From contig JAJFGZ010000076.1 in assembly GCA_021775855.1 (NCBI GenBank), positions 1 through 64,000 of the forward strand: a stretch of DNA of 64,000 nucleotides, read 5' to 3'. This document shows positions 1-64,000 of the stretch, piece after piece; position 1 is the stretch's first letter; every line of letters starts with the position of its first letter. The notes under the pieces were generated by a model, which was given only the letters and a program-made list of their open reading frames with translations, was not told where the DNA came from and did not search any database. Source of the stretch: Hyphomicrobiales bacterium. Its GTDB lineage: Bacteria > Pseudomonadota > Alphaproteobacteria > Rhizobiales > NORP267. The position numbers were made by a program, and so were the translations under genes.

Positions 1-1325
1 GTCGGGGCGACGAAATCGTGGAAATACTGGATCGCGTAATGCACCATGGCTTCGAGCCGCGGGTGGCTCTCGGGCGTCGCGTCCGGCGCGTAGCCGCGGA
101 TAAAACCCCACAGGACCTCGGGCTCCTCGGAGTTTGACGCGCTCACAAGATTGAGCAGCATGGAGAAACTGATCGGCATCTGGGCCGGTGGCGGCGCGCC
201 TCTATGGACGTGCCAGACCGGGTTGCCGAGCTGTTCTTTTAATTCCTGATCGGGGAATTTTTCCAAAAACGTCTGGTAATCGTCGACCTGGCGGGGGATG
301 ACGTCGAAATAGAGCCGTTTGGCCTTGCGCGGGGACTGGAACATGAATTGCGACAGGCTTTCGCGGGACGCGTAGCGCAGCCATTCTTCGATGGTCAGGC
401 CGTTGCCGCGCGACTTTGATATTTTCTCGCCGTTCTGGTCGAGGAACAATTCGTAGTTGAAGCCTTCCGGCGGACGGGCGCCGAGCACCCGGCAGATGGC
501 GCCAGAGAGCCTGACCGAGTCGATCAGGTCCTTGCCGGCCATCTCGTAATCGACCTGAAGCGCCACCCAGCGCATGGCCCAGTCGGCCTTCCATTGCAGC
601 TTGCATGCCCCCCCGGTCACGGGGACGGTCATCTCCTCGCCGGTCTCGGGATCTTTGTACGAGATGGTCCCGGCCTCGATATCGCGGCCCGTCAACGGCA
701 CCTGCAACACGATGCCGGTGCGCGGGCAGATGGGCAGGAACGGGCTGTAGGTCGCGCGCCGCTCAGGCCCGAGCGTTGGCAGGATCACGCCGGTGACCTT
801 GTCGTAATGTTCCAACACCTTGAGCAAAGTCGCGTCGAACCGGTTTGAGCGGTAACATTGGGTCGCGCTTAAAAACTCATAGTCGAACCCGAACGCGTCG
901 AGAAACTGCTTCAGGCGGTTATTGTTGTGCTCGCCGAAACTCGGAAATTCGCCATACGGGTCCGGGATCGCCGTCAACGGCTTGCCGAGATGGGGCTCGA
1001 TGATGTCCTTATTTGGCAGGTTGTCGGGGATCTTGCGCAGGCCGTCCATGTCGTCGGAAAAACAGATCAGCCGGGTCGTTACCTTGCCCCCGGTCAATAC
1101 CTCAAACGCGTGGCGCACCATCGAGGTGCGCGCGACCTCGCCGAAGGTGCCAATATGGGGCAGACCGCTTGGGCCGTAGCCTGTCTCGAATATAATTGTG
1201 CGCCCGTCCAGACCGCCTTTTGCATAGCGGTCGATAATCTTGCGGGCTTCTTCGAAAGGCCATGCCCGGCTCGCCGTGGCCTCGGCCAGAAGGGCCGCCG
1301 TTTGCGTCTTGGATGATGATGTCAT
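1..1325 (-). CDS. lysS: Lysine--tRNA ligase, class I (3' end beyond window)
   Basis: Charges tRNA-Lys with lysine in the cytoplasm. This is the class I (Rossmann-fold) enzyme rather than the common bacterial class II LysRS. The reverse frame opens with [30 protein letters not shown]; the HIGH-like motif is [10 protein letters not shown] and the KMSKS-like motif is [10 protein letters not shown]. The ORF track misses it because no stop lies inside the window; about 441 residues are visible of a family length near 520-530. The start is the ATG at 1325. A listed ORF starting at 1362 is in another frame. Class I LysRS is known in many alphaproteobacteria and archaea. Single gene, divergent from the TerB-like gene. 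Confidence 0.95.
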
Positions 1326-1521
1326 TGATCTGAAATTCCGTCGGACTGTATGGCCGGGACATTTATCCCTGACCCGGTGCGGAACTTAAGAATATCAGCC
1401 GGGGGCGTCAATCCGCGATAGAATAGAAAAAGTCGTATCGGGAGCTTGTGGCGGCGCTCTTGAGCCGCTAGGTCATGGGCCTGTGAACAGCGCCCGCTGG
1501 CCGGGGCAAAAGGAGCTTTGA

Positions 1522-1935
1522 ATGAGCAAGATGATCAGTCCCCAGGAAGCCTTGATCTATGTGATGGTCACCATGTCGGCGGTCGATCGCTCGATGGACG
1601 ATGTGGAATTGCAGAAAATCGGTCAGCTGGTGAAGTCGCTACCCGCGTTTGGCGATTTTAACGTCGAGCAATTGGTGGCTGCGTCGCAGGCCTGCGGGGA
1701 GAACCTCGCCGGTGAAAACGGGCTCGATGACACCCTCGACATGATCCGCGACGCGCTGCCGGAGCGGTTGCGCGAGACGGCCTACGCGATGGCGGTTGAA
1801 GTTGCCGCCGCCGATCTCCATGTAGAGCAGGAAGAGTTGCGGTTTTTACAATTGCTGCGTGACCATCTGGACCTCGACAAGCTCGCGGTCGCCGCCATCG
1901 AGCGGAGTGCGCGGGCCCGCTTCACACAGATCTGA
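1522..1935 (+). CDS. TerB-family (tellurite resistance-like) protein
   Basis: A 137-residue all-helical, acidic cytoplasmic protein resembling the TerB family: an N-terminal 'ALIYVMVTMSAVDRSMDDVE' segment and a later 'AVEVAAADLHVEQEELRFL' segment, the two acidic helix pairs typical of TerB/DjlA-type domains. Many stand-alone members have no shown role in tellurite resistance and may bind metal. Start ATG has a strong AAGGAGC ribosome site 7 bases upstream. The next gene begins 24 bases after the stop, so the two are probably co-transcribed. Function beyond the fold is not visible. Confidence 0.8.
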   Translation: MSKMISPQEALIYVMVTMSAVDRSMDDVELQKIGQLVKSLPAFGDFNVEQLVAASQACGENLAGENGLDDTLDMIRDALPERLRETAYAMAVEVAAADLHVEQEELRFLQLLRDHLDLDKLAVAAIERSARARFTQI

Positions 1936-1959
1936 CCCACCCGACCCGGGGAGAAAGCC

Positions 1960-2793
1960 GTGCTGCCTGACTTCCTGACACTTGATGTCGCGGATCCCTC
2001 GCAGAGCGGGATGCTGCGGCTCGTGGTGTTTGCGTCGGTACTGGTTGTGATGGCGGTCCTTGAAACCCTGTTGCCCCGCCGTGAACGCGCGTTCGAACGC
2101 CCCCAGCGCTGGTTCACAAATCTCGGCATGGTGGTTCTGAGCAGCATCGCGATCCGGATTATTTTTCCCGGTGCCGCGGCCATCGGCGTGGCGCTTTGGG
2201 CGCGCGCGAACGGGTATGGTCTTTTCGGGCTGGTGGACTGGCCCTTCTGGCTCGAAGCCGTGCTGACCTTCATCCTGCTTGATTTTGCGATTTACTGGCA
2301 GCATGTCGCTTCGCACAAAATCCCCGTTCTCTGGCTGATCCACCGGGTCCATCACGCTGACCCGGATTTCGACGCCACGACGGGCGTGCGGTTTCACCCG
2401 ATCGAGATCGTTCTCAGCATGGTTTACAAGATGCTTGTGGTGACTTTGCTCGGCGGCCCTGCAGCGGCCGTGTTCATATTCGAAGTGGTGCTGAATGGGT
2501 CAGCGCTGTTCAACCATGCCAATATGAAATTGCCGCTGTTTCTCGACAAAATCATCCGCGCGCTCATCGTGACGCCGGACATGCATCGGGTGCACCATTC
2601 GATCATCCGCTCGGAGACGGATTCGAATTACGGATTCAACCTGTCGATCTGGGACCGGATGTTCGGGAGCTATATCGACCAGCCGCGCGAAGGGCATACC
2701 GGCATGGAAATCGGCCTGCCGCAACACCGTGACGGCTCACCCCGGTTTATCGGCTGGAGCCTGCTGTTTCCCTTCAAAGGGAAAGATCAGTAG
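1960..2793 (+). CDS. Sterol desaturase / fatty acid hydroxylase superfamily membrane protein
   Basis: Integral-membrane non-heme di-iron oxygenase of the fatty-acid-hydroxylase superfamily, 277 residues. Histidine boxes are visible in order: HVASH (about 115-119), HRVHHAD (about 127-133), and MHRVHHS (about 207-213), which would ligate two irons at the cytoplasmic membrane face. Hydrophobic helices lie at about 15-35, 55-80 and 90-110, and again around 155-180. The start is GTG at 1960, preceded by GGGGAGA. Its last 7 bases overlap the convergent solute-binding protein gene. The substrate (sterol, hopanoid, carotenoid or acyl chain) cannot be told. A second member of the superfamily lies at 24423. 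Confidence 0.85.
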   Translation: MLPDFLTLDVADPSQSGMLRLVVFASVLVVMAVLETLLPRRERAFERPQRWFTNLGMVVLSSIAIRIIFPGAAAIGVALWARANGYGLFGLVDWPFWLEAVLTFILLDFAIYWQHVASHKIPVLWLIHRVHHADPDFDATTGVRFHPIEIVLSMVYKMLVVTLLGGPAAAVFIFEVVLNGSALFNHANMKLPLFLDKIIRALIVTPDMHRVHHSIIRSETDSNYGFNLSIWDRMFGSYIDQPREGHTGMEIGLPQHRDGSPRFIGWSLLFPFKGKDQ

Positions 2794-3701
2794 AAGCTAA
2801 TCGGGAAATAACGCAGAAAAATTTCCAGGTATTTGCCGCTCTCGAACAGTTGGAACAGGCCATAGTCGAGCACTTCGCGGACGTCGTCGTTGCCCTTGGC
2901 GATCATGATGCCGATACCTTCGCCAAAATACCGGCTTTCCTGAAAGGCTTCCCCGATGAACCGGCAGCAATTGTCTGACGCGGTTCCGTTCAACCAGAAC
3001 ATCAACGACACGCCATCGTCGAACAGAAATTCAACATCTTCATCCATCAATGCCTTTCGGGCCTCCGCGCGGTTGGCGAACCCGGTCACATTGGCATCAT
3101 CAAAAAACGCCGAGAGGTAAGCTGCGTGGGCTGTGCCCCGGACCACGCCGACAGTTTTCCCGGCCAGCAATTCCGGCGTTATTGCGGGATCCCCCGGTCT
3201 CGCCCTGGATACGAACCGGGCCGGTGAAAAATGGTACCGCATACTGAAATCAAATTGGTCTCGGTTCAGAGCCGTTGTGGCGATAGACGCGATCACTGCA
3301 TCACCACCACCCTGGCTAAGCTTCAACGGCAGAGATGACCAATCTTCCGCAGTCAGGGTGCATTCGATTTCCATCACCAGGCAGATTTCGCGGGCAATAT
3401 CAATATTGAAGCCCACAAGGCTGCCAGTCGTATCGATAAAATTAAATGGCGGAAAATCCGGCGCCGTCAAAAAGCGGATCGAGGTTACAGCCCCGACTTC
3501 GGGTTTCGGTGGGCGCAGATCGGGAGCGCCATATCCCGGGATCCGGACTTCGGTGCCTGGTTGCGTCAGGTTTTGTGCTTTTGCGGCGGTATTCGCAGTC
3601 GGGTTAAGGATGACTGCCGCCAGGAAAAACGCACCCAGAGAGCGCCCGAATACGCCGTTCACCTTGCCCAACCAGCGCCCGGTACCTGCCGCAGCATGCA
3701 T
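2787..3701 (-). CDS. Extracellular solute-binding protein, family 3 (amino-acid type)
   Basis: Periplasmic type II binding protein, 304 residues, with an N-terminal hydrophobic export signal (about residues 17-43, ending near AAKAQN). The family 3 core is seen as 'IRFLTAPDFPPFNFIDTTG' near 75-95, 'LVGFNIDIAREICLVM' and 'VIASIATTALNRDQFDFS'. The family binds polar amino acids for ABC transporters, but no permease or ATPase gene is adjacent, so it may be an orphan or act as a sensor input. The ATG start at 3701 has a GGGAGAG site upstream. Its stop overlaps the tail of the convergent desaturase gene by 7 bases. Confidence 0.85.
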   Translation of the reverse strand: MHAAAGTGRWLGKVNGVFGRSLGAFFLAAVILNPTANTAAKAQNLTQPGTEVRIPGYGAPDLRPPKPEVGAVTSIRFLTAPDFPPFNFIDTTGSLVGFNIDIAREICLVMEIECTLTAEDWSSLPLKLSQGGGDAVIASIATTALNRDQFDFSMRYHFSPARFVSRARPGDPAITPELLAGKTVGVVRGTAHAAYLSAFFDDANVTGFANRAEARKALMDEDVEFLFDDGVSLMFWLNGTASDNCCRFIGEAFQESRYFGEGIGIMIAKGNDDVREVLDYGLFQLFESGKYLEIFLRYFPISFY

Positions 3702-3877
3702 GAATTTCTCTCCCGGCCATTCCGATTTTCGAGCTTCTGGCTATAATAGGTTCGGACCGGGAATGCTACCGCTATGCCAGTATTCTGCGGCGCTTAATTT
3801 GGGAGGCCGACCTGGCGGAAGAAACCTGGATATCAACCCCAGTCGCCGAGGGTCCCTCGCTGGCTCTGCCTGGAACA

Positions 3878-5767
3878 TTGTCGCCTGAAATAGCTTTTCT
3901 GGCGGGTCGGCATCTGGAACGTAACAATTTGCAGCAAGCGGAAAAACTGTCCCGTGCCTGGGGGACCACTGCCGAGCAGGTCCTGTTCGCGACTGGCCAG
4001 ATCAGCGAGCAGGAATATTACCAGGCTCTTGCCGTCCATGCGGGTCTGAATTTCACAGACCTTGATCAACATCCACCCGACTGGAGTTTTTTCAAACGGG
4101 TCGCCCAGCGGGCGCTTGGCCAGGGGGATATTGTGCCGCTCGGGGCTGGTACCGGCGGATTGCAAGTTGCCTATGCCCCGCGCGGCCAGGCCGCTCGCCG
4201 GATGGCGCGGATGGCCGACGAGCCAGCGCTTGGCGGGCGATTGCGCCAGAATATTTTCATTGCGACACCAGGGACCATTCGCAAAGCGCTTCTGGGCCGG
4301 TTTCACGGCGTATTTACACAATCTTCGATCGACAGACTGTCCCGGCAGACGCCTGAATTAAGCGCGCGCTATCACCTCCTGCCGCTACAGAAAATCTTCC
4401 TGCTTGTTTTTTTGATTTCCAGCGTGGCGTTTTTGCTGTGGCAGCCCTTCACTGCCTATACGGCAGGGAACCTGATATTGGCCGCCGTTTTTCTGGCAGT
4501 GACCGGGTTCCGGCTAGCCGCGGCTTTCCGCTCGATCCTGCTCGGTCTAGAACCCCACGAAAAACCTGTGCCGGATATCCCTGATCGGGATTTACCGGTC
4601 TACACAATCCTTGTGCCGCTCTACCGGGAAGCAAATATGCTGACCGCCCTGGTGCGTGCGCTTAAGGCGCTCGACTATCCGCCAGCGAAACTTGATATTA
4701 AATTGATCCTTGAAGAAAGCGACGACGAGACCCGTAAAAAAGCGCGGGAACTTGACTTGCCTTACGCGTTCGATGTGATCGTGGTGCCAAATTCAATGCC
4801 ACGAACGAAACCGAAAGCGCTGAATTACGCCCTGCAATTTGCGCGTGGCGACTATGTGGTGATCTACGACGCAGAGGACCGGCCGGATCCGGATCAGCTT
4901 AGAAAGGCGGTCGCGGCATTCAACGAAGGTTCCAGCAATCTCGCCTGCATCCAGGCCCGCCTTGGGATTTACAACCCGAACCAGAACTGGCTGACTTCCC
5001 AGTTCACGATCGAATATGCGGCGCTGTTCCGTATCCTGTTGCCAGCGCTCGAGGCGATTGGTGCGCCCCTCCCGCTTGGCGGCACGTCGAACCATTTTCG
5101 ACGCGACCGGCTGGAAGAAGTTGGCGCATGGGACCCCTTCAACGTCACCGAGGATGCCGATCTGGGCATGCGGCTGTCGCGCCTCGGGTACCAGAGCCGG
5201 ATGCTCGATTCAGTTACAGCAGAAGAATCCTGTAGCGATTTAGGGAACTGGTTCCGCCAGCGCACCCGCTGGTTCAAGGGTTGGTTGCAAACCTATGCCG
5301 TTCACATGCGTGAACCGCACAGGGCTTGGCGTGAACTCGGTTTGCGCGGGTTCCTGACCTTGCAGTTGATGATGGGCGGGATCCTGATTTCGGCGCTGGC
5401 GCACCCCCTGTTCCTGGCCCTGATCCTGTATGGCAGCATCACTGGCGCCATATTCCGGGATCCGGGCAGCGCGTTTGGCGAAGCGCTGTTGGCCCTGAAT
5501 ATCTGGAATCTTGTTGCCGGGTATATCGGCGGTGTGGCGCTCGGACTTTGCGGCTTGAAAGCAGCTGGCATTCGTGGACTTGGCCCGATGGTCGTGTTTA
5601 TCCCGGTCTATTGGCTGCTGGTATCGTTTGCCGCCTACCGCGCGGTCTGGCAGTTTTTCGTCAACCCGTTTTTTTGGGAAAAGACCCGTCATGGCCGGGC
5701 ACGGGGGCGGGACTTGAGCGTAACCGAGCGTAAGAGAAAAATTTCCACCGCACCAAATATTCCTTAA
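3878..5767 (+). CDS. Membrane glycosyltransferase family 2 with N-terminal GspE-N-like domain
   Basis: Processive-type inner-membrane GT2 enzyme, 629 residues. Residues about 1-60 resemble the GspE/MshE N-terminal domain. Membrane helices lie near 165-210, followed by the GT-A domain: 'YTILVPLYREANM', the DxD-like 'YDAEDRPDP', 'GGTSNHFRR', 'TEDADLG' and the Q-x-x-R-W box 'RQRTRW'. Three to four C-terminal helices follow (about 490-600). These are marks of cellulose/PNAG/beta-glucan synthase-like enzymes that polymerise and extrude a glycan. The tracked start is TTG at 3878; the frame is open from 3797. A GGGAGG box at 3801-3806 sits 5 bases before an in-frame CTG at 3812, which could be the true start. 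A response regulator follows 50 bases downstream. Confidence 0.85.
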   Translation: MSPEIAFLAGRHLERNNLQQAEKLSRAWGTTAEQVLFATGQISEQEYYQALAVHAGLNFTDLDQHPPDWSFFKRVAQRALGQGDIVPLGAGTGGLQVAYAPRGQAARRMARMADEPALGGRLRQNIFIATPGTIRKALLGRFHGVFTQSSIDRLSRQTPELSARYHLLPLQKIFLLVFLISSVAFLLWQPFTAYTAGNLILAAVFLAVTGFRLAAAFRSILLGLEPHEKPVPDIPDRDLPVYTILVPLYREANMLTALVRALKALDYPPAKLDIKLILEESDDETRKKARELDLPYAFDVIVVPNSMPRTKPKALNYALQFARGDYVVIYDAEDRPDPDQLRKAVAAFNEGSSNLACIQARLGIYNPNQNWLTSQFTIEYAALFRILLPALEAIGAPLPLGGTSNHFRRDRLEEVGAWDPFNVTEDADLGMRLSRLGYQSRMLDSVTAEESCSDLGNWFRQRTRWFKGWLQTYAVHMREPHRAWRELGLRGFLTLQLMMGGILISALAHPLFLALILYGSITGAIFRDPGSAFGEALLALNIWNLVAGYIGGVALGLCGLKAAGIRGLGPMVVFIPVYWLLVSFAAYRAVWQFFVNPFFWEKTRHGRARGRDLSVTERKRKISTAPNIP

Positions 5768-5817
5768 CCCCTCGGTGCCAGACTATCGCGATTATCCAAC
5801 CTAGGTCTGGACAAGGG

Positions 5818-6372
5818 ATGATCGACTTTTCGAATAAATACGCGCTGATCGTTGAAAACAGCAAAATGATGCGCGCCATTATCACTGAAATGCTGCGCCA
5901 TTTCGGTGTCCAGGAAGTCGTCAAGGTGATCAATGCCGAGGAGGCCATTTTTGCCGCCAACGCACAGACGTTTGATTTTATCATCCTCGACTTTTTCCTG
6001 GGCTCCATGGATGGCGGCGATTTCACCCGGCAATTGCGACGCGATGAGACAAGCCGTAACCGGCAGACGCCGATCTTGCTTGTGACTGCACAGCCGAACC
6101 ACCGGGAAGTAGTGAAGGCGCGCGATTGCGGCATCAACGAAATGCTCGCCAAGCCGCTGTCCGCCAAAAGCCTGTATAGCCGGCTCGATGCAATGTTGGC
6201 GCGAAAGCGCCCGTTTATCGTGTCTCCCAAATATGTGGGCCCCTGCCGCAGGCGCCGGAAGTTTCCTCCCCCCAACGGGGTCGAACGCCGCCGCAAGGCG
6301 CTCGTATTGGATAATATGATGCCGCCAGAGCCGATGGAGACCCGTCTGCGCAGCAATTTGGTCGAACTCTGA
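5818..6372 (+). CDS. Single-domain response regulator (CheY-like receiver) with basic tail
   Basis: Receiver domain of about 128 residues with phospho-acceptor D58 (FIILDFF), switch T90 (LLVTA) and K112 (AKPLS). The N-terminal acidic pair is E13-N14 rather than the usual D-D/E-D, which could weaken Mg2+ binding or phosphorylation. A roughly 55-residue tail is rich in arginine (PCRRRRKFPPPNGVERRRKA) and has no recognised output domain. It lies 50 bases after the glycosyltransferase gene on the same strand, so it may modulate glycan synthesis; no histidine kinase is nearby. The role is inferred only. Confidence 0.85.
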   Translation: MIDFSNKYALIVENSKMMRAIITEMLRHFGVQEVVKVINAEEAIFAANAQTFDFIILDFFLGSMDGGDFTRQLRRDETSRNRQTPILLVTAQPNHREVVKARDCGINEMLAKPLSAKSLYSRLDAMLARKRPFIVSPKYVGPCRRRRKFPPPNGVERRRKALVLDNMMPPEPMETRLRSNLVEL

Positions 6373-6389
6373 AAGCGGCCAGGAAAATC

Positions 6390-6465
<76 letters not shown>

Positions 6466-6642
6466 GCCAGGGCAGATTAACGCCAGCCGCCCCGTTACCA
6501 CAAGGAAAAAGCCAGTTTTTGCGGGGCCGCATACATAAAAATCATTATCAATTCCGCGTTATCATCCCCAGCCCCGGCATTGTTATTGGGGTGCATGCGG
6601 ATTAGGTTCCGGTTTCAAGAAAATTCTCAAAGGTTTCTCTGT

Positions 6643-7650
6643 ATGGATCGTCTGACAAACGAGCAGATTTTAGCGTTTCCTGCACTCGACGAACAGAAGT
6701 TCTGCGATCCCGTCACGACCCTGACCGGGGAACAGCGGGCCGAAATTGCGCTGAGTAAACTGGAAACGCTCTGGTTCAATACCGGGACGCTGTGCAATAT
6801 CACCTGCATTAATTGTTACATCGGATCGAGCCCTACCAATGACGCGCTGAGCTATATCAGCGCGGCAGAAGTCGGCGTATATCTGGACGAAATTGCCAGT
6901 CTTGATTTAGGCACCCGGGAAATCGGATTCACCGGTGGCGAACCGTTTATGAACCCGGACATGATCGAAATGGCGCGCGATGCACTCACGCGCGGCTTCG
7001 ATGTCCTGATCCTGACTAACGCCATGCAACCCATGCAGCGCAAGTCGATCAACTCTAAACTAATGGAACTAAAAGATGAATTCGGTGCGCGGCTGACTTT
7101 GCGCATCAGCCTGGACCATCACGGACAGGCCTTCCACGAAATCGAGCGCGGCGCGGATACCTGGGACATTGCCCTCAAGGGGATCGACTGGCTATCGGAA
7201 CACGGTTTCAACATCGCAGTTGCCGGCAGGACCTGTTGGGGCGAACTGGAGGCGGCGGCGCGCGACGGGTACCGGAAATTGTTCCGCGACCGCGGCTACG
7301 CCATCGACGCTGACGACACGTCATCGCTGGTCCTGTTTCCAGAAATGGATACCCGGCTCGATGTTGCTGAAATCACCACCAGCTGCTGGTCGATCCTTGA
7401 CGTGGATCCCGCCGGCATCATGTGCGCCACCAGCCGGATGATTGTTAAACGGCGGGGCGACGACACGCCGGGCGTCTTGCCCTGCACGGTACTGCCGTTC
7501 GACGGCGATTTCCATATGGGGTCGACGCTCGCCGAATCGCTGTGTGCCGATGGAAGCAATTTCAACAATGGCGCAGTGCGGCTCAACCACCCCCATTGCG
7601 CGCGCTTCTGCGTGCTCGGCGGCGGCTCGTGCTCGAAAACGTCTGAGTAG
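6643..7650 (+). CDS. Radical SAM superfamily enzyme
   Basis: About 335 residues from the preferred ATG at 6643 (MDRLTNEQ); the tracked start at 6580 is a TTG further upstream. The radical-SAM [4Fe-4S] motif is CNITCINC at the head of the barrel, with the GGEPF SAM-binding motif in 'GFTGGEPFMNPD'. The C-terminus is cysteine-rich (CWSI, MCATS, LPCTV, HCARFCVLGGGSC), as in SPASM/Twitch-like proteins that bind an auxiliary cluster. The substrate is unknown: there is no small peptide gene beside it and no recognised cofactor pathway. It is flanked by the tRNA-Gly and by dcd on the other strand. Confidence 0.9.
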   Translation: MDRLTNEQILAFPALDEQKFCDPVTTLTGEQRAEIALSKLETLWFNTGTLCNITCINCYIGSSPTNDALSYISAAEVGVYLDEIASLDLGTREIGFTGGEPFMNPDMIEMARDALTRGFDVLILTNAMQPMQRKSINSKLMELKDEFGARLTLRISLDHHGQAFHEIERGADTWDIALKGIDWLSEHGFNIAVAGRTCWGELEAAARDGYRKLFRDRGYAIDADDTSSLVLFPEMDTRLDVAEITTSCWSILDVDPAGIMCATSRMIVKRRGDDTPGVLPCTVLPFDGDFHMGSTLAESLCADGSNFNNGAVRLNHPHCARFCVLGGGSCSKTSE

Positions 7651-7702
7651 ATCGCCGCTGGACCCGTCCCGCCGAAAAGACCACAGCTCGATCGTTCATC
7701 AT

Positions 7703-7718
7703 CCGGAATTTATTCCGG
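7703..7718. repeat. 16-bp palindrome between radical SAM gene and dcd
   Basis: CCGGAATTTATTCCGG has perfect 7-bp arms around TT. It sits between two convergent stops and could act as a small bidirectional hairpin, but there is no T-run on either side, so terminator function is only possible. The ATTCCGG arms resemble those of the dispersed palindrome at 45956. Confidence 0.4.
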
Positions 7719-7785
7719 GTGCCATTCCTCTGACCGGACAATTAGGTGATGGAACGTCCAAGACGATTCAACGCAAGCATAGTTC

Positions 7786-8919
7786 TCAACGGAAATGCTT
7801 CGAGAGTTTGAGGCCCTGTTTCTGATAGTTCGACCCGATATCCGTGCCGTATAGCTGATCTGGTCGCCCGGTCAGCGGTTCATAGACCAGCCGGCCAATA
7901 ATCTGACCGTGTTCGAGGATGAACGGCACTTCGTGAGACCGGACTTCAAGGACCGCGCGGCTGCCCTTCCCGCCCGCAGCCGAATGGCCGAAGCCGGGGT
8001 CAAAAAAGCCTGCATAATGTACCCTGAATTCCCCGACCAGTGGATTGTAGGGGATCATTTCAGCGGCGAATTCAGGCGGAACATGGACGGCTTCGCGCGA
8101 CGCCAGAATGTAGAATTGGTCCGGGTCGAGAATAAGCCCGGTATCCCGCTGGAGATAAATCGGCTCCCAATAATCCCGCACCTCGCAAGCGCCCGGCAAG
8201 TCTATATCGACCAGAGCAGTGTGCCGCTTGGCGCGGTATCCTATTAAACCATCGGCGTCCATATCCCCTTTGAGATCGACGCTGAGCGCCAGTCCGCCAT
8301 CGATATTTGGATTGCCGCCAGTCACAAGTTCATGGGTATCGTGGATAGCCTGGAGATCGGCGTCACTGCATTTCGCATCGCCCCGGCGGAACCGGATCTG
8401 GCTCAGGCGGCTTCCTTCGCGTACCAGGATCGGGAACGTTCTCGGGCTGACTTCCAGGAAGAGTTGGCCGGAATATCCCGCGATGATCAGATCAAACTCC
8501 TGACAATTGTCCGAGATAACACGCGTAAAAATATCCAGCCGGCCGGTTGAACTTTTCGGGTTGGCGGCGGCGGCGATATCATGCGGTAGATCGAGAGCCT
8601 CCAGAAGCGGGACAATATAGACGCACCCCGTCTCCAGAACCGCGCCATCGCTCAGATCGATCTCGTGCAACGATAATTGTGCGAGTTTCTCCATTACGGT
8701 TTCGCCCGAACCGGGCAGAAAACTTGCGCGGACCCGGTAGGCTCTGGGACCCAACCGGACATCCAGACTTGCCGGCTGGACCTGGCCCGCGAGCAATGGC
8801 CGGGCGGGGGCAATGGCGCCAGCGGCGATCAGGTCTTTTATCTCCCCGAAGGGCAAAATACCCTGACGCTGGGATTCAGAATCGCTCACCATTTGCCGCA
8901 TTACCCTTTCCATAGTCAT
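7786..8919 (-). CDS. dcd: 2'-deoxycytidine 5'-triphosphate deaminase (long, duplicated dUTPase-fold form)
   Basis: Converts dCTP to dUTP for thymidylate synthesis. At 377 residues it is about twice the length of the E. coli enzyme, matching the alphaproteobacterial form with two dUTPase-like folds in tandem: 'QPASLDVRLGPRAYRVR' near 47-63 and a second set with 'GYRAKRHTALVDIDLPGA' and 'FFDPGFGHSAAGGKGSRAVLEVR' near 320-340. The 'NPKSSTGRLDIFTRVI' box is the conserved phosphate-binding strand. Several in-frame ATGs (8919, 8913, 8901, 8892) crowd the 5' end and no ribosome site clearly decides between them. Transcribed divergently from metZ. Confidence 0.92.
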   Translation of the reverse strand: MTMERVMRQMVSDSESQRQGILPFGEIKDLIAAGAIAPARPLLAGQVQPASLDVRLGPRAYRVRASFLPGSGETVMEKLAQLSLHEIDLSDGAVLETGCVYIVPLLEALDLPHDIAAAANPKSSTGRLDIFTRVISDNCQEFDLIIAGYSGQLFLEVSPRTFPILVREGSRLSQIRFRRGDAKCSDADLQAIHDTHELVTGGNPNIDGGLALSVDLKGDMDADGLIGYRAKRHTALVDIDLPGACEVRDYWEPIYLQRDTGLILDPDQFYILASREAVHVPPEFAAEMIPYNPLVGEFRVHYAGFFDPGFGHSAAGGKGSRAVLEVRSHEVPFILEHGQIIGRLVYEPLTGRPDQLYGTDIGSNYQKQGLKLSKHFR

Positions 8920-8938
8920 GACCTATCCGATCATTCTG

Positions 8939-8967
8939 TTGACGCCAAGGGGCTGCTGGGGTAAATC
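8939..8967 (+). promoter_or_regulatory. Predicted promoter of the metZ leader
   Basis: TTGACG (8939-8944) and TAAATC (8962-8967) are separated by exactly 17 bases. Transcription would begin near 8974, a few bases before the SAM-II aptamer, which supports the assignment. Confidence 0.6.
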
Positions 8968-8975
8968 CTCAGATA

Positions 8976-9039
8976 CGAAGTGGTGATTTGGAGCCGGCCG
9001 GCTTGCAGCCACTTAAAATAAATTGCTAAAAGGCCGGGG
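8976..9039 (+). ncRNA. SAM-II riboswitch aptamer upstream of metZ
   Basis: It follows the SAM-II (metA motif) pattern. P1 is AAGTGG (8978-8983) with CCACTT (9009-9014); the conserved TGATTTG strand follows P1, then CTTGCAGCCAC and the TTGCTAAAAGG segment. The pseudoknot pairs loop CCGGCC (8994-8999) with GGCCGG (9032-9037). The family binds S-adenosylmethionine and lowers expression of methionine synthesis genes in alphaproteobacteria; metZ is a typical target. Confidence 0.9.
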
Positions 9040-9048
9040 TGGACAAAA

Positions 9049-9085
9049 CCCGGTCTGGCACACGAGCCGCGCCGGGAATTTTTTT
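9049..9085 (+). terminator. Intrinsic terminator in the metZ leader (riboswitch expression platform)
   Basis: The stem is CCCGGTCTGGC with GCCGCGCCGGG (9049-9059 with 9066-9076, one C-C mismatch and two G-T wobbles) around loop ACACGA, followed by AA and seven Ts (9079-9085). The 5' arm CCCGG can instead pair with CCGGG at 9034-9038, part of the pseudoknot strand, which would form an antiterminator when SAM is absent. Confidence 0.75.
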
Positions 9086-9105
9086 GTCTACCAGGGACGA
9101 TTGTT

Positions 9106-10314
9106 ATGCCAACAGAATCCTTCCATGCCCCGCAGCCGGATTATCGCAGCGGGCTCGAGACCGACCTGATCCATGCCGGCACGATGCGCAGCCAACATGG
9201 CGAAACCTCGGAAGGTCTTTACCTTACCTCCGGCTATATTTACGAGACCGCCGAACAAGCTGAAGCCCGGTTTAAGGGCGAGCAGAGTGGCTTTATCTAC
9301 AGCAGATTCGCCAACCCCACGGTCGCCATGTTCGAAGCCCGCATGTGCGCCCTTGAAGGCGCTGAGATGGCCCGCGCCACCGCGAGCGGGATGGCCGCTG
9401 TTACCTCGACCATGCTGTGCCAGTTGAGTGCCGGGGATCACGTGGTGGCCGCAAAGGCCCTGTTCGGGTCGTGCCGCTACGTGATCGAAGATCTGTTGCC
9501 GCGCTTCGGCATCGCGATGACCCTCGTGGACGGCACCGATTTGGACCAGTGGGCGGCGGCTATGCGCCCCAATACCAAGGTGCTGTTTCTGGAATCCCCC
9601 ACCAACCCGACGCTCGACGTGATCGATATCGCCGGTGTTGCAAAAATCGCGACCAGCGGCGGCGCCCGGTTGGTGGTCGACAATGTTTTCGCGACCCCTA
9701 TGCACCAGCGCCCGCTCGCGCTCGGCGCCCATATCGTTGTGTATTCCGCGACAAAGCATATCGACGGTCAGGGCCGGTGCCTCGGCGGCGTGGTGCTTGG
9801 TAGCGAGGAATTTATTATGGGCAGCCTCCATAATTTCCTGCGCCAGACCGGGCCAAGCATCAGCCCGTTCAATGCCTGGGTCATGCTAAAAGGATTGGAG
9901 ACTTTGGCGCTGCGGGTCGCCCGCCATGTGGAATCCGCCGGCATATTGGCCAGCTATTTGTACAATCTTGAAGGCATCGAGCGTGTGCTGTATCCGGGCC
10001 ACGCGTCTCACCCCCAACACAATCTTGCCATGAGCCAGATGGGGTCCGGCGGGCCCATGGTGGCGTTCGAGGTGAAGGGCGGGAAAGCCGGCGCATTCAA
10101 ATTTGCGAACGCACTCGGCACCATCCAGATCTCTAATAATCTCGGTGACGCCAAGAGCCTGATCACCCATCCTGCCACCACAACCCACCAACGGTTGTCG
10201 GAAGACGCGCGGGCCGAGCTTGGAATAACTGACGGTTTGCTACGGCTTTCCGTGGGGCTGGAAGAAGTTGGCGATCTGGTCCGTGATATTGACGCCGGGC
10301 TTGCCGCGATTTAA
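9106..10314 (+). CDS. metZ: O-succinylhomoserine sulfhydrylase
   Basis: PLP enzyme of the Cys/Met metabolism family that makes homocysteine from O-succinylhomoserine and sulfide, allowing direct sulfhydrylation in methionine synthesis. 402 residues; the cofactor lysine lies in SATKHIDGQGRCLGG and the conserved 'FLESPTNPTLDVIDI' and 'VVDNVFATP' segments are present. The MetZ identity is supported by family likeness and by the SAM-II riboswitch and leader terminator immediately upstream. ATG start at 9106. apaG begins 34 bases downstream and may be co-transcribed. An O-acetylhomoserine sulfhydrylase or cystathionine synthase role is less likely. Confidence 0.9.
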   Translation: MPTESFHAPQPDYRSGLETDLIHAGTMRSQHGETSEGLYLTSGYIYETAEQAEARFKGEQSGFIYSRFANPTVAMFEARMCALEGAEMARATASGMAAVTSTMLCQLSAGDHVVAAKALFGSCRYVIEDLLPRFGIAMTLVDGTDLDQWAAAMRPNTKVLFLESPTNPTLDVIDIAGVAKIATSGGARLVVDNVFATPMHQRPLALGAHIVVYSATKHIDGQGRCLGGVVLGSEEFIMGSLHNFLRQTGPSISPFNAWVMLKGLETLALRVARHVESAGILASYLYNLEGIERVLYPGHASHPQHNLAMSQMGSGGPMVAFEVKGGKAGAFKFANALGTIQISNNLGDAKSLITHPATTTHQRLSEDARAELGITDGLLRLSVGLEEVGDLVRDIDAGLAAI

Positions 10315-10348
10315 ATCTTTATGGCATCAACGGTTTCAAGGACTTATC

Positions 10349-10741
10349 ATGTACCGCGCCACGACTCGTTCGATCCAAGTCACGGTCGAGCCGCATTTCA
10401 TGCCGGAGCGTTCTTCGGAAGACCAACCCGTCTTTTTCTGGGCCTACCGGATAAAGATCGACAACAAAGGCGACGAGCCGGTCCAGCTTGTCTCGCGGCG
10501 ATGGGTGATTGTCGACGCGGTTGGCCGGGAAGAAATCGTCGAGGGCCTCGGTGTGGTGGGCGAACAACCGCTGCTCGGGCCCGGCGAAAGTTTTGAATAT
10601 TCAAGCGGGGTCCCGCTGACGACCCCTACCGGGATCATGTCGGGAACGTACCAGATGGCCGGGCGTGACGGACACGAATTTGATATCGAAATCCCCGCCT
10701 TTTCGCTCGATTGCCCACACCTCAAATCAACCATCAATTAG
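10349..10741 (+). CDS. apaG: ApaG protein
   Basis: A 130-residue single-domain protein with the immunoglobulin/fibronectin-like ApaG fold: 'VTVEPHFMPERSS', 'FFWAYRIKIDNKG', 'LVSRRWVIVDAVGR' and 'GPGESFEYSSGVPL'. Enteric apaG mutants have altered Co2+/Mg2+ sensitivity; the biochemical role is not settled. The tracked ORF begins 27 codons earlier inside the metZ tail; the ATG at 10349 is preferred because MYRATTRS is the family N-terminus and AAGGA lies just upstream. It lies directly behind metZ. Confidence 0.93.
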   Translation: MYRATTRSIQVTVEPHFMPERSSEDQPVFFWAYRIKIDNKGDEPVQLVSRRWVIVDAVGREEIVEGLGVVGEQPLLGPGESFEYSSGVPLTTPTGIMSGTYQMAGRDGHEFDIEIPAFSLDCPHLKSTIN

Positions 10742-10841
10742 ATGGATCCAAATTACATTCGTCATTCCGACAGGGGTTCGCTGACGGGCCTATTATGGTA
10801 GGGATGCGCGAACAAGACACATTGACGGAACAGCGCATGCA

Positions 10842-12290
10842 ATGATTGACCTGCGACCGGTCATATTCATCACGGGGCTTCTGCTCTCGACGCTTGGCTG
10901 CGCCATGTTGCTGCCGGCAATCATCGATCTCGCGTTCGGTAACGATGACTGGCTTGCCTTTGCGGGTTCGGCGGTGATCACACTATTTGCCGGAATGGGC
11001 ATGTCGCTTGCAGCGCGCACCGACGATGCACGTCTGACAACCCGCACGGCGTTTCTTCTCACAACAATCGCATGGGTCGCGCTTGCGGCATTTGCCGCCC
11101 TACCGTTTCTGTGGACCGACCCCGGCTTCAATTATACGGACGCGTTTTTCGAATCCATGTCCGGATTGACCACGACAGGGGCAACTATCGTGCTCGGGCT
11201 GGATTTTCGCCCTCCCGGGCTGCTGCTGTGGCGGGCACTCCTGCAATGGCTTGGAGGCATCGGGATCATCGTCATGGCAATCGCCGTGCTACCAATGCTG
11301 CAGGTCGGGGGGATGCAATTGTTCCGCATGGAATCGTCCGATACGTCCGAAAAGATCCTACCAAGAGCGGCCCAGATTGCGGGCTCCATAAGCCTGATCT
11401 ATGTCATCCTGACCGCCGTTTGCGCGGTCAGCTATTACGCCGCCGGGATGAACCTTTTCGACGCCGTGACCCACGCCATGACGACAATCGCCACGGGCGG
11501 GTTCTCGACCCACGACGCGTCGTTCGGATTTTTCGACAACACCTCAATTGAAATGTTGTCGGTGCTGTTCATGATCCTCGGCAGCCTGCCATTCGTGTTG
11601 TATCTGAGGGCCGTGCGCGGCAATGCCGGCATGCTTTACCGGGATACGCAGGTGCGCTGGTTTTTCGTTACCCTCGCCGTATTCATCCTCGTTATGGGGG
11701 CATTTGCCTGGGACAATCCGGTGTTCGATCTTGAGCGCGGATGGCGGCATGTAATATTCAACGTGGTCTCGATCATGACCGGAACCGGCTATGCATCCGC
11801 CGGGTATGACAATTGGGGACCGTTCGCAATTGCCTTTTTTTTCATGATCGCGTTTGTCGGCGGGTGCGCCGGATCGACGTCGTGCGGTATCAAGATATTC
11901 CGCTTCCAGGTCATATTCACCAACATCGCCCAACACGCAAACCGGATCATTTACCCGAACGGGGTGTTCGTGAACCGCTACAACGGACGGGTGCTGCCGG
12001 ACCATGTGTCGGCTGCCGTGTTGGGGTTCATGTTCCTGTTCTTTCTGGTGTTCAGCTTGCTGGCCGCAGGCTTGAGCCTGACCGGGCTTGATACGCTGAC
12101 GTCGCTATCGTCGGCTGCCAGCGCCATCGCCAATGTGGGGCCGGGACTGGGCGAACTGGTGGGGCCATCGGGAAATTTCAAGACCATTCCGGACAGCGCC
12201 AAATGGATCATGAGTGTCGGTATGTTGCTGGGCCGGCTCGAACTGTTTACCGTCCTGGTGTTGCTCAACCCGCATTTCTGGAGGAGCTAA
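10842..12290 (+). CDS. trkH: TrkH-family potassium uptake protein
   Basis: Polytopic inner-membrane K+ translocating subunit, 482 residues with about ten or more hydrophobic helices. Selectivity-filter-like loops of the four membrane-pore-membrane repeats are visible: 'MSGLTTTGATIV' (about 106-117), 'MTTIATGGFSTHD', 'MTGTGYASAGYDN' and 'ANVGPGLGELVGP'. It needs a cytosolic TrkA partner, which is not in the window. It lies 100 bases after apaG and converges on the RND pump gene with only 6 bases between the stops, leaving no space for a separate terminator. Confidence 0.93.
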   Translation: MIDLRPVIFITGLLLSTLGCAMLLPAIIDLAFGNDDWLAFAGSAVITLFAGMGMSLAARTDDARLTTRTAFLLTTIAWVALAAFAALPFLWTDPGFNYTDAFFESMSGLTTTGATIVLGLDFRPPGLLLWRALLQWLGGIGIIVMAIAVLPMLQVGGMQLFRMESSDTSEKILPRAAQIAGSISLIYVILTAVCAVSYYAAGMNLFDAVTHAMTTIATGGFSTHDASFGFFDNTSIEMLSVLFMILGSLPFVLYLRAVRGNAGMLYRDTQVRWFFVTLAVFILVMGAFAWDNPVFDLERGWRHVIFNVVSIMTGTGYASAGYDNWGPFAIAFFFMIAFVGGCAGSTSCGIKIFRFQVIFTNIAQHANRIIYPNGVFVNRYNGRVLPDHVSAAVLGFMFLFFLVFSLLAAGLSLTGLDTLTSLSSAASAIANVGPGLGELVGPSGNFKTIPDSAKWIMSVGMLLGRLELFTVLVLLNPHFWRS

Positions 12291-12296
12291 TTCCCC

Positions 12297-15200
12297 CTAT
12301 TCGGCTGCCACGATCTGTTTTTGGCGACCTAGAATCCATCGCATGAACCGGCCGATATCCGCGCCAATTCCGACGAATGCCGGCACAAGGAACAACACCA
12401 AAGCGGTGGCGACCGCCAGGCCAAAAACCAGCGTGATCGCCATCGGTAGGAGGAATTGGGCCTGCAGGCTTCTCTCAAACAGGAGCGGCATCAGGCCGCC
12501 AATTGTGGTGAGCGAAGTGAGTAACACGGCACGCAGGCGATCCTGTGACGCGCCGATGGCCGCCGGGCCAAGCGCCTCACCCTCGGCAAGGCGTTCGTCC
12601 AGCCGGGTTACAAGAATAATCGAATCGTTGACCAGAATTCCGGTCAGCCCCAACAGCCCCATGAAGCTGAGAATGGTCAGGGGGAAACCCATCACGTAAT
12701 GCCCGAGAATGGCGCCGATGACACCAAACGGGATGATTAGCATGACCGCCAGAGGGCGCGCATAGCTGCCTAGCACCCAGGCAAGGATCAGGTATATAAG
12801 CCCAAGCGCGATGGCCAGACCCAGCCGCAGGTCGACAAAGGCGTTGGCCCGCTCCTGTTCGCGTCCGGCAAATTCGTATTCGATATTGTAGCGTTGTGCG
12901 ATCTCCTCGACCGGTCCGGCATTGAGCGCCTCGACCAGTTCGCGGTTATTCGCTATCAGATTATCAACCTCGGCGGTCACCGACACGCTGTTTCGGCCGT
13001 CGCGGCGCTGGATAATCGAGAAGCCAACATTTTCGCGGATGCTGACGACTTCGCTCAAAGGAACCCGCCGCCCGGAACCTGCCTGCAGATATAAATCGCG
13101 GAAACCCTCAAAGCTGCGGTCGTCCTGGTTGTACATAACCCGGACCGTAATTTCTTCGTCACCCCTGGCAAATCGGGTGGCGATGGTGCCCTGAAACGCA
13201 CCCCGGACCTGGACCCCCACATCCTGGATTGTGAAGCCGAGTGCCTTGCCGCGCGGCGTCAACTCGAGAACCAGTTCCTGTTTGCCGAAAGGCAGATCGT
13301 CGTCGATCGAGGTTACGCCGGAATACTGGGTCAGCAGGTCCCGAACTTCGAGGGCAGCCTGCTTCAACACTTCTGACGGCGCGTTCATCAAACGAATATC
13401 TAGATCGCGGCCCGGGGTCCCGCCATGACGCCCCGCAATCACAACCCTGTCTACGCCCGGAAGCGCCGGGACCGCTTCGCGCCAGGCACTGAGGATCTGG
13501 CGCGTACGGATATCGCGCTCCTCCGACGGCGACAGCTGGACACTGATCGACGCGACACTATCGTCCTGGACATTGCCGGACCGGCCAAGAATGGAAAACG
13601 TGCTGGTGACGATTTTACTCTCCCCGCCAGTCAGTTTTTCTTCCCCCTGGAACAGCGCCGCTTCGATCTGTTGGAGAATTTTCGACGCCTGATCGGACGG
13701 GATTCCGGCGGCAAAGACCACCCGCCCGGTGATGATTTCGGGCTCCGGCGAGGGGAAAAACTGGAACTTGACCCGACCCCCTGAAAACAGACCAAAGGCA
13801 ATTACCAGGATGGCGATCGAGAGCGCGACCGTTGCATACCGCCAGTTGAAGGCCAGCGACGCGAGGGCGCGAAAGGGCACGTCGCGCACCCAGCCAAACC
13901 CCGCATCAAAAGTCCGGCGGAACCGGCCCGGCCGATATTCCCTGCGTCTCAGGGCATGGTACAAGTGGCCTGGCAGGATCAGGAAACTCTCGACTAGCGA
14001 GGCTGCCAGGACGGCGACCACCACGAGTGGCAGCGCCACCATGATCTGGCCAATAACGTCGCGCACCAGAAACAGCGGCAGGAAAGCCGCCTGGGTTGTC
14101 AAAGTAGCGGCGGTAACCGGGATCAGCATTCGCCCGGCCCCCGTCTCGGCGGCGTCAAGCGCTGACATGCCGCGCTGATGGAGCGTCGCGGTATGTTCTC
14201 CAACCACTATGGCATCATCGACGATGATCCCGAGGGTCAGGATCAGCGCGAACAGCGATACCATATTGATCGACTGGCCGGTCAGCCACATCACGGCGAG
14301 GGTCATCATCATGGCGACGGGAATCCCGGCGGCGACCCAAATGGCAATTCTGGCATTGAGAAAGACAAACAGCACGACCAAAACAATGGCCAGACCGCCG
14401 ATACCGTTCCTGAGCAACAGATCAATGCGCTGCTGCAACCGCGCCGCCCGCACATCGTACAAGGTTACGCTCAGATTTGGCGGCAGGGTCGGCAGGAGTT
14501 CGGCCAGATATTCGTCAACCACGCGCGACGAGGTCAGGGTATCGGCGGTGGCCGCGCGTTGGATCGCCAATTCGATGGCCGGCCCGCCGCCCAGAAATCC
14601 GCGCGGGTCATCGTCATCAAACCGGGCCTCGACAGTGGCGATATCTCGGAGCAGTATTTTCTCTCCGGATGGCAGCGAACGGATTTCGATATTGGCGTAG
14701 GATTCCGGAGTTTCGGCTTCGCCGAGCGCCCGCACCTGGCGTTCCACGTCGCCTTCGATGGTGCCGGACGGCAGGTCGCGGGTGCTGCTCGAAATCCGGT
14801 CGGCGATCTCGGCCAGGTTGAGGTCAAGTCTGCGAAGCGCCTCCTGCTCCACCTCGATCCAGATTTCCTCGTCGCGGACACCGTTGATGACCACCCGGTC
14901 TACACCCCGGCCAAGTAAATCGTCGCGGATGCGTTTAGCGATCACTTTCAACGCCTGTTCGCTGTAGGGACCGGAAATAGCCAGCCTTGCGATGCCTTCG
15001 TAGAAATTTCGGCGCCTAATAGAGGGCTCCTCGGAATCATCGGGGAAGGTGGTAATCGAAGCGATCGCCTGTTCCACATCCGCTTGCGCCTTTTGCATAT
15101 CGGCGTTGGGATTGAATTCGATCGAGACCGTCGCCGCCCCTTCACGGGCATAGGCGATGACTTCTTTTACGTCGTCCAGAAACCGGACTTCAGGCTCGAT

Positions 15201-15437
15201 GGCTTCCAGAATATTGTCCGCGACATCGGTCGGGCTTGCACCCGGCCAGGCGATGGAAATCGAAATATTGGGGACCTCGACGGACGGCAAAAATTGCGTA
15301 TTGATCCGTGGCAGGCCGAAGAACCCGGCGACCAGCATCAGCAGCATCAGCAAATTTGCGGCCACGGGATGGCGCGTGAAAGCCTGGATCAGACCGCTCC
15401 CGGTCATTGGCGCGTTGATGGGAGCATTGGTCGTCAT
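12297..15437 (-). CDS. RND-family efflux transporter, inner-membrane pump subunit
   Basis: Proton-driven resistance-nodulation-division pump of the AcrB/MexB type, 1046 residues with the duplicated six-helix plan and two large periplasmic loops. 'GLIQAFTRHPVAANLLMLL' forms the first helix; the paired acids of the proton relay are in helix 4 ('GIIVDDAIVVGEHT'), with the matching second-half region 'GILVNDSIILVTRLDE'. The start overlaps the adaptor gene stop by ATGA, so the two are translationally coupled. No outer-membrane channel gene follows. Substrates cannot be inferred; the family exports drugs, detergents or lipid-like molecules. Confidence 0.93.
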   Translation of the reverse strand: MTTNAPINAPMTGSGLIQAFTRHPVAANLLMLLMLVAGFFGLPRINTQFLPSVEVPNISISIAWPGASPTDVADNILEAIEPEVRFLDDVKEVIAYAREGAATVSIEFNPNADMQKAQADVEQAIASITTFPDDSEEPSIRRRNFYEGIARLAISGPYSEQALKVIAKRIRDDLLGRGVDRVVINGVRDEEIWIEVEQEALRRLDLNLAEIADRISSSTRDLPSGTIEGDVERQVRALGEAETPESYANIEIRSLPSGEKILLRDIATVEARFDDDDPRGFLGGGPAIELAIQRAATADTLTSSRVVDEYLAELLPTLPPNLSVTLYDVRAARLQQRIDLLLRNGIGGLAIVLVVLFVFLNARIAIWVAAGIPVAMMMTLAVMWLTGQSINMVSLFALILTLGIIVDDAIVVGEHTATLHQRGMSALDAAETGAGRMLIPVTAATLTTQAAFLPLFLVRDVIGQIMVALPLVVVAVLAASLVESFLILPGHLYHALRRREYRPGRFRRTFDAGFGWVRDVPFRALASLAFNWRYATVALSIAILVIAFGLFSGGRVKFQFFPSPEPEIITGRVVFAAGIPSDQASKILQQIEAALFQGEEKLTGGESKIVTSTFSILGRSGNVQDDSVASISVQLSPSEERDIRTRQILSAWREAVPALPGVDRVVIAGRHGGTPGRDLDIRLMNAPSEVLKQAALEVRDLLTQYSGVTSIDDDLPFGKQELVLELTPRGKALGFTIQDVGVQVRGAFQGTIATRFARGDEEITVRVMYNQDDRSFEGFRDLYLQAGSGRRVPLSEVVSIRENVGFSIIQRRDGRNSVSVTAEVDNLIANNRELVEALNAGPVEEIAQRYNIEYEFAGREQERANAFVDLRLGLAIALGLIYLILAWVLGSYARPLAVMLIIPFGVIGAILGHYVMGFPLTILSFMGLLGLTGILVNDSIILVTRLDERLAEGEALGPAAIGASQDRLRAVLLTSLTTIGGLMPLLFERSLQAQFLLPMAITLVFGLAVATALVLFLVPAFVGIGADIGRFMRWILGRQKQIVAAE

Positions 15438-16744
15438 GGGGTCATTTCCGTGACTTTGATACCCTCACCGATTTCCGTCAGGCGGGTTACAACAACGCGC
15501 TCGCCTTCGTTCAAAGACCCACGCACCAGAACGTCGCTGCCGACAAACCCGATCGGTTCGATCACGCGTTTTTCCAACCGTTCATCCACCACGACATAGA
15601 TATCCTGCTGGCCGTAAAGCGCGGTGACAGGGAGCCGGACTATATTGTCGTATTTGAGATCCTGGACGTCGACTTCTACAAAGGCGCCGGCACGAAGGGG
15701 ACGGTCGCCGGGCACGAACTCAACGCGGGCATAGACCTCGACACCGCCGCTCTGGGAATCTATTTCTGCTGCAACGCGTTCAATTGTTCCGGCATATTCA
15801 AGTGGCGTCGCACCAACCGCCCAGCGAATCAGGACGGTACGCCCGGCAACCGTGCCATCGCGCTCCATGATCCTGCCATACTGGCGATCCGACAGCGTGA
15901 CCCGCACCTCGACCCAGTTCCGGTCGAGCAGCGTAACGGCGACGTCGTTGATGCTAAGTGTGCGTCCAAGTTCGACCCCTGCGCTACGCACATAGGCGTC
16001 GAACGGCGCGGTAATCCGGGTGTATGCGAGGTCGCGTTCCGCCTTACGGACGCGCCATTCAAGGCGCGCCTGGACCGCGCGCTGCTGTTCGGCCCGGGCT
16101 TGTTCGATCTGCAAATTGTTTTGGCGCTGCTCGACGCCCTGTTCGCGCTGGCTGACCACCAAAGCGCGGTCGTCCACGGTCTTTTCCGACAGGGTTCCGC
16201 TTTCGCTCAAATCCTCGGCGCGCGTCAGATCCCGACGGGCGAGTTCGAGCTGCTCGATAGCCCGGCCAAGGGCGTCGCGCTCCAATTCCGCGCGGGCTTC
16301 AAATTCCCGTAATTTTGCTACCGATTCACTCAGGTTCGCGCGGGCTTCGACCAGGGCGCCCTGGTACTCGAAATTGTCGATCTCGAAGAGTAAATCACCA
16401 GCGCTAACTTCGCCGCCTTCCCGTAATCCGGGTCCAACACGGACAACCTCGCCCGCCACCTGCGTCCGTATATCAACGCGGCGGCCAGCGACCGTTTCGC
16501 CATAAAGCGTTAACAAGGGCTGGTAGGACGTATAGACCGCCGATACCGTGTTAACCGCGCGGACCCGCTCCCCGGCGGGATGTTGGGCGACAACCGGTTT
16601 GGTCGATATAAAATATTGATAGGCAAAAAAGGCGCCCGCCAAAAGCGCAATCGGCAGCAAAATGCGGAATGCCCACAAAACAGCCGTCCCGGACCGGGTA
16701 TTCCGATCGCCGGCCATTTGTAATCTATCTACCTGAACGTCCAT
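15434..16744 (-). CDS. RND efflux periplasmic adaptor (membrane fusion protein)
   Basis: HlyD/AcrA-type adaptor, 436 residues: a single N-terminal membrane anchor (about 25-45), a lipoyl-like half ('VRVGPGLREGGEVSAGDLLFEID'), a long helical hairpin of about 110 residues rich in Glu/Arg/Gln (about 135-240), the second lipoyl half 'AYTRITAPFDAYVRSAGVELG', then beta-barrel and membrane-proximal parts. It links the pump to an outer-membrane duct. First gene of the two-gene operon. The upstream gap of about 160 bases to hslO should hold its promoter, but I see no clear consensus. Confidence 0.92.
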   Translation of the reverse strand: MDVQVDRLQMAGDRNTRSGTAVLWAFRILLPIALLAGAFFAYQYFISTKPVVAQHPAGERVRAVNTVSAVYTSYQPLLTLYGETVAGRRVDIRTQVAGEVVRVGPGLREGGEVSAGDLLFEIDNFEYQGALVEARANLSESVAKLREFEARAELERDALGRAIEQLELARRDLTRAEDLSESGTLSEKTVDDRALVVSQREQGVEQRQNNLQIEQARAEQQRAVQARLEWRVRKAERDLAYTRITAPFDAYVRSAGVELGRTLSINDVAVTLLDRNWVEVRVTLSDRQYGRIMERDGTVAGRTVLIRWAVGATPLEYAGTIERVAAEIDSQSGGVEVYARVEFVPGDRPLRAGAFVEVDVQDLKYDNIVRLPVTALYGQQDIYVVVDERLEKRVIEPIGFVGSDVLVRGSLNEGERVVVTRLTEIGEGIKVTEMTP

Positions 16745-16905
16745 CGGTTTAATTTACCGCTCTCCAGGTTACACATTGCGCCCGGTCACCTTTAGGAGCC
16801 GCAGCCCGCGCATGACTACCTTATTTAGGATAGTTACCCCAAAATCGCCAGTAGAAGCACCGGAATCGCAGAAACGTGATCATAAAGTGCCGACCCTTAC
16901 ACGGC

Positions 16906-17892
16906 TCAGATGATCTCATCTGACGAAAAAACATAGCGCGACGAGCAAAACTGGCAATCGACGTAAATTTCACCGTCTACAACCATATCGGCCCGTTCTT
17001 CCGGGCTGAATTTTTTGAGCATCGCCGCTACACTTTCCTCTGAACAACGGCACCGGGCTGTGAGAGGTGTTTTTTCAAAAACCCGCACATCGTTTTCATG
17101 GAAAAGCCGGTACAGCAATTGTTCCGGAGCCAGGCCCGGGTCGACCAATTCGTAGTCCTCGATGGTGGCGGCAAGAGCGCGGGTCTCGACCCATTGATCG
17201 TCTTCCTCGAAGTCAGGCAAGGGCGGGACGCCGTCCGGCAGATCTCCCGGGGGTAGATCACGGTGGGCGACCGCGATGCCTGCTTCGGGCAAATGTTGCA
17301 CAAGAATTCCGCCAGCCCGCCATTGCCGCGCGCTGCCGTTGAACTCTTCGGCCACCGCCAGGCGGACCAGCGTCGGGATCTGTTCGGACTGGGAAAAATA
17401 CAGATCGGCAGCTTCCGACAGGTTGGCATCTTCCAGCGGCACCACCCCCTGATACCGGTTTTGATGGTTGCTGTGATCGATAGTGAGGGCAAGGTGGCCG
17501 TTGCCGAGCAGTCGTGCGCTATCGCTCGCGCCATCGGTTGAAAATTGAGCCAGCACCTTTTCGTCGAATTGTGCCCAGGCACGCACCCGATCGGGGGTCT
17601 CGAAATCCACCACGATTGTCGGCACAGGACCATCGGTCTTGGTCTGCAGGATAAAGCGCCCCTCGAGCTTGAGCGACGTGCCAAGCAGAATGCCCAGGGC
17701 GATTGCTTCACCCAGAAGCCTGGAAACGGGGTCGGGGTAAGCGTGGCCACGTAAAATTTTATCGACCGTCTCGCCTAGCCTGACAATCCGTCCTCTGGTC
17801 TGGAGCCGCCCGGCGGCGAAAGGGAGGACAATGTCGTCCAAGCCAGTCGGCATATCTCCAGGTACAAGATTTCGGGGCGCTGGGGTATTCAT
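16906..17892 (-). CDS. hslO: Hsp33 redox-regulated molecular chaperone
   Basis: Cytosolic holdase activated by oxidation. 328 residues from the ATG at 17892 (MNTPAPRNL); the longer tracked ORF beginning at 18240 simply runs back through argF in another frame. The C-terminal zinc switch has its four cysteines in C-x-C (RCRCSEE) and C-x-x-C (DCQFCSS). The N-terminal domain begins 'DDIVLPFAAGRLQTRGRIVRL'. The ATG overlaps the argF stop (ATGA), so translation is coupled. The argD-argF-hslO order is common in alphaproteobacteria. Confidence 0.95.
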   Translation of the reverse strand: MNTPAPRNLVPGDMPTGLDDIVLPFAAGRLQTRGRIVRLGETVDKILRGHAYPDPVSRLLGEAIALGILLGTSLKLEGRFILQTKTDGPVPTIVVDFETPDRVRAWAQFDEKVLAQFSTDGASDSARLLGNGHLALTIDHSNHQNRYQGVVPLEDANLSEAADLYFSQSEQIPTLVRLAVAEEFNGSARQWRAGGILVQHLPEAGIAVAHRDLPPGDLPDGVPPLPDFEEDDQWVETRALAATIEDYELVDPGLAPEQLLYRLFHENDVRVFEKTPLTARCRCSEESVAAMLKKFSPEERADMVVDGEIYVDCQFCSSRYVFSSDEII

Positions 17893-18845
17893 TTTGGAGC
17901 GACCGGACCCGCCAGGCACCAGCGAATTAGGGCCTTCTGGGCATGAAGCCGGTTTTCGGCCTCCGCGAACACCATTGAAGCCGGGCCGTCGATAACCTCG
18001 GCCGACACCTCTTCGCCCCGATGGGCGGGCAGGCAGTGCATGAAAATGGCATCCGGCGCGGCGCTTGCCATTATTTTTCCGGTGACCTGGTACGGCGCAA
18101 AACGGGCGCGCCGGTTGGCGCCATCGGCTTCGCTGTCGCCCATTGAAATCCAGGTGTCGGTAACAACAGCGCGGGAATCCTGCACGGCCTCCTCCGGATC
18201 GCGGTAAATCTTGATTGAGGCCCCTTCCGACTTTGCCCACTGGATCTGCTCGTGGTCGGGGTCAAACCCTACGGGGATTGCCAGCGCCAGTTCGAAGTCA
18301 AACCGGGCCGCTGCCTGGATCCAGGAATGGGCAACGTTGTTGCCGTCGCCGAGCCAGGCTATTTTTTGACCCCTGACCGATCCTCGCGCCTCCTCGAATG
18401 TCAGAATATCGGCCATTAACTGGCAGGGATGCGACGTGTCGGTCAACCCGTTCAGGACCGGGATCGACGCGTGACGTGCAAGATCAATGACACTTTCATG
18501 GTCCGCCGTCCGGATCATCACTGCGTCCACGAACCCCGACAGGACACGGGCGGTATCAGCGATTGTCTCGCCCCGGCCCAGCTGCAACTCGTCGCCATGG
18601 AGGACAATCGCAGCGCCGCCGAGATCGCGCATCGCAACCTCAAACGAGATCCGCGTACGGGTCGAGGGTTTTTGGAATATCATGGCGAGCACAAGGCCCT
18701 CGAACATGGCGCGCTGGGGTCCGCTGCGGCCCGATTTCCAGTCGCGCTTCATCTTCGCTGCATCGTCCAGCATGCCGCGCAGCGTGTCCGCGGAATGGTC
18801 ACGGATGTCGAGAAAATGCCGAGGGATGGCTTGGCTGGTGGTCAT
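17889..18845 (-). CDS. argF: Ornithine carbamoyltransferase
   Basis: Makes citrulline from ornithine and carbamoyl phosphate in arginine synthesis. 318 residues from the ATG at 18845 (MTTSQAIPRHFLDI). The carbamoyl-phosphate loop is KPSTRTRISFE; the ornithine loop and catalytic cysteine are in 'MHCLPAHRGEEV'; HPCQLMAD is also present. The tracked start 31 codons earlier would overlap argD and lacks family support. It begins 4 bases after the argD stop and its own stop overlaps the hslO start. Confidence 0.96.
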   Translation of the reverse strand: MTTSQAIPRHFLDIRDHSADTLRGMLDDAAKMKRDWKSGRSGPQRAMFEGLVLAMIFQKPSTRTRISFEVAMRDLGGAAIVLHGDELQLGRGETIADTARVLSGFVDAVMIRTADHESVIDLARHASIPVLNGLTDTSHPCQLMADILTFEEARGSVRGQKIAWLGDGNNVAHSWIQAAARFDFELALAIPVGFDPDHEQIQWAKSEGASIKIYRDPEEAVQDSRAVVTDTWISMGDSEADGANRRARFAPYQVTGKIMASAAPDAIFMHCLPAHRGEEVSAEVIDGPASMVFAEAENRLHAQKALIRWCLAGPVAPK

Positions 18846-18849
18846 GACG

Positions 18850-20052
18850 CTAGGTTCCGGATTTGGCCACGTCCCCGTGGCCACTTCTGACAATAGCGCA
18901 TGCCTCCGACAACCGCTCCAGGGCCTGGTCGATTTCATCCTCCGACACCGTCAGGGGTGGCAGCAGACGGATCACATTCTCACCGGCGCCAACGACCAGA
19001 ATTTTGGCCTCGCGGCACGCCGCCATCATGTCGGGCACCTCGCACCGGCATTTGAGACCGAGGATTAGCCCCTCGCCGCGGACTTCTTCAAATATATCCG
19101 AATTTTCGTCGCACAGCCGGGCCAGTTTTTGGCGTAGCTTGATACCTTTTTCCCGAATGGCAGGCAAAAAGTCCGGCTCAAGTACAACATCCAGCACCGC
19201 ATTGGCGACGGCGGTTGCGAGCGGATTACCCCCATAGGTGGAGCCATGGGTGCCCTTGACCATGCACGCGCCGACCTCTTTGGTCGCTAGGCAGGCGCCG
19301 ACGGGAAAGCCGCCGCCGATGCCCTTCGCGATGGCCATAATGTCCGGCGTGATGCCGGCAAGTTCGTGGGCGAATAACTGACCTGTCCGGCCGACCCCGC
19401 ACTGGACCTCGTCGAGCACAATCAGAAGACCGTGCTCGTCAGCAAGCTTGCGCAATTTTCGCAGGAACGAGACCTCAAATACCCGGATCCCGCCCTCGCC
19501 CTGGATCGGCTCCAGCAGGAACCCCGCCGTTTCGTCATCGATGGCCGCTTCAGCGGCTTCCAGATCACCGAACGGTACCTGGGAAAACCCGGGGGTGCGC
19601 TCACCAAAGCCGTCGAGATAATTGTCGCGCCCGCCAGCTGAGATCGCAGCTAGGCTGCGACCGTGAAAGGCGCCTTCAAAGGTAATCAGCTTAAATTTTT
19701 CCGGGTGCCCGTTGACCGCGAAATATTTACGCGCGGTCTTGAACGCGCATTCCATGGCCTCGGTCCCGGAATTGGTGACGAAAACCAGATCGGCAAAGGT
19801 GACCTCGGTCAAACGGTCGGCGAGGCGTTCCTGACCCGGGATGCGGAACATGTTGGACGTGTGCCAGAGCTTGTCGGCCTGATCCTTGAGGGCCTCCACG
19901 AGGTGCGGGTGGTTGTGGCCGAGCGAACATACGGCGATGCCGGCGGCAAAATCCAGATAGGGTGTGCCGTCGCCGGTATACAGCCAGCTGCCGTCGCCGC
20001 GCTCGAACTCGATATCCGCGCGTGCGTAAGTGGGATAGAGGTGGGAATCCAT
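18850..20052 (-). CDS. argD: Acetylornithine aminotransferase
   Basis: PLP class III aminotransferase of arginine (and possibly lysine) synthesis, 400 residues. The substrate/PLP loop '[18 protein letters not shown]', '[18 protein letters not shown]' and the cofactor lysine in '[16 protein letters not shown]' are present. First gene of argD-argF-hslO. Its promoter should lie in the 365-base divergent region shared with gcrA. Confidence 0.95.
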
Positions 20053-20114
20053 ATTTCTACATTCGTTTTGAAATCAAAGCGCCGCCGAAATTTAGTTCCG
20101 GCGGCCTGGCGTGG

Positions 20115-20387
20115 GATTCTAGACCGATCAATGCGGGTGTCAATGACCCAGCCGCCCCGAATAACGTTACGTCATCTGACGATCACAAACAAAATTATGG
20201 AAAACCACTGTTTCTGGGGAAAATTCCCCTATTTCTCCTCCTAGACTCTTGCGGGAGAGTCATCCGGTATTGTAGAGTCTGAATTGTTCGCTACCAGATT
20301 TTGTAGTTTCATATCTGGCAACCCCAAGTGAGTGTATGCCGTGAGTATTCGCGGGACGAAGCTGTCCCGTGATCCGCTCTCGGATTC
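20115..20387. promoter_or_regulatory. argD/gcrA divergent region with five GANTC (CcrM-type) sites and a hairpin
   Basis: GANTC occurs at 20115 (GATTC), 20244 (GACTC), 20257 (GAGTC), 20275 (GAGTC) and 20383 (GATTC), three of them within 36 bases; about one per 256 bases is expected by chance. GANTC is the CcrM methylation site read by GcrA in alphaproteobacteria. The gcrA leader also has a 6-bp hairpin CGGGAC-GAAGCT-GTCCCG at 20352-20369. No clear CtrA box (TTAA-N7-TTAA) was found. Confidence 0.6.
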
Positions 20388-20417
20388 TGTCTGCAGCATA
20401 AGGATATGGAGACTGGA

Positions 20418-20945
20418 ATGAGTTGGACCGACGAAAGGGTTGAAACACTCAAGAAATTGTGGACCGAGGGCCTCACGGCACGTCAGATTGCCGAAATGAT
20501 GGGTGGCTTTACGCGCAATGCAATTATTGGCAAGGCGCACCGGTTGGGGTTATCTGGACGCCCGAAAACAGTCCGCGTGGCACGACCGAAACCCCGCAAA
20601 CCCCGCGTCAGCAACGGGCGCGGGCGGGGCGGCGGCTATGTTAGCATCGGCGCGACCGCGCTTAAAATGGACCCCGATGCGGATCCGATCGCGCGGCCGC
20701 AAGCAGCCCCCCTGCCGGTTGAAGATCTGGTGATCCCGATGGCAGAGCGGAAAACCATCCTCGAGTTGACCAGCGCCACTTGTCATTGGCCCTACAACGA
20801 CCCAAGGGACGAGAGTTTTCATTTTTGTGGGCGCGATGTCGAGGACGAAAAGCCCTATTGCGCCCATCATTGCCGGCTGGCCTACCAACCGCTCAACGAG
20901 CGGCGGCGGCAGAGGCGGGCGGCGCAGCGCCCACCCGGCCAATAG
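20418..20945 (+). CDS. gcrA: GcrA-family cell-cycle regulator
   Basis: Transcription factor that partners sigma70 and recognises GANTC-methylated promoters in alphaproteobacteria. 175 residues from the ATG at 20418 (MSWTDERVETLKKLWTEG), a fully canonical N-terminus; GGAGA lies upstream and inside the longer tracked ORF. The helix-turn-helix 'GLTARQIAEMMGGFTRNAIIGKAHRLGL' is followed by a basic linker and a C-terminal cysteine/histidine region (TCHWP, FCGRD, YCAHHCRLAYQP) typical of the sigma-interacting domain. Confidence 0.95.
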   Translation: MSWTDERVETLKKLWTEGLTARQIAEMMGGFTRNAIIGKAHRLGLSGRPKTVRVARPKPRKPRVSNGRGRGGGYVSIGATALKMDPDADPIARPQAAPLPVEDLVIPMAERKTILELTSATCHWPYNDPRDESFHFCGRDVEDEKPYCAHHCRLAYQPLNERRRQRRAAQRPPGQ

Positions 20946-21065
20946 AGATCCGGCCAGGCGGCTGCACGCGTCGTTTTGCCCTGGTCGGCAGGCGCAATTG
21001 TCTGGAAACTTGTTACCCTCGCGCTATGATGCTGACCTGTATCATTTTGCGCGAGGGGAATAATT

Positions 21066-21965
21066 GTGACCAAGCCCAGCAAATCGTCGAAGACATCCCG
21101 GAATAGCCGGGCAATCCCTGACCCGCTGAAAGCCTTTTCCCTGGATGACCCGGTTATGCCGGAGGGTCTGGCGGAGATGGCGCTGACCGCTGGCGGGTAC
21201 CCTTATGCCAAACGCATGAAACGCCGTCTGTACGACAGCCACCTTGTTGATCTACAGATCGAACTAGTCAAGCTCCAGGTCTGGTGCCGGGCGCAAGGCA
21301 AGCGGATCACAATTTTGTTTGAAGGGCGCGACGCGGCCGGCAAAGGCGGAACTATCAAACGCCTGACCCAACATCTCAATCCGCGCCACGCCAAAGTGGT
21401 TGCGTTATCAAAGCCAACAGAAACCGAGCGCGGACAATGGTATTTCCAGCGCTATGTGGATCACCTGCCGACGGCCGGCGACATGGCCATCTTTGACCGC
21501 TCCTGGTACAACCGCGCCGGCGTCGAACGGGTCATGGGGTTTGCGACCCCTGAACAGGTCCAGCATTTCCTGAACGAAGTTCCCAGGTTCGAAAAAATCC
21601 TGGTCGACGATAATATCCTGCTGTTTAAATTCTGGTTGACCATCGGCCAGGAAACCCAACTGGTCCGGTTCCACGCCCGGCGCCATGACCCGCTGAAATA
21701 TTGGAAACTGTCCCCGATCGATATTGCCAGTCTCGAGAATTGGGACAGCTATAGCGAAGCCAAAGTTGATATGTTCCGCAGCACCCACAACCAGATTTCG
21801 CCCTGGACGGTGGTGCGCGCCAATGACAAACGCCGTGCCCGGCTCAACATCCTGCAACATTTGCTGGGCGCAATTGAATATGACGGCAAGGACATGGAGA
21901 AAATCCGTAGTCCTGACAGGAAAATCCTCGGCGCAAGCAAAGCATTTATGTTCGAGCGGGACTAA
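21066..21965 (+). CDS. ppk2: Polyphosphate kinase 2
   Basis: Transfers phosphate between polyphosphate and nucleoside diphosphates. 299 residues with the Walker A loop in 'FEGRDAAGKGGTIKR' (about 78-92), the lid/Walker B region 'IFDRSWYNRAGVERVMGF' and the 'RRHDPLKYWKLSPID' segment diagnostic of PPK2. The start is GTG at 21066, following GAGGGG. Class I PPK2s have about this length, but donor and acceptor preference cannot be decided here. Stand-alone gene. Confidence 0.93.
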   Translation: MTKPSKSSKTSRNSRAIPDPLKAFSLDDPVMPEGLAEMALTAGGYPYAKRMKRRLYDSHLVDLQIELVKLQVWCRAQGKRITILFEGRDAAGKGGTIKRLTQHLNPRHAKVVALSKPTETERGQWYFQRYVDHLPTAGDMAIFDRSWYNRAGVERVMGFATPEQVQHFLNEVPRFEKILVDDNILLFKFWLTIGQETQLVRFHARRHDPLKYWKLSPIDIASLENWDSYSEAKVDMFRSTHNQISPWTVVRANDKRRARLNILQHLLGAIEYDGKDMEKIRSPDRKILGASKAFMFERD

Positions 21966-22027
21966 ACTTAGTCTCCCGGGACGACAATTCCGTCACCTGC
22001 AGAACGGATCGCGCCAAGTTTGATTCC

Positions 22028-22058
22028 TTGACATTTGAAGATATATGTGCATATGCAC
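22028..22058 (+). promoter_or_regulatory. marR promoter overlapped by 12-bp palindromic operator
   Basis: TTGACA (22028-22033), 18 bases, then TATGCA (22052-22057). A perfect palindrome GTGCATATGCAC (22047-22058) covers the -10 element, the expected place for autorepression. Transcription would start near 22064, which rules out the tracked start at 22035 and favours the ATG at 22089. Confidence 0.65.
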
Positions 22059-22088
22059 TTTTATCGACAATTTAATTGGAATGACCAG

Positions 22089-22523
22089 ATGGACCTGATG
22101 TTGGCAGAAAATTGCATGTGTTTTAGTCTTCGCCGGGCTACACGCACGATCACCAAGATTTACGACACTGCGCTGAAGTCTGCCGGGGTCACGTCGTCGC
22201 AATTCACCCTGCTCCGCATCGTTGACGGCAATCAGCCGATTTCGATGCTGGATCTGGCATCGAGTCTTGGGATGGACCGGACCACCCTCACCAGAAACCT
22301 ACAACCGCTTATCCGGGACGGGCTGGTTGAGGCGCAGACCGGCGACGACCAGCGCCAACGGCTGATCAAACTCGGGCCGAAGGGTCACAAGAGCCTCGTT
22401 CAGGCCAAGGCAAGTTGGCAAGCGGTTCAAAGCAAAGTTGCAGACACGTTCGGAGAAACCGAAGCCCAGGACCTGCTGCACGCCCTTGCCAATTTTGACA
22501 GATCGGTGGGGCTACGACTTTAA
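22089..22523 (+). CDS. MarR-family transcriptional regulator
   Basis: Dimeric winged-helix regulator, 144 residues from the ATG at 22089 (MDLMLAENCMCFSLRRATR). The core is 'GVTSSQFTLLRIVDGNQPISMLDLASSLGMDRTTLTRNLQPLIRDGLVEAQTGDDQRQRLIKLGPKG', with the recognition helix near MDRTTLTRNL and the wing DDQRQRL. Cysteine 10 in ENCMCFSLRR matches a position conserved in some MarR proteins that may be oxidised. It probably represses its own promoter and the next gene, both of which carry GTGYANNTRCAC palindromes. Confidence 0.92.
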   Translation: MDLMLAENCMCFSLRRATRTITKIYDTALKSAGVTSSQFTLLRIVDGNQPISMLDLASSLGMDRTTLTRNLQPLIRDGLVEAQTGDDQRQRLIKLGPKGHKSLVQAKASWQAVQSKVADTFGETEAQDLLHALANFDRSVGLRL

Positions 22524-22534
22524 AAAAATTTACC

Positions 22535-22553
22535 TATAAAAGTGTAGCTACAC
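22535..22553 (+). promoter_or_regulatory. Second MarR-type palindrome at the promoter of the membrane protein gene
   Basis: TATAAA (22535-22540), a -10-like box, is followed at once by the perfect palindrome GTGTAGCTACAC (22542-22553). It shares the form GTGYANNTRCAC with the palindrome before marR. No convincing -35 element is visible. Confidence 0.55.
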
Positions 22554-22579
22554 ACAATACCTAAAAACGGAGACATACA

Positions 22580-23236
22580 ATGAGTTCGATATCCAATACC
22601 AATGACACCCCGGACGCCAACCCGCGCGGCTTACATATTCCAGCGGTATACGTCATTCTGATTGCCGCATGGGCCGCAGGCGTGACAGCCCTGAGCCTGA
22701 ACGGCACCTTTCTTCCGATTGGCAGCGCGCCGCCTCCCACAATGCCGGTGGCGATTCTGTTACCGCCAGCGCTATTTCTGCTCGCCTACCGCATGATGCC
22801 CAGTGTCCGTGCCTGGGTCTCGGCACTCGATCTCGCGGCGGTGACGGCGCTGCAGGGTTGGCGGATCATGGGCGGGGTGTTTCTCTTCCTCTGGTATTAC
22901 GGCGACCTTCCCGCGATCTTTGCCTGGTTGGCTGGTCTCGGCGACGTCCTTGTTGGTCTGGCGGCACCCTGGGTCACTGCAGCTGTGATCAATCGATCCG
23001 CCGGATGGCGGCGTAAATCCATAACCCTGATCACCGCCGGGCTGGTTGATTTTGTAGTCGCAGTCACTAGCGGGATCCTGACCGTGAGCGGCGCACCCTG
23101 GGCAATCGCCGGCGAGCCGGGATCGGAACTGGTCAACGCCTTCCCGCTGGTGATGGTGCCGGCGTTTTTTGTACCGATGTTCATCATCTTTCACCTGATC
23201 GCCTGGATCAAACTTCGAAATGACATCCGGGACTAA
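22580..23236 (+). CDS. Multi-pass membrane protein, unknown function
   Basis: A 218-residue protein with about six hydrophobic helices (about 22-42, 58-75, 95-112, 115-140, 150-172 and 185-210) and a short polar N-terminus. No recognised domain. ATG start with GGAG 8 bases upstream. It lies 57 bases after marR with its own palindrome, so it is most likely a target of that regulator; MarR targets are often transporters or detoxifying membrane proteins, but no motif proves either. Confidence 0.8.
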   Translation: MSSISNTNDTPDANPRGLHIPAVYVILIAAWAAGVTALSLNGTFLPIGSAPPPTMPVAILLPPALFLLAYRMMPSVRAWVSALDLAAVTALQGWRIMGGVFLFLWYYGDLPAIFAWLAGLGDVLVGLAAPWVTAAVINRSAGWRRKSITLITAGLVDFVVAVTSGILTVSGAPWAIAGEPGSELVNAFPLVMVPAFFVPMFIIFHLIAWIKLRNDIRD

Positions 23237-23244
23237 AGGTGAAA

Positions 23245-23283
23245 TGCCCGGCGGCGGCACACCTCTCGCCAGTTCGCCGGGCA
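23245..23283 (+). repeat. Intercistronic hairpin
   Basis: TGCCCGGCG (23245-23253) and CGCCGGGCA (23275-23283) form a perfect 9-bp stem. No T-run follows, so it is more likely an RNA-stabilising or attenuating structure between the membrane protein gene and the small gene than a full terminator. Confidence 0.5.
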
Positions 23284-23308
23284 CCCCTCACATCCAAAGG
23301 AAGCTTGC

Positions 23309-23497
23309 ATGACCGATACAAAACTTGAAAACCCACCAAGACATTCATTCCATGAATGGTTGCGCGAACTGGACGAGGCCCTGAACCCGGATCCGGTCGA
23401 AGCCCTGAATCAAAGGTGCGACCAGCTGGAGGCTCGGCTGGAAGCGATCGATGCGATCACCTCTGACGACCCGGCCGCTGCGGCCAGCCATGAATAA
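23309..23497 (+). CDS. Small acidic protein, unknown
   Basis: 62 residues, MTDTKLENPPRHSFHEWL at the start, then a heptad-like stretch 'ALNQRCDQLEARLEAIDAI' that could form a short coiled coil. ATG preceded by AAAGGAAGC. No family recognised. It sits 72 bases after the membrane protein gene, beyond a 9-bp hairpin, probably in the same MarR-controlled unit. The good ribosome site and codon use support it being real. Confidence 0.6.
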   Translation: MTDTKLENPPRHSFHEWLRELDEALNPDPVEALNQRCDQLEARLEAIDAITSDDPAAAASHE

Positions 23498-23545
23498 TAC
23501 GCACCCCGGTCTAGAATATCGTTTCTGCTGGACCGAGGCGAATAT

Positions 23546-24160
23546 CTAGCGATCTCCAAGGCTCCGCCTGATCATCACTTTTAAAGTTGTGACCGCGGTC
23601 CGGCGGGATTTTTTTGACGAGAATGCCAACCGCATAGCCGCGCCCTCGACGAGATCGATAATCAGATGAGCGGCGTCCATAATTTCCGTATTGGTAGCCA
23701 GTTGCCGGCCCTCAAAACCCCTTGCCAGGACGTTTCCAAGCCTCCCTGCCAATGCCTGCCGGTTCCGGGAAAAGCCGTCTCCGATTGCTGGATTACGCAC
23801 AGCTTCCGCAAATATTTCGGCGGCTAGAACTGTATTTTCCGGTTTTGCTGCGTAGGCGAAATAGTCTTCGATAAACCGGTCGAGGATTGTGACGGGATCG
23901 CCCGTCGTGGCCAGTCCTGCCTCGATTGCCGTCATGCCATCGGCTTCCAACTCTGCGATCTCGGCTATTAGGTCAGCCTTGCTATCAAAATGATTGTAGA
24001 GGTTTCCGAGACTGATCCCGGCTCTGGACGCGATGTCACGGATGCTTGTCTGGTGGAAGCCCTTGTCGATGAAACATTCGGCAGCGGTTTCAACAATCAG
24101 GCGTCGTCGCGCCTCGGTCGATTTTTCCCGCAACCGTTTGTCCTTCACATTTTTCGCCAT
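23546..24160 (-). CDS. TetR-family transcriptional regulator
   Basis: 204 residues from the ATG at 24160 (MAKNVKDKRLREKS), which has GAGG 8 bases upstream; the tracked start 11 codons earlier lies before the predicted transcription start. The helix-turn-helix is 'TSIRDIASRAGISLGNLYNHFDSKADLIAEI' (about 38-68). The C-terminal ligand domain is unspecific. It is divergent from a small membrane protein and a sterol-desaturase-like gene, and an 18-bp operator lies within its own promoter, so it should control both sides. Confidence 0.92.
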   Translation of the reverse strand: MAKNVKDKRLREKSTEARRRLIVETAAECFIDKGFHQTSIRDIASRAGISLGNLYNHFDSKADLIAEIAELEADGMTAIEAGLATTGDPVTILDRFIEDYFAYAAKPENTVLAAEIFAEAVRNPAIGDGFSRNRQALAGRLGNVLARGFEGRQLATNTEIMDAAHLIIDLVEGAAMRLAFSSKKSRRTAVTTLKVMIRRSLGDR

Positions 24161-24190
24161 GACGTCCTCTTGTAACTTGTTTCCGCTTGC

Positions 24191-24219
24191 CATATATAAA
24201 TGAACGATTGTTCATTCAA
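24191..24219. promoter_or_regulatory. TetR operator and tetR promoter
   Basis: AATGAACGATTGTTCATT (24199-24216) has perfect 7-bp arms around GATT. On the reverse strand it fills the 17-base spacer between TTGAAT (24219-24214) and TATATG (24196-24191), giving a tetR promoter that bound repressor would block. The same site is just upstream of the divergent pair. Confidence 0.75.
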
Positions 24220-24228
24220 TATAGGATA

Positions 24229-24423
24229 ATGAAACCAATGATGCAACACCAATTCCAACGACACTGGTATCTGGGTTTCCTCGGCTTGATCGGTTTTTGG
24301 ACATTCCCGTCGGTGCTAGAGGCGTTCCAGAATGGTCGGCCCTGGTGGGATTTTCTGAACATCCTTTGGTTGCTGTGGTTCCTTTATTTTCTCCCCGAGG
24401 CTGCGCCGTCGGAGGCAGATTGA
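24229..24423 (+). CDS. Small membrane protein upstream of sterol desaturase
   Basis: About 64 residues from ATG 24229 (MKPMMQHQF); 24238 or 24241 are alternatives. The middle is hydrophobic, with many aromatic residues ('HWYLGFLGLIGFWTFP' and 'WWDFLNILWLLWFLYFLPE'), suggesting two membrane helices. The stop and the next start overlap as TGATG, so translation is coupled to the desaturase-like gene, and the protein may be a small partner subunit. No named family recognised. Confidence 0.65.
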   Translation: MKPMMQHQFQRHWYLGFLGLIGFWTFPSVLEAFQNGRPWWDFLNILWLLWFLYFLPEAAPSEAD

Positions 24424-25301
24424 TGGTGGATATCAACGCCAGATTTCTGGCTTTCACTGATCTGTTCGACGTTCTCGGCATCATCAGCATAGGTTTTTTC
24501 GTCCTGATCATCATGGAAACTGTCTGGGATATTCTGACCGGCAGGCGTGGCAGGATGCGAGAAACAATTGCCAATGCTGCTATCGCGGCCGGTAATTTTC
24601 TTCTCGACCGGACAGTCTTCGGCCTGTCATTTGTTGTCGGGCTCTCGATTGCCTCGTCCTTCGCCTTTTTTGCCATTCCGCTGACATGGTGGAGCTGGGT
24701 ATTGGCGGTCATTGCTGCCGATTTCACCTATTACTGGATGCACCGGATCGAGCATGAAGTGCGGATCCTGTGGGCCTATCATTCTGTCCATCATTCTTCG
24801 CCCGAATTTAATCTCTCGACATCGCTGCGCCTCTCCTGGGTCGAGGGACTGTTCGAATGGATATTCTTTGTCCCCATGATCCTTTTAGGTTTCGACCCAG
24901 TACAGACGATAGCGGCGTTGCTCATCGTGGTGATCTACCAGACCTGGCCGCATACCCAGAAAATCGGCAAGCTCGGCTGGGCCGACCGGGTCTTCAACAC
25001 GCCGTCCGTACACCGGGTCCATCACGGGTCGAACGGCAACTTTCTCGACAAGAATTACGGCGGCATTCTGATCATCTGGGACCGCGTTTTCGGGACGTAT
25101 CAGGCGGAGGATGCACAGGTGATCTACGGCGTGATCAATCCGGTCCGCTCGTCGAATCCGATTGTCATCAATTTCCACGAATATTGGCAAATACTCAAAG
25201 ATATCCGCCAGGCGTCAGCGTTGCGGGATGTCCTGGGCTATCTGTTCGGGAAGCCAGGATGGACATCAAGCCCGGACCGGGAAAAATCCGGTCACAGCTA
25301 G
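24423..25301 (+). CDS. Sterol desaturase / fatty acid hydroxylase superfamily membrane protein
   Basis: 292 residues from the ATG at 24423 (MVDINARFLAFTDLF); the tracked start at 24297 runs back through the small upstream gene in another frame. Di-iron histidine boxes are visible: HRIEH, HSVHHSS and VHRVHHGSN, after four hydrophobic helices. Acts in the cytoplasmic membrane on an unknown lipid-like substrate. Coupled by TGATG to the small membrane protein gene and under the divergent TetR operator. Paralogous in superfamily to 1960-2793 but clearly different in sequence. Confidence 0.88.
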   Translation: MVDINARFLAFTDLFDVLGIISIGFFVLIIMETVWDILTGRRGRMRETIANAAIAAGNFLLDRTVFGLSFVVGLSIASSFAFFAIPLTWWSWVLAVIAADFTYYWMHRIEHEVRILWAYHSVHHSSPEFNLSTSLRLSWVEGLFEWIFFVPMILLGFDPVQTIAALLIVVIYQTWPHTQKIGKLGWADRVFNTPSVHRVHHGSNGNFLDKNYGGILIIWDRVFGTYQAEDAQVIYGVINPVRSSNPIVINFHEYWQILKDIRQASALRDVLGYLFGKPGWTSSPDREKSGHS

Positions 25302-25432
25302 TCTGAATGTCAGACCCGCACTGCCTGCGACGTCTTGTCTCTTTGCCTGACGGTTGGAAAGTGGCAACACTGATTGCGGTACAAAATTGAATTGCGGGCA
25401 CACGTTACCAATCCAACCAGGGATGATGTGCC

Positions 25433-26050
25433 ATGATCAATTTTGATGCTATTTCCAGCACCGACGTGACGCGCGAGCCGTTTCAGTTTTTCGCAACCCC
25501 CAATGTTCTTGATGGCAAAACCCTGACAGCTGTCGGCGCGGATTTCCCGGCCATCAAAGACCCTGGAATATTTCCCTTGAGCGAACTGACCTTCGGCGCC
25601 AATTTCGAGCAACTGATCGACGATATCCGCTCGTCGGAACTCGAAGATATCCTGTCCGAAAAATTCGACGTTGACCTTGCCGGGCGGCCGCAAATGATCA
25701 CCGTGCGCGGCTTCTGCCAGAAAAAAGACGGACGGATCCATACCGATTCCGAAGACAAGATCGTGACCTGCCTGCTGTATCTCAACGCACCCTGGCAGGA
25801 GACCAGCGGGCAATTGCGTCTGTTGCGCAATGGGTCCGACATCGAGGACATGATCACCGAAATCCCACCGAATGGCGGAACCCTGGTTGCCTTCAAGCGC
25901 TCGGACAAATCGTTTCACGGGCACAAGCGCTATATCGGACCACGCCGCTACATTATGTTCAACTGGGTGCAGTCGCGGGCGATCTTGGCAAAAAATATCG
26001 GGCGGCACAAATTGTCGTCGAAGATCAAGAAACTCAATCCATTCAGCTAA
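25433..26050 (+). CDS. 2-oxoglutarate/Fe(II)-dependent oxygenase-like protein
   Basis: 205 residues with the double-stranded beta-helix facial triad HxD...H: 'GRIHTDSEDK' (about 101-110) and 'KSFHGHKRYIGPRRYIMFNW', where the following arginine would hold 2-oxoglutarate. Related proteins often hydroxylate proteins or small molecules, but the substrate is unknown. ATG at 25433 with 'CAGGGATGATGTGCC' upstream. A second oxygenase of different sequence follows 37 bases later, suggesting a two-gene unit. Confidence 0.8.
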   Translation: MINFDAISSTDVTREPFQFFATPNVLDGKTLTAVGADFPAIKDPGIFPLSELTFGANFEQLIDDIRSSELEDILSEKFDVDLAGRPQMITVRGFCQKKDGRIHTDSEDKIVTCLLYLNAPWQETSGQLRLLRNGSDIEDMITEIPPNGGTLVAFKRSDKSFHGHKRYIGPRRYIMFNWVQSRAILAKNIGRHKLSSKIKKLNPFS

Positions 26051-26057
26051 TCAAACG

Positions 26058-26073
26058 CCCTCGTTTGCGAGGG
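26058..26073 (+). repeat. Short hairpin between the two oxygenase genes
   Basis: CCCTCG-TTTG-CGAGGG is a perfect 6-bp stem with a 4-base loop, 15 bases before the second oxygenase start and just upstream of its ribosome site. It could tune relative translation of the two genes. Confidence 0.45.
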
Positions 26074-26087
26074 AGCAAGGACCTATC

Positions 26088-26756
26088 ATGGCTTTAACAG
26101 CAGAACGTCTGGCTCCAAACCGCGTGGCGGAGACCTTCCTGGACAGTCTGTCGCGCGCCGATCATCAGACCGAACCCTACGACCACTGGTTCCTATCCGG
26201 CATGCTGCCGGACGATGTAACGGATGCTATTGCCGAGATGCCGGTGAAACCCGCCGACATCAGCAACTATTCGGGATACCGCAATACCGAAGACGACAAA
26301 CGGGTTTACTTCAATCCCGAAACAAACGCACGGTTTCCTGTTTGTGGGGAAGTGGCGGCGGCCTTTGATACGCCTGAGGTGCGCTCCGCTCTTGAGGCGG
26401 CATGCGGCATTGATCTCTCGCCGCATCGCTTGAGAATTGAATATTGCCAGGATACGGACGGCTTCTGGCTGGAGCCCCATTGCGACATACTGGTCAAGAA
26501 ATTCACGATGCTGGTTTATCTGTCACGGGACCCGGCGCTGTATGATGCCGGCACCGATATCTTTTCCGGGCCTCCGGATCACGAGTTATTGGGCACCGCG
26601 CCGTACGAATTCAACAAGGGCCTGATCTTCATTCCCGGGACCGATACCTGGCACGGTTTTTCCCAGCGCCCCGTCAAGGGCATCAGGAAATCCCTGATCA
26701 TCAATTACGTCGCCGACGAGTGGCGGGAGCGGTGGGAGTTGGCGCAGGGAAAATAG
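26088..26756 (+). CDS. 2-oxoglutarate/Fe(II) oxygenase-like protein
   Basis: 222 residues from the ATG at 26088 (MALTAERLAPNRVA) with AAGGA upstream; the tracked ORF start at 25872 belongs to a read-through over the previous gene. The putative facial triad is H-x-D in 'LEPHCDILVKKFTML' and the distal histidine in 'DTWHGFSQRPVKGIRKS', with a 2-oxoglutarate-binding arginine after it. It follows the other oxygenase and may act on the same substrate. Converges on the methyltransferase-like gene with 4 bases between stops. Confidence 0.75.
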   Translation: MALTAERLAPNRVAETFLDSLSRADHQTEPYDHWFLSGMLPDDVTDAIAEMPVKPADISNYSGYRNTEDDKRVYFNPETNARFPVCGEVAAAFDTPEVRSALEAACGIDLSPHRLRIEYCQDTDGFWLEPHCDILVKKFTMLVYLSRDPALYDAGTDIFSGPPDHELLGTAPYEFNKGLIFIPGTDTWHGFSQRPVKGIRKSLIINYVADEWRERWELAQGK

Positions 26757-26760
26757 GCGT

Positions 26761-27246
26761 CTAAACCCAGCGGCGGACCTTGGTCTTGTAGTCCAGATAA
26801 GGCTGGCCGAATTTGGCCTCCAGATATCGTTCTTCGCGCGCAATCACGTAGAACTGAATCACAATCACTGCGACCAGCAAATTTGCCAACGCAGCGGTGC
26901 TGGCACCGGCAATCGCGACACCTGCATGGGTTATGGCCATGCCCAGATATATGGGGTTTCGGGTGTAGGCGTAGAGCCCGGTAGTAATGATCGCCGTGGT
27001 TGGTTTCCAGGGTTCCACGTTGGACCCGGCCTGCTTATGGCGCGGAGCGCTTGCCAAAATCAGGGTCAGGCCAGCGGCCGCGATAATTGCGCCTGCGATA
27101 GTCGGCAGCATGCCTGCCATGCGGAATTCGAACCAGGGCGAATCCAGCCAAAGCCCTATCAACAACAGAACCAGGAAAATTAACGGCGGCGGCACCTTTA
27201 CACCCGCATTGTCCCCGCCGGTGTCGGAAGGCTCTTTGTCAGACAT
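26761..27246 (-). CDS. Isoprenylcysteine carboxyl methyltransferase-like membrane protein
   Basis: 161 residues from the ATG at 27246 (MSDKEPSDTGG) with GAGGAGA upstream. Four hydrophobic helices and the C-terminal signature of the ICMT/PEMT-like family: 'TTGLYAYTRNPIYLGMAI' followed by 'EERYLEAKFGQPYLDYKTKVRRW', which binds SAM in the membrane. In bacteria members methylate small lipophilic compounds or phospholipids. Last gene of a three-gene operon led by the WYL regulator; its start lies 8 bases inside the preceding gene. Confidence 0.83.
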   Translation of the reverse strand: MSDKEPSDTGGDNAGVKVPPPLIFLVLLLIGLWLDSPWFEFRMAGMLPTIAGAIIAAAGLTLILASAPRHKQAGSNVEPWKPTTAIITTGLYAYTRNPIYLGMAITHAGVAIAGASTAALANLLVAVIVIQFYVIAREERYLEAKFGQPYLDYKTKVRRWV

Positions 27247-27784
27247 TGTTGTTCTCCTCATGATCCGTCATGCGCGACGAATACAACCACAACCGGTAGT
27301 CCGTGTTGCGATCCTTCATGTCCAGATAAAGCCAAACCATCCGATCAAGAAACCACAGCTTACCCAGAATGATCAACACCAGCCCGAGTATCACCGCCAA
27401 GGTATTGTAGGCAAACAGGCCGTAGACGAACGGGATCATCCCTACAACAATGACAGAATTCAACATGGCGGAAAATCGCACATGGTGTTGTGGAATCGGC
27501 TGGGATTCGCGCCGCAGCCAAACCCTCTCGCCAAAGGTCGCCATCGAAGCCCAATTGTCGGTTGCGGATGGAGGAGCAAAAAAGCGGGGGTTGAGGATAG
27601 TCCAGAATACCAGAAGTCCGATCGGTGCAAGGCACCACCAGCCGATCCAGGTTCGGCTCCAGATGGCGATCGCAAGAAGCGGCAGGATCGGGATACGTGT
27701 CCAGACGCTCCACGGATTGGCATGCCGCATCCAGGTCTCGTCGCTCATTGCCATGGCGCCTTCAAACCACTTACCGTAATTCAT
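27239..27784 (-). CDS. Membrane protein of unknown function (resembles DUF6653)
   Basis: 181 residues; in-frame ATGs at 27784, 27754 and 27748 are all possible starts, with AGGGA before the first. The conserved-looking head 'ETWMRHANPWSVWTRIPILP' and paired helices (about 32-60 and 108-145) recall the family called DUF6653, from memory and not confirmed. It overlaps the WYL regulator by 14 bases and the ICMT-like gene by 8, so the three are translationally coupled. Confidence 0.7.
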   Translation of the reverse strand: MNYGKWFEGAMAMSDETWMRHANPWSVWTRIPILPLLAIAIWSRTWIGWWCLAPIGLLVFWTILNPRFFAPPSATDNWASMATFGERVWLRRESQPIPQHHVRFSAMLNSVIVVGMIPFVYGLFAYNTLAVILGLVLIILGKLWFLDRMVWLYLDMKDRNTDYRLWLYSSRMTDHEENNNV

Positions 27785-28475
27785 CGCCTTCCCTATTGCT
27801 CAATTCATGTTGCCACCAGCGCTGAAATAATATGTCGCGGCGCTCGGGAATTTTTTCAGCGAACGTGGTCAGCGAGCTTATTCTGTCAATTCGAAAATTC
27901 CGGAAGTCGCTTCGAAGTTCACACCAGGAAACGAGCAGACGGAGCCCATGGTAATAGGCGATGGCAACGGGCCATATCACACGTTCGCTCATACTACCCT
28001 CACCATCCACGTATTCTATATGTACTTTGTGGCGTTCACGGATGGCCGTCCGGACCAATCCTGCGTCAACCTGATCAACAATTTCGGTGACTGGAACGGG
28101 GGCATATAATGGTGCGTCCAACAAGATCGGCCTCAGTTCAGGTGGGACAACGGTAGCGATTTTTGCAATGGCGTTGTCTGCCGAGCGGGTGAGTTTGGCT
28201 TCGCCCTGACCTGCTACCATCCGCGCACCCAACATGAGCGCCTCCAATTCGTCGGCGCTGAACATCAATGGCGGCAGGTCGTACCCCTCGTCCATCACAT
28301 AACCCACCCCTGCCTCGCCACGGATCGGTACGCCGTTGCCCATGAGCGACGCGATATCCCGATAAATGGTGCGGATTGTAACTTCCAGCTCTTCGGCAAT
28401 CGCGGATGCGGTCACCGGCCCACGCTTGCGGCGGAATAGCTGGATGATCTGCAATAGCCTGTCGGCGCGCCTCAT
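27771..28475 (-). CDS. YafY-type HTH and WYL-domain transcriptional regulator
   Basis: 234 residues from the ATG at 28475 (MRRADRLLQIIQLFRRKRG) with GGGGACA upstream. An N-terminal DeoR-like helix-turn-helix ('VTASAIAEELEVTIRTIYRDIASL') is followed by 'GVPIRGEAGVGYVMDEGYDLPPLMFSADE' and a C-terminal WYL domain ('HKVHIEYVDGEG', 'IAYYHGLRLLVSWCELRSDFRNFRIDRI'). WYL proteins bind ligands or nucleic acids and often control stress or defence genes. Leads the DUF6653/ICMT operon and is divergent from the MGMT-like/GST pair; a strong palindrome lies between. Confidence 0.9.
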   Translation of the reverse strand: MRRADRLLQIIQLFRRKRGPVTASAIAEELEVTIRTIYRDIASLMGNGVPIRGEAGVGYVMDEGYDLPPLMFSADELEALMLGARMVAGQGEAKLTRSADNAIAKIATVVPPELRPILLDAPLYAPVPVTEIVDQVDAGLVRTAIRERHKVHIEYVDGEGSMSERVIWPVAIAYYHGLRLLVSWCELRSDFRNFRIDRISSLTTFAEKIPERRDILFQRWWQHELSNREGDELR

Positions 28476-28492
28476 TTGTGTCCCCACTGGTT

Positions 28493-28545
28493 TGTTCTGG
28501 TAGGTTACCAAACCATCCTGACATCACGGTGTCAGGAGCCTGTCA
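28493..28545. promoter_or_regulatory. Palindromic sites between WYL regulator and MGMT-like gene
   Basis: CCTGACATCACGGTGTCAGG (28517-28536) has perfect 7-bp arms; a further half site CCTGTCAG follows directly. Upstream, TGGTTTG and CAAACCA flank a 14-base spacer. Both lie in the divergent region and are candidate binding sites for the WYL regulator. Confidence 0.55.
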
Positions 28546-28584
28546 GTATAGACCCACATCTCCAAAACGAACAGGGATTCAATT

Positions 28585-28992
28585 ATGAAAAGTTGGAGGG
28601 AAAAGCTGGAAAGCCCGAAACCGCATCAGGTTAAACCAGCGCCAATGAGTTTTGCCGGTATGAAAAAGGGGCAAATTATGCTGATTCCCAGCGCCCTGGA
28701 GATTGACGATTTTATTCGCCGGATTCCGGCCGGCACCTCGATGGACATCAAGGCCATGCGCGCGTCACTGGCCAGCGAATACGCGGCTGAAGTTTCGTGC
28801 CCGATTACCACCGGAATCTTGCTGCGGATTGTTGCCGAAACCGTCTGGGAGGATCACGAGCGGGGCACCCCCATCGCCGCCCTTACACCCGTCTGGCGGG
28901 TTCTTGACGAGACCGCAACCACTTTGAAAAAGCTCAGCTACGACCCGCAATTTCTGCTGGATCAGCGCGAACAGGAAGGTTTGGACGAATGA
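28585..28992 (+). CDS. MGMT-family-like protein (alkyltransferase-like), uncertain
   Basis: 135 residues, beginning MKSWREKLESPKPHQVKPA, with 'IPSALEIDDFIRRIPAGTSMDIKAMRASLASEYAAEVSCPITTGI' in the middle. This layout recalls small proteins annotated as MGMT family, with a CPITTGI segment where true O6-alkylguanine transferases have PCHRV. The match is from memory; the canonical active site is absent, so repair activity is not implied. The stop overlaps the GST start (ATGA). Divergent from the WYL regulator. Confidence 0.5.
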   Translation: MKSWREKLESPKPHQVKPAPMSFAGMKKGQIMLIPSALEIDDFIRRIPAGTSMDIKAMRASLASEYAAEVSCPITTGILLRIVAETVWEDHERGTPIAALTPVWRVLDETATTLKKLSYDPQFLLDQREQEGLDE

Positions 28993-29693
28993 TCACCCTT
29001 TACAGATTTGGGACACATTTTGGCCTCCATGACGCGAGCCCGTTTTGCATCAAGGCCGAGGTGCTGTTGAAAATTGCAGGGCTCGACTTTGAAACCGATC
29101 TTGGCGGATTCAACAAGGCTCCAAAGGGTAAACAACCCTATATCAGCGATGATGGTGAAATTGTCGCCGATTCGACGTTCATCCGACTGCATATCGAGAA
29201 AAAATACGGCTTTGACTTCGACCCCGGGCTTGACGCCCGTACAGCTGCGCAAGCCTGGGCGACGGAAAAAATGTGCGAGGATCACCTTTACTGGGTGATC
29301 GTCCACGAACGCTGGCATAACGACAAAAATTTCAACTCCGGTCCGCGCATTTTTTTCGATGCGGCCCCGGCATTGATTCGCCCCCTAGTCACAAAAATGG
29401 TAAGAAAGCAGGTGCTCAAAGGGATCAAAGCCCATGGCCTTGGTCGGCACAGCGATGGCGAAATTTATGTCCTGGCCGAACGGGCAATCGCCGCCCTGGC
29501 GGGCATTCTGGGGGACAGAAAATATATCATGGGGGATAAAATTTGCGGCGCCGACGCATCCGTTTTCGCGTTTGTCGACAGTATTTCCTGTAAGCATTTC
29601 GAAACCCCCGTGATTGCAATGGTCGAGCGCCACAAAAATCTTGCCGCCTACCGTGACCGGCTTCGTGGCGAATGGTTTCCCGATCTGGATTAG
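28989..29693 (+). CDS. Glutathione S-transferase family protein
   Basis: 234 residues. The thioredoxin-like N-terminal domain begins 'MITLYRFGTHFGLHDASPFCIKAEVLLKIAGLDF' and ends 'PYISDDGEIVADSTFIRLHIEKKYG', the glutathione-binding SNAIL-like region. The all-helical C-terminal half carries 'YIMGDKICGADASVFAFVDS'. The layout is closest to the metaxin/Fax-like GST group. Translationally coupled to the upstream MGMT-like gene. Confidence 0.85.
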   Translation: MITLYRFGTHFGLHDASPFCIKAEVLLKIAGLDFETDLGGFNKAPKGKQPYISDDGEIVADSTFIRLHIEKKYGFDFDPGLDARTAAQAWATEKMCEDHLYWVIVHERWHNDKNFNSGPRIFFDAAPALIRPLVTKMVRKQVLKGIKAHGLGRHSDGEIYVLAERAIAALAGILGDRKYIMGDKICGADASVFAFVDSISCKHFETPVIAMVERHKNLAAYRDRLRGEWFPDLD

Positions 29694-29702
29694 TAATTCT
29701 GG

Positions 29703-30647
29703 TCACGCATTAGAGCGATTAATTTTCGATTCTTCCGCTCCCGCATTTCTGGCCTCGGCCAGAAGCCAATTCACCACCACGTCACGACCCGGGTTGGGTT
29801 TCCGATTGATTGGCTGCACCGCATAATATCCTCCCTGATTGGCACGCGTATCGTGCCAGAGTTCGACGAGTTTCCCCTGAGCGAGTTCAGCACCGAACAA
29901 CAATCGTGGTGCAAGGGTGATGCCTTGTCCATTTGCCGCTGCGTCCATGGCGAGCGCTGTCTGATTGAATTGCAAAATTCGATGTTGGGCCGTTGTGCCG
30001 GCGTCTTCAAGCAGCCGGTCCCAATGGTTGTGGCCATCCTGAATGAGTTGCAGTTTGGTGAAATCTTCGATCTGGCCGATTTTTCCCACCTGTCTGGCAT
30101 AGCTAGGACTGCAGACCGCACAGAGCTCGAGAGGCGAAAGCAGATCTACGCGAAGACCATCTCCAAAGGGCGCGCGTCCCTGACGAACCGCAATATCAAT
30201 ACCGTCGGACTGAAAATCCGCAAGTCCATCACTTGCAATTGTGTTCACGTCAATGTCTGGATGTGCCAGCGCGAATTCAGCCAGACGCGGAACAAGCCAC
30301 TTTGCTGCGAAAGACGGTGTTACGCTGAGGGTAATTCCGGCACTCTCCGGTCGCAATTTGTGCGTTGCATCTTCTATGATCGCAAGCCCCCGGCGGATCG
30401 GTTTGTGGTAGCTGCGCCCGGTTTCGGTGAGGGCAAGTCCGCGTGACTTGCGATGAAAGAGTTGAAATCCCAATTCGGCCTCAAGCCGTCTCACTTGTTG
30501 CGCGACTGCGCCTTGTGTCAGATTCAGCTCTTCCGCCGCGATCCGAAAGTTCAAGTGCCGCGCAGATGCGTCAAACATCCTCAGCGCGTTCAAATTTGGC
30601 GAGCGCAAAAGTCCGTCTCCATCAGCCAGTAGGTATTCTACTGTCAT
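29703..30647 (-). CDS. LysR-family regulator (GcvA-like)
   Basis: About 314 residues. The N-terminal helix-turn-helix is 'LNALRMFDASARHLNFRIAAEELNLTQGAVAQQVRRLEAELGFQLFHR', typical of GcvA-type LysR proteins, followed by a type II binding-protein effector domain ('LSVTPSFAAKWLVPRLAEFA'). The tracked start is a TTG at 30671; the ATG at 30647 is used here, and neither has a good ribosome site. Divergent from the SDR gene, its probable target, with a palindrome between. Confidence 0.88.
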   Translation of the reverse strand: MTVEYLLADGDGLLRSPNLNALRMFDASARHLNFRIAAEELNLTQGAVAQQVRRLEAELGFQLFHRKSRGLALTETGRSYHKPIRRGLAIIEDATHKLRPESAGITLSVTPSFAAKWLVPRLAEFALAHPDIDVNTIASDGLADFQSDGIDIAVRQGRAPFGDGLRVDLLSPLELCAVCSPSYARQVGKIGQIEDFTKLQLIQDGHNHWDRLLEDAGTTAQHRILQFNQTALAMDAAANGQGITLAPRLLFGAELAQGKLVELWHDTRANQGGYYAVQPINRKPNPGRDVVVNWLLAEARNAGAEESKINRSNA

Positions 30648-30665
30648 GCACGACGAGACATGATT

Positions 30666-30677
30666 GGTCAACTGACC
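30666..30677. promoter_or_regulatory. Palindrome in LysR/SDR divergent region
   Basis: GGTCAACTGACC has perfect 5-bp arms around AC, within the 76 bases between the LysR and SDR starts. A LysR binding site here is plausible; the region is too short for two independent promoters. Confidence 0.4.
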
Positions 30678-30723
30678 CTATTCGGCTAATATTTTCCTGG
30701 GTTACAGCAATGGAGAAGCGACC

Positions 30724-31428
30724 ATGGATTCCAGGAAAGTAGCAATCATTACCGCCGGTGGCAGTGGCATGGGCGCCGGCGCTGCGCGTCGTCTGGCAGA
30801 AGACGGATATCATGTTGCCATTCTGTCTTCCTCCGGCAAGGGTGAAACACTCGCGGCGGAACTTGGCGGTATAGGGGTAACCGGATCAAACCAGTCAAAT
30901 GAAGACCTGAAGCGTCTTGTTGATCTAGCCATGGAGAAATGGGCGCGGATCGATGTTCTGGTGAACAGCGCCGGGCATGGACCAAGGGCACCGGTTTTGG
31001 AGCTAAGCGACGAAGACTGGCACACGGGCATGGATGTCTATTTTCTGAATGTTGTCCGCCCAACCCGATTGGTGACGCCAATCATGCAACAACAGAAAAT
31101 CGGTTCGATCATCAACATATCAACTTTCGCGGCTTTCGAACCCGACCCGGTCTTTCCGACTTCAGGCGTATTCCGCGCCGGGCTAGCCGCGTATACGAAA
31201 CTCTTCGCCGACAAGTATGCAGCAGAAAACATTCGGATGAACAATGTACTGCCCGGGTTTATCGACAGCCTGCCGGAAAAACAGGAGTTCAAGGAACGCA
31301 TTCCAATGGGAAGGTACGGCAAGACGGACGAGATTTCCGCGACAGTTGCTTTCCTTGCTTCGGAAGGCGCGGGTTATATCACCGGGCAGAATATCCGGGT
31401 GGATGGCGGGATTACAAGGTCAGTCTAG
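30724..31428 (+). CDS. Short-chain dehydrogenase/reductase-family protein lacking the YxxxK pair
   Basis: 234 residues with the Rossmann nucleotide loop TAGGSGMGAG (10-19), the NSAGHG motif, S133 in 'INISTFAAFEP' and the C-terminal 'GYITGQNIRVDGG'. Where the catalytic Y-x-x-x-K should lie the sequence is 'FPTSGVFRAGLAAYTK': alignment on the following AGL puts Ser147 and Arg151 in place of Tyr and Lys. It may bind NAD(P) without normal SDR catalysis, or use other residues. ATG with GGAGAAG upstream. Divergent from the LysR regulator. Confidence 0.85.
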   Translation: MDSRKVAIITAGGSGMGAGAARRLAEDGYHVAILSSSGKGETLAAELGGIGVTGSNQSNEDLKRLVDLAMEKWARIDVLVNSAGHGPRAPVLELSDEDWHTGMDVYFLNVVRPTRLVTPIMQQQKIGSIINISTFAAFEPDPVFPTSGVFRAGLAAYTKLFADKYAAENIRMNNVLPGFIDSLPEKQEFKERIPMGRYGKTDEISATVAFLASEGAGYITGQNIRVDGGITRSV

Positions 31429-31476
31429 TTCGGCAAGTGGCGGCGATTACACACGGCGAATATGAGAATAGGTGCC

Positions 31477-32460
31477 CTAAATCTGGTCGGTATTGAACGT
31501 ATCGCAGTTGCTCAGATTGCCGCTTTGCAGACCTTTGGAGAACCAGCGCATGCGCTGTTCCGACGTGCCGTGTGTAAACGCATCGGGAACGACGCGGCCC
31601 TGTGATTCCCGTTGCAGGCGGTCGTCGCCGATCGCCTTGGCGGCATTCATGGCTTCTTCCACGTCGCCTTCCTCAAGGATGTTGCGGGCGGAATCGGCGT
31701 GGTAGGCCCAGATACCGGCGAAGCAATCGGCCTGCAGCTCCATGCGCACCTGGATGGCGTTGGACTGGGTCTGGCTTGAGCCCGACTGCGCGGCGCGCAC
31801 GCGTTCCGAAATCCCGAGCAGTGTCTGGACATGGTGCCCGACTTCGTGGGCAATGACATACGCCTGGGCGAAATCGCCTGGCGCCCCAAACCGCTCGCGC
31901 AATTCTCGGAAGAAGGACAGATCGATATATACTTTCTGGTCGCCCGGGCAGTAAAACGGCCCCATCGCGGATTGGGCACTGCCGCAAGCGGAACGGACCG
32001 AACCTTCGAACAGAACAAGTTTCGGTTCCCGGTAGCTTTGGCCAAATTGCCGGAACAGACCATTCCAGGTATCTTCGGTATCAGCCAGGACGGCGGACAC
32101 AAAATCCGCTTCATCGTCACTGGCCTGCGGTCCGCGCGTGGAAGACGGTGAGCCCGGTTGACCATTTTGGCCCTGGATGTCAGGCAATTGCGGGAAATTC
32201 TGGGTTCCGGGGCTGTTTCCCGACGGCGCGTTGACCGGCGATTGCTGGAACAGACTGCCCAGATCACCGCCAAAGAGAAGGACCAGCACGATCACGACGA
32301 TTAAGCCAATACCGCCTATACCGCCGCGGCGCACCGGAATCCGTCCGCCACCGCCACGACCGCTGCCCCCACGGGGGAAGGGAAAGCGAAAGCCGCCACC
32401 GCCGCCAGACCCTCTGCGGTCTTCAACATTCTGACTTCGTCTGCCGCCGCGCCAACGCAT
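31477..32460 (-). CDS. Neutral zinc metallopeptidase family (YpfJ-like) membrane protein
   Basis: 327 residues. A glycine/arginine-rich N-terminus (about 1-45) precedes one membrane helix ('IGLIVVIVLVLLFGG', about 50-65) and a Ser/Pro/Gln-rich linker. The peptidase domain has the zinc motif HEVGHH with a downstream ELQADCFAG glutamate. Cysteines in 'ACGSAQSAMGPFYCPGD' could form a disulfide. The family is widespread and annotated as putative peptidase; its substrate is unknown. Stand-alone gene. Confidence 0.9.
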   Translation of the reverse strand: MRWRGGRRSQNVEDRRGSGGGGGFRFPFPRGGSGRGGGGRIPVRRGGIGGIGLIVVIVLVLLFGGDLGSLFQQSPVNAPSGNSPGTQNFPQLPDIQGQNGQPGSPSSTRGPQASDDEADFVSAVLADTEDTWNGLFRQFGQSYREPKLVLFEGSVRSACGSAQSAMGPFYCPGDQKVYIDLSFFRELRERFGAPGDFAQAYVIAHEVGHHVQTLLGISERVRAAQSGSSQTQSNAIQVRMELQADCFAGIWAYHADSARNILEEGDVEEAMNAAKAIGDDRLQRESQGRVVPDAFTHGTSEQRMRWFSKGLQSGNLSNCDTFNTDQI

Positions 32461-32545
32461 ACCATTCTCCTGTCGTCTGCCCAGGGCTTTAAAGCCTGGA
32501 ACTGCACCTGATTGTATAGTGCGGCAGACCGGTCGGGTCCATGAC

Positions 32546-33091
32546 CTAATCCTGCAACATGGCCAATAGCGGCTCGTACCCGTCTTCCGTCAGCGCCTTG
32601 CCGCGGGCTTCAAACAGGGCCGGACTGCCTTTTACACCATGGCCTTCAAGCAGGCGGTTCATGAAATTGAAAGTGCAGGTCACGAGGATCGCGGAATGCA
32701 ATGCATCTTCGCCCCAACCGGCGGCATACACCGCCTCGGCATCGGCCTCGGTAACGGAATTCATATCCCGGGTCAGCTTGCCGGCATAAGTCAGGAGCGG
32801 CACCATTTTCGGGTCGACCTCGGCGGTCTCTAGATCCACAAACATGGCGTCCAGAGTTTCCCGCCCGACGCCATAATTGACCACACACGCGGAATGAACG
32901 CCGTAGCAATATTCGCACTCATTGAGCCCGGAGACATAGGCGGCGATCAGTTCGCGTTGCTGGTCCGACAAAGGTCCGGGCGCGCGCAGAACCTCGGTGT
33001 GATATTGCACCATGTGGCGGGCTGCTTTTTTGTTGAGTGAAAATATGCTCGCCACGGTTGGCCGCCCGCCCAGACTTTTGAAAATCGCCAT
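32546..33091 (-). CDS. Carboxymuconolactone decarboxylase / AhpD-like peroxidase-related protein
   Basis: 181 all-helical residues with the AhpD-like redox site in 'LNECEYCYGVHSACVVNYG' (C-x-x-C with the following His). Such proteins act as alkylhydroperoxidases or disulfide reductants, or have only this fold; the CxxC is intact here. ATG start MAIFKSLGGRPTVASI. Neighbouring genes give no pathway. Confidence 0.87.
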   Translation of the reverse strand: MAIFKSLGGRPTVASIFSLNKKAARHMVQYHTEVLRAPGPLSDQQRELIAAYVSGLNECEYCYGVHSACVVNYGVGRETLDAMFVDLETAEVDPKMVPLLTYAGKLTRDMNSVTEADAEAVYAAGWGEDALHSAILVTCTFNFMNRLLEGHGVKGSPALFEARGKALTEDGYEPLLAMLQD

Positions 33092-33344
33092 CGGTTAAAT
33101 CTCCGTTGTTTCCATCGAACATCGCCGAAACTCGTGCAGCTGGCAAATTTTGAGTTTTGAGCGGCTGGCAGAAACGTCCGTAGTTGCATCGACAACAGTC
33201 ATGCCGAACGGACGAATCGCACCTCGGCTATGTGCCATGAGTTGTCGTCTGGGCTTAGGCGAGGTGCAGTCGGTGAAATCCAGTCCACAAGTACGCGGTG
33301 CGCTTCAATGCCCCCTCGCAAGCTGCGGCCCGCAAACAATGAGA
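33092..33344. other. Intergenic stretch without a recognised gene
   Basis: About 250 bases between the AhpD-like gene and the first cupin. A 66-residue frame at 33150-33350 has no recognisable motif and no clear ribosome site. I see no hairpin terminator or promoter that I would defend. Confidence 0.5.
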
Positions 33345-33830
33345 TTATAGATCGACGCGTTCTTCCTTGACGTCCTTCCGCTTCTCCATATTGAACCGAC
33401 CGGCGTATATCGGGCGTTCACCGGTTGTCGGTCCGGGGTACTGAACGATGAATATTTCACCGCCTGTCGCTGTCTTAAATTCTCCCTCAAAATGTGGGTC
33501 TGGATGGAATAGCACAGTGCCTGGACCGAACTCGTCTCCATCAATTTCGAACTCGCCCTTCAGAACATGCCAAACTTGGGCAAAGCCGTGATAGTGCTCG
33601 GGGTGATAGGCGCCGGGCTCCAGGCGCAATATACCTGTATTTGGGTTTGTCGGATTTTCGGGTTCCGGATGAAAGAGCATCTTTCCAGTTTCGCCGGGCC
33701 AACGGATCGTTTCCCATTCGACGTCATCAAAGTGCCTTGCAATGTAAGGTTTATGATCCTTGCGGGTAGCCTCTCTTTCAGTTTGCAATTTTGCATTGTT
33801 CTCTTTGCTGTCCGGGACAACTTTGCTCAT
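33345..33830 (-). CDS. Cupin-domain protein
   Basis: 161 residues from the ATG at 33830 (MSKVVPDSKENN), which has AAGGAGAA just upstream; the tracked start 17 codons earlier is not needed. The cupin motif is 'PGAYHPEHYHGFAQVWHVLKGEFEIDGDEFGPGTVLFHPDPHFEGEF', with H-x-x-x-H and E/H metal ligands. Enzyme, isomerase or binding roles are all possible. It is read in the same direction as, and 73 bases downstream of, the XRE-cupin regulator. Confidence 0.85.
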   Translation of the reverse strand: MSKVVPDSKENNAKLQTEREATRKDHKPYIARHFDDVEWETIRWPGETGKMLFHPEPENPTNPNTGILRLEPGAYHPEHYHGFAQVWHVLKGEFEIDGDEFGPGTVLFHPDPHFEGEFKTATGGEIFIVQYPGPTTGERPIYAGRFNMEKRKDVKEERVDL

Positions 33831-33903
33831 TTCATTCTCCTTCGCCTTGCGGGTGGAACACTCTAAGGCAGACTGCTCCACATTCTTGGGTATCCGGGCT
33901 TGA

Positions 33904-34536
33904 TCACCCTCTCGGAGCGCTGCGCCACCAGTCGATCGTGCTTTCGCCTGGATAGGGATTGGCGATAGTCATCAGAACATGCGCACTCTTCGGGCCGACA
34001 TTGCGCGCGAGGTGCGGCTGGTTCGAGTCAAGTTGGATTCCGTCACCAGCAGAGAGCTGAAACATCTCATCGCCAACGACAAACTCGATCTCGCCCTTGA
34101 GCACGTAGCAGTATTCTTGACCGGGATGCGAAACCAGTGACTCCATCCGGTGATCCACCGGAAACACAAGGTAAAAAACCTCAAGTTCATCTCGGATACC
34201 GCCGCCGGCGAGGTGTCGGAAACGATAGCCAGTGCTTTCAATCGTCTTGAGGCTTTCCTCAGCCTCGGGCACCGCCCTATGCACCGTGACGCGCGTGCGT
34301 GTGAGCGCATCGCTGCTCTTGAACAGGTCCTCGATGACGACGCCAAGCACTGCGCAGATTTGAATCAGGTTGGCGATCGAGCACGACGCTTGTCCGCGCT
34401 CCAATTTTGAGAGGAAACCTTCGGAAAGATTCGTGGCTCGAGCGACATCGATGAGAGTGCGGCCTGCATCCTTTCGCGCAGTGCGAATTCCATCGCCGAT
34501 CCGCTCGGAAGTGTTGCGGACAAGTTCCTCGATCAT
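33904..34536 (-). CDS. XRE-family regulator with C-terminal cupin domain
   Basis: 210 residues from the ATG at 34536 (MIEELVRNTSERIG), 5 bases after AGGA. The helix-turn-helix is 'RTLIDVARATNLSEGFLSKLERGQASCSIANLIQICAVLGV' and the C-terminal cupin is 'SHPGQEYCYVLKGEIEFVVGDEMFQLSAGDGIQLDSNQPHLARNVG'. Such regulators sense small metabolites through the cupin and control nearby catabolic genes. It precedes a cupin gene in the same direction and likely regulates it. Confidence 0.92.
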   Translation of the reverse strand: MIEELVRNTSERIGDGIRTARKDAGRTLIDVARATNLSEGFLSKLERGQASCSIANLIQICAVLGVVIEDLFKSSDALTRTRVTVHRAVPEAEESLKTIESTGYRFRHLAGGGIRDELEVFYLVFPVDHRMESLVSHPGQEYCYVLKGEIEFVVGDEMFQLSAGDGIQLDSNQPHLARNVGPKSAHVLMTIANPYPGESTIDWWRSAPRG

Positions 34537-34575
34537 GGCCATCCTGAAAAGATTTTTTTCATCTCAGGCAGGCTC

Positions 34576-34734
34576 CTATGCTGGGCGGTGATAATTCTTC
34601 GTGTGATCCGGCGAGGTCTGCCCTGCCTTCAGCGTGCTAGTGTAGAATGCGTTGCGAAACAGCCCGTGATGGCGAAGCAATGCATGTGCGATCTCACGTA
34701 CCTTCGCCAGACTCATCCGTACTGAATTGTCCAT
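34576..34734 (-). pseudogene. Possible 5' fragment of an Ldh2-type (malate/lactate) dehydrogenase gene
   Basis: A 52-residue reverse frame starts MDNSVRMSLAKVREIAHALL and ends at TAG. Its opening resembles, from memory, the N-terminus of Ldh2-family NAD-dependent oxidoreductases (a 'VSLxExxxLAxxALxRxG' pattern), but the rest does not continue. No ribosome site is clear. It may be a gene remnant or chance. Confidence 0.25.
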
Positions 34735-34955
34735 CAGGCTTCATTCTTTGTATTGACAGAGACCATGTCTATAATAACTTGCCTTATATGAAAATATTTA
34801 TTCTATAAAGTCAAGATATAATTTTCTTTTCGGGAACCCCATGACGGCTCAGTGAAAACTTCTGAGACCGCTGGTGTGGACGCAAAAATTCCGTAAAGAG
34901 AGAATGCCGATTCGGAGATGCTGTTCTCAGTGACAGCGGTGAACCTGCAACCCCA

Positions 34956-34981
34956 AGGAACATCTGACTCCAGATGTTCCT
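34956..34981. repeat. 26-base inverted repeat (11-bp arms)
   Basis: AGGAACATCTG-ACTC-CAGATGTTCCT has perfect 11-bp arms and a 4-base loop. There is no T-run after it on either strand, so it may be a protein-binding site or a structured RNA rather than a terminator. No gene ends immediately beside it. Confidence 0.65.
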
Positions 34982-35157
34982 ATCCCTGCCTGCGCACGGT
35001 AGATATATGAACCGTCACTACCGTAGACGGTCATCGTAGGGACTTCTCTTTTGGATCATTGGCATTCGTGCAAAACGCACCTGACGAACGGCTGCACAGG
35101 ATCCAAAGCGGACACTCTCGATAGTTCGAAAGTCTTGATTTTTGGTGCATGATCGTC

Positions 35158-35183
35158 GAATATTATATATATAAACAATATTC
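35158..35183. promoter_or_regulatory. Inverted repeat upstream of cupin gene
   Basis: GAATATT and AATATTC (7-bp arms) enclose a 12-base AT-rich spacer ending 21 bases before the ATG at 35205. Position and symmetry suggest an operator, perhaps for the XRE-cupin regulator. Confidence 0.4.
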
Positions 35184-35204
35184 TGATCCAAGGTGGAGGC
35201 GAGC

Positions 35205-35654
35205 ATGATGGAGCTTACGGCAGGAATTACGGCATCCGGCGAGAGCATCGACGGCAATGTCTGGAATATTCTCGGGCAGACCTATATTCCCAAGCAGATA
35301 AGTGATTCCAGCTTTTCATGGCACGCCAAATTCCCGCCCGGTACCTTCGTTCCGCCGCATATCCATCCGAACCAGGATGAATTTATCTACATGCTGGATG
35401 GCCGCTTCGATCTGGTTCTCGGCGGCGAGGAAGTGGTTGCCAATGGCGGTGACCTGATCCGCCTGCCGCGCAAGATCCCCCACGGGATTTTCAACAAGTC
35501 AGACAGCGACGTGACCTGTTTTTTCTGGGTGACACCCACCGGCAAGCTTTACGATCTTTTCCAGAAAATCCACAATGTGGGTGACCCGGAAGAAGTTGTC
35601 CGGATCGCGGCAGCGCACGAGATCGATTTTCTGCCGCCGCCCGCTGGCGCCTGA
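35205..35654 (+). CDS. Cupin-domain protein
   Basis: 149 residues. The start at 35205 (MMELTAGITASGE) is set by GGAGG 5 bases upstream. The cupin core is 'FPPGTFVPPHIHPNQDEFIYMLDGRFDLVLGGEEVVANGGDLIRLPRKIPHGIFN', with HxH and E/H metal ligands. Similar stand-alone cupins occur beside flavin monooxygenases and ring-degrading enzymes; here an FAD monooxygenase converges on it 48 bases away. Confidence 0.85.
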   Translation: MMELTAGITASGESIDGNVWNILGQTYIPKQISDSSFSWHAKFPPGTFVPPHIHPNQDEFIYMLDGRFDLVLGGEEVVANGGDLIRLPRKIPHGIFNKSDSDVTCFFWVTPTGKLYDLFQKIHNVGDPEEVVRIAAAHEIDFLPPPAGA

Positions 35655-35702
35655 AGGCACGGGAACGATCAAAGCGAAATGTGTGGGTCGATTTAGGCCG
35701 GG

Positions 35703-36944
35703 TTACTGATTGACCTGGCTTTTTTCGTAACCGGCTAGCGTTGAATAGCCTTTGACGATGGCTTCGCGTTCCTCGAAGCTTGCGACATCATCGATATTCT
35801 TGAATCCGTCGGGCGCGCGTTCTTCGATCACGTCGATTACGCGTTCGGGTCCGCCGCCCCGGTTTTGGAGTACGATTTCGGTTGTCGCCCGGACGCGCTC
35901 TTCCGAATAGTCCTTGAGGACCTGGATCACGTCGTTGTTCTGGCTGAGCATGTCCGATAAACAACGCGCGTCGAGGATCGCCTGCGACGCACCGTTCGAG
36001 CCGACCGGGTACATGGGATGGGCGGCGTCGCCCAGAAGAGTGACCCGGCCAAAGGTCCAGTTCGGCAGCGGATCGCGGTCGCACATGGGATACTCGTAAA
36101 ACTCGGCGGTCGACTTGATGACTTCGACAGGATCGACTTCTTCAAGCTCGAAGACCCCCTCCACGTGGCTCAGCAATTCGTCGAGCTGGCCCCTGCGGTT
36201 CCAGTCTTCGCGGCGTGGCATCGGGGTCGAACCGTCGCCAAGTTTCGCCGCGACCGCCCAGTTGAGCAGGTTTGTGTCCTCCGATCCGGTTTGATTTGAG
36301 ATCGGATAAAGCACCAGTTTGGCCTTCATGCCACCGGCGATAATCATTGAGCGGCCGGTCAGGAATGTCTTGTGTTCGATCGCGCCGCGCCACAACAGGA
36401 TGCCGTTCCAGGTTGGTGGGCCCTGATCCGGATAGAACGACCCCCGTACTTTCGAATGGATCCCGTCGCAGGCGATCAATATATCCCCCGTAGCTGTTGC
36501 CGTGCCACCTTCGCGGAGCGCGAACGTCGCAGTGACGCCATTTTCGTCCTGCTCGAAATGCGTGAATTGATGGCCAAGATAAATATGATCGTCGCCAATA
36601 CGGCTGCGCGCGCCCTCGGCCAGGACGCCCTGGAGGTGTCCGCGATGGATCGAAAATTGAGGGAAATCGTAGCCCGCATCGGTGCCACGCGGCTCCTGCC
36701 AGACAGTCTGGCCAAACCTGTTCTTGTAGATCAACTCAAAGGTGCGGATGGCGACCTCATCGAGCGCATCCAAGAGACCGAGTTCGGCCAGTTCTTTGAT
36801 GGCGTGGGGCAGCGTATTGATGCCGACACCAAGTTCGCTGACGCTGGACGATTGTTCAAAGACCTCGCATTCGATACCGACACGGTGGAGACCCATAGCC
36901 ATCACGAAGCCACCTATACCGCCACCGATCACTAACGCCTTCAT
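35703..36944 (-). CDS. FAD-dependent monooxygenase (PHBH-like)
   Basis: 413 residues, group A flavoprotein hydroxylase fold. The Rossmann loop is 'ALVIGGGIGGFVMAMGLHRVG', the DG motif 'LIACDGIHSKVRGSFYP', and the GD motif 'VTLLGDAAHPMYPVGSNGASQAILDA'. The family hydroxylates aromatic or heteroaromatic acids with NAD(P)H and O2. Family resemblance is to salicylate/3-hydroxybenzoate-type hydroxylases, but the substrate is not readable. Adjacent regulator and cupins suggest a small catabolic locus. Confidence 0.9.
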   Translation of the reverse strand: MKALVIGGGIGGFVMAMGLHRVGIECEVFEQSSSVSELGVGINTLPHAIKELAELGLLDALDEVAIRTFELIYKNRFGQTVWQEPRGTDAGYDFPQFSIHRGHLQGVLAEGARSRIGDDHIYLGHQFTHFEQDENGVTATFALREGGTATATGDILIACDGIHSKVRGSFYPDQGPPTWNGILLWRGAIEHKTFLTGRSMIIAGGMKAKLVLYPISNQTGSEDTNLLNWAVAAKLGDGSTPMPRREDWNRRGQLDELLSHVEGVFELEEVDPVEVIKSTAEFYEYPMCDRDPLPNWTFGRVTLLGDAAHPMYPVGSNGASQAILDARCLSDMLSQNNDVIQVLKDYSEERVRATTEIVLQNRGGGPERVIDVIEERAPDGFKNIDDVASFEEREAIVKGYSTLAGYEKSQVNQ

Positions 36945-37060
36945 GGTCTCCTCCCCTCAGCATCCAATATTCTTTACAGATAAAGCAGTTTAGCGGCCCG
37001 ATTGACCGGGTCAAGCACGGAATCGAGGAGCCGGCGTCCAGGCCATTTTATTTAGGGCGG

Positions 37061-37627
37061 CTAATCGGGAATAGCTTGGTCTATCAATTTTCGGGCGACT
37101 TCCTTGGCGTCACCAGCTGGATCCGCGCAATGGCCAAGATGGGCCGTGACGATGGCCCCTTCCTTCAGCAGCATCAATTGCCGTGCCAGCGTGTCCGGGT
37201 CCGACGCCCCCGCTTTCTTCGCCAGACTTTGTACATAGGCGAACAGGAGTCGTTTGTGTTCGGCTGATTGTGCATGGATTGGATCATTGACGTTCGGATA
37301 TTCACCTGATGCCTTGATGAACATGCAAGAGCTAAATCCGGGTTGGGCGAACCATTCGCCAAGCGCATCGAACATCGCGATCAACTGCTCTTTCGGTGTT
37401 TTGGCGACCTCTTCCACCCAGCGCACTATCCAGTTGCGGAAACTTTCGTCGCGAAACCGCAGTACCGCGAGGATAAGATCTTCCTTGGTGCGGAAATGCT
37501 TGTACATCGATGTTTTCGAAATGCCGGTCTCGGCCGCAAGCAGATCCATCCCGGTCGCGTGGAATCCGTATTTGTAGAAGGTCTCAAAGGCCTTCTGGAT
37601 CAGCTCGTCCCGTTTACTGGGTCGCAT
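37061..37627 (-). CDS. TetR-family transcriptional regulator
   Basis: 188 residues. The helix-turn-helix is 'GFHATGMDLLAAETGISKTSMYKHFRTKEDLILAVLR' (about 22-57), with a C-terminal domain of the TetR_C_33-like type. ATG start. It is divergent from the operon starting at 37851. Three near-identical palindromes of form TKTAC-y-GATC-w-GTAYA lie in the 223-base divergent region, one next to its own start and two over the operon promoter, so it should repress both. Confidence 0.92.
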   Translation of the reverse strand: MRPSKRDELIQKAFETFYKYGFHATGMDLLAAETGISKTSMYKHFRTKEDLILAVLRFRDESFRNWIVRWVEEVAKTPKEQLIAMFDALGEWFAQPGFSSCMFIKASGEYPNVNDPIHAQSAEHKRLLFAYVQSLAKKAGASDPDTLARQLMLLKEGAIVTAHLGHCADPAGDAKEVARKLIDQAIPD

Positions 37628-37642
37628 AATCAGGCTCCGTTG

Positions 37643-37658
37643 TTTACTGATCTGTATA
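37643..37658. promoter_or_regulatory. TetR operator O3 (upstream of tetR)
   Basis: TTTACTGATCTGTATA, 16 bases centred on GATC, lies 16 bases before the tetR ATG. It matches the two operators at 37771 and 37803 in its spacing and GATC core. Confidence 0.65.
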
Positions 37659-37761
37659 TATTAAATATCGAAAAAATCGCAAGTTTTTTATCAAATTAGT
37701 ATTCAATTTGGCGATTTTGGTAAATTTTTCTATTCTTTCGAAATTATTTCGGTATGAGCTA

Positions 37762-37818
37762 TTGACATTATGTACCGATCAGTACATATATACATTCATA
37801 AGTTAACCGATCAGTACA
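37762..37818 (+). promoter_or_regulatory. Operon promoter with TetR operators O1 and O2
   Basis: TTGACA (37762-37767) and CATATA (37785-37790) are 17 bases apart. O1 TGTACCGATCAGTACA (37771-37786) fills the spacer; O2 TTAACCGATCAGTACA (37803-37818) lies 32 bases further, about three helical turns. ACCGATCAGTACA is an exact 13-base direct repeat. Confidence 0.8.
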
Positions 37819-37850
37819 CAATTTTTCCTGAAACTCAATGGGTGATCAAA

Positions 37851-38027
37851 ATGAAAATAGTCCTCACAGCATTCTTAGCCCTGCTGGTGCTCCAGGCGCC
37901 TGCAGCCTGGGCAGCGACAAGCTCTCAGTTTGATAGCTCCAGCATCGACCGCAACCTCGTCAATTCCCCAACGGGCGCCCCTTTCGGCGATCAGTCCCCG
38001 GATATCAGATCGCGTCAAATTCTATAG
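37851..38027 (+). CDS. Small exported peptide, 58 residues
   Basis: MKIVLTAFLALLVLQAPAAW begins a clear signal peptide with a predicted cut after AWA, leaving a mature stretch of about 35 residues: ATSSQFDSSSIDRNLVNSPT and so on. GGTGA lies 5 bases upstream of the ATG; a GTG 9 bases earlier is also possible. First gene after the two TetR operators, 54 bases before the DUF1348 gene. No family recognised. Mature sequence polar, no cysteines. Confidence 0.7.
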   Translation: MKIVLTAFLALLVLQAPAAWAATSSQFDSSSIDRNLVNSPTGAPFGDQSPDIRSRQIL

Positions 38028-38081
38028 GGGGGCGTATCCAACAACGCCTGGCCCTTTGAATGTCAATTTAGGAGACGGTTT

Positions 38082-38546
38082 ATGACACGGCCACCAATCC
38101 CCCCATTCGACGAAGCCTCGGCAATTATCAAAGTCCGCGCCGCTGAAGACGGATGGAATAGCCGCGAACCGGCAAAAATCGCGCGCGCCTATACGCCGGA
38201 CAGCCAATGGCGGAATCGCTCTGAATTCCTACAAGGGCGTACCGAAATCGAAGCCTTTCTTGTCGCCAAATGGCAGACGGAGATGGACTACCGGCTCATC
38301 AAGGAAATCTGGGCGTTTGCCGGGAACCGCATCGCCGTTCGCTTTGCCTACGAATGGCACGACAGTACCAACAGCTGGTTTCGCTCCTACGGCAACGAAA
38401 ACTGGGAGTTTGACGATGCCGGCCTGATGCGCCTGCGCATCGCCAGCATCAACGATCTAGCGATCACGGAATCCGAGCGCAAATATCGTTGGCCCCTCGG
38501 CCGCCGTCCCGACGATCACCCCGGATTGACCCAACTGGGACTTTAA
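38082..38546 (+). CDS. DUF1348 / NTF2-like (SnoaL-fold) protein
   Basis: 154 residues, a cone-shaped NTF2-like fold. Family marks include '[44 protein letters not shown]' and '[37 protein letters not shown]', the DUF1348 core. Members may bind or isomerise small hydrophobic molecules; no activity is established for this branch. Preceded by AGGAGA. Second gene of the TetR-controlled unit, followed by the PNPOx-like gene after 26 bases. Confidence 0.87.
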
Positions 38547-38572
38547 TCCTCACTGAAGATGGAGAGACTTTC

Positions 38573-39205
38573 ATGGCACGCGCATTCGCGGAAATCGCAT
38601 TTACCCCCGCCGTTCTGGATATCCAAAACCAGCAGGGCTCGGCGTCCAGCTACGCAAAATTTCTGACCCCCGATGCCGATCGCGGCGATCAATTAGGCGA
38701 AGCGGAGGCGGAATTCATTTCCGACCGCGACGGGTTTTACCAGGCGACGGTATCCGAATCCGGCTGGCCATACGTTCAGTTTCGTGGCGGCCCCGCCGGG
38801 TTCCTCAAAATACTCGACGGCAAGACCATCGCCTACGCCGATTTTCGCGGCAACCGGCAATATGTCAGTGCCGGCAATCTGACCGGTAACGACCGGGTGT
38901 CGCTGATCCTGATGGACTACCCGAACCGCCGCCGGCTGAAGATCTGGGGGCGCGCTAAGCTGGTTGAAAATCAGGATAACCCTGACCTTCTGGCCAAGCT
39001 CCAGATCGAGGGTTACCGGGGCCTGCCCGAGCGCGCGGTTGTGATCTCGGTCGAAGCCTTTGACTGGAACTGCCCGCAGCACATTCCGCAGCGCCTGACA
39101 TTGCCGGAACTGGAGCCGTATCTCGCCGGTATGCGTGATCAGATTTCCAGCCTGACGGACGAAAACCGAATTCTGAAAGCCGAACTAGGACAGAGCAACG
39201 ACTGA
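38573..39205 (+). CDS. Pyridoxamine 5'-phosphate oxidase-like flavin-binding protein
   Basis: 210 residues from the ATG at 38573 (MARAFAEIAFTPAV) with GGAGAG upstream; the tracked start at 38489 runs into the previous gene. Split-barrel core: 'FISDRDGFYQATVSESGWPYVQFRGGPAGFLKILDGKTIAYADFRGNRQYVSAGNL' and 'VSLILMDYPNRRRLKIWGRAKLV'. The C-terminus adds a helical tail ('MRDQISSLTDENRILKAEL') that could form a coiled coil. It probably binds FMN or F420-type cofactor. Third gene of the TetR operon. Confidence 0.87.
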   Translation: MARAFAEIAFTPAVLDIQNQQGSASSYAKFLTPDADRGDQLGEAEAEFISDRDGFYQATVSESGWPYVQFRGGPAGFLKILDGKTIAYADFRGNRQYVSAGNLTGNDRVSLILMDYPNRRRLKIWGRAKLVENQDNPDLLAKLQIEGYRGLPERAVVISVEAFDWNCPQHIPQRLTLPELEPYLAGMRDQISSLTDENRILKAELGQSND

Positions 39206-39259
39206 CATGGATCGGGCATTGCGTGGCGCAACGCCCACTACATTATGAAGGAGAGGGCA

Positions 39260-40231
39260 ATGCCCAAAATTTTCCAAACCCTGCTGGCCGCCGGTCTGCT
39301 TGCATCTACACTCGCAGTTCCCGTCACCACCTTGGCGCTGACGGCTGATCCGATCGAGATAACCGAACCGAACCAAGTTCAATTTCGCTCGGAGACCATC
39401 GACGGCGTTAAAATCGCCTACCGCGAAGCCGGAGACCCCGACAACCCGACCGTGCTGCTCCTACACGGTTTCCCGACATCGTCCCATATGTTCCGCAATC
39501 TCATTCCGGAGCTGGCGGAGCGGTTCCATGTGCTGGCCCCGGATTACCCAGGATTTGGCGCATCCGGCATGCTGCCAGCGGCGGAGTTCGAATATTCGTT
39601 TGCCAACATTGCCGACATGATGACGACGCTGCTGGACCGCAAAGGTGTCGATCGTTACGCGGTCTATATGATGGATTACGGGGCACCTGTCGGGTACCGG
39701 ATGTTTGCTGCTGACCCTGAACGGGTATCCGGCTTCATCATCCAGAACGGCAATGCCTATGAGGAGGGCCTGCTCGAATTCTGGGACCCGCTGCGTGCCT
39801 ATTGGGCCGACCCGTCGGTTGAAAACGGCGATGCGCTGCGCGGGTTTTTAACGCTGGACATCACCAAATGGCAGTTCACCCATGGCACCCAAAACCCAGA
39901 ACTCGTCAGCCCCGATAATTACTGGCATGTTCAATATCTACTGGATCGGCCCGGCAACCAGGAAGTCCAGCTCGAACTATTTCTCGACTACGGCACAAAC
40001 CTCGCCGAATACCCCGTATGGCAGGGCTTGTTCCGCGATTACCAGCCGCCGGCACTTTTGATGTGGGGCAAGAACGATCAAATATTTCCTGAAGCCGGAG
40101 CCTATCCCTACCAGCGCGATTTGAACGATCTTGAATTCTATATCCTTGATACGGGCCATTTCGCCCTCGAAGAATACGGCCCCCAGATCGCGGCTCGCAT
40201 GGTGGATTTTCTGGACCGGATCAACAACTGA
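39260..40231 (+). CDS. Exported alpha/beta hydrolase (epoxide hydrolase/dehalogenase-like)
   Basis: 323 residues from the ATG at 39260 (MPKIFQTLLAAGLLAS), which has AAGGAGAGG directly upstream, inside the longer tracked ORF. An N-terminal signal peptide (about 1-28) points to the periplasm. The oxyanion motif is HGFPTS; the nucleophile elbow reads 'VYMMDYGAPVGYRM', with Asp as nucleophile as in epoxide hydrolases and haloalkane dehalogenases; the catalytic His is in 'DTGHFALEEYG'. Fourth gene of the TetR operon, ending before a strong terminator. Confidence 0.87.
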   Translation: MPKIFQTLLAAGLLASTLAVPVTTLALTADPIEITEPNQVQFRSETIDGVKIAYREAGDPDNPTVLLLHGFPTSSHMFRNLIPELAERFHVLAPDYPGFGASGMLPAAEFEYSFANIADMMTTLLDRKGVDRYAVYMMDYGAPVGYRMFAADPERVSGFIIQNGNAYEEGLLEFWDPLRAYWADPSVENGDALRGFLTLDITKWQFTHGTQNPELVSPDNYWHVQYLLDRPGNQEVQLELFLDYGTNLAEYPVWQGLFRDYQPPALLMWGKNDQIFPEAGAYPYQRDLNDLEFYILDTGHFALEEYGPQIAARMVDFLDRINN

Positions 40232-40266
40232 GCCGGCGCCTCGGCCCGCTAAACAAGCGAATGAGG

Positions 40267-40300
40267 CAATCCCGGTTAATCCCGGGATTGTTTCGTTTGT
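40267..40300 (+). terminator. Intrinsic terminator after the hydrolase gene
   Basis: CAATCCCGG (40267-40275) pairs perfectly with CCGGGATTG (40282-40290) around a 6-base loop and is followed by TTTCGTTTGT. It should end the TetR-controlled operon before the nitroreductase gene. Confidence 0.7.
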
Positions 40301-40351
40301 GATGGTGATTGTCGCTTATACTCGATTCAATTTCCGGATTTGGAGGGGAGC

Positions 40352-41107
40352 ATGAGCGAACAAGCCGCCAATTACGATCAGCGCGAGCGCTACGACGCGC
40401 TGATGGATGTGATCCGCAACCGCATGACGGTGCGGGCGTTTGACCCCGATTATCAGGTGCCGGAGGAGCATTATTCGATGATCCTGGAGGCGGCGCGGCA
40501 TGGCCCGTCCGGCGCCAACGCCCAGCCTTGGCATTTTATTGTTGTAACGGAGCCTGACATCAAACAGGGCATCGCTGACTATTTTGTCGCCGAGCAGCGG
40601 ATCCGCGCCAAACTCAAGATGAAATTCCCGACGCCCAATTATTCGGGCCTCGCCACCGCCCCGGGTCTGATTGTGGTGGCGTCGGATTTTCGCTGGGTGC
40701 GCGCTTTCCCCACCCTCAAAGACGACACGTCCGAGCTGAACGCCATGTATATCGAGAATGCCGAACGGATCCTTTTGCAGAGCGTCGCGGCTGCCACCAT
40801 GTCGGCGCATCTGGCGGCGGCAGCGCTCGGGTACAATGTCTGGTGGGTGACTGCGATCGGGCAAGAAAAGGCGCAGGACGCCATGCGCCCGCTGCTCGGC
40901 ATCCCAGACGATCTCTCGATCCTCGACATCATGTGTTTCGGCCCTCCCCTGAAGGCGCCCTACAAGCGCTGGAAGAAGGAGCTTGGCGATATCATGAGCA
41001 CCAATACATTCGATATGGCGCAGCATATGTCGGATGAGGAACTCGACGACTGGATCAAAAACCAGCGCCACAAGGTGATGTACAAGGACGCCGAGAATAT
41101 CGACTAG
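40352..41107 (+). CDS. Nitroreductase-family protein
   Basis: 251 residues from the ATG at 40352 (MSEQAANYDQRERYD), with GGAGGGGAGC upstream. The FMN-binding core begins 'IRNRMTVRAFDPDYQVPEEHYSMILEAARHGPSGANAQPWHFIVV' and includes 'AAAALGYNVWWVTAIGQ'. Reduces nitro or quinone groups, or dehalogenates, using NAD(P)H. It is separated from the TetR operon by a terminator and has a TATACT box at 40317, so it may have its own promoter while sharing the same catabolic context. Confidence 0.88.
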   Translation: MSEQAANYDQRERYDALMDVIRNRMTVRAFDPDYQVPEEHYSMILEAARHGPSGANAQPWHFIVVTEPDIKQGIADYFVAEQRIRAKLKMKFPTPNYSGLATAPGLIVVASDFRWVRAFPTLKDDTSELNAMYIENAERILLQSVAAATMSAHLAAAALGYNVWWVTAIGQEKAQDAMRPLLGIPDDLSILDIMCFGPPLKAPYKRWKKELGDIMSTNTFDMAQHMSDEELDDWIKNQRHKVMYKDAENID

Positions 41108-41496
41108 CGCGTTTTACATTGTCGTTTCCGTTGCCAACCATCTCTATCCCCCGATTAATTGGACAGGCCTAACGCCACCGCCCATGTCCGCGCGACCGGA
41201 TTTAGGTACAAAAACACCTAAAACACTTGCATTATGAAAGTTAATGTCCTAAACGGTATTTAACTTGCAAAACGCAATTGTTTTGCTGAAAACCAGACCC
41301 GGGAACTTTGGGATCATGAACGAACAGAATGAAACCAGATGCAATGTCTGATCGAATTTTGTCGTTCGCATGCAGTCAATGGGATTTGCTTCCGCCGGAG
41401 CGCGGACCATTCTCAGATCAATTATCCTCAATCAGTCCGAATTAGACAAAAATTGGCGGATCGATGCCCGGGCCTTACAAGATAAGGAAACGGAAC
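41108..41496. other. Intergenic stretch with an inverted repeat
   Basis: No gene supported; a reverse ORF at 41249-41431 lacks any motif. TTTAGGT (41201-41207) and ACCTAAA (41216-41222) form a 7-bp stem with an 8-base loop. The region is AT-rich and should carry the promoter of the exported cupin gene; no clear consensus seen. Confidence 0.5.
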
Positions 41497-42213
41497 ATGA
41501 ATAGGTATGTAGAAAAACTCCGAACCGCAGCTTTCGCGGTATTGATCGCTGCAACTACCTCGCCTGGCGCAATCCTGGCCGAACCAGCGGGAGGATCGAT
41601 CAAATTACTGACTACTCAATTTGAGCCCAGACAGGTTGTTCAGGTCGAAGTTGGCGAATTTCATTTCGTTCCGGGACAGGTGGCACCGATCCACACCCAC
41701 GTGGCGCCCTCGGTCGGGTATGTTACCAAGGGTGCGATTATCTATCAGGTCGAAGGCGAAGCACCTCAAATTTTGCGCGAGGGCGATGCTTTTTTTGAGC
41801 CTGCCGGCCCGCGAATGCTGCGTTTTGACAATTTGTCCGCAACCGATGAAGCCATTTTCGTCGATTTCAATCTGGAGCAAGTCGGTGAACCGTTCATTGT
41901 TTTCGAGGCGCCGCCAACCGAAGCGATTGATCGCCGGGCACAACCAACCTTTGCGCTTGATGGCAGCACTTTGGAGAGCGTGGATATTTATACCAACGAG
42001 GTGGCAATTGGTGAATCACTGGAACTGGAAAACCTTGTGCCAACGTTCGGTCTGGTCAGCGAAGGCGTCGTCGAGCTTCTGATAGACGAACAACCAGCGC
42101 AACGCATCGCCGCTGGTCAGAGCTTTGCCCTTATCGACGCCGGTTCATCGGTCACAATCGTCAATGCCTCGTCCGAAGTGCGGGCCAGAATTGTCACGTT
42201 TGTGGCCCGCTAA
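41497..42213 (+). CDS. Exported bicupin protein
   Basis: 238 residues from the ATG at 41497 (MNRYVEKLRTAAFAVLIAAT) with AAGGAAAC upstream. A signal peptide is cut near AILAEP. The first cupin has HTH metal-ligand style 'GQVAPIHTHVAPSVGYVTKGAIIYQVEGEAPQILREGDAFFEPAG'; a second, degenerate cupin lies at about 165-235 without the histidines. A periplasmic or secreted binding/enzymatic role is likely. A 13-bp hairpin follows the stop. Confidence 0.83.
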   Translation: MNRYVEKLRTAAFAVLIAATTSPGAILAEPAGGSIKLLTTQFEPRQVVQVEVGEFHFVPGQVAPIHTHVAPSVGYVTKGAIIYQVEGEAPQILREGDAFFEPAGPRMLRFDNLSATDEAIFVDFNLEQVGEPFIVFEAPPTEAIDRRAQPTFALDGSTLESVDIYTNEVAIGESLELENLVPTFGLVSEGVVELLIDEQPAQRIAAGQSFALIDAGSSVTIVNASSEVRARIVTFVAR

Positions 42214-42220
42214 ATCAGAG

Positions 42221-42254
42221 CGTAAAGCGGCGGTCCAAGGTCCGCCGCTTTACG
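42221..42254 (+). terminator. Strong hairpin after the bicupin gene
   Basis: CGTAAAGCGGCGG (42221-42233) pairs perfectly over 13 bases with CCGCCGCTTTACG (42242-42254), loop TCCAAGGT. It starts 7 bases after the stop. No T-run follows, so it is a terminator-like or 3'-end stabilising hairpin. Confidence 0.6.
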
Positions 42255-42353
42255 ACCCATCGTTGACCAACGCGGTATGGTTGGGATGGGAGCACATTCG
42301 TCTGGCGATGGGCCCGGCATACTTCTGGGCGAAGATTGACCAACGTGCTCCCG

Positions 42354-42382
42354 AATGCCGACAGGTATTCACTGTCGGCGTT
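42354..42382. terminator. Hairpin just after the reverse-strand cupin gene
   Basis: AATGCCGACAG (42354-42364) and CTGTCGGCGTT (42372-42382) form an 11-bp stem with one G-T pair and a 7-base loop. It ends 3 bases from the stop of the reverse-strand cupin gene, so it is probably its 3' hairpin. Confidence 0.55.
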
Positions 42383-42385
42383 CAC

Positions 42386-42820
42386 CTAATTCCCGGCTGG
42401 GATAAAATCGCGGGGACCGTGCTGGTGGATGTAGATAAGACAATCCTGCGATCCTTCACACCGATCGCCATGGTCGTCGCCACCCGGCTGAAAAACGTAG
42501 CCGCCGGAGGTCATCGATCTGGTGTCATCCTCACCGAATGTATGCACCCAATTCCCCTGAATCGACAGCCCGTGATAGTCAAATGTGTGGCTATGCCGGG
42601 GTGCGGCGACGCCGGCATCGATCTTCACGATCATACCGTATTCGTCGGCCGTCCAATCTCCCCAAACCAACGCAAAAGATAGTCCCGGGCCGCCCTGGAC
42701 CCATTCAAGACCGTCAACAGATTGGCTCATATTTTCTTGCGCAGTGGCAGCGGGCAGCAATAGCAAACTCATGGCCGCTCCGGTGATGAATGGGCGGTAA
42801 ATCTTTGATAAAATCGTCAT
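42386..42820 (-). CDS. Exported cupin-domain protein
   Basis: 144 residues from the ATG at 42820 (MTILSKIYRPFITGAAMSLL) with GGAGA upstream; the tracked start at 43039 lies inside the divergent LysR gene and is not credible. A signal peptide ends near ATAQEN. The cupin core is 'GVAAPRHSHTFDYHGLSIQGNWVHTF' with later HGD and HQHGP histidines, and two cysteines (RCEGSQDC) could form a disulfide. Divergent from LysR. Confidence 0.83.
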   Translation of the reverse strand: MTILSKIYRPFITGAAMSLLLLPAATAQENMSQSVDGLEWVQGGPGLSFALVWGDWTADEYGMIVKIDAGVAAPRHSHTFDYHGLSIQGNWVHTFGEDDTRSMTSGGYVFQPGGDDHGDRCEGSQDCLIYIHQHGPRDFIPAGN

Positions 42821-42875
42821 AACAGTCTCCTGATTTAATTGTAGCAGCGGGATATTCGGCTGCATTGTTGGACTG

Positions 42876-42892
42876 AAAGACATATTGTCTTT
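42876..42892. promoter_or_regulatory. Palindrome A in the cupin/LysR divergent region
   Basis: AAAGACATATTGTCTTT: perfect 7-bp arms around TAT. It lies 56 bases upstream of the cupin start, a typical position for LysR action. Confidence 0.6.
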
Positions 42893-42930
42893 GCCTAGTT
42901 CGCTAAAAACCGTTGATTTTACACGAGATT

Positions 42931-42947
42931 TATGCAAATTTTGCATA
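42931..42947. promoter_or_regulatory. Palindrome B abutting the LysR start codon
   Basis: TATGCAAATTTTGCATA: perfect 8-bp arms around one T, ending one base before the ATG at 42949. It takes the place where a ribosome site would be, so bound regulator could block its own expression directly. Confidence 0.65.
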
Positions 42948-42948
42948 G

Positions 42949-43842
42949 ATGACTGATTTATCGAACCTGCAGGTATTTGCCCGTGTGGTGGAAGATGGCA
43001 GTTTTTCATCGGCAGCCCGGTTCCTGGGGACGACCCCATCCTCGATCTCGCGAAAAATCTCGCAATTGGAGAACGAGCTTGGTGCGCGGCTGTTTCACCG
43101 CACGACGCGCAAGCAGAGCCTGACCGAGGCGGGCGAGATTTACCTGCAGCATGCCCGGCGCATTGTCACCGATCTTGAGGACGCGCGTCTCGCCGTGGGT
43201 CGATTTGCGGGGACACCCTCCGGCAGCCTGCACGTGACAGCGGAAGCCGATTTTGCGGTGGCATTTATCGCGAAAATTCTCCCTGATTTTCTGGACCTCC
43301 ATCCGGACGTGAAAATTCGCCTCACGCTTAGCACCCGGCAGCTCGATCTGGTTGACAGCGGCTTTGATCTCGCCATCCGCATTGGTCATCTGGAAGATTC
43401 AAGTCTGATTGCCCGAAAAATAACGGAGAGCCGCGAACTGATGTGTGCCAGCCCGGGTTATCTCACCAAACACGGCGCACCGAAACACCCCAACGAACTT
43501 GAAATTCACGATTGCCTGTCGTTTCGGACCGGACCCGAAAAGAATTATTGGCGGTTCGAATTGACCGGGAGTCGGCTCGACGTGCCTATTTCGGGTCCGA
43601 TTAACGTCAACAACCTAACTTTTTTGCGAGACAGCGCTTTGGCCGGCCTCGGGATCATCGTGGTCCCCACATGGATGATCCGCGATGAGTTGACGCGAGG
43701 CCTGCTTGTCCCTGTGCTCGAAGATTTCCCCCGCGACCCCGCCAGCCTGCCGGTCCATGCCGTTTTCGCCAACAATCGTCACCTGGCACCCAAAGTTCGC
43801 GCGTTTGTGGATTTCCTCGTGGAGCGGATGAAGGGGCTGTGA
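42949..43842 (+). CDS. LysR-family transcriptional regulator
   Basis: 297 residues. The helix-turn-helix is 'LQVFARVVEDGSFSSAARFLGTTPSSISRKISQLENELGARLFHR', followed by the effector domain. It resembles LysR proteins that control small oxidoreductase genes. The start MTDLSNLQVF is the usual family start but has no Shine-Dalgarno site; palindrome B fills that space. TTGATT at 42913-42918 would place the transcript start near the ATG, hinting at a leaderless message. Divergent from the exported cupin gene, its likely target. Confidence 0.92.
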   Translation: MTDLSNLQVFARVVEDGSFSSAARFLGTTPSSISRKISQLENELGARLFHRTTRKQSLTEAGEIYLQHARRIVTDLEDARLAVGRFAGTPSGSLHVTAEADFAVAFIAKILPDFLDLHPDVKIRLTLSTRQLDLVDSGFDLAIRIGHLEDSSLIARKITESRELMCASPGYLTKHGAPKHPNELEIHDCLSFRTGPEKNYWRFELTGSRLDVPISGPINVNNLTFLRDSALAGLGIIVVPTWMIRDELTRGLLVPVLEDFPRDPASLPVHAVFANNRHLAPKVRAFVDFLVERMKGL

Positions 43843-44024
43843 TCGCAACGCATCTATCCCTGACCGTGATTCCGGCGGACGCCGAAATCCAGCGCATAGG
43901 TGCCAAGCGGTAGTCGGTAAGAAAACTGGATCCCGGATCGCGCAGCGGATCAAAACCGGGGCCAGCAAACCATCATGGCCGCCGCCTGTCCGGGATGATG
44001 GCATTGGGTTGCGCAAACCTTCCC

Positions 44025-45926
44025 CTACACGAGATACCCGCCATCCTTCAAATGCGCCAGAATATCATCCGCCAGGTCGTCCGCTGAGCGCTCGGTGGTA
44101 TCAACGCGGATTTCGGGATTTTCGGGGTGTTCGTAGGGTGAATCTATGCCGGTGAAATTTTTCAAATCACCCGCAATGGCCTTTTTATAGAGGCCCTTGG
44201 GGTCGCGCTGCTGGCAAACTTCGATGGGGGTCTCGGTGTAGATTTCGATGAATTCGTCTTTCTCCAGCAGATCGCGGGCCATTTGCCTCTCAGACCGGAA
44301 CGGCGAGATGAATGAGACCAGCACGATCAGGCCGGCATCGACGAATAGCTTCGTAGTCTCGCCGATGCGACGGATATTCTCGACCCGGTCCACGTCGGTA
44401 AAGCCCAGATCGCGGTTCAGGCCGTGGCGCACATTATCACCGTCGAGCAGGTAGGTATGACGCCCGGCGGCCTGGAGTTTCTTCTCCAGCACATTGGCAA
44501 TCGTGGACTTGCCGGAGCCCGACAGGCCGGTAAACCACAATGCGCAAGCGCGCTGGCCCTTTTGTTCCGAGCGCGCTTTCTTGCTGATGTCGAGCGCCTG
44601 GACATGGATGTTGGTGGCGCGGCGCAGCCCGAACGAGATCATGCCGGCGGCGACCGTAGCGTTGGTCAGCCGGTCGATCAGGATGAAGGCGCCGGTCTCG
44701 CGATTGTCCTTATAGGCATCGAACGCGATCGGTTCCGAGAGCGACAGGTTACAAAAGCCGATCTCGTTCATGTTGAGGGTCTTGGCCGCAAGTTCGCGAA
44801 AATTATCGATCCCGATCCGGTGTTTCAGCTCGGTCACCGTGGCAGTCACTGTCTGCGTGCCGCACTTCATTTTGTAGGAGCGTCCGGGGAGTAATTCTTC
44901 GTCCCCCATCCACACAATATGCGCGGCGACCTGATCGGAGACGTCCGGCCGGGCGTCGGCTGCGACCAGCAGATCTCCCCGGCTGATATCGATCTCGTCG
45001 TCGAGCGTGATGGTGATCGCCTCGCCAGGGCCGGCCTCGGACAGATTGCCATCCGCCGTGACAATCTTGCTGATCGCCGCGCCGCGCCCGGTCTTTGCAA
45101 CAACAATCTGGTCACCCGGTTTGACGTGGCCCGAGGCGATGGTGCCGGAATACCCGCGAAAATCGGAATCGGGCCGGTTGACCCACTGGACCGCCATACG
45201 GAACGGTCCCTTGTCGCGCCGTAATCCAACCTGGACATTTTCCAGGAAGTCCAAAAGGCAGGGACCGTCGTACCAGGGCGTGTTCCCGCCAGGTTCGATC
45301 ACATTGTCGCCGTAGCGGGCCGAAATCGGGATCGCCTGGAGGGTTTTGAAATCGAATTGATCCACAAGACCGCGATAGGACGCAACGATGTCGTCGAAGC
45401 GTTCCTGGGCATAGTCAACCAGATCGATCTTGTTCACGGCCAGCACCACGTGGCGGATACCGATCAGCGAGGCGAGATAAGAATGTCGCCGGGTCTGGGT
45501 CAGGATCCCGGTGCGGGCATCAACAAGGATGATCGCGAGATCCGAATTGGAGGCCGCGGTCACCATGTTGCGGGTATATTGTTCGTGGCCCGGCGCGTCG
45601 GCGATCGTGAATTTGCGCTTGCCGGTCGAGAAAAACCGATAGGCGACGTCGATCGTGATGCCCTGCTCGCGCTCGGCCTGGAGGCCATCGACCAACAGCG
45701 CCAGATCAAACTCCTCGTCGCCCGTGGTGCCGTGCTTCTCGGTGTCGCTGCGCAGCGTATCAAGCTGGTCGTCGAACAATAACTTGGTATCGTAGAGCAG
45801 CCGCCCGATCAGGGTCGATTTGCCATCATCGACGCTGCCACAGGTCATAACCCGCAGGGTATCCTTCATATCCTGGTCCGCTAGGATCGTGTTTCCAGCG
45901 GAGCCCTGTTTCGTTGACACGTTCAT
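44025..45926 (-). CDS. cysNC: Bifunctional sulfate adenylyltransferase subunit 1 / adenylylsulfate kinase
   Basis: CysN GTPase fused to CysC. From the ATG at 45926 ([13 protein letters not shown]) it has 633 residues; the tracked start at 45989 reads through a dispersed palindrome and gives the tell-tale VIPASAGIQ string. GTPase motifs: '[18 protein letters not shown]', '[12 protein letters not shown]', 'NKIDLVDY'. The APS kinase P-loop is '[17 protein letters not shown]', with '[17 protein letters not shown]'. With CysD it activates sulfate to APS and PAPS for assimilation or sulfation of glycans. Downstream of cysD on the same strand. Confidence 0.95.
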
Positions 45927-45955
45927 TGGCACAATTCCACGTTTTGTGCGGCAGC

Positions 45956-45985
45956 TCTGGATTCCGGCGCTCGCCGGAATGACAG
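45956..45985. repeat. Dispersed palindromic repeat between cysD and cysNC
   Basis: TCTGGATTCCGGCGCTCGCCGGAATGACAG carries the 8-bp arms ATTCCGGC and GCCGGAAT around GCTC. It is of the widespread type that is mis-translated as [10 protein letters not shown] decayed relative may lie near 43868-43893 (GATTCCGGCGGACGCCGAAATC). Confidence 0.7.
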
Positions 45986-46003
45986 ACATGGGCGGAGCAA
46001 CAT

Positions 46004-46912
46004 TTAAAAATACCCTTCGCGCTTTTTCTTCTCCATGGAGCCCGCCTCATCAACGTCGATCAACCGGCCCTGGCGCTCGGAGGATTTTATGGCGAGGGTC
46101 TCCTCGACGATTTTTCCAACCGTATCGGCAGATGACGGGATGGCACCCGTCAGCGGGTAGCATCCAAGGGTCCTGAACCGCACCGTCTTGGTGTCCACCA
46201 CTTCGTCGGGCTCAATCGGAAATCGCTCGTCATCAACCATGATCAGACTGCCATCGCGTTGGACGACGGGGCGCGGGGCGGCGAAATAGAGCGACGGAAT
46301 CGCGATATTTTCGCTCGCGATATATTGCCAGATATCCAGCTCGGTCCAGTTGGAGAGCGGGAAGACGCGGATCGACTCGCCCTTGTGGACCCGGGCGTTG
46401 AACAGGTTCCACAATTCCGGGCGCTGGTTTTTCGGGTCCCAGGAATGGTTCTTGTCGCGGAAGGAAAAGATCCGCTCCTTGGCGCGGGATTTTTCTTCGT
46501 CCCGGCGTGCGCCGCCAAAGGCCGCGTCGAAACCGTATGTGTCGAGCGCCTGCTTCAGCCCTTCGGTCTTCATGACGTGGGTATAATTGGCCGAGCCATG
46601 GTCGAACGGGTTGACGCCCCGGGCGACGCCGTCTTCGTTTGTATGGATGATCAGATCGAGGCCAAGGCGCGCGACCGTCTCGTCACGAAACGCAATCATC
46701 TCGCGGAATTTCCAGGTGGTATCCACGTGCAACAGGGGGAAAGGCAGCTTTGACGGATAAAACGCCTTCATCGCCAGGTGCAGCATGACGGACGAATCCT
46801 TGCCGATCGAATAGAGCATGACTGGCTTCTGAAATTCCGCCGCGACCTCGCGGAAAATCTCGATCGATTCGGCCTCGAGACGCTTCAAGTGTGATTGCTG
46901 CATGCCTGACAA
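46004..46912 (-). CDS. cysD: Sulfate adenylyltransferase subunit 2
   Basis: 302 residues, the ATP-PPi lyase half of ATP sulfurylase. PP-loop '[22 protein letters not shown]', '[21 protein letters not shown]' and the C-terminal '[11 protein letters not shown]' are diagnostic. The TTG at 46912 lies at a good distance from AGGAG; the ATG three codons later is the alternative. First gene of cysD-cysNC, separated from cysNC by a dispersed palindrome. Its promoter lies in the 249-base gap toward galE. Confidence 0.95.
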
Positions 46913-47161
46913 GGCCTGCTCCTGTGGTATCGATTGATCGTTCTTTATATGGAACGTTTAATAATTTTCCGTCGTTTGAGAAGTTTTTATCGCGAATTCT
47001 GCTCAGACACAAGACCCTCTTTTTGGCGACCGTTCTTTATATCAAACGGATCGGCGGCGTGGTTACGGAATCGCAAGATTTGCCTGCTATGGTTTTCACG
47101 CAATGAGCTGAAACCTGGCCATTTGCAGCGTAAATGTAACGAGTTAAGGCGTACAAATCCG
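46913..47161. promoter_or_regulatory. Divergent cysD/galE region with a direct repeat
   Basis: CGTTCTTTATAT occurs exactly twice, at 46939-46950 and 47031-47042. On the reverse strand each reads ATATAAAGAACG, so the first could serve as a -10-like region of cysD. No other gene is supported here. Confidence 0.45.
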
Positions 47162-48151
47162 ATGAACATTCTTGTAACCGGCGGGGCCGGGTATATTGGC
47201 AGTCACATGGTGCTTGAGTTGCTGGCGCGTGGCGACAAGGTCATTGTGCTGGACAATCTTTCAACCGGGTTCCGTTCCAACATAGCGAAAGGCGTCAAGC
47301 TGATTGTCGGCGATGTCGGCAACGAATCGCTGGTGGTCAAAACCTTGCGGCAACACGATATCGAAGCGGTTATCCATTTTGCCGGCTCGATCGTGGTTCC
47401 GGAATCGGTTTCAGACCCGCTCGGTTATTACTTCAACAACACGGTCAATTCGCGGGCGCTGCTGGCCGCCTGCATCAAGGCCGGGGTGAAGCGCTTCATT
47501 TTCTCGTCGACCGCCGCGGTTTACGGCAACCCGGAATCCGTACCCGTTATGGAGGACGCCCTGTTGGCGCCGATCTCGCCGTACGGGTCGTCAAAACTGA
47601 TGACCGAAACGATGCTCCAGGATACCAGCCTCGCGCATGATTTCCGTTATGTGGCTTTGCGTTATTTCAATGTTGCCGGAGCCGACCCCGAGGGCCGCAC
47701 CGGGCAGTCCACGGAACGCGCAACCCATCTGATCAAGGTGGCCTGCGAGGCGGCGATCGGCAAACGTACCCAACTTGATATTTTCGGCACCGACTATCCG
47801 ACCCCGGACGGCACCTGTGTCCGCGACTATATCCACGTCTCCGACTTGGCGCGGGCGCATGCCTGCGCGCTCACCTATCTTGGCGATGGCGGCGAAAGCC
47901 TGATCGCCAATTGTGGCTACGGCCACGGCTATTCGGTGCGCGAAGTGATCGACTCGGTCAAACAGGTTTCGGGTGTAAAGTTCAAGGTCCGCGAAGTTCC
48001 GCGCCGTGCCGGCGACCCGGCCTCCCTGATGGCGGGAACCGAGCGGGTACGCACCATCCTCGGCTGGAAGCCGGAACTCGACAATCTTGACGACATTGTC
48101 GCCCACGCCCTGAACTGGGAACAACACCTGCTGGCCAATCACGCTGCCTGA
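47162..48151 (+). CDS. galE: UDP-glucose 4-epimerase
   Basis: Interconverts UDP-glucose and UDP-galactose (or the N-acetyl forms). 329 residues from the ATG at 47162 (MNILVTGGAGYIGSHMVLEL); the tracked start at 46934 is a long read-through. The NAD loop is GGAGYIGSH, the serine motif FSSTAAVYG, and the catalytic Y-x-x-x-K is in 'SPYGSSKLMTE'. It probably supplies sugars for the surface polysaccharide cluster near the right end. Confidence 0.93.
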   Translation: MNILVTGGAGYIGSHMVLELLARGDKVIVLDNLSTGFRSNIAKGVKLIVGDVGNESLVVKTLRQHDIEAVIHFAGSIVVPESVSDPLGYYFNNTVNSRALLAACIKAGVKRFIFSSTAAVYGNPESVPVMEDALLAPISPYGSSKLMTETMLQDTSLAHDFRYVALRYFNVAGADPEGRTGQSTERATHLIKVACEAAIGKRTQLDIFGTDYPTPDGTCVRDYIHVSDLARAHACALTYLGDGGESLIANCGYGHGYSVREVIDSVKQVSGVKFKVREVPRRAGDPASLMAGTERVRTILGWKPELDNLDDIVAHALNWEQHLLANHAA

Positions 48152-48334
48152 TCCCAACTGATTTTCCGGTGACGGAGCATAGGATCGACAATTCTGGTTG
48201 GGGGCGCCTTCAACGATCAGCCTTGCCACCCAACAACGCAGAATCAAATTTTTGCCAATACAACACTTTACGATCCGGTAACAAATTGCGCCCATCTTTA
48301 CCGGGCGGGCGATTTCACCGATTCGGGGTTTCGC

Positions 48335-50137
48335 ATGGGCATTTCTGATATTCGCAAGGGCATTTTTGATAAAGTATCGTTTCGACTTCCCAATGGTCTT
48401 TCACAAGATCTCAGGTGGAAACTTATCCTTCCGGTTCCAATCCTGGTGGTCCTGTCGATCGTCGTCGTTTGGTATTTTGTGCCTAAAATGGTGGCGCAGA
48501 ATGCCACCAACGCATCCATCACCAATGGCCAACAAATCGCAGAACAATTCAAGATCATTCGCGGATATTATACACGGAATATCGTCAGGAAAGCGGTCAC
48601 GTCCGGGTCCATGACGCCGTCCATCACGCACCAGGACGAACCCAACAGCATTCCACTTCCCGCCACTTTCATCCACGATGTCAGCGCGCTCCTGCAGGAA
48701 AGCGAAACCAACGTCAATCTGTACAGCGCGTATCCATTTCCGAACCGCGCCGAACGCCAGCTCGACGAATTTCAGCAGGCGGCGTGGGACTTTCTGAGCG
48801 AAAATCCAACAGAAACCTTTTCACAAAACGAAGTCCGCGACGGCCAGGAGATTGTACGCGTGGCAATTGCCGATACAATGTCCGCCCAAGGCTGTGTGAA
48901 CTGCCATAATTCCCGCCCTGATACCCCAAAAGCCGATTGGCAGTTGGGTGACGTCCGGGGTGTTCTGGAAGTGAATTCGGTCATCGACGCGCAAATCATC
49001 GACGGGCTTGCCTTGAGCAACAAAGTCATCGGCGGCGCCATCATATTCGGCATGCTGCTGATCACGATTACGTTTGTAATGACCTCCAGCGTTACGAAGC
49101 CGCTCAACGTCATGACCCAAGCGATGAAGAGAATTTCCGGCGGCGATTTGGATAGCGATATCCCCGCGCGCGACAGAAAGGATCAGATAGGATTCATGGC
49201 CGCAGCCGTCGAGATTTTCCGGGATCAGGCACGCGAAAAAATGCAACTGGACAGCGAACAGCAGTCCCGCCTCGAAGCCCGCGAGGCCCATTCCGTTCGT
49301 GTGACAGAAATTCTGGAATCGTTCGACCACAAAGTGCGCGCGATGCTCGAGAATTTTGATCGCGTATCGAACGACATGAAGGCCGGCGCCATTAAACTGA
49401 CCAGCACGGCTGAGCACACAAATTCGCAAATCGGCGTCATATTAAGCAAGTCCGAAATCGCGACTGAAAACAATCAATCGGTCGCCTCGGCTGCCGGGCA
49501 ATTGAGCGCTTCGGTCGAGGAAATCGGTCAGCAGGTAACCCGCTCCACCCAGGCCGCGGAAGAAGCCATGGACCAGACCGGCGTTGCCAACGATCGGGTC
49601 AATGGCCTGTCGACTTCCGCGCAGAAAATCGGCAAAATTGTCGCGATCATTGAGGATATTGCCGATCAGACCAATCTTTTGGCGCTCAATGCCACCATCG
49701 AAGCGGCCCGCGCCGGGGAATCCGGCAAGGGATTTGCTGTGGTTGCCAACGAGGTTAAATCGCTCGCCGAGCAGACCGGGAAGGCGACGGAGGAAATATC
49801 CGGCCAAATCGCTGATATCCAGTCGGCAACCGATGCCGCAGTCGATGCTACAACCGTAGTCGGCAGGACGATCAAGGAGATCAACGATATTACGGTCGGC
49901 GTCGCCGGCGCCGTGGAAGAGCAATCGGCCGCGACCCATGAAATCGCCTCGAGCATTTCGCAGACCGCCGAAGCGGTTTCCTCGGTCAATTCCATTCTGG
50001 ACGAAATCAAGTCTGGCGCCATCGAGACCAACAATGAAGCCGGCAACGTACAGGCCGGATCAGTCCGGATTGAGGAAGAGCTTGATGCCCTGCGCGGGCA
50101 GATCAATCAATTCCTGGAAAATATCAAGGCCGCGTGA
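48335..50137 (+). CDS. Methyl-accepting chemotaxis protein with c-type heme (Tll0287-like) sensor domain
   Basis: 600 residues. Membrane helix 1 at about 29-50, a periplasmic sensor domain about 51-228, helix 2 about 231-251, HAMP about 252-300 and a signalling domain about 340-600 with the conserved tip '[43 protein letters not shown]'. The sensor has C187-V-N-C190-H191, the CxxCH motif for covalent heme c, as in the Tll0287/DUF3365 group. It should sense redox state or a gas ligand such as oxygen or NO and signal to CheA. No other che genes are in the window. ATG start. Confidence 0.92.
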
Positions 50138-50144
50138 CTGCAGC

Positions 50145-51464
50145 TCAGATCGCTGCCTTGATCGCGATCCCGAGTTTCTCAACCAGTTCGTCGATCTGGC
50201 TGTCTTCGATGATGAAGGGCGGGGCGAGAAGGACATGGTCTCCCCGTGTACCGTCGAGGGTGCCACCCATCGGGTAGCAGATAAGGCCGGCGTCAAAAGC
50301 AGCCCTTTTTACTTTCTTGTTGACCCCGAGCGCCGGGTCGAACGGCGTTTTTTTCGCCCGGTCCGCGACCAACTCAATGCCCCGGAATAGACCCCTGCCA
50401 CGAATGTCTCCGACATGGGGGTGTTGGCCGAACGTCTCTCGAAGCGCCGCGTCCAGCCGCTCGCCCATTTCGAGAACACGGGGGACAAGGCCGCGTCCAA
50501 TTAGGGCATTCACCACGGCGAGCGATGCTGCACAGGCAACCGGGTGGCCGAGATAGGTGTGGCCGTGCTGGAAAAATCCAGACCCGTTTTCAATGGCCGC
50601 GTAGATTTTGCCCGAACAGAACATCGCGCCGATGGGCTGGTATCCGGCGCCAAGGCCCTTGGCGACGGTAACGATATCGGGGAAGATGGCCTCCTGTTCA
50701 CAGGCAAACAGCGAACCCGTTCGGCCCATGCCGCACATGACTTCGTCCAGGATCAGTAGCACCCCGTATTGGTCGCAGATCTCGCGGATACGCTTGAAAT
50801 AGCCCGCCACCGGGGCGACCGCGCCAAGGGTCGCGCCGACCACCGGCTCGGCAATGAACGCCATGACGCTGTCCGACCCGAGGCGCAGGATTTCCGCCTC
50901 CAACTCGTTGGCGACGCGCTGGCCGTATTCGTGGGCGGATTCGTCTTCCCCCCGTCCCCGGTATTCGTAGCAGGGTACGATATGGCTGGTTTCCGCCAAT
51001 AGCGGAGCGTAGGGCTGACGCCGCCTGGGGTTGCCCCCTGCTGCCAGCGCGCCGAGCGTATTGCCGTGATAGCTCTGTTCGCGGGCGATAAGCCTGTACC
51101 TGCCTGGCTCGCCGTTCTCGATATGGAATTGCCGCGCGAGCTTGATCGCGGCTTCCACCGCTTCCGAGCCGCCCGAAACAAAATATACCCGCTCGATGCC
51201 CGCAGGCGCGTTCGCGATTAAAAGATCGGCCAACTCTTCAGCCGGTTCCGAGGTAAAAAATCCAGTATGCGCGAAAGCGAGCTTGTCGAGCTGATCGCGG
51301 ATCGCCTGCGTCACCTGCCGGTCGCTGTGGCCAAGGCACGACACCGCCGCGCCTCCGGAACCGTCCAGGTAGCGTTTACCCGCAGCATCAATCAAGTAAC
51401 ACCCGTCGCCGCCAACTGCGACTGGATTGCTGACTTTTGTGTGGCGGGGAAAGACGTGTGACAT
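50145..51464 (-). CDS. Class III (omega) aminotransferase
   Basis: 439 residues, PLP fold type I. 'YFVSGGSEAVEAAIKLARQFH', 'LDEVMCGMGRTGSLFACE' and the cofactor lysine in 'PDIVTVAKGLGAGYQPIGAMF' are present. The family includes beta-alanine, taurine or omega-amino acid:pyruvate transaminases; the substrate cannot be read. Convergent with the MCP gene (7 bases between stops) and divergent from the TRAP transporter, which might import its substrate. Confidence 0.92.
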   Translation of the reverse strand: MSHVFPRHTKVSNPVAVGGDGCYLIDAAGKRYLDGSGGAAVSCLGHSDRQVTQAIRDQLDKLAFAHTGFFTSEPAEELADLLIANAPAGIERVYFVSGGSEAVEAAIKLARQFHIENGEPGRYRLIAREQSYHGNTLGALAAGGNPRRRQPYAPLLAETSHIVPCYEYRGRGEDESAHEYGQRVANELEAEILRLGSDSVMAFIAEPVVGATLGAVAPVAGYFKRIREICDQYGVLLILDEVMCGMGRTGSLFACEQEAIFPDIVTVAKGLGAGYQPIGAMFCSGKIYAAIENGSGFFQHGHTYLGHPVACAASLAVVNALIGRGLVPRVLEMGERLDAALRETFGQHPHVGDIRGRGLFRGIELVADRAKKTPFDPALGVNKKVKRAAFDAGLICYPMGGTLDGTRGDHVLLAPPFIIEDSQIDELVEKLGIAIKAAI

Positions 51465-51732
51465 GGCTAAATTCCGGACTGAGCGGTATAGGAAACAGAG
51501 ACCCTGCTATTCAGCCGGGCTGCAGTTGGTTTTTCTCAGCCTGCTCCGGGAGCGTGGCTCAAACAAGAGCCAATTTTACCATTGCACTAGTGATTATTTT
51601 TTAAATATTCGGTATGCTGTCTTTACGTGCTGACAAATATTGGTGGCACGGAGTTAAATATGTAGCGTGAATAGGTCACTCGCCCGAAGATTAATTGCAG
51701 GCGAGATAACAAAATGGACGAGGGAGTAAACG
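51465..51732. other. Intergenic region before the TAXI gene
   Basis: 268 bases with no credible gene. It ends in GAGGGAG 8 bases before the TAXI start. Promoters of both divergent genes should lie here, but I see no convincing paired boxes. Confidence 0.5.
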
Positions 51733-52701
51733 ATGTATAGCAGAAGATTATTCACAGGCGCAGTGCTCGCCGCATCCGTCGCGTTTGCCGCGCCGGCATG
51801 GGCTCAGGACAGGTTCGTATCGATCGGCACCGGCGGTATTACCGGGGTTTACTATCCGACCGGTGGCGCGATTTGCAGACTTATGAACAAGACCCGCAGG
51901 GAAACAGGCATTCGCTGTTCGGTTGAATCAACCGGCGGGTCGATTTACAATATCAACACGCTGCGCGCTGGCGAACTGGAATTTGGCGTTGCGCAGTCCG
52001 ACTGGCAATATCACGCCTATAACGGTACGTCGCGGTTCGAAGAAGCAGGTGCTTTTGAAGGTCTTCGCGCGGTCTTCTCGATCCATCCTGAACCCGTCAG
52101 CATGGTTGCCCGGGACGATTCCGGCATCAACAACATTACCGAAGTCCAGGGCATGCGCGTCAATATCGGCAATCCCGGTTCCGGCACGCGGGGCACCTGG
52201 GAAGTGATCGAGGAAACCCTCGGCTGGACCCGCGACGGGTTGAAGCTCGCCACCGACATGAAGTCGGCGGAAACCGGTCAGGCTCTTTGCGACGACAAAA
52301 TCGACGCATATTTCTTCCTGGTAGGTCACCCCTCCAGTCTGATCCAGGAAACCCTGGCAACGTGTGACTCTCACCTGGTAAATGCCTGGAGCCCTGAAAT
52401 CGAGGCCCTCGTCGCCGACCGGCCCTATTATCGCCGCGCAGATATCCCGGCCGGAACGTATCCCGGACAGGACGAAACCGTGACAACCTTTGGGGTCGGC
52501 GCAACGCTGGTCTCCTCCGTGGATGTCCCGGAAGACGTGGTCTATGCCCTGGTCAAGTCGGTTTTCGAAAATTTTGATGACTTCCGGAAACTGCACCCGG
52601 CTTTCGCCAATCTGAAAGAATCGGAAATGATCGCGGATTCGCTCAGCGCCCCGCTCCATGCCGGTGCTGAAAAATATTACCGCGAACGCGGCTGGATGTA
52701 G
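51733..52701 (+). CDS. TAXI-family TRAP transporter solute-binding protein
   Basis: 322 residues with a cleaved signal peptide (MYSRRLFTGAVLAASVAFAA, cut near WAQ). TAXI marks: 'FVSIGTGGITGVYYPTGGAICRLMNK', 'CSVESTGGSIYNINTLRAGELEFGVAQSDW' and 'LPNPGSGTRGTW'-like 'NIGNPGSGTRGTWEVIEETLGW'. TAXI proteins are known to carry C4-dicarboxylates, glutamate or similar anions. It precedes the fused permease gene. Confidence 0.93.
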   Translation: MYSRRLFTGAVLAASVAFAAPAWAQDRFVSIGTGGITGVYYPTGGAICRLMNKTRRETGIRCSVESTGGSIYNINTLRAGELEFGVAQSDWQYHAYNGTSRFEEAGAFEGLRAVFSIHPEPVSMVARDDSGINNITEVQGMRVNIGNPGSGTRGTWEVIEETLGWTRDGLKLATDMKSAETGQALCDDKIDAYFFLVGHPSSLIQETLATCDSHLVNAWSPEIEALVADRPYYRRADIPAGTYPGQDETVTTFGVGATLVSSVDVPEDVVYALVKSVFENFDDFRKLHPAFANLKESEMIADSLSAPLHAGAEKYYRERGWM

Positions 52702-52876
52702 TCCAACATCTTTGGACAGGGGGGGCCTCGGGCTTCCCCTGCCCGCTTTCATTTCAACAACTGTGAGCCGAAGCACAATCTGTCCGCAAGAGACTGGAAT
52801 GCGCAGGCGACACCGATCGATTTGACAGGAAAACAACCTATCCACATCTGAAGCGGATAGACGAGGGGAGACGATC

Positions 52877-55546
52877 ATGGCCGGAACGGTTGAACAGGAA
52901 ACTGATTTGCCTGCAGGCGGGCAAGGCGCGGCTGAAGATCTGGTCGCACAAACAGATACCGGGGCGCGCGATCCGTCCGGTTTTGTCGGAAAAGTCCTGA
53001 TCGGGTTGTGCATCATCTGGTCGCTTTTCCAGATTTATATCGCCTCCGAATTGCCATTCATCCTCCAGGAATATGTCTCACCCATGCTCGCGGCCATCGG
53101 GCTTGATATCCAGTTTGTCCTGGGCAGCGTGAAATCGCGCCGGGTTCACCTGGCCTTCGCCATGATATTGGCTGCGCTGGCTTATCCCCTGTTAAAATCC
53201 AGCCCGCGGAAACGGGTCCCCGGGTATGACTGGGGGCTTGCGGCACTTGGGATCATTGTCACCCTCTATGCGGTCGTCCTGCAGGACCAGATCGCCGTCC
53301 GCTCGGGCCTGCCGACCAATATGGACATGGCCATTTCCGCAGTCGGCCTGATCGTTTTGATGATCTGCACCTTCCGTGCTCTAGGGCTGCCTCTGGTGAT
53401 CGTGGTCAGCGTGTTTTTGATTTACGTCTTTTTTGGCGATCAGGCGTTCATTCCTGACGTCATTCGCTGGAAGGGGGCATCGTTCGGGAAGGCCATGTGG
53501 CATTTCTGGATGCAGGAAGAAGGTGCGTTCGGCAAACCGATCGAGGTTTCCGCCACGCTGATTTTCCTCTTTGTCCTGTTTGGTGCGATTCTGGAAAAAG
53601 CCGGCGCAGGGAACTATTTCATCAAGGTTGCTTTTGCGCTCCTTGGCCATTTGCGCGGTGGCCCGGCAAAAGCCGCCGTCGTCGCTTCCGCCATGAGCGG
53701 GCTGTATTCCGGCTCCTCGATCGCAAATGTCGTAACCACGGGTACCTTCACCATTCCCCTGATGAAGCGGACAGGATTTTCGGCCGAAAAAGCCGGCGCC
53801 GTCGAAGTGGCGTCCTCGACCAACGGTCAATTGACCCCGCCGGTGATGGGCGCAGCGGCATTCCTGATCGCGGAATTTACCGGCATCAGCTATTTCGACC
53901 TGATCCGCCATGCGTTCTTGCCAGCGATCATTTCTTATATCGCGCTTTTGTATATCGTCCATCTGGAGGCCCTGAAATTAGGCCTCAAAGGCCTGCCCAA
54001 ACCTCCAACGGGGCGTACTGCAGCGCAGTCCATGCTGTTGTTCCTGACCGGGTTTATAGGGTTCATGGTGCTTTGCCTGGTGGTCTATTACGGCCTCGGG
54101 TGGGTTAAGGTTGTCTTCCCGAACTTGTCGTTCACCACCGCCGTAGTTGCTTTCCTGGTCACCTATCTGGTGCTGATCGGGCTGGCCGCAAAGCACGAGG
54201 ATCTTGTCGTCGACCCACCGGATGCACCGATCGACAAGTTACCGCCGGCAGGCGCAACGGCCATTACAGGCCTGTATTTCATCCTGCCGATCTTCCTCCT
54301 GATATGGTCGATCATGATCGAGCGACTGTCCGCCGGGCTCGCCGCCTATTGGGCCACGCTGGCGATGATTTTTATTACCTTCACCCAGCACCCGATCAAG
54401 GCCGCGTTCCGTAAAACCGGCAATTATTTTGCAGGTTTCAAGCGCGGATTTGGCGAGGTGGTTGACGGATTGATTGGCGGCGCGCGCAGTATGATCTCGA
54501 TCGCGGTCGCGACCGGCGCGGCAGGCATTATTGTCGGCACTATCGGGCTGACCGGCGCACATCAGGTGATCGGCGATTTTGTCGAATTCCTGTCCGGCGG
54601 CAACCTGATGGTTATGCTGATCCTGGTTGCAATCATGAGCCTTGTGCTTGGCATGGGACTGCCAACTACGGCCAATTACATCGTGGTGTCGTCGCTGATG
54701 GCGCCGGTGATCCTGACAGTCGGCGCCCAAAACGGGTTGGTCCTGCCCGTGGTCGCGGCCCATATGTTCGTCTTTTATTTCGGTATTCTTGCGGACGACA
54801 CGCCCCCTGTGGGGTTGGCGGCTTTTGCCGGCGCCGCGATATCGGGCGGAGATCCCATCAAGACCGGGATCCAGGGCTTTGCCTATGATATCCGGACAGC
54901 CGTCCTGCCGTTCCTGTTTGTTTTCAACACCGAACTTCTCCTGATCAACGTCACCTGGACCAAGGGAATTATTGTGTTCCTTGTCGCCGTGGTCGCCATG
55001 CTGCTATTCGCGGCCGCGACACAAGGGTACTTCTTTGCAAAAAGCAGGCTATGGGAAACCCTTGCCCTGTTGTTGATCACGTTCACATTGTTCAGACCGG
55101 GATATTGGCTCGATATGGTGGATCCACCTTACATTCAACAGGCCGGGGCTGAGGTCGACAATCTGGCCAGCGATGTACTGCAGGGAGACATGCTGCGGTT
55201 GCGCATCAGTGGTCCTGATTTTGACGACGTGGATAAAACCCTGGCGACCACCATTCTGGTGCCCATGGGCGAGCCCGGCGACGGGATCGATCGTCTCGAT
55301 GCCGCTGGTCTAACGGTGATTATCGAGGACGGCATCGCCAAACTGGACGAACCGTTCCCTGGAACACCGTTTTTCCAGACATTGAGCGGGTTCGACTTTT
55401 TTGCTGACGATGCACCTGTTCAAATCCTCACGGCAGGTGTGCCGGCGGATCGGATGCCGAAAGAGGTATTCTATATCCCGGCTTTGATCCTGCTTGGCAT
55501 CGTCATTCTGTTCCAGCGCCGTCGCCAGACGGTCCCGGCATTTTGA
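52877..55546 (+). CDS. TRAP transporter fused permease (4TM/12TM DctQM fusion)
   Basis: 889 residues with about 16 or more membrane helices: the small DctQ-like part lies near the N-terminus and the large DctM part follows, with 'GLYSGSSIANVVTTGTFTIPLMKRTGFSAEKAGAVEVASSTNGQLTPPVMGAAAFLIAEF' and 'SLVLGMGLPTTANYIVVSSLMAP'. The C-terminal 110 residues form a soluble region before a last helix. Transports the TAXI ligand with Na+ or H+. ATG with GAGGGGAGACG upstream. The gene follows the TAXI gene after 175 bases and precedes the UspA gene. Confidence 0.94.
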   Translation: MAGTVEQETDLPAGGQGAAEDLVAQTDTGARDPSGFVGKVLIGLCIIWSLFQIYIASELPFILQEYVSPMLAAIGLDIQFVLGSVKSRRVHLAFAMILAALAYPLLKSSPRKRVPGYDWGLAALGIIVTLYAVVLQDQIAVRSGLPTNMDMAISAVGLIVLMICTFRALGLPLVIVVSVFLIYVFFGDQAFIPDVIRWKGASFGKAMWHFWMQEEGAFGKPIEVSATLIFLFVLFGAILEKAGAGNYFIKVAFALLGHLRGGPAKAAVVASAMSGLYSGSSIANVVTTGTFTIPLMKRTGFSAEKAGAVEVASSTNGQLTPPVMGAAAFLIAEFTGISYFDLIRHAFLPAIISYIALLYIVHLEALKLGLKGLPKPPTGRTAAQSMLLFLTGFIGFMVLCLVVYYGLGWVKVVFPNLSFTTAVVAFLVTYLVLIGLAAKHEDLVVDPPDAPIDKLPPAGATAITGLYFILPIFLLIWSIMIERLSAGLAAYWATLAMIFITFTQHPIKAAFRKTGNYFAGFKRGFGEVVDGLIGGARSMISIAVATGAAGIIVGTIGLTGAHQVIGDFVEFLSGGNLMVMLILVAIMSLVLGMGLPTTANYIVVSSLMAPVILTVGAQNGLVLPVVAAHMFVFYFGILADDTPPVGLAAFAGAAISGGDPIKTGIQGFAYDIRTAVLPFLFVFNTELLLINVTWTKGIIVFLVAVVAMLLFAAATQGYFFAKSRLWETLALLLITFTLFRPGYWLDMVDPPYIQQAGAEVDNLASDVLQGDMLRLRISGPDFDDVDKTLATTILVPMGEPGDGIDRLDAAGLTVIIEDGIAKLDEPFPGTPFFQTLSGFDFFADDAPVQILTAGVPADRMPKEVFYIPALILLGIVILFQRRRQTVPAF

Positions 55547-55642
55547 AGGAGGCGGGCATGGCCATAGCGGACCACCTGCACATGACGGTCGGTTGGGACC
55601 AGCCGGCTTCATTACATTCGTCCAACCCGGAAGGAGCATAAC

Positions 55643-56071
55643 ATGAGCGGCAAAGTACTGGTTGCCATCGACCTGGCCCACGCGAATGAACAAAAGACTA
55701 TCCTGGAGACCGGCAAAAAGCTGGCCGAACTGGACGGCGCCAGCCTCTCGGTTGTAACCGTTATTCCTGATTTCGGCATGAGTGTTGTCGGCAGCTATTT
55801 CGATAAAAATACCAGCGCGAAAGCGCTTGAAATGGCGACGGAAAATCTGCACGCTTTTGTCAGCGAAACCCTCGGCAGCGGGTATGATGTGCAACACGTC
55901 ATCCGGATGGGTACGGCGTATGCGGAAATACTCCAAGCCGCGAAAGAGCTAAACATCACCCTGATTGTTCTTGGCGCCCACAAACCCGAGTTCAAGGATT
56001 TTCTGCTGGGCCCCAACGCCGCCCGCGTGGTCCGGCATTCCAATTGCTCGATACATGTGGTGCGCGACTAG
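55643..56071 (+). CDS. UspA-family universal stress protein linked to TRAP transporter
   Basis: 142 residues, alpha/beta UspA fold: 'GKVLVAIDLAHANEQKTILETGKKLAELDGASLSVVTVIPDFGMSVVGSY'. The usual ATP loop G-x2-G-x9-G-[ST] is altered to 'LGAHKPEFKDFLLGPNAARVVRHS', a form seen in TRAP-linked UspA proteins such as TeaD. These bind nucleotide and may regulate the transporter. ATG with AAGGAGC upstream. Third gene of the TRAP unit. Confidence 0.88.
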   Translation: MSGKVLVAIDLAHANEQKTILETGKKLAELDGASLSVVTVIPDFGMSVVGSYFDKNTSAKALEMATENLHAFVSETLGSGYDVQHVIRMGTAYAEILQAAKELNITLIVLGAHKPEFKDFLLGPNAARVVRHSNCSIHVVRD

Positions 56072-56276
56072 AAGCGGAGCCGGGTCGCGCCAGGCCGCCA
56101 ATTACCCGTCGCGGGCGCGGTGCAATGTTGCGCACCGGGCGTCGACTGGATAAATAATCGCACGTGCAAGGATGCGGGCCGACACGAGATTGTGTCAGGG
56201 CTTCATTCGATAATGGCTGGACCCGGTCCGGAGATAATTTCCGGTGGGTCCGGGTATCTTGAAAGAACAACGCGTC

Positions 56277-58211
56277 ATGTGCGGGATCGCCGGCCTGATA
56301 GATTTGAGACGCCAGAATTCGGGCGAACAGTTGCGCGCATCAGCGGAGGCGATGGCTGACGCGGTCACGCATCGCGGACCCGATGCATCCGGTACCTGGG
56401 CTGATCCGGCCCACGGTGTTGCATTTGGCCACCGGCGGCTATCGATTGTCGATCTGAGCGAGGCCGGTGCCCAGCCAATGAAATCAAGCTGCGGACGGAT
56501 GGTTATTTCCTATAACGGCGAAGTTTATAACGCCGCTGAATTGCGCACCAAACTGGAAACAGCAGGGCGAACTTTTCGCGGCCATTCCGATACCGAGGTG
56601 ATTGTCGAAGCCTGCGCAGAATGGGGGTTGGCGCGCACGCTCGAAAAACTCAACGGCATGTTCGCCTTTGCTCTTTGGGATTGTAAGGAAAAAATCCTGA
56701 CTCTGGTGCGCGACCGTATAGGGATCAAGCCGCTCTACTGGGCGGCCTTTGAAGGCCTGGTTATATTCGGTTCGGAACTACGCGCGCTTCGGGCTCATCC
56801 CGGCTGGACGCCGCAGCTCAACCGCGACGCGCTCGCCTCATATCTGCGCCACAATTGTATCCCCGCGCCGCACACGATTTATCGCGGCGTGCAGAAACTC
56901 ATGCCCGGTCGGTTGGTCAGCTTCGGGCCCGAAGGCAAATTGCGGCAAGAGACTTATTGGTCGATGGAGGAGGCCGCAAAGGCGGGGATGGCGGACCGGC
57001 TGGATATCAGCGACGACGAGGCCTTGGCGGCCCTGGAAGATTTGCTAACAGACGCAGTCTCGAAGCGAATGATCGCCGATGTCCCGCTCGGGTCGTTCCT
57101 GTCCGGCGGGATAGATTCGTCCACCATTACCGCGTTGATGCAGGCCCAATCAAATAAACCTGTGAAAACCTTCACAATCGGGTTCGATGAAAAGGGTTTT
57201 GACGAATCGGCCCACGCCAAGGCCGTCGCGGATCATCTGGGAACCGACCATACGGAATTGTTTGTGAGCGCGCGCCAGGCGCTGGACGTGATCCCGAAAC
57301 TCCCTTCGATGTACGACGAGCCGTTCGCTGATTCGTCACAGATCCCGACATTTCTATTGTCCGAAATGACCCGCAAACATGTCACCGTCGCGCTCTCCGG
57401 CGATGGCGGCGATGAGTTATTTGCGGGCTATACCCGTTATTTCCAGATTGCAAAATACGGTGGCTCAATCGCCGCCCTGCCCCGTCCGCTGCGCAACCTG
57501 GGAGCGGCGGCCATCAATGCCCTGCCGCCCGCTATCTGGGATGGCATGTTTGCTATTGTCCCCGAACGCCACCGCCCGTCCCTGCCGAGCGACAAGATGA
57601 AGAAAATAGCCGGCGTGCTGGGCGGCGAGGGGGACAGCCTGTACCACCATTTGATCAGCCACTGGCCGGAGCCAGACCAGATTGTCAAAGGTGCAAAGGA
57701 GCCTCGGGGCCTCGTCTGGGATGAACGCCAACTCAGCATTGTGCCAGACCCGATCGAGCGGATGCAGTATCTCGACAGCCAAACCTATCTCCCCGACGAC
57801 ATCCTGACCAAGGTCGACCGGGCCAGCATGGCGGTGTCGCTCGAAGCCAGGGTGCCTCTGCTGGACCATCGGATGGTCGAGTTCTCGTGGCGGTTGCCGG
57901 GACGATTTAAAATCCGCGACGGCAAGGGAAAATGGCTATTGCGCCAGCTTCTCTACAGGCACGTTCCACCCAATCTGATTGAGCGCCCGAAAACCGGGTT
58001 CGGGATTCCGCTGGATTCCTGGCTCCGAGGGCCCTTGCGCGATTGGTGCGAAGACCTGCTTGATGAAAACAAGCTACGCGACCAGGATATTTTCGATCCC
58101 GGGCCGATCCGCCTCAAATGGCAGGAGCACGTATCAGGCAAACGCAACTGGCACTATCATTTGTGGGATATATTGATGTTCCAGGCGTGGCATGCGGACA
58201 ACCCGCTATGA
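56277..58211 (+). CDS. asnB: Asparagine synthase (glutamine-hydrolysing)
   Basis: 644 residues from the ATG at 56277 (MCGIAGLIDLRRQNSGEQL), so the catalytic Cys2 is the Ntn nucleophile after Met removal; the tracked start adds 11 residues and would block it. N-terminal glutaminase with 'VTHRGPDASG', 'FGHRRLSIVDLS' and 'YNGEVYNAAELR'. The synthetase half has the PP-loop 'FLSGGIDSSTITALM'. Members near polysaccharide genes may amidate a sugar acid instead of aspartate. Precedes pyc by 28 bases. Confidence 0.92.
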   Translation: MCGIAGLIDLRRQNSGEQLRASAEAMADAVTHRGPDASGTWADPAHGVAFGHRRLSIVDLSEAGAQPMKSSCGRMVISYNGEVYNAAELRTKLETAGRTFRGHSDTEVIVEACAEWGLARTLEKLNGMFAFALWDCKEKILTLVRDRIGIKPLYWAAFEGLVIFGSELRALRAHPGWTPQLNRDALASYLRHNCIPAPHTIYRGVQKLMPGRLVSFGPEGKLRQETYWSMEEAAKAGMADRLDISDDEALAALEDLLTDAVSKRMIADVPLGSFLSGGIDSSTITALMQAQSNKPVKTFTIGFDEKGFDESAHAKAVADHLGTDHTELFVSARQALDVIPKLPSMYDEPFADSSQIPTFLLSEMTRKHVTVALSGDGGDELFAGYTRYFQIAKYGGSIAALPRPLRNLGAAAINALPPAIWDGMFAIVPERHRPSLPSDKMKKIAGVLGGEGDSLYHHLISHWPEPDQIVKGAKEPRGLVWDERQLSIVPDPIERMQYLDSQTYLPDDILTKVDRASMAVSLEARVPLLDHRMVEFSWRLPGRFKIRDGKGKWLLRQLLYRHVPPNLIERPKTGFGIPLDSWLRGPLRDWCEDLLDENKLRDQDIFDPGPIRLKWQEHVSGKRNWHYHLWDILMFQAWHADNPL

Positions 58212-58239
58212 GGCTTGTCGAATAAAAAGGGACTGCACT

Positions 58240-61200
58240 TTGAAAATCAGCAAGATACTGATCGCCAATCGCGGCGAAATCGCTATCCGTGTCATGCGCG
58301 CCGCGAACGAACTGGGCATCCGCACCGTCGCGATCTATGCGATCGAGGACAAGCTGTCCCTGCACCGCTATAAATCTGACGAAGCGTACCGGGTTGGCGA
58401 AGGGCTGGGGCCGGTGCGGGCGTATCTCGATATCGATGACATTATCCGCGTTGCCAGGGACGCCGGGGTGGATGCTATCCATTCGGGCTACGGGTTTCTT
58501 TCGGAAAAACCCGAATTTGCAGAAGCTGTCATGGCCGCCGGGATGATCTGGATCGGTCCACCGCCGGATGTCATGCGGTCACTTGGCAACAAGGTGTCGG
58601 CGCGGGATCTGGCGCTCGCAGCTGGGGTCCCGGTCATGCCGGCGACCGACGCGCTGCCCGAAGACGTGGACGCGATCAAACAGCTCGCGCATGAAATTGG
58701 CCTGCCGGTTATGCTGAAGGCCAGCTGGGGCGGTGGTGGGCGCGGGATGCGTATCATCGAGGATGAAAACGACCTGATCGACCAGGTCCAGGCCGGGCGG
58801 CGCGAAGCCGAGAACGCGTTCGGCAACGGCGAAGTATATCTCGAAAAACTGGTGCGCCGGGCACGCCACGTGGAAGTGCAACTGCTCGGCGATACCCACG
58901 GCAATATAGTGCATTTGTGGGAGCGCGATTGCTCGGTCCAACGGCGCTATCAGAAAGTCGTCGAGCGCGCACCCGCACCCTACCTGTCCGACAGCCAGCG
59001 CACAGACCTGTGCGCGTCGGCGTTGACGCTCGCGAGCCAGGCAAATTACGTCAATGCCGGGACGGTCGAGTTTCTGCTCGATACGGAGACGGGTGAGTTC
59101 TATTTTATTGAAGTCAATCCGCGCATCCAGGTCGAGCATACGGTCACCGAGGAAGTGACCGGGATTGATATCGTCAAGGCCCAGATCAGGATCGCGGAAG
59201 GCGCCCGGATCGGCGAGGTCGAAACTAGCGGCATCCCGGCACAAGCCGATATCGTCCTTAACGGCCACGCCATGCAATGCCGGATCACCACCGAAGACCC
59301 GGAGAATAATTTTGTGCCCGATTATGGCCGCATCACCGCCTATCGCGGCGCCACCGGCTTCGGCGTACGGCTCGATGGCGGCACGGCCTATTCCGGCGCT
59401 GTCATTACGCGGTATTACGATTCTCTACTTGAAAAGATCACTACCTGGGCGCCGACGGCAGACGAGGCGATCGCACGCATGGACCGGGCGCTGCGCGAAT
59501 TCCGCATCCGGGGCGTGGCGACCAACATCGTTTTCATTGAAAACCTGATCAACCACCCGTCCTTCCGGGCGATGGACTATACGACCCGGTTCATCGATGA
59601 GACGCCGGGGCTGTTCGATTTCCCAAAACGTCGCGACCGGGCGACGCGGCTTTTGCGCTATATCGCGGATATCAACGTGAACGGACAGCGCGAGGCGAAG
59701 GACCGCGCCCGCCCTGCCCCACACGCACAAGTTCCCGTCCTGCCGACACCGCCATCGGAGCTGCCCGAATTCGGCGAGACCGCCAAATCGATTTTGGATG
59801 CCCAGGGTCCGCGAGTGGTCGCCGACTGGATGCTCGCTCAAAAACGGTTGTTGGTCACAGATACCACCATGCGAGATGCGCATCAGTCGCTGCTTGCGAC
59901 CCGGATGCGCACATACGACATGGTCGCAGTTGCCCCCGCATATGAAGCCCAATTGAAAAACCTGTTCTCACTCGAATGTTGGGGTGGCGCGACGTTTGAT
60001 GTAGCCATGCGGTTTCTTGACGAATGCCCATGGGAGAGGCTCGCAAAGTTGCGCGAAAAGATGCCCGGTCATCTCCTGCAAATGCTGTTTCGGGGATCGA
60101 ATGGGGTTGGCTATACGAGCTACTCGGACAATGCGGTGCGCAGTTTTGTGAAGCGCTCAGCGGAAAGTGGGGTCGATGTATTTCGGGTCTTTGACAGCCT
60201 CAACTGGGTCGAAAATATGCGGGTCGCGATCGACGCGGTGTGCGAGGCCAACAAACTCTGCGAGGGCGCCATCTGCTATACCGGCGATCTGTTCGACAAA
60301 ACCCGCAGCACTTACAATCTCGATTATTACCTGAAAATGGCCGGTGAGCTGAAAGCCGCCGGGGTGCATGTCATCGCCCTCAAGGACATGGCCGGGCTGC
60401 TCAAACCAGCGGCCGCCACAATCCTTATCCCGGCGCTCAGACAAGAAACCGGATTGCCCGTCCATCTGCATACCCACGACACATCTGGTATTTCGGCGGC
60501 GACCGTCCTTGCAGCAACCGAAGCCGGTGTGGATGCGGCGGATGCCGCGATGGATTCGTTTTCCGGCCTGACCTCGCAACCCAATCTCGGGTCGATCGTC
60601 GAAGCGCTGCGCCACTCGGACCGCGACACCGGGCTGGATGCCGCAACGATACGGACCTTCTCCGATTATTGGGAGGCCGTGCGCGACCAATACGCGGCGT
60701 TCGAACCCGACATGCGCGCCGGGGCGTCGGAAGTTTACCTGCACGAAATGCCGGGCGGGCAATTTACCAATCTGAAGGAACAAGCCCGCTCCATGGGGTT
60801 GGCCGACAAGTGGCACACAATCGCCAAAACCTACGCTGACGTGAACGCCATGTTCGGCGATATCGTCAAGGTTACGCCGTCCTCGAAAACCGTCGGCGAC
60901 ATGGCGCTGACCATGGTGGCGGGCGGGTTGAAGCGCGCCGATGTGGAAGACCCTGGCAAGGAAATATCTTTCCCGGATTCAGTCGTCAGCTTTTTCCATG
61001 GGGATCTCGGGCAACCGCCCAATGGATTTCCCGAGGCCCTGCAAAAGAAGGTTCTGAAGGGTGATAAGCCAATCACCGGGCGACCGGGCAAAAATCTCGG
61101 GGACGCTGATTTTGCTGAAATGACCCGGGAGGCTTCCGAGGCTGCGGGACGCGACGTGTCTGACGAAGAATTACATTCTCATATCATGTACCCAAAAGTG

Positions 61201-61689
61201 TTCGCGGATTATATGGCGCGGCGGCAGGATTATGGCCCGGTCGCCATTCTGCCAACCAAGGTGTTTTTCTACGGCATGGAGCCTGGTACCGAGATTGGCG
61301 TCGATCTGGAACCCGGCAAGCGGTTGCATATCCGCTGCCAGACCATCGGCGAGATCGACGATGACGGCCTGCGCCGGGTGTTTTTTGAACTGAACGGGCA
61401 ACCCCGCTCGATCCGTATGCCGGACCGCTCGGTGACCAAAGACATGGTCCGGCACCCCAAGGCCGACCCGGGCAACGACAAACACGTCGCCGCGCCCATG
61501 CCAGGTCTGGTCGCCTCGGTTGCCGTTCAGATTGGCCAACAGGTGGATGAAGGCAACGTGTTGTTGACGATGGAAGCCATGAAGATGGAATCCTCGATCC
61601 ACGCCGAGCGCGGCGGCAGGATCAAGGCCATCCACGCGCCTGCCGGGACCCAGGTCGACGCCAAGGATCTGTTGTTGGAATTCGAATAG
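58240..61689 (+). CDS. pyc: Pyruvate carboxylase
   Basis: Biotin enzyme making oxaloacetate from pyruvate and bicarbonate. 1149 residues from a TTG at 58240 (LKISKILIANRGEIAIR), which has AAAAGGGA 8 bases upstream; the tracked ATG 16 codons earlier lies inside the asnB tail. Biotin carboxylase (1-455: 'ILIANRGEIAIRVMRAANEL', 'ASWGGGGRGMRIIE', 'VNPRIQVEHTVTEEVTG'), carboxyltransferase (about 525-830: 'DTTMRDAHQSLLATRMRTYDM', 'LKDMAGLLKP') and a BCCP tail with 'MEAMKMESSIHAE'. Confidence 0.96.
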   Translation: MKISKILIANRGEIAIRVMRAANELGIRTVAIYAIEDKLSLHRYKSDEAYRVGEGLGPVRAYLDIDDIIRVARDAGVDAIHSGYGFLSEKPEFAEAVMAAGMIWIGPPPDVMRSLGNKVSARDLALAAGVPVMPATDALPEDVDAIKQLAHEIGLPVMLKASWGGGGRGMRIIEDENDLIDQVQAGRREAENAFGNGEVYLEKLVRRARHVEVQLLGDTHGNIVHLWERDCSVQRRYQKVVERAPAPYLSDSQRTDLCASALTLASQANYVNAGTVEFLLDTETGEFYFIEVNPRIQVEHTVTEEVTGIDIVKAQIRIAEGARIGEVETSGIPAQADIVLNGHAMQCRITTEDPENNFVPDYGRITAYRGATGFGVRLDGGTAYSGAVITRYYDSLLEKITTWAPTADEAIARMDRALREFRIRGVATNIVFIENLINHPSFRAMDYTTRFIDETPGLFDFPKRRDRATRLLRYIADINVNGQREAKDRARPAPHAQVPVLPTPPSELPEFGETAKSILDAQGPRVVADWMLAQKRLLVTDTTMRDAHQSLLATRMRTYDMVAVAPAYEAQLKNLFSLECWGGATFDVAMRFLDECPWERLAKLREKMPGHLLQMLFRGSNGVGYTSYSDNAVRSFVKRSAESGVDVFRVFDSLNWVENMRVAIDAVCEANKLCEGAICYTGDLFDKTRSTYNLDYYLKMAGELKAAGVHVIALKDMAGLLKPAAATILIPALRQETGLPVHLHTHDTSGISAATVLAATEAGVDAADAAMDSFSGLTSQPNLGSIVEALRHSDRDTGLDAATIRTFSDYWEAVRDQYAAFEPDMRAGASEVYLHEMPGGQFTNLKEQARSMGLADKWHTIAKTYADVNAMFGDIVKVTPSSKTVGDMALTMVAGGLKRADVEDPGKEISFPDSVVSFFHGDLGQPPNGFPEALQKKVLKGDKPITGRPGKNLGDADFAEMTREASEAAGRDVSDEELHSHIMYPKVFADYMARRQDYGPVAILPTKVFFYGMEPGTEIGVDLEPGKRLHIRCQTIGEIDDDGLRRVFFELNGQPRSIRMPDRSVTKDMVRHPKADPGNDKHVAAPMPGLVASVAVQIGQQVDEGNVLLTMEAMKMESSIHAERGGRIKAIHAPAGTQVDAKDLLLEFE

Positions 61690-61933
61690 GACAAGCGCCG
61701 CAACGGATCATTCACCGACCCAACTCTTGGCGAAATCTGCAATCATATTTTACTTTTGGCGTATTGGCCTCCCATTCGAGAGGTGCGATACACTACACAA
61801 CGTCCGTCAGCTTTATCACAGGCTTTTCAATGAAGGTTCCCGCTCAGTTTGCGATGGCCGACGGCATGCGCCGCTCTTTCATTAGGCCAAAGAGCGATAC
61901 GAACGGTGATACAGGACAGGATTTGAACCTTTC
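61690..61933. other. Intergenic region before the WbpD-like gene
   Basis: 244 bases with no supported gene. A frame-shifted 91-residue ORF (61764-62039) overlaps the acetyltransferase start and has no motif. No clear hairpin terminator is seen behind pyc. Confidence 0.45.
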
Positions 61934-62515
61934 ATGGCCGACCAGTTTGAGGACGTATTCGTCCACGAAAGTTCCTATGTCGACGAGCCGTGTAAAATCG
62001 GCGCCGGGACGCGTATTTGGCACTTTTCGCACATTTTAAAAGATTGCGATATCGGGTCGGATTGCATCATCGGCCAAAACGTCATGATCGGCCCGGCCGT
62101 TAAAATCGGCAAAAAGTGCAAGATCCAGAACAATGTCAGCCTCTATAGAGGCATCGAGCTTGAAGACGGTGTTTTCTGTGCGCCGTCCTGTGTTTTTACC
62201 AATGTCAATAATCCGCGCGCCGAAATAGAGCGCAAGGACGAATTCCGTCCGACCCTGGTTAAACGCGGTTCCAGCATCGGCGCCAACGCAACCATTTTAT
62301 GCGGTTGCACGCTTGGCGAATATTGTTTCATCGGCGCCGGCGCGGTGGTGACCAACGATGTCCCGGCATATGCCCTGATGGCTGGGGTCCCGGCGAAACG
62401 GATCGGCTGGATGAGCAAGGCCGGGGTTAAACTTGGCGACGACCTGGTTTGTCCTTTAAAGGGCGACCGGTACGAAGAAACCGGCGACGGCCATTTGCGT
62501 CCCCTTTCAACTTAA
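61934..62515 (+). CDS. Left-handed beta-helix acetyltransferase (WbpD/WlbB-like)
   Basis: 193 residues of hexapeptide repeats: '[38 protein letters not shown]' and onward, with '[32 protein letters not shown]' and '[26 protein letters not shown]'. It matches the branch that N-acetylates UDP-3-amino-2-acetamido-2,3-dideoxy-D-glucuronate in LPS O-antigen synthesis. The next gene, a WbpE-like aminotransferase, starts 18 bases later and would make its substrate, which strengthens the call. Confidence 0.85.
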
Positions 62516-62533
62516 ATTTGGTGTAAAAAACTG

Positions 62534-63682
62534 ATGTCCTCCAACCCCAATATCGCTTTCATTGATTTGAAGGCCCAGCAAGAACGTATCAGACCTTTGC
62601 TCGACAAAGCTCTGACCCGGGTCCTCGATCACGGGCAATATATTATGGGCCCGGAAATTGGCGAACTCGAAGAGAAGCTCGCGGCCTTTACCGGTGCCAA
62701 ACATTGCATCGCCTGCTCGTCCGGGACCGATTCCATCATCCTCTGCCTGATGGCCAAGGGGCTGGAACCCGGCGACGTGGTCTTTGTCCCGACATTCACC
62801 TTTGTCGCGACCGCCGAGGCGCCGGCGCTTGCGGGAGCGGTACCGTTTTTTGTCGATGTCCTGCCGGACACCTTCAACATGGATCCGGCGAGCCTGAAAG
62901 ACGCCATTGTGGAGGCCAGAAAAATGGGCCTGACCCCCAAGGGGGTGATCGCGGTCGATTTGTTCGGGCAACCGGCCGAGTATAACGAGATCAGCACAAT
63001 CGCCGAACAGGAAGATCTGTTTTTGATCGGCGACGCGGCGCAGAGTCTTGGTGCGTCCTACGGCAACCGCAAAGTCGGGTCCCTGTGCGAATTAACCCCG
63101 ACCAGCTTTTTCCCGGCCAAGCCGCTTGGCTGTTATGGCGATGGCGGCGCGGTATTTACCGACGACGATGACCTGGCTGACCTGATGCGCAGCCTCCTGG
63201 TGCACGGCAAGGGCACGGACAAGTACGACAATGTCCGGATCGGCCTGAACGCCCGGTTCGACACAATCCAGGCCGCCGTGATGATCGAGAAGCTGGCTAT
63301 TTTCCCAAGCGAGGTTGATGCCCGCGATAAGGTGGCCGCGCGGTACGGGGAATTACTTTCAGGAATGGCCGGGGTACCTGTGGTAGCCGAGGGATCGACC
63401 AGCGTCTGGGCGCAATACACGGTGAAATTACCGAAAGGCGTTGACCGGGACGCCGTGCAGGCGGCCCTTTCGGCCAAGGGCGTTCCGAGCGCGATCTATT
63501 ATCCGATCCCGCTGCATGCCCAGACCGGCTATTTATCCTACCCGAAAATCTCGAATGGGTTGCCCGTGTCTGAGGATTTGAGCGCGCGGGTCATCAGCCT
63601 GCCGATGCACCCATATCTCGAGACCAACCAACAGGATTATATCGTTAGCGCATTGAAATCCGCGCTGAAAGATCAGCAATAG
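62534..63682 (+). CDS. DegT/DnrJ/EryC1 aminotransferase (WbpE/WlbC-like)
   Basis: 382 residues, PLP sugar aminotransferase. 'FIDLKAQQERIRPLLDKALTRVLDHGQYIMGPEI' at the N-terminus, 'VFVPTFTFVATAEAPALAGAVPFFVDVL', 'GDAAQSLGASYGNRKVGSL' and the PLP lysine in 'SFFPAKPLGCYGDGGAVF'. It would add an amino group to a UDP-3-keto sugar acid, after a dehydrogenase and before the acetyltransferase 61934. ATG at 62534. Confidence 0.88.
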   Translation: MSSNPNIAFIDLKAQQERIRPLLDKALTRVLDHGQYIMGPEIGELEEKLAAFTGAKHCIACSSGTDSIILCLMAKGLEPGDVVFVPTFTFVATAEAPALAGAVPFFVDVLPDTFNMDPASLKDAIVEARKMGLTPKGVIAVDLFGQPAEYNEISTIAEQEDLFLIGDAAQSLGASYGNRKVGSLCELTPTSFFPAKPLGCYGDGGAVFTDDDDLADLMRSLLVHGKGTDKYDNVRIGLNARFDTIQAAVMIEKLAIFPSEVDARDKVAARYGELLSGMAGVPVVAEGSTSVWAQYTVKLPKGVDRDAVQAALSAKGVPSAIYYPIPLHAQTGYLSYPKISNGLPVSEDLSARVISLPMHPYLETNQQDYIVSALKSALKDQQ

Positions 63683-63846
63683 AGTCGGCGTTTCTTAGGG
63701 TTGGATTGCCATCCAGCGATCCATGATTGGTTGACAGATTGCCCCTGATTGATATGAACCAGCAGGTTGTTTCACGAGCCGGTTTCATCTCACTATCTGG
63801 GTTACTTTTCCTCACAGGTCGATGAGATCATTGAGAGCTAGAGCAT

Positions 63847-64000
63847 ATGCGTGTTGCAGTAATTGGGTCAGGGTATGTGGGACTTGTATCCGGCACGTGT
63901 TTTTCGGAATTCGGGTTTGACGTTACATGCGTCGACCATGACGCCAAAAAAATCAACCGGCTGACGAGCGGGGATGTCCCGATATTCGAGCCTGGGCTCG
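63847..64000 (+). CDS. UDP-glucose/GDP-mannose dehydrogenase family protein (3' end beyond window)
   Basis: Only the first 51 codons are visible: [20 protein letters not shown] then [19 protein letters not shown] and '[10 protein letters not shown]'. [13 protein letters not shown] is the NAD loop of UDP-glucose 6-dehydrogenase (Ugd). It would make UDP-glucuronate for the polysaccharide genes beside it; a UDP-N-acetyl-sugar dehydrogenase is less likely given the C-F-S-E-F-G layout. Confidence 0.85.

Follow-up and report, generated by a model that had tools for sequence, protein, structure and literature searches.

A SAM-II riboswitch with a mutually exclusive terminator and antiterminator ahead of metZ in a Hyphomicrobiales bacterium, and the spread of this arrangement in its class

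The leader of metZ in this Hyphomicrobiales bacterium contains a SAM-II riboswitch that very probably switches the gene off by transcription attenuation, and this mechanism is well supported by the arrangement and conservation of the elements described below. The leader is a well-formed but ordinary switch: the same arrangement ahead of metZ is found throughout the bacterial group and is already known from the literature. The analysed stretch of DNA, referred to as the window, covers 64,000 nucleotides, and all features are on its forward strand unless stated otherwise.

The Rfam covariance model RF00521 (SAM_alpha, i.e. SAM-II) matches positions 8970-9049 over its entire length (model positions 1-79 of 79) with 66.9 bits and an E-value of 7.4e-13, where the gathering score is 36. 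A search of the whole genome with RF00521 gives this copy as the single SAM-II match. The P1 stem, AAGTGG/CCACTT, has six base pairs (8978-8983 with 9009-9014) in the Rfam alignment and by script. The 5' strand of the P2 pseudoknot, CCGGCC, lies inside the P1 loop at 8994-8999, and its 3' strand, GGCCGG, at 9032-9037, directly preceded by the conserved GCTAAA (GCUAAA in the RNA). The sequence features that define the family, a P1 stem, a P2 pseudoknot of the H-type and a methionine-synthesis gene downstream, are thus all present. A sequence-only reading had proposed the SAM-II core, and the covariance match confirms it; the coordinates proposed for aptamer, pseudoknot, terminator and T run also agree with the sequence when checked by script. 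The P2 5' strand is contained in a self-complementary stretch, AGCCGGCCGGCT (8992-9003), which forms a hairpin within the P1 loop when prefixes of the leader are folded ligand-free. In this folding model, the hairpin could slow the formation of the pseudoknot or allow dimers.

The gene that follows is metZ, encoding O-succinylhomoserine sulfhydrylase (9106-10314, ATG at 9106; TIGR01325, 538 bits, cut-off 510), with a likely Shine-Dalgarno sequence AGGG at 9093-9096, judged from the sequence. It is closely followed on the same strand by apaG (10349-10741; NF003967, above cut-off), which may share the riboswitch control. Upstream and divergent, on the reverse strand, a profile match identifies a dCTP deaminase gene (7786-8919), and beyond it, on the forward strand, a radical SAM protein is encoded at 6580-7650 (Pfam Radical_SAM, 56.7 bits). 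The latter is assigned to no specific family, as its best NCBIfam matches are far under the cut-offs.

Between the aptamer and the metZ start codon lies an intrinsic terminator (9049-9085), which consists of a stem at 9049-9076 (-18.2 kcal/mol, with one mismatch), AA at 9077-9078 and the seven Ts that had been recognised earlier, at 9079-9085. The antiterminator (9031-9056) is formed by AGGCCGGG at 9031-9038 and CCCGGTCT at 9049-9056. The alternative pairing had been proposed as CCGGG with CCCGG; the pairing itself holds, but it is eight base pairs long, not five, and with one G-U pair it reaches -13.9 kcal/mol compared with -9.4 kcal/mol for the 5-bp version. It has 9032-9037 in common with P2 and 9049-9056 in common with the terminator, and therefore excludes both. 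This agrees with the proposed logic of an OFF-switch, in which the aptamer loop and the terminator 5' arm are alternative partners of the P2 3' strand. Promoter, aptamer, antiterminator, terminator and T run are all kept in two congeneric genomes (L023 and L025), while the loops have diverged.

We suggest the following mechanism. Transcription would start near 8974, about 7 nt past the -10 box. When SAM is scarce, the free P2 3' strand would pair over eight base pairs with the nascent 5' arm of the terminator, and this antiterminator would let the polymerase continue into metZ. Plentiful SAM would instead be bound by the aptamer and lock P2, so that the terminator can form between its now available 5' arm and its 3' arm. 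A leader RNA of about 110 nt would then be released in the cell, as transcription ends within the T run, at around 9080-9086. The decision would presumably be taken during transcription.

Folding of successive prefixes of the leader is consistent with these two states. In ligand-free folding the 8-bp antiterminator is dominant from about 9054 to 9072. For the prefixes ending at 9074-9088, over which the T run is being made, the minimum-energy fold contains a 7-bp antiterminator and lacks the terminator, whose 3' arm is paired with the aptamer loop. Blocking the P2 strands, which mimics the SAM-bound state, gives the complete terminator. The two-state folding suggested earlier is thus reproduced, although all these energies are computed without pseudoknot, ligand or polymerase speed and should be seen as support, not as proof.

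The pairing between pseudoknot strand and terminator arm can also be followed through evolution. In a swap test on 223 non-identical leaders, each P2 3' strand was paired with the terminator 5' arm of its own locus or with the arms of other loci. The mean pairing is -11.15 kcal/mol within the own locus and -9.86 kcal/mol for swapped arms (z -8.8, 0 of 5000 permutations), where z overstates the independence of the leaders as their relatedness is left in. Shuffled arms give -7.56 kcal/mol and pairing with the terminator 3' arm gives -7.73 kcal/mol. The class sample alone retains the signal (z -4.7, 0 of 5000 permutations). Restricted to the order, the test gives no significant difference (z -1.1), because the P2 and arm strands are nearly identical there, and we excluded this result from the evidence.

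The compensating variants are a stronger point than the z-score in favour of selection on the antiterminator. P2 strands with GACCG are accompanied by an arm with CGGTC in 16 of 19 scored cases and with CGGCC in the other 3, while GGCCG is found together with CGGCC (30) or CGGTC (17). GGTCG is accompanied by CGACC (in 11 leaders, of which three have another variant as well) or by CGGCC, and the arm CGACC is never seen with GGCCG or GACCG. Across the class, pseudoknot strand and terminator arm show covariation.

How general is this arrangement? Among the genomes analysed, 46 of 61 in the order and 144 of 289 in the class contain SAM-II. The 302 aptamers that we gathered comprise 51 of the order, 132 of the class sample and 119 of named genomes (pattern scan), where the class set is a biased sample that comprises the better-scoring part of the matches listed. 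A leader was scored as having a terminator-like hairpin if a hairpin at or below -8.3 kcal/mol, with a T run after it, lay within 200 nt, and dinucleotide shuffles of the same DNA, with the T content kept, served as control. Such a hairpin is found in 257 of the 302 leaders, i.e. 85% compared with 30% of the shuffles. By set, the counts are 44/51 in the order, 107/132 in the class sample and 106/119 in the named genomes, against 31%, 22% and 38% in the respective shuffled controls. The hairpin lies no more than 45 nt from P2 in 39 order, 98 class and 104 named leaders, and metZ is the next gene at 44 of the 51 loci from the order and at 95 of the 132 from the class. The metZ leader had been called an unusually tidy transcriptional version of the switch. 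That it is an easily readable example is true; that the arrangement is uncommon is not supported by the survey, and terminators of this kind were already reported by Corbino 2005 (PMC1273637).

The 45 leaders that lack a terminator-like hairpin are in line with another view, namely that SAM-II acts chiefly on translation, with P2 covering the site of ribosome binding in the manner of metX and S. meliloti metA, and that the hairpin is incidental. SAM-II/metX is indeed the textbook riboswitch of direct occlusion (review PMC10907184), and its aptamer fold is like the one described here. In metX the ribosome-binding site is hidden by P2; in the metZ leader it does not lie within the P2 3' strand, which is about 70 nt upstream of the ATG. 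The likely Shine-Dalgarno sequence falls outside both aptamer and terminator, and a strong, conserved hairpin with its seven Ts intervenes between P2 and the start. We therefore regard mainly translational control as highly improbable for metZ.

A different question is whether the terminator responds to SAM at all. If it were constitutive, with termination hardly dependent on SAM, the locus would mainly produce a leader sRNA and keep basal metZ expression low. There is a precedent in S. meliloti metA, where a terminator below SAM-II is not predicted to be under SAM control and limits expression in both media (PMC9373788). Ligand-free folding also favours the terminator in many leaders: the antiterminator appears in the minimum-energy fold of only 22% of the order, 8% of the class and 32% of the named loci. 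That most related leaders prefer the terminator counts against the attenuation model, which would then need a kinetic decision, and it points to a decision during transcription in the majority. However, the metZ leader studied here and its congener L023 both show the antiterminator in the minimum-energy fold, and the ligand-free fold of our copy excludes the terminator. Furthermore, a constitutive terminator would need no locus-specific, covarying antiterminator pairing. A constitutive terminator is accordingly very unlikely here, and SAM-dependent attenuation is preferred.

The promoter (8939-8967) consists of a -35 box TTGACG at 8939-8944, a spacer of 17 nt and a -10-like TAAATC at 8962-8967. 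It had been read in the same way before, and it is conserved in relatives: TTGAC is present at the matching place in 45 of 51 leaders of the order, and the TA of the -10 box is kept at about 75%. The -10 box is weak. A scan with E. coli-based consensus patterns reported neither promoter nor terminator at the metZ leader, owing to a mismatch in the terminator stem and a -10 box with little resemblance to that of E. coli. The empty scan is thus no evidence against either element, and conservation in relatives supports both.

A motif search of the order revealed that the -35 box is part of a longer motif, TTGACGCCAAG (8939-8949), a possible operator. Followed by 12 nt and TA (TTGACGCCAAG-N12-TA), it occurs 17 times in the 61 order genomes, and 14 of these occurrences are followed within a few bases by a SAM-II aptamer. 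These 14 sites span ten families, and their 12-nt spacers are fully diverged. Judging the genes by eye, two of the remaining three are apparently in coding sequence and one is in an open frame just upstream of a thioredoxin-like start. The four other copies of TTGACGCCAAG in the genome are inside open frames or lack a clear promoter context, so a genome-wide TTGACGCCAAG regulon was rejected. An excess of CTTGACGCCAAG in the order is probably due to codon usage (Leu-Asp-Ala-Lys), since the link to SAM-II is limited to the form with TA at promoter spacing. The named set, which is mostly rhizobial, contains variants such as TTGACGCAAGC and TTGACGGAAAG.

The motif could be an operator, an element of promoter strength, or the result of slow divergence of an inherited promoter, and its link to SAM-II promoters may be a new observation. 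It can be speculated, though we consider it rather unlikely, that the SAM-II promoters of the order carry a dedicated TTGACGCCAAG element, through which a regulator or a special promoter property adds control of initiation on top of the riboswitch. If true, this would explain the riboswitch-independent SAM response of the S. meliloti metA and metZ promoters. A further step would be that control is mostly exerted at the promoter, by a hypothetical regulator that binds TTGACGCCAAG, and that the riboswitch comes second. The near confinement of TTGACGCCAAG with promoter spacing to SAM-II promoters within the order fits this, as does the lower activity of the S. meliloti metA and metZ promoters at high SAM, for which the consulted part of the paper names no regulator (PMC9373788). 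However, TTGACGCCAAG could also be a promoter-strength element, and the class sample has no conservation past the -35 box (none of the 108 leaders in which a -35 box was called). The aptamer and the terminator are also conserved in their own right. Control mostly at the promoter is thus very unlikely, and attenuation by the riboswitch is still the preferred explanation.

The metZ leader is entirely inside the known range of its family. In 2007 a terminator was reportedly called the usual SAM-II arrangement in alpha- and beta-Proteobacteria. Corbino 2005 (PMC1273637) described many SAM-II leaders in which a putative terminator separates P2 from the gene, as well as promoters close to the consensus that precede P1 by a few nucleotides, and our leader shares with this family (metA motif, RF00521) the consensus aptamer with P1 and P2, the methionine gene, the promoter before P1 and the terminator past P2. 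Regulons were described by Leyn 2014 (PMC4239095). The closest parallel is the S. meliloti metZ leader (sRNA RZ) of Scheuer 2022 (PMC9373788), which has the same gene, the same aptamer class, a predicted SAM-induced terminator and a similar length of about 100-110 nt. According to that paper, the metZ leader sRNA of about 100 nt goes up and metZ mRNA goes down under high SAM or in rich medium, and the metA and metZ promoters themselves respond to the SAM supply. Our leader differs in having its own terminator sequence and in being the only SAM-II copy, while S. meliloti carries another one before metA. The logic is also that of the SAM-I (S-box) attenuators of Firmicutes, where SAM leads to the terminator and its absence to the antiterminator, but the aptamer is unrelated; an Rfam search of the 64-kb window gave no SAM-I.

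Some SAM-II matches in the class have other neighbours. In two class genomes, paired matches are located about 700 nt apart on one strand, at 287-363 and 999-1076 in L297 and at 1702-1778 and 989-1066 in L298. The genes downstream include an OsmC-like protein and NMT1-type ABC substrate-binding proteins, and this group represents SAM-II outside methionine biosynthesis. Lower-scoring matches (L299, L300 and L285) are found before a gene that by eye resembles SAM synthetase (metK), a PAPS-reductase-domain gene and a methyltransferase.

By itself the metZ leader is of small importance: it adds to the examples of a known switch, although it can be read unusually well. The survey provides a sequence-based measure of how general the terminators are (257 of 302 leaders), together with the class-wide covariation of the antiterminator. 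The attenuation mechanism was proposed in 2005-2007 and has since been tested only indirectly in the literature consulted; with these data it becomes easy to test in a leader such as that of metZ. Separately, the TTGACGCCAAG motif offers a lead that could account for SAM control at the level of the promoter.

Follow-up and report, generated by a model that had tools for sequence, protein, structure and literature searches.

Two conserved GANTC sites at the predicted -35 element of the gcrA promoter in Hyphomicrobiales, and candidate NrdR-type boxes beside them

The gcrA promoter of Agrobacterium tumefaciens (PG) carries 6 GANTC sites per 250 bp, and methylation lowers its activity in E. coli as well as in A. 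tumefaciens itself (PMC11514494). In Caulobacter crescentus, GANTC sites at or between the -35 and -10 elements of GcrA/CcrM promoters are read via CcrM methylation, and a GANTC between -10 and -35 accompanies activation at 40-60 min (PMC4287350). The gcrA gene of Sinorhizobium meliloti is divergent from argD, has a CtrA motif over its start and carries a target for the small RNA EcpR1 (the complement of UCCGCCGCAUCU) in a leader of ~122 nt (PMC3616915, PMC4414408). A further system with features in common is the NrdR operator of ribonucleotide reductase promoters, in which two 14-16-bp palindromes (CACnAnATnTnGTG) lie over the promoter at 31-32 bp centre to centre, with 15-16 bp between the boxes (PMC12051234).

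The locus described here lies in a 64-kb window (64,000 nucleotides, the whole stretch analysed) of a 3.14-Mb draft genome of the Hyphomicrobiales (G000), which was compared with two congeners (G001 and G002) and with a set of 61 relatives, mostly one per different family; since these sequences are related, the conservation counts given below are not counts of independent events. As in S. meliloti, gcrA (20418..20945, plus strand) is divergent from argD (18850-20052, minus strand). The first-pass annotation had named the downstream gene gcrA, and a PF07750 match (E = 1.2e-51) confirms this; the N-terminus was aligned with 11 orthologues, and the ATG at 20418 is the better start, an in-frame ATG being also present upstream at 20406. 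GANTC sites start at 20115, 20244, 20257, 20275 and 20383 in the intergenic region, with an additional sixth at 20045 inside the 5' end of argD. Thus, as previously claimed, there are five sites in 273 bases (20115-20387) and three in 36 bases (20244-20279), a density that recalls the A. tumefaciens promoter, where many GANTC likewise fill a short region before gcrA in a genome with CcrM.

We predict a gcrA promoter on the plus strand with a -35 hexamer TTGCGG (20249..20254) and a -10 hexamer TAGAGT (20273..20278), the latter within a conserved TATTGTAG. Alignment with relatives gives the core TTGCGS-N18-TANNNT with TATTGTAG at the -10, and TTG-N18-TANNNT is conserved among the aligned gcrA promoters. 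The predicted transcription start is at ~20285, i.e. -133, leaving a leader of ~133 nt, close in length to that of S. meliloti gcrA (~120-130 nt). Site 1 (GACTC, 20244..20248) abuts the upstream side of the -35 and is present in 19 of the 61 relatives (16 families), while site 2 (GAGTC, 20257..20261) lies at a constant position within the 18-bp spacer in 31 of the 61 (26 families) and is the best-conserved GANTC of the gcrA promoter. Site 3 (GAGTC, 20275..20279) overlaps the gcrA -10; both congeners read TAGAGTT there. The remaining downstream site (20383..20387) lies in the gcrA 5' leader, and the same site occurs in both congeners. At the other end, the GANTC at 20115..20119 overlaps the -10 of a strong divergent promoter predicted for argD (TTGACA-N16-TAGAATC, 20115..20143, minus strand, 11/12 consensus matches), the elements of which are also readable upstream of argD in G001 and G002; it therefore probably belongs to argD. 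Treating all five sites as a single gcrA element was accordingly rejected, with 20115 overlapping the argD -10 and 20275 private to this genome; the core of the cluster is the pair 20244/20257.

These two sites bracket the predicted -35, as GACTC-TTGNNNNN-GAGTC. The exact string GANTCTTGNNNNNGANTC occurs once in the full 3.14 Mb genome, and the generalized pattern GANTCTTGN5GANTC also has a single occurrence there, located at gcrA. Across G000-G060, 19 of the 47 occurrences of this pattern sit 147-242 bp upstream of gcrA. Among 108 distinct Hyphomicrobiales gcrA upstream regions, 65 contain the GANTC-TTG-N5-GANTC pair at a constant spacing of 13 bp; these 108 regions average 3.6 GANTC per 300 bp, and mononucleotide shuffles 1.1. 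In the zone of the leader site 20383, between -80 and -15 of gcrA, a GANTC was seen in 40 of 60 relatives, where 16% would be expected, and GANTC density peaks in the promoter (-200 to -160) and again in the late leader, dropping to 1-2/kb in the stretch that separates the two. A related Rhizobium and an Allorhizobium in the set have the same GACTC-N8-GAGTC pair. The report on A. tumefaciens (PMC11514494) stresses the number of sites, whereas the bracketing of the -35 and the order-wide conservation come from the present analysis; there the effect was measured and here it is predicted, and the private -10 site is additional here. The observation of several GANTC before gcrA in one species thereby becomes a defined order-wide element, namely two CcrM sites at fixed positions relative to the -35.

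Could the cluster nonetheless be a product of chance, or of neutral accumulation in an AT-richer intergenic region? GANTC is ~2.6-fold rarer than expected in the 64-kb window (119 sites, against 310 predicted by dinucleotide shuffling). Genome-wide statistics were drawn from a 371-kb genome sample and one whole-genome pattern search. In the sample, GANTC occurs at 1.75 per kb in coding and 2.61 per kb in noncoding DNA, and at 14.2 per kb in the gcrA intergenic region, so that the comparison of intergenic densities suggested by the first-pass annotation places this region well above its genomic background. At the noncoding rate, 365 bp would hold 5 or more GANTC with a Poisson probability of 0.003, and three sites in 36 bp have no second instance within the 371-kb sample. 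Five sites in 273 bp are less exceptional, three further places in the 371 kb reaching the same density, and 20115 and 20275 are not conserved throughout the genus. Set against this, the pair shows order-wide conservation at fixed spacing and is unique in the genome, and GANTC density rises to two peaks; we regard chance as a very improbable account of the cluster; a neutral origin is disfavoured for 20244/20257 and possible for 20275.

The best reading of the cluster, and one that we hold to be fairly likely, is CcrM timing, in which gcrA has a methylation-sensitive promoter and is expressed in a pulse upon hemimethylation. This rests on the reported lowering of Agrobacterium gcrA promoter activity by methylation. 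The proposal of CcrM-timed expression made from the window alone gains support from the presence of CcrM, from two order-conserved sites that keep their position relative to the -35 and from the A. tumefaciens precedent (PMC11514494). CcrM is encoded by a gene beside rnhB as a 368-aa protein (PDB ID: 6pbd, E = 4e-162 over residues 15-363). PF18284 was discarded as a CcrM marker, being the wrong family, and identity was settled by PF01555 and the PDB comparison. The pattern of substitution at site 2 is as expected of a CcrM site, the free N varying while G, A, T and C stay: the centre base is other than G in 11 genomes, and a single-base loss at G, A, T or C occurs in one genome only (Fisher p = 4e-8, approximate for related sequences).

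A feature that speaks against CcrM timing is that the centre bases are more biased than CcrM requires: within the pairs, site 1 has C in 65/65 and site 2 has G in 61/65. The two arms are reverse complements, and GACTC-N8-GAGTC could be an inverted repeat bound by another protein, methylation being incidental or a means of tuning. We think this quite unlikely, as the repeat wraps the -35, where the polymerase itself binds, and families farther away retain GANTC at site 2 with T, C or A as its centre base.

Under CcrM timing, the core of the cluster is a gcrA promoter that is conserved and probably sensitive to CcrM, and that would work as follows. A predicted sigma-70 promoter would have its -35 bracketed by the CcrM sites 20244 and 20257, and full methylation around the -35 would weaken polymerase binding, leaving the fully methylated promoter weak in non-replicating cells. 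Passage of the replication fork would render both sites hemimethylated and relieve this weakening behind the fork, gcrA transcription would rise, and a GcrA pulse would follow in S phase, ended when CcrM shuts the promoter once more. The private -10 site at 20275 would strengthen the switch, and 20115 would place argD under the same methylation mark. Observed directly are the sites, with their constant placement and conservation, and a CcrM gene in this genome. By analogy with Agrobacterium, methylation would lower gcrA promoter activity here; it is further inferred that hemimethylation would time a GcrA pulse in this organism and that the methyl-adenine would act directly on RNA polymerase. 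The sign of the effect may differ, as a GANTC in the interval from -10 to -35 accompanies activation in Caulobacter (PMC4287350). Such a switch is not essential to gcrA, since site 2 is missing from half of the relatives and site 1 from two thirds.

The first-pass annotation had also put forward autoregulation, by which sigma-70-bound GcrA would recognize the methylated sites of the gcrA promoter and so activate or repress its own gene. Binding to methylated GANTC is known for the GcrA proteins of several Alphaproteobacteria (PMC3667746), and the sites lie within the -35/-10 region, where regulation of the CcrM/GcrA type is described. However, none of the six sites fits the Caulobacter GcrA motif YGAKTCK on either strand, so that a GcrA-driven loop of the Caulobacter type is not indicated; this is a weak test, given that no extended GcrA motif was seen in Brevundimonas (PMC7987155). 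Moreover, the methylation effect at the Agrobacterium promoter is seen in E. coli, which has no GcrA, and the papers covered by our partial literature search contain no report of gcrA autoregulation. We therefore consider autoregulation unlikely and the proposal unsupported. The same annotation had noted that no clear CtrA box was visible and that control may differ from the Caulobacter model. Both remarks hold: the gcrA upstream region contains no TTAA-N7-TTAAC, the best matches having 3 mismatches, and the nearest tested precedent is Agrobacterium, with repression by methylation rather than the GcrA-driven activation of C. crescentus, from which the present sites differ in fitting no YGAKTCK and having no CtrA box. 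The comparison with S. meliloti ends at the same point, as the window has neither the TTAA box nor TGCGGCGG.

Neither the conserved gcrA promoter nor a second set of elements, which resemble NrdR boxes, had been noticed in the first reading of the window. The palindrome yACnAnATnTnGTr sits just downstream of the -10 in gcrA promoters. In the window, box 2 (TACCAGATTTTGTA, 20292..20305) fits it at all defined positions; a degenerate box 1 (CATCCGGTATTGTA, 20261..20274) lies over the -10, 31 bp before box 2, with 3 mismatches over the pair, and a possible, weak box 3 (CCCAAGTGAGTGTA, 20323..20336) lies 31 bp after box 2. A search for tandem palindromes at 31-bp spacing in 31 genomes returned gcrA in 8/31 and nrdJ in 3/31. 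The gene nrdJ encodes the class II ribonucleotide reductase. We read the boxes as NrdR-type since those of gcrA share the shape and spacing of NrdR operators (PMC12051234); they differ from the boxes of ribonucleotide reductase genes in the gene that they precede, in often having G/C within the order where nrd boxes have A/T and, here, in the degeneracy of box 1.

A matrix trained solely on nrdJ promoters of the order (24/38 with clear boxes) assigned box pairs with 31-bp spacing to 29 of the 61 gcrA promoters at the 99% level of the null; 0.6 such promoters would be expected. The best pair in the gcrA promoter of this genome, which includes box 3, scores 16.4 (p = 0.002). Outside the order, the nrdJ-trained matrix detected boxes paired 31-32 bp apart in 23 of the 27 genomes (p < 0.05), and with E. 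coli nrdH, nrdD and nrdA it scored 29-33 at 31-bp spacing, compared with <7 for three control upstream regions. Scores of at least 15 were reached by 49% of gcrA promoters and by 0.5% of the 586 upstream regions of the genome sample, among which the gcrA upstream region ranks first. When the boxes were scored separately, the histogram of their spacing had a clear maximum at 31; raised single distances of 28, 29 and 33 probably arise where a strong box is paired with a weak one that is displaced. In two gcrA upstream regions from other orders (L175 and L180), more than two NrdR-type boxes stand in series, ~31 bp apart.

NrdR itself is encoded in the analysed genome (C63:50261-50701, TIGR00244, E = 6e-50) and in 57 of the 61 relatives, this genome included. 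A comparison across NrdR loss comprises three genomes only (G004, G013 and G047), of which G047 has congeners with NrdR and an nrdJ that keeps its boxes; the absence of NrdR from G047 may be an assembly gap. In the genus studied here, nrdJ has no NrdR boxes in any of the three genomes (L217, L235 and L238), despite retention of NrdR, and gcrA could thus be a main remaining NrdR target there.

A second input to gcrA, next to the methylation of its promoter, is probable from the sequence comparisons, namely repression by NrdR via the candidate boxes at the -10 and in the early leader. More broadly, we lean slightly towards the view that membership of gcrA in the NrdR regulon is ancestral in Alphaproteobacteria; with ATP and dATP bound, NrdR would occupy the paired boxes and repress gcrA, so that this master S-phase regulator would read the dNTP pool as well as fork passage. 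A literature search with partial coverage found no link between NrdR and gcrA, and gcrA is absent from the main text of a large study of NrdR regulons (PMC5343134); control of gcrA by NrdR as a sensor of dATP would be new. If the boxes are real, the opener of S-phase transcription would be tied directly to the dNTP sensor, giving a concrete hypothesis for the effect of dNTP levels on S-phase entry. This could bear on Caulobacter, where high dNTPs delay S phase independently of CtrA and DnaA (PMC12186491). A point of caution is that deletion of nrdR in Caulobacter gives more spreading on soft agar, which has been interpreted as a prolonged swarmer phase (PMC12186491); simple repression of gcrA by NrdR does not predict this spreading.

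The intergenic region holds several further elements. Upstream of the -35, an element picked out by eye (TGGGGAAAATTCCCC, 20215..20229) corresponds to TGGGGAAAA in the gcrA promoters of most relatives, and the copy in the window forms a perfect palindrome, GGGGAAAATTCCCC. A search of the gcrA upstream region for DnaA boxes gave only matches with 2 mismatches, the 20215..20229 element among them (7/9). In many relatives (L012, L062, L111 and others), TGCGGCGG, which is complementary to the EcpR1 sRNA loop UCCGCCGCA (PMC4414408), stands right after the NrdR-type palindrome, in the place of 20300-20330; it is absent from the window and from the congeners. The whole gcrA leader folds with z = -1.9, and an Rfam search covering the window region and seven relatives gave no match. 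Within the leader, 20349-20372 forms a strong hairpin (GCGGGAC...GTCCCGT) that is foldable in both congeners with a changed loop. On the minus strand, directly after the predicted argD start, a hairpin (GCCGCCGGAACTAAATTTCGGCGGC) is followed by the T-rich GCTTTGATTT (20081-20105), and a similar GGCGGC hairpin with a T-run precedes argD in most relatives; it is possibly a leader terminator or a 5' stabilizing hairpin.
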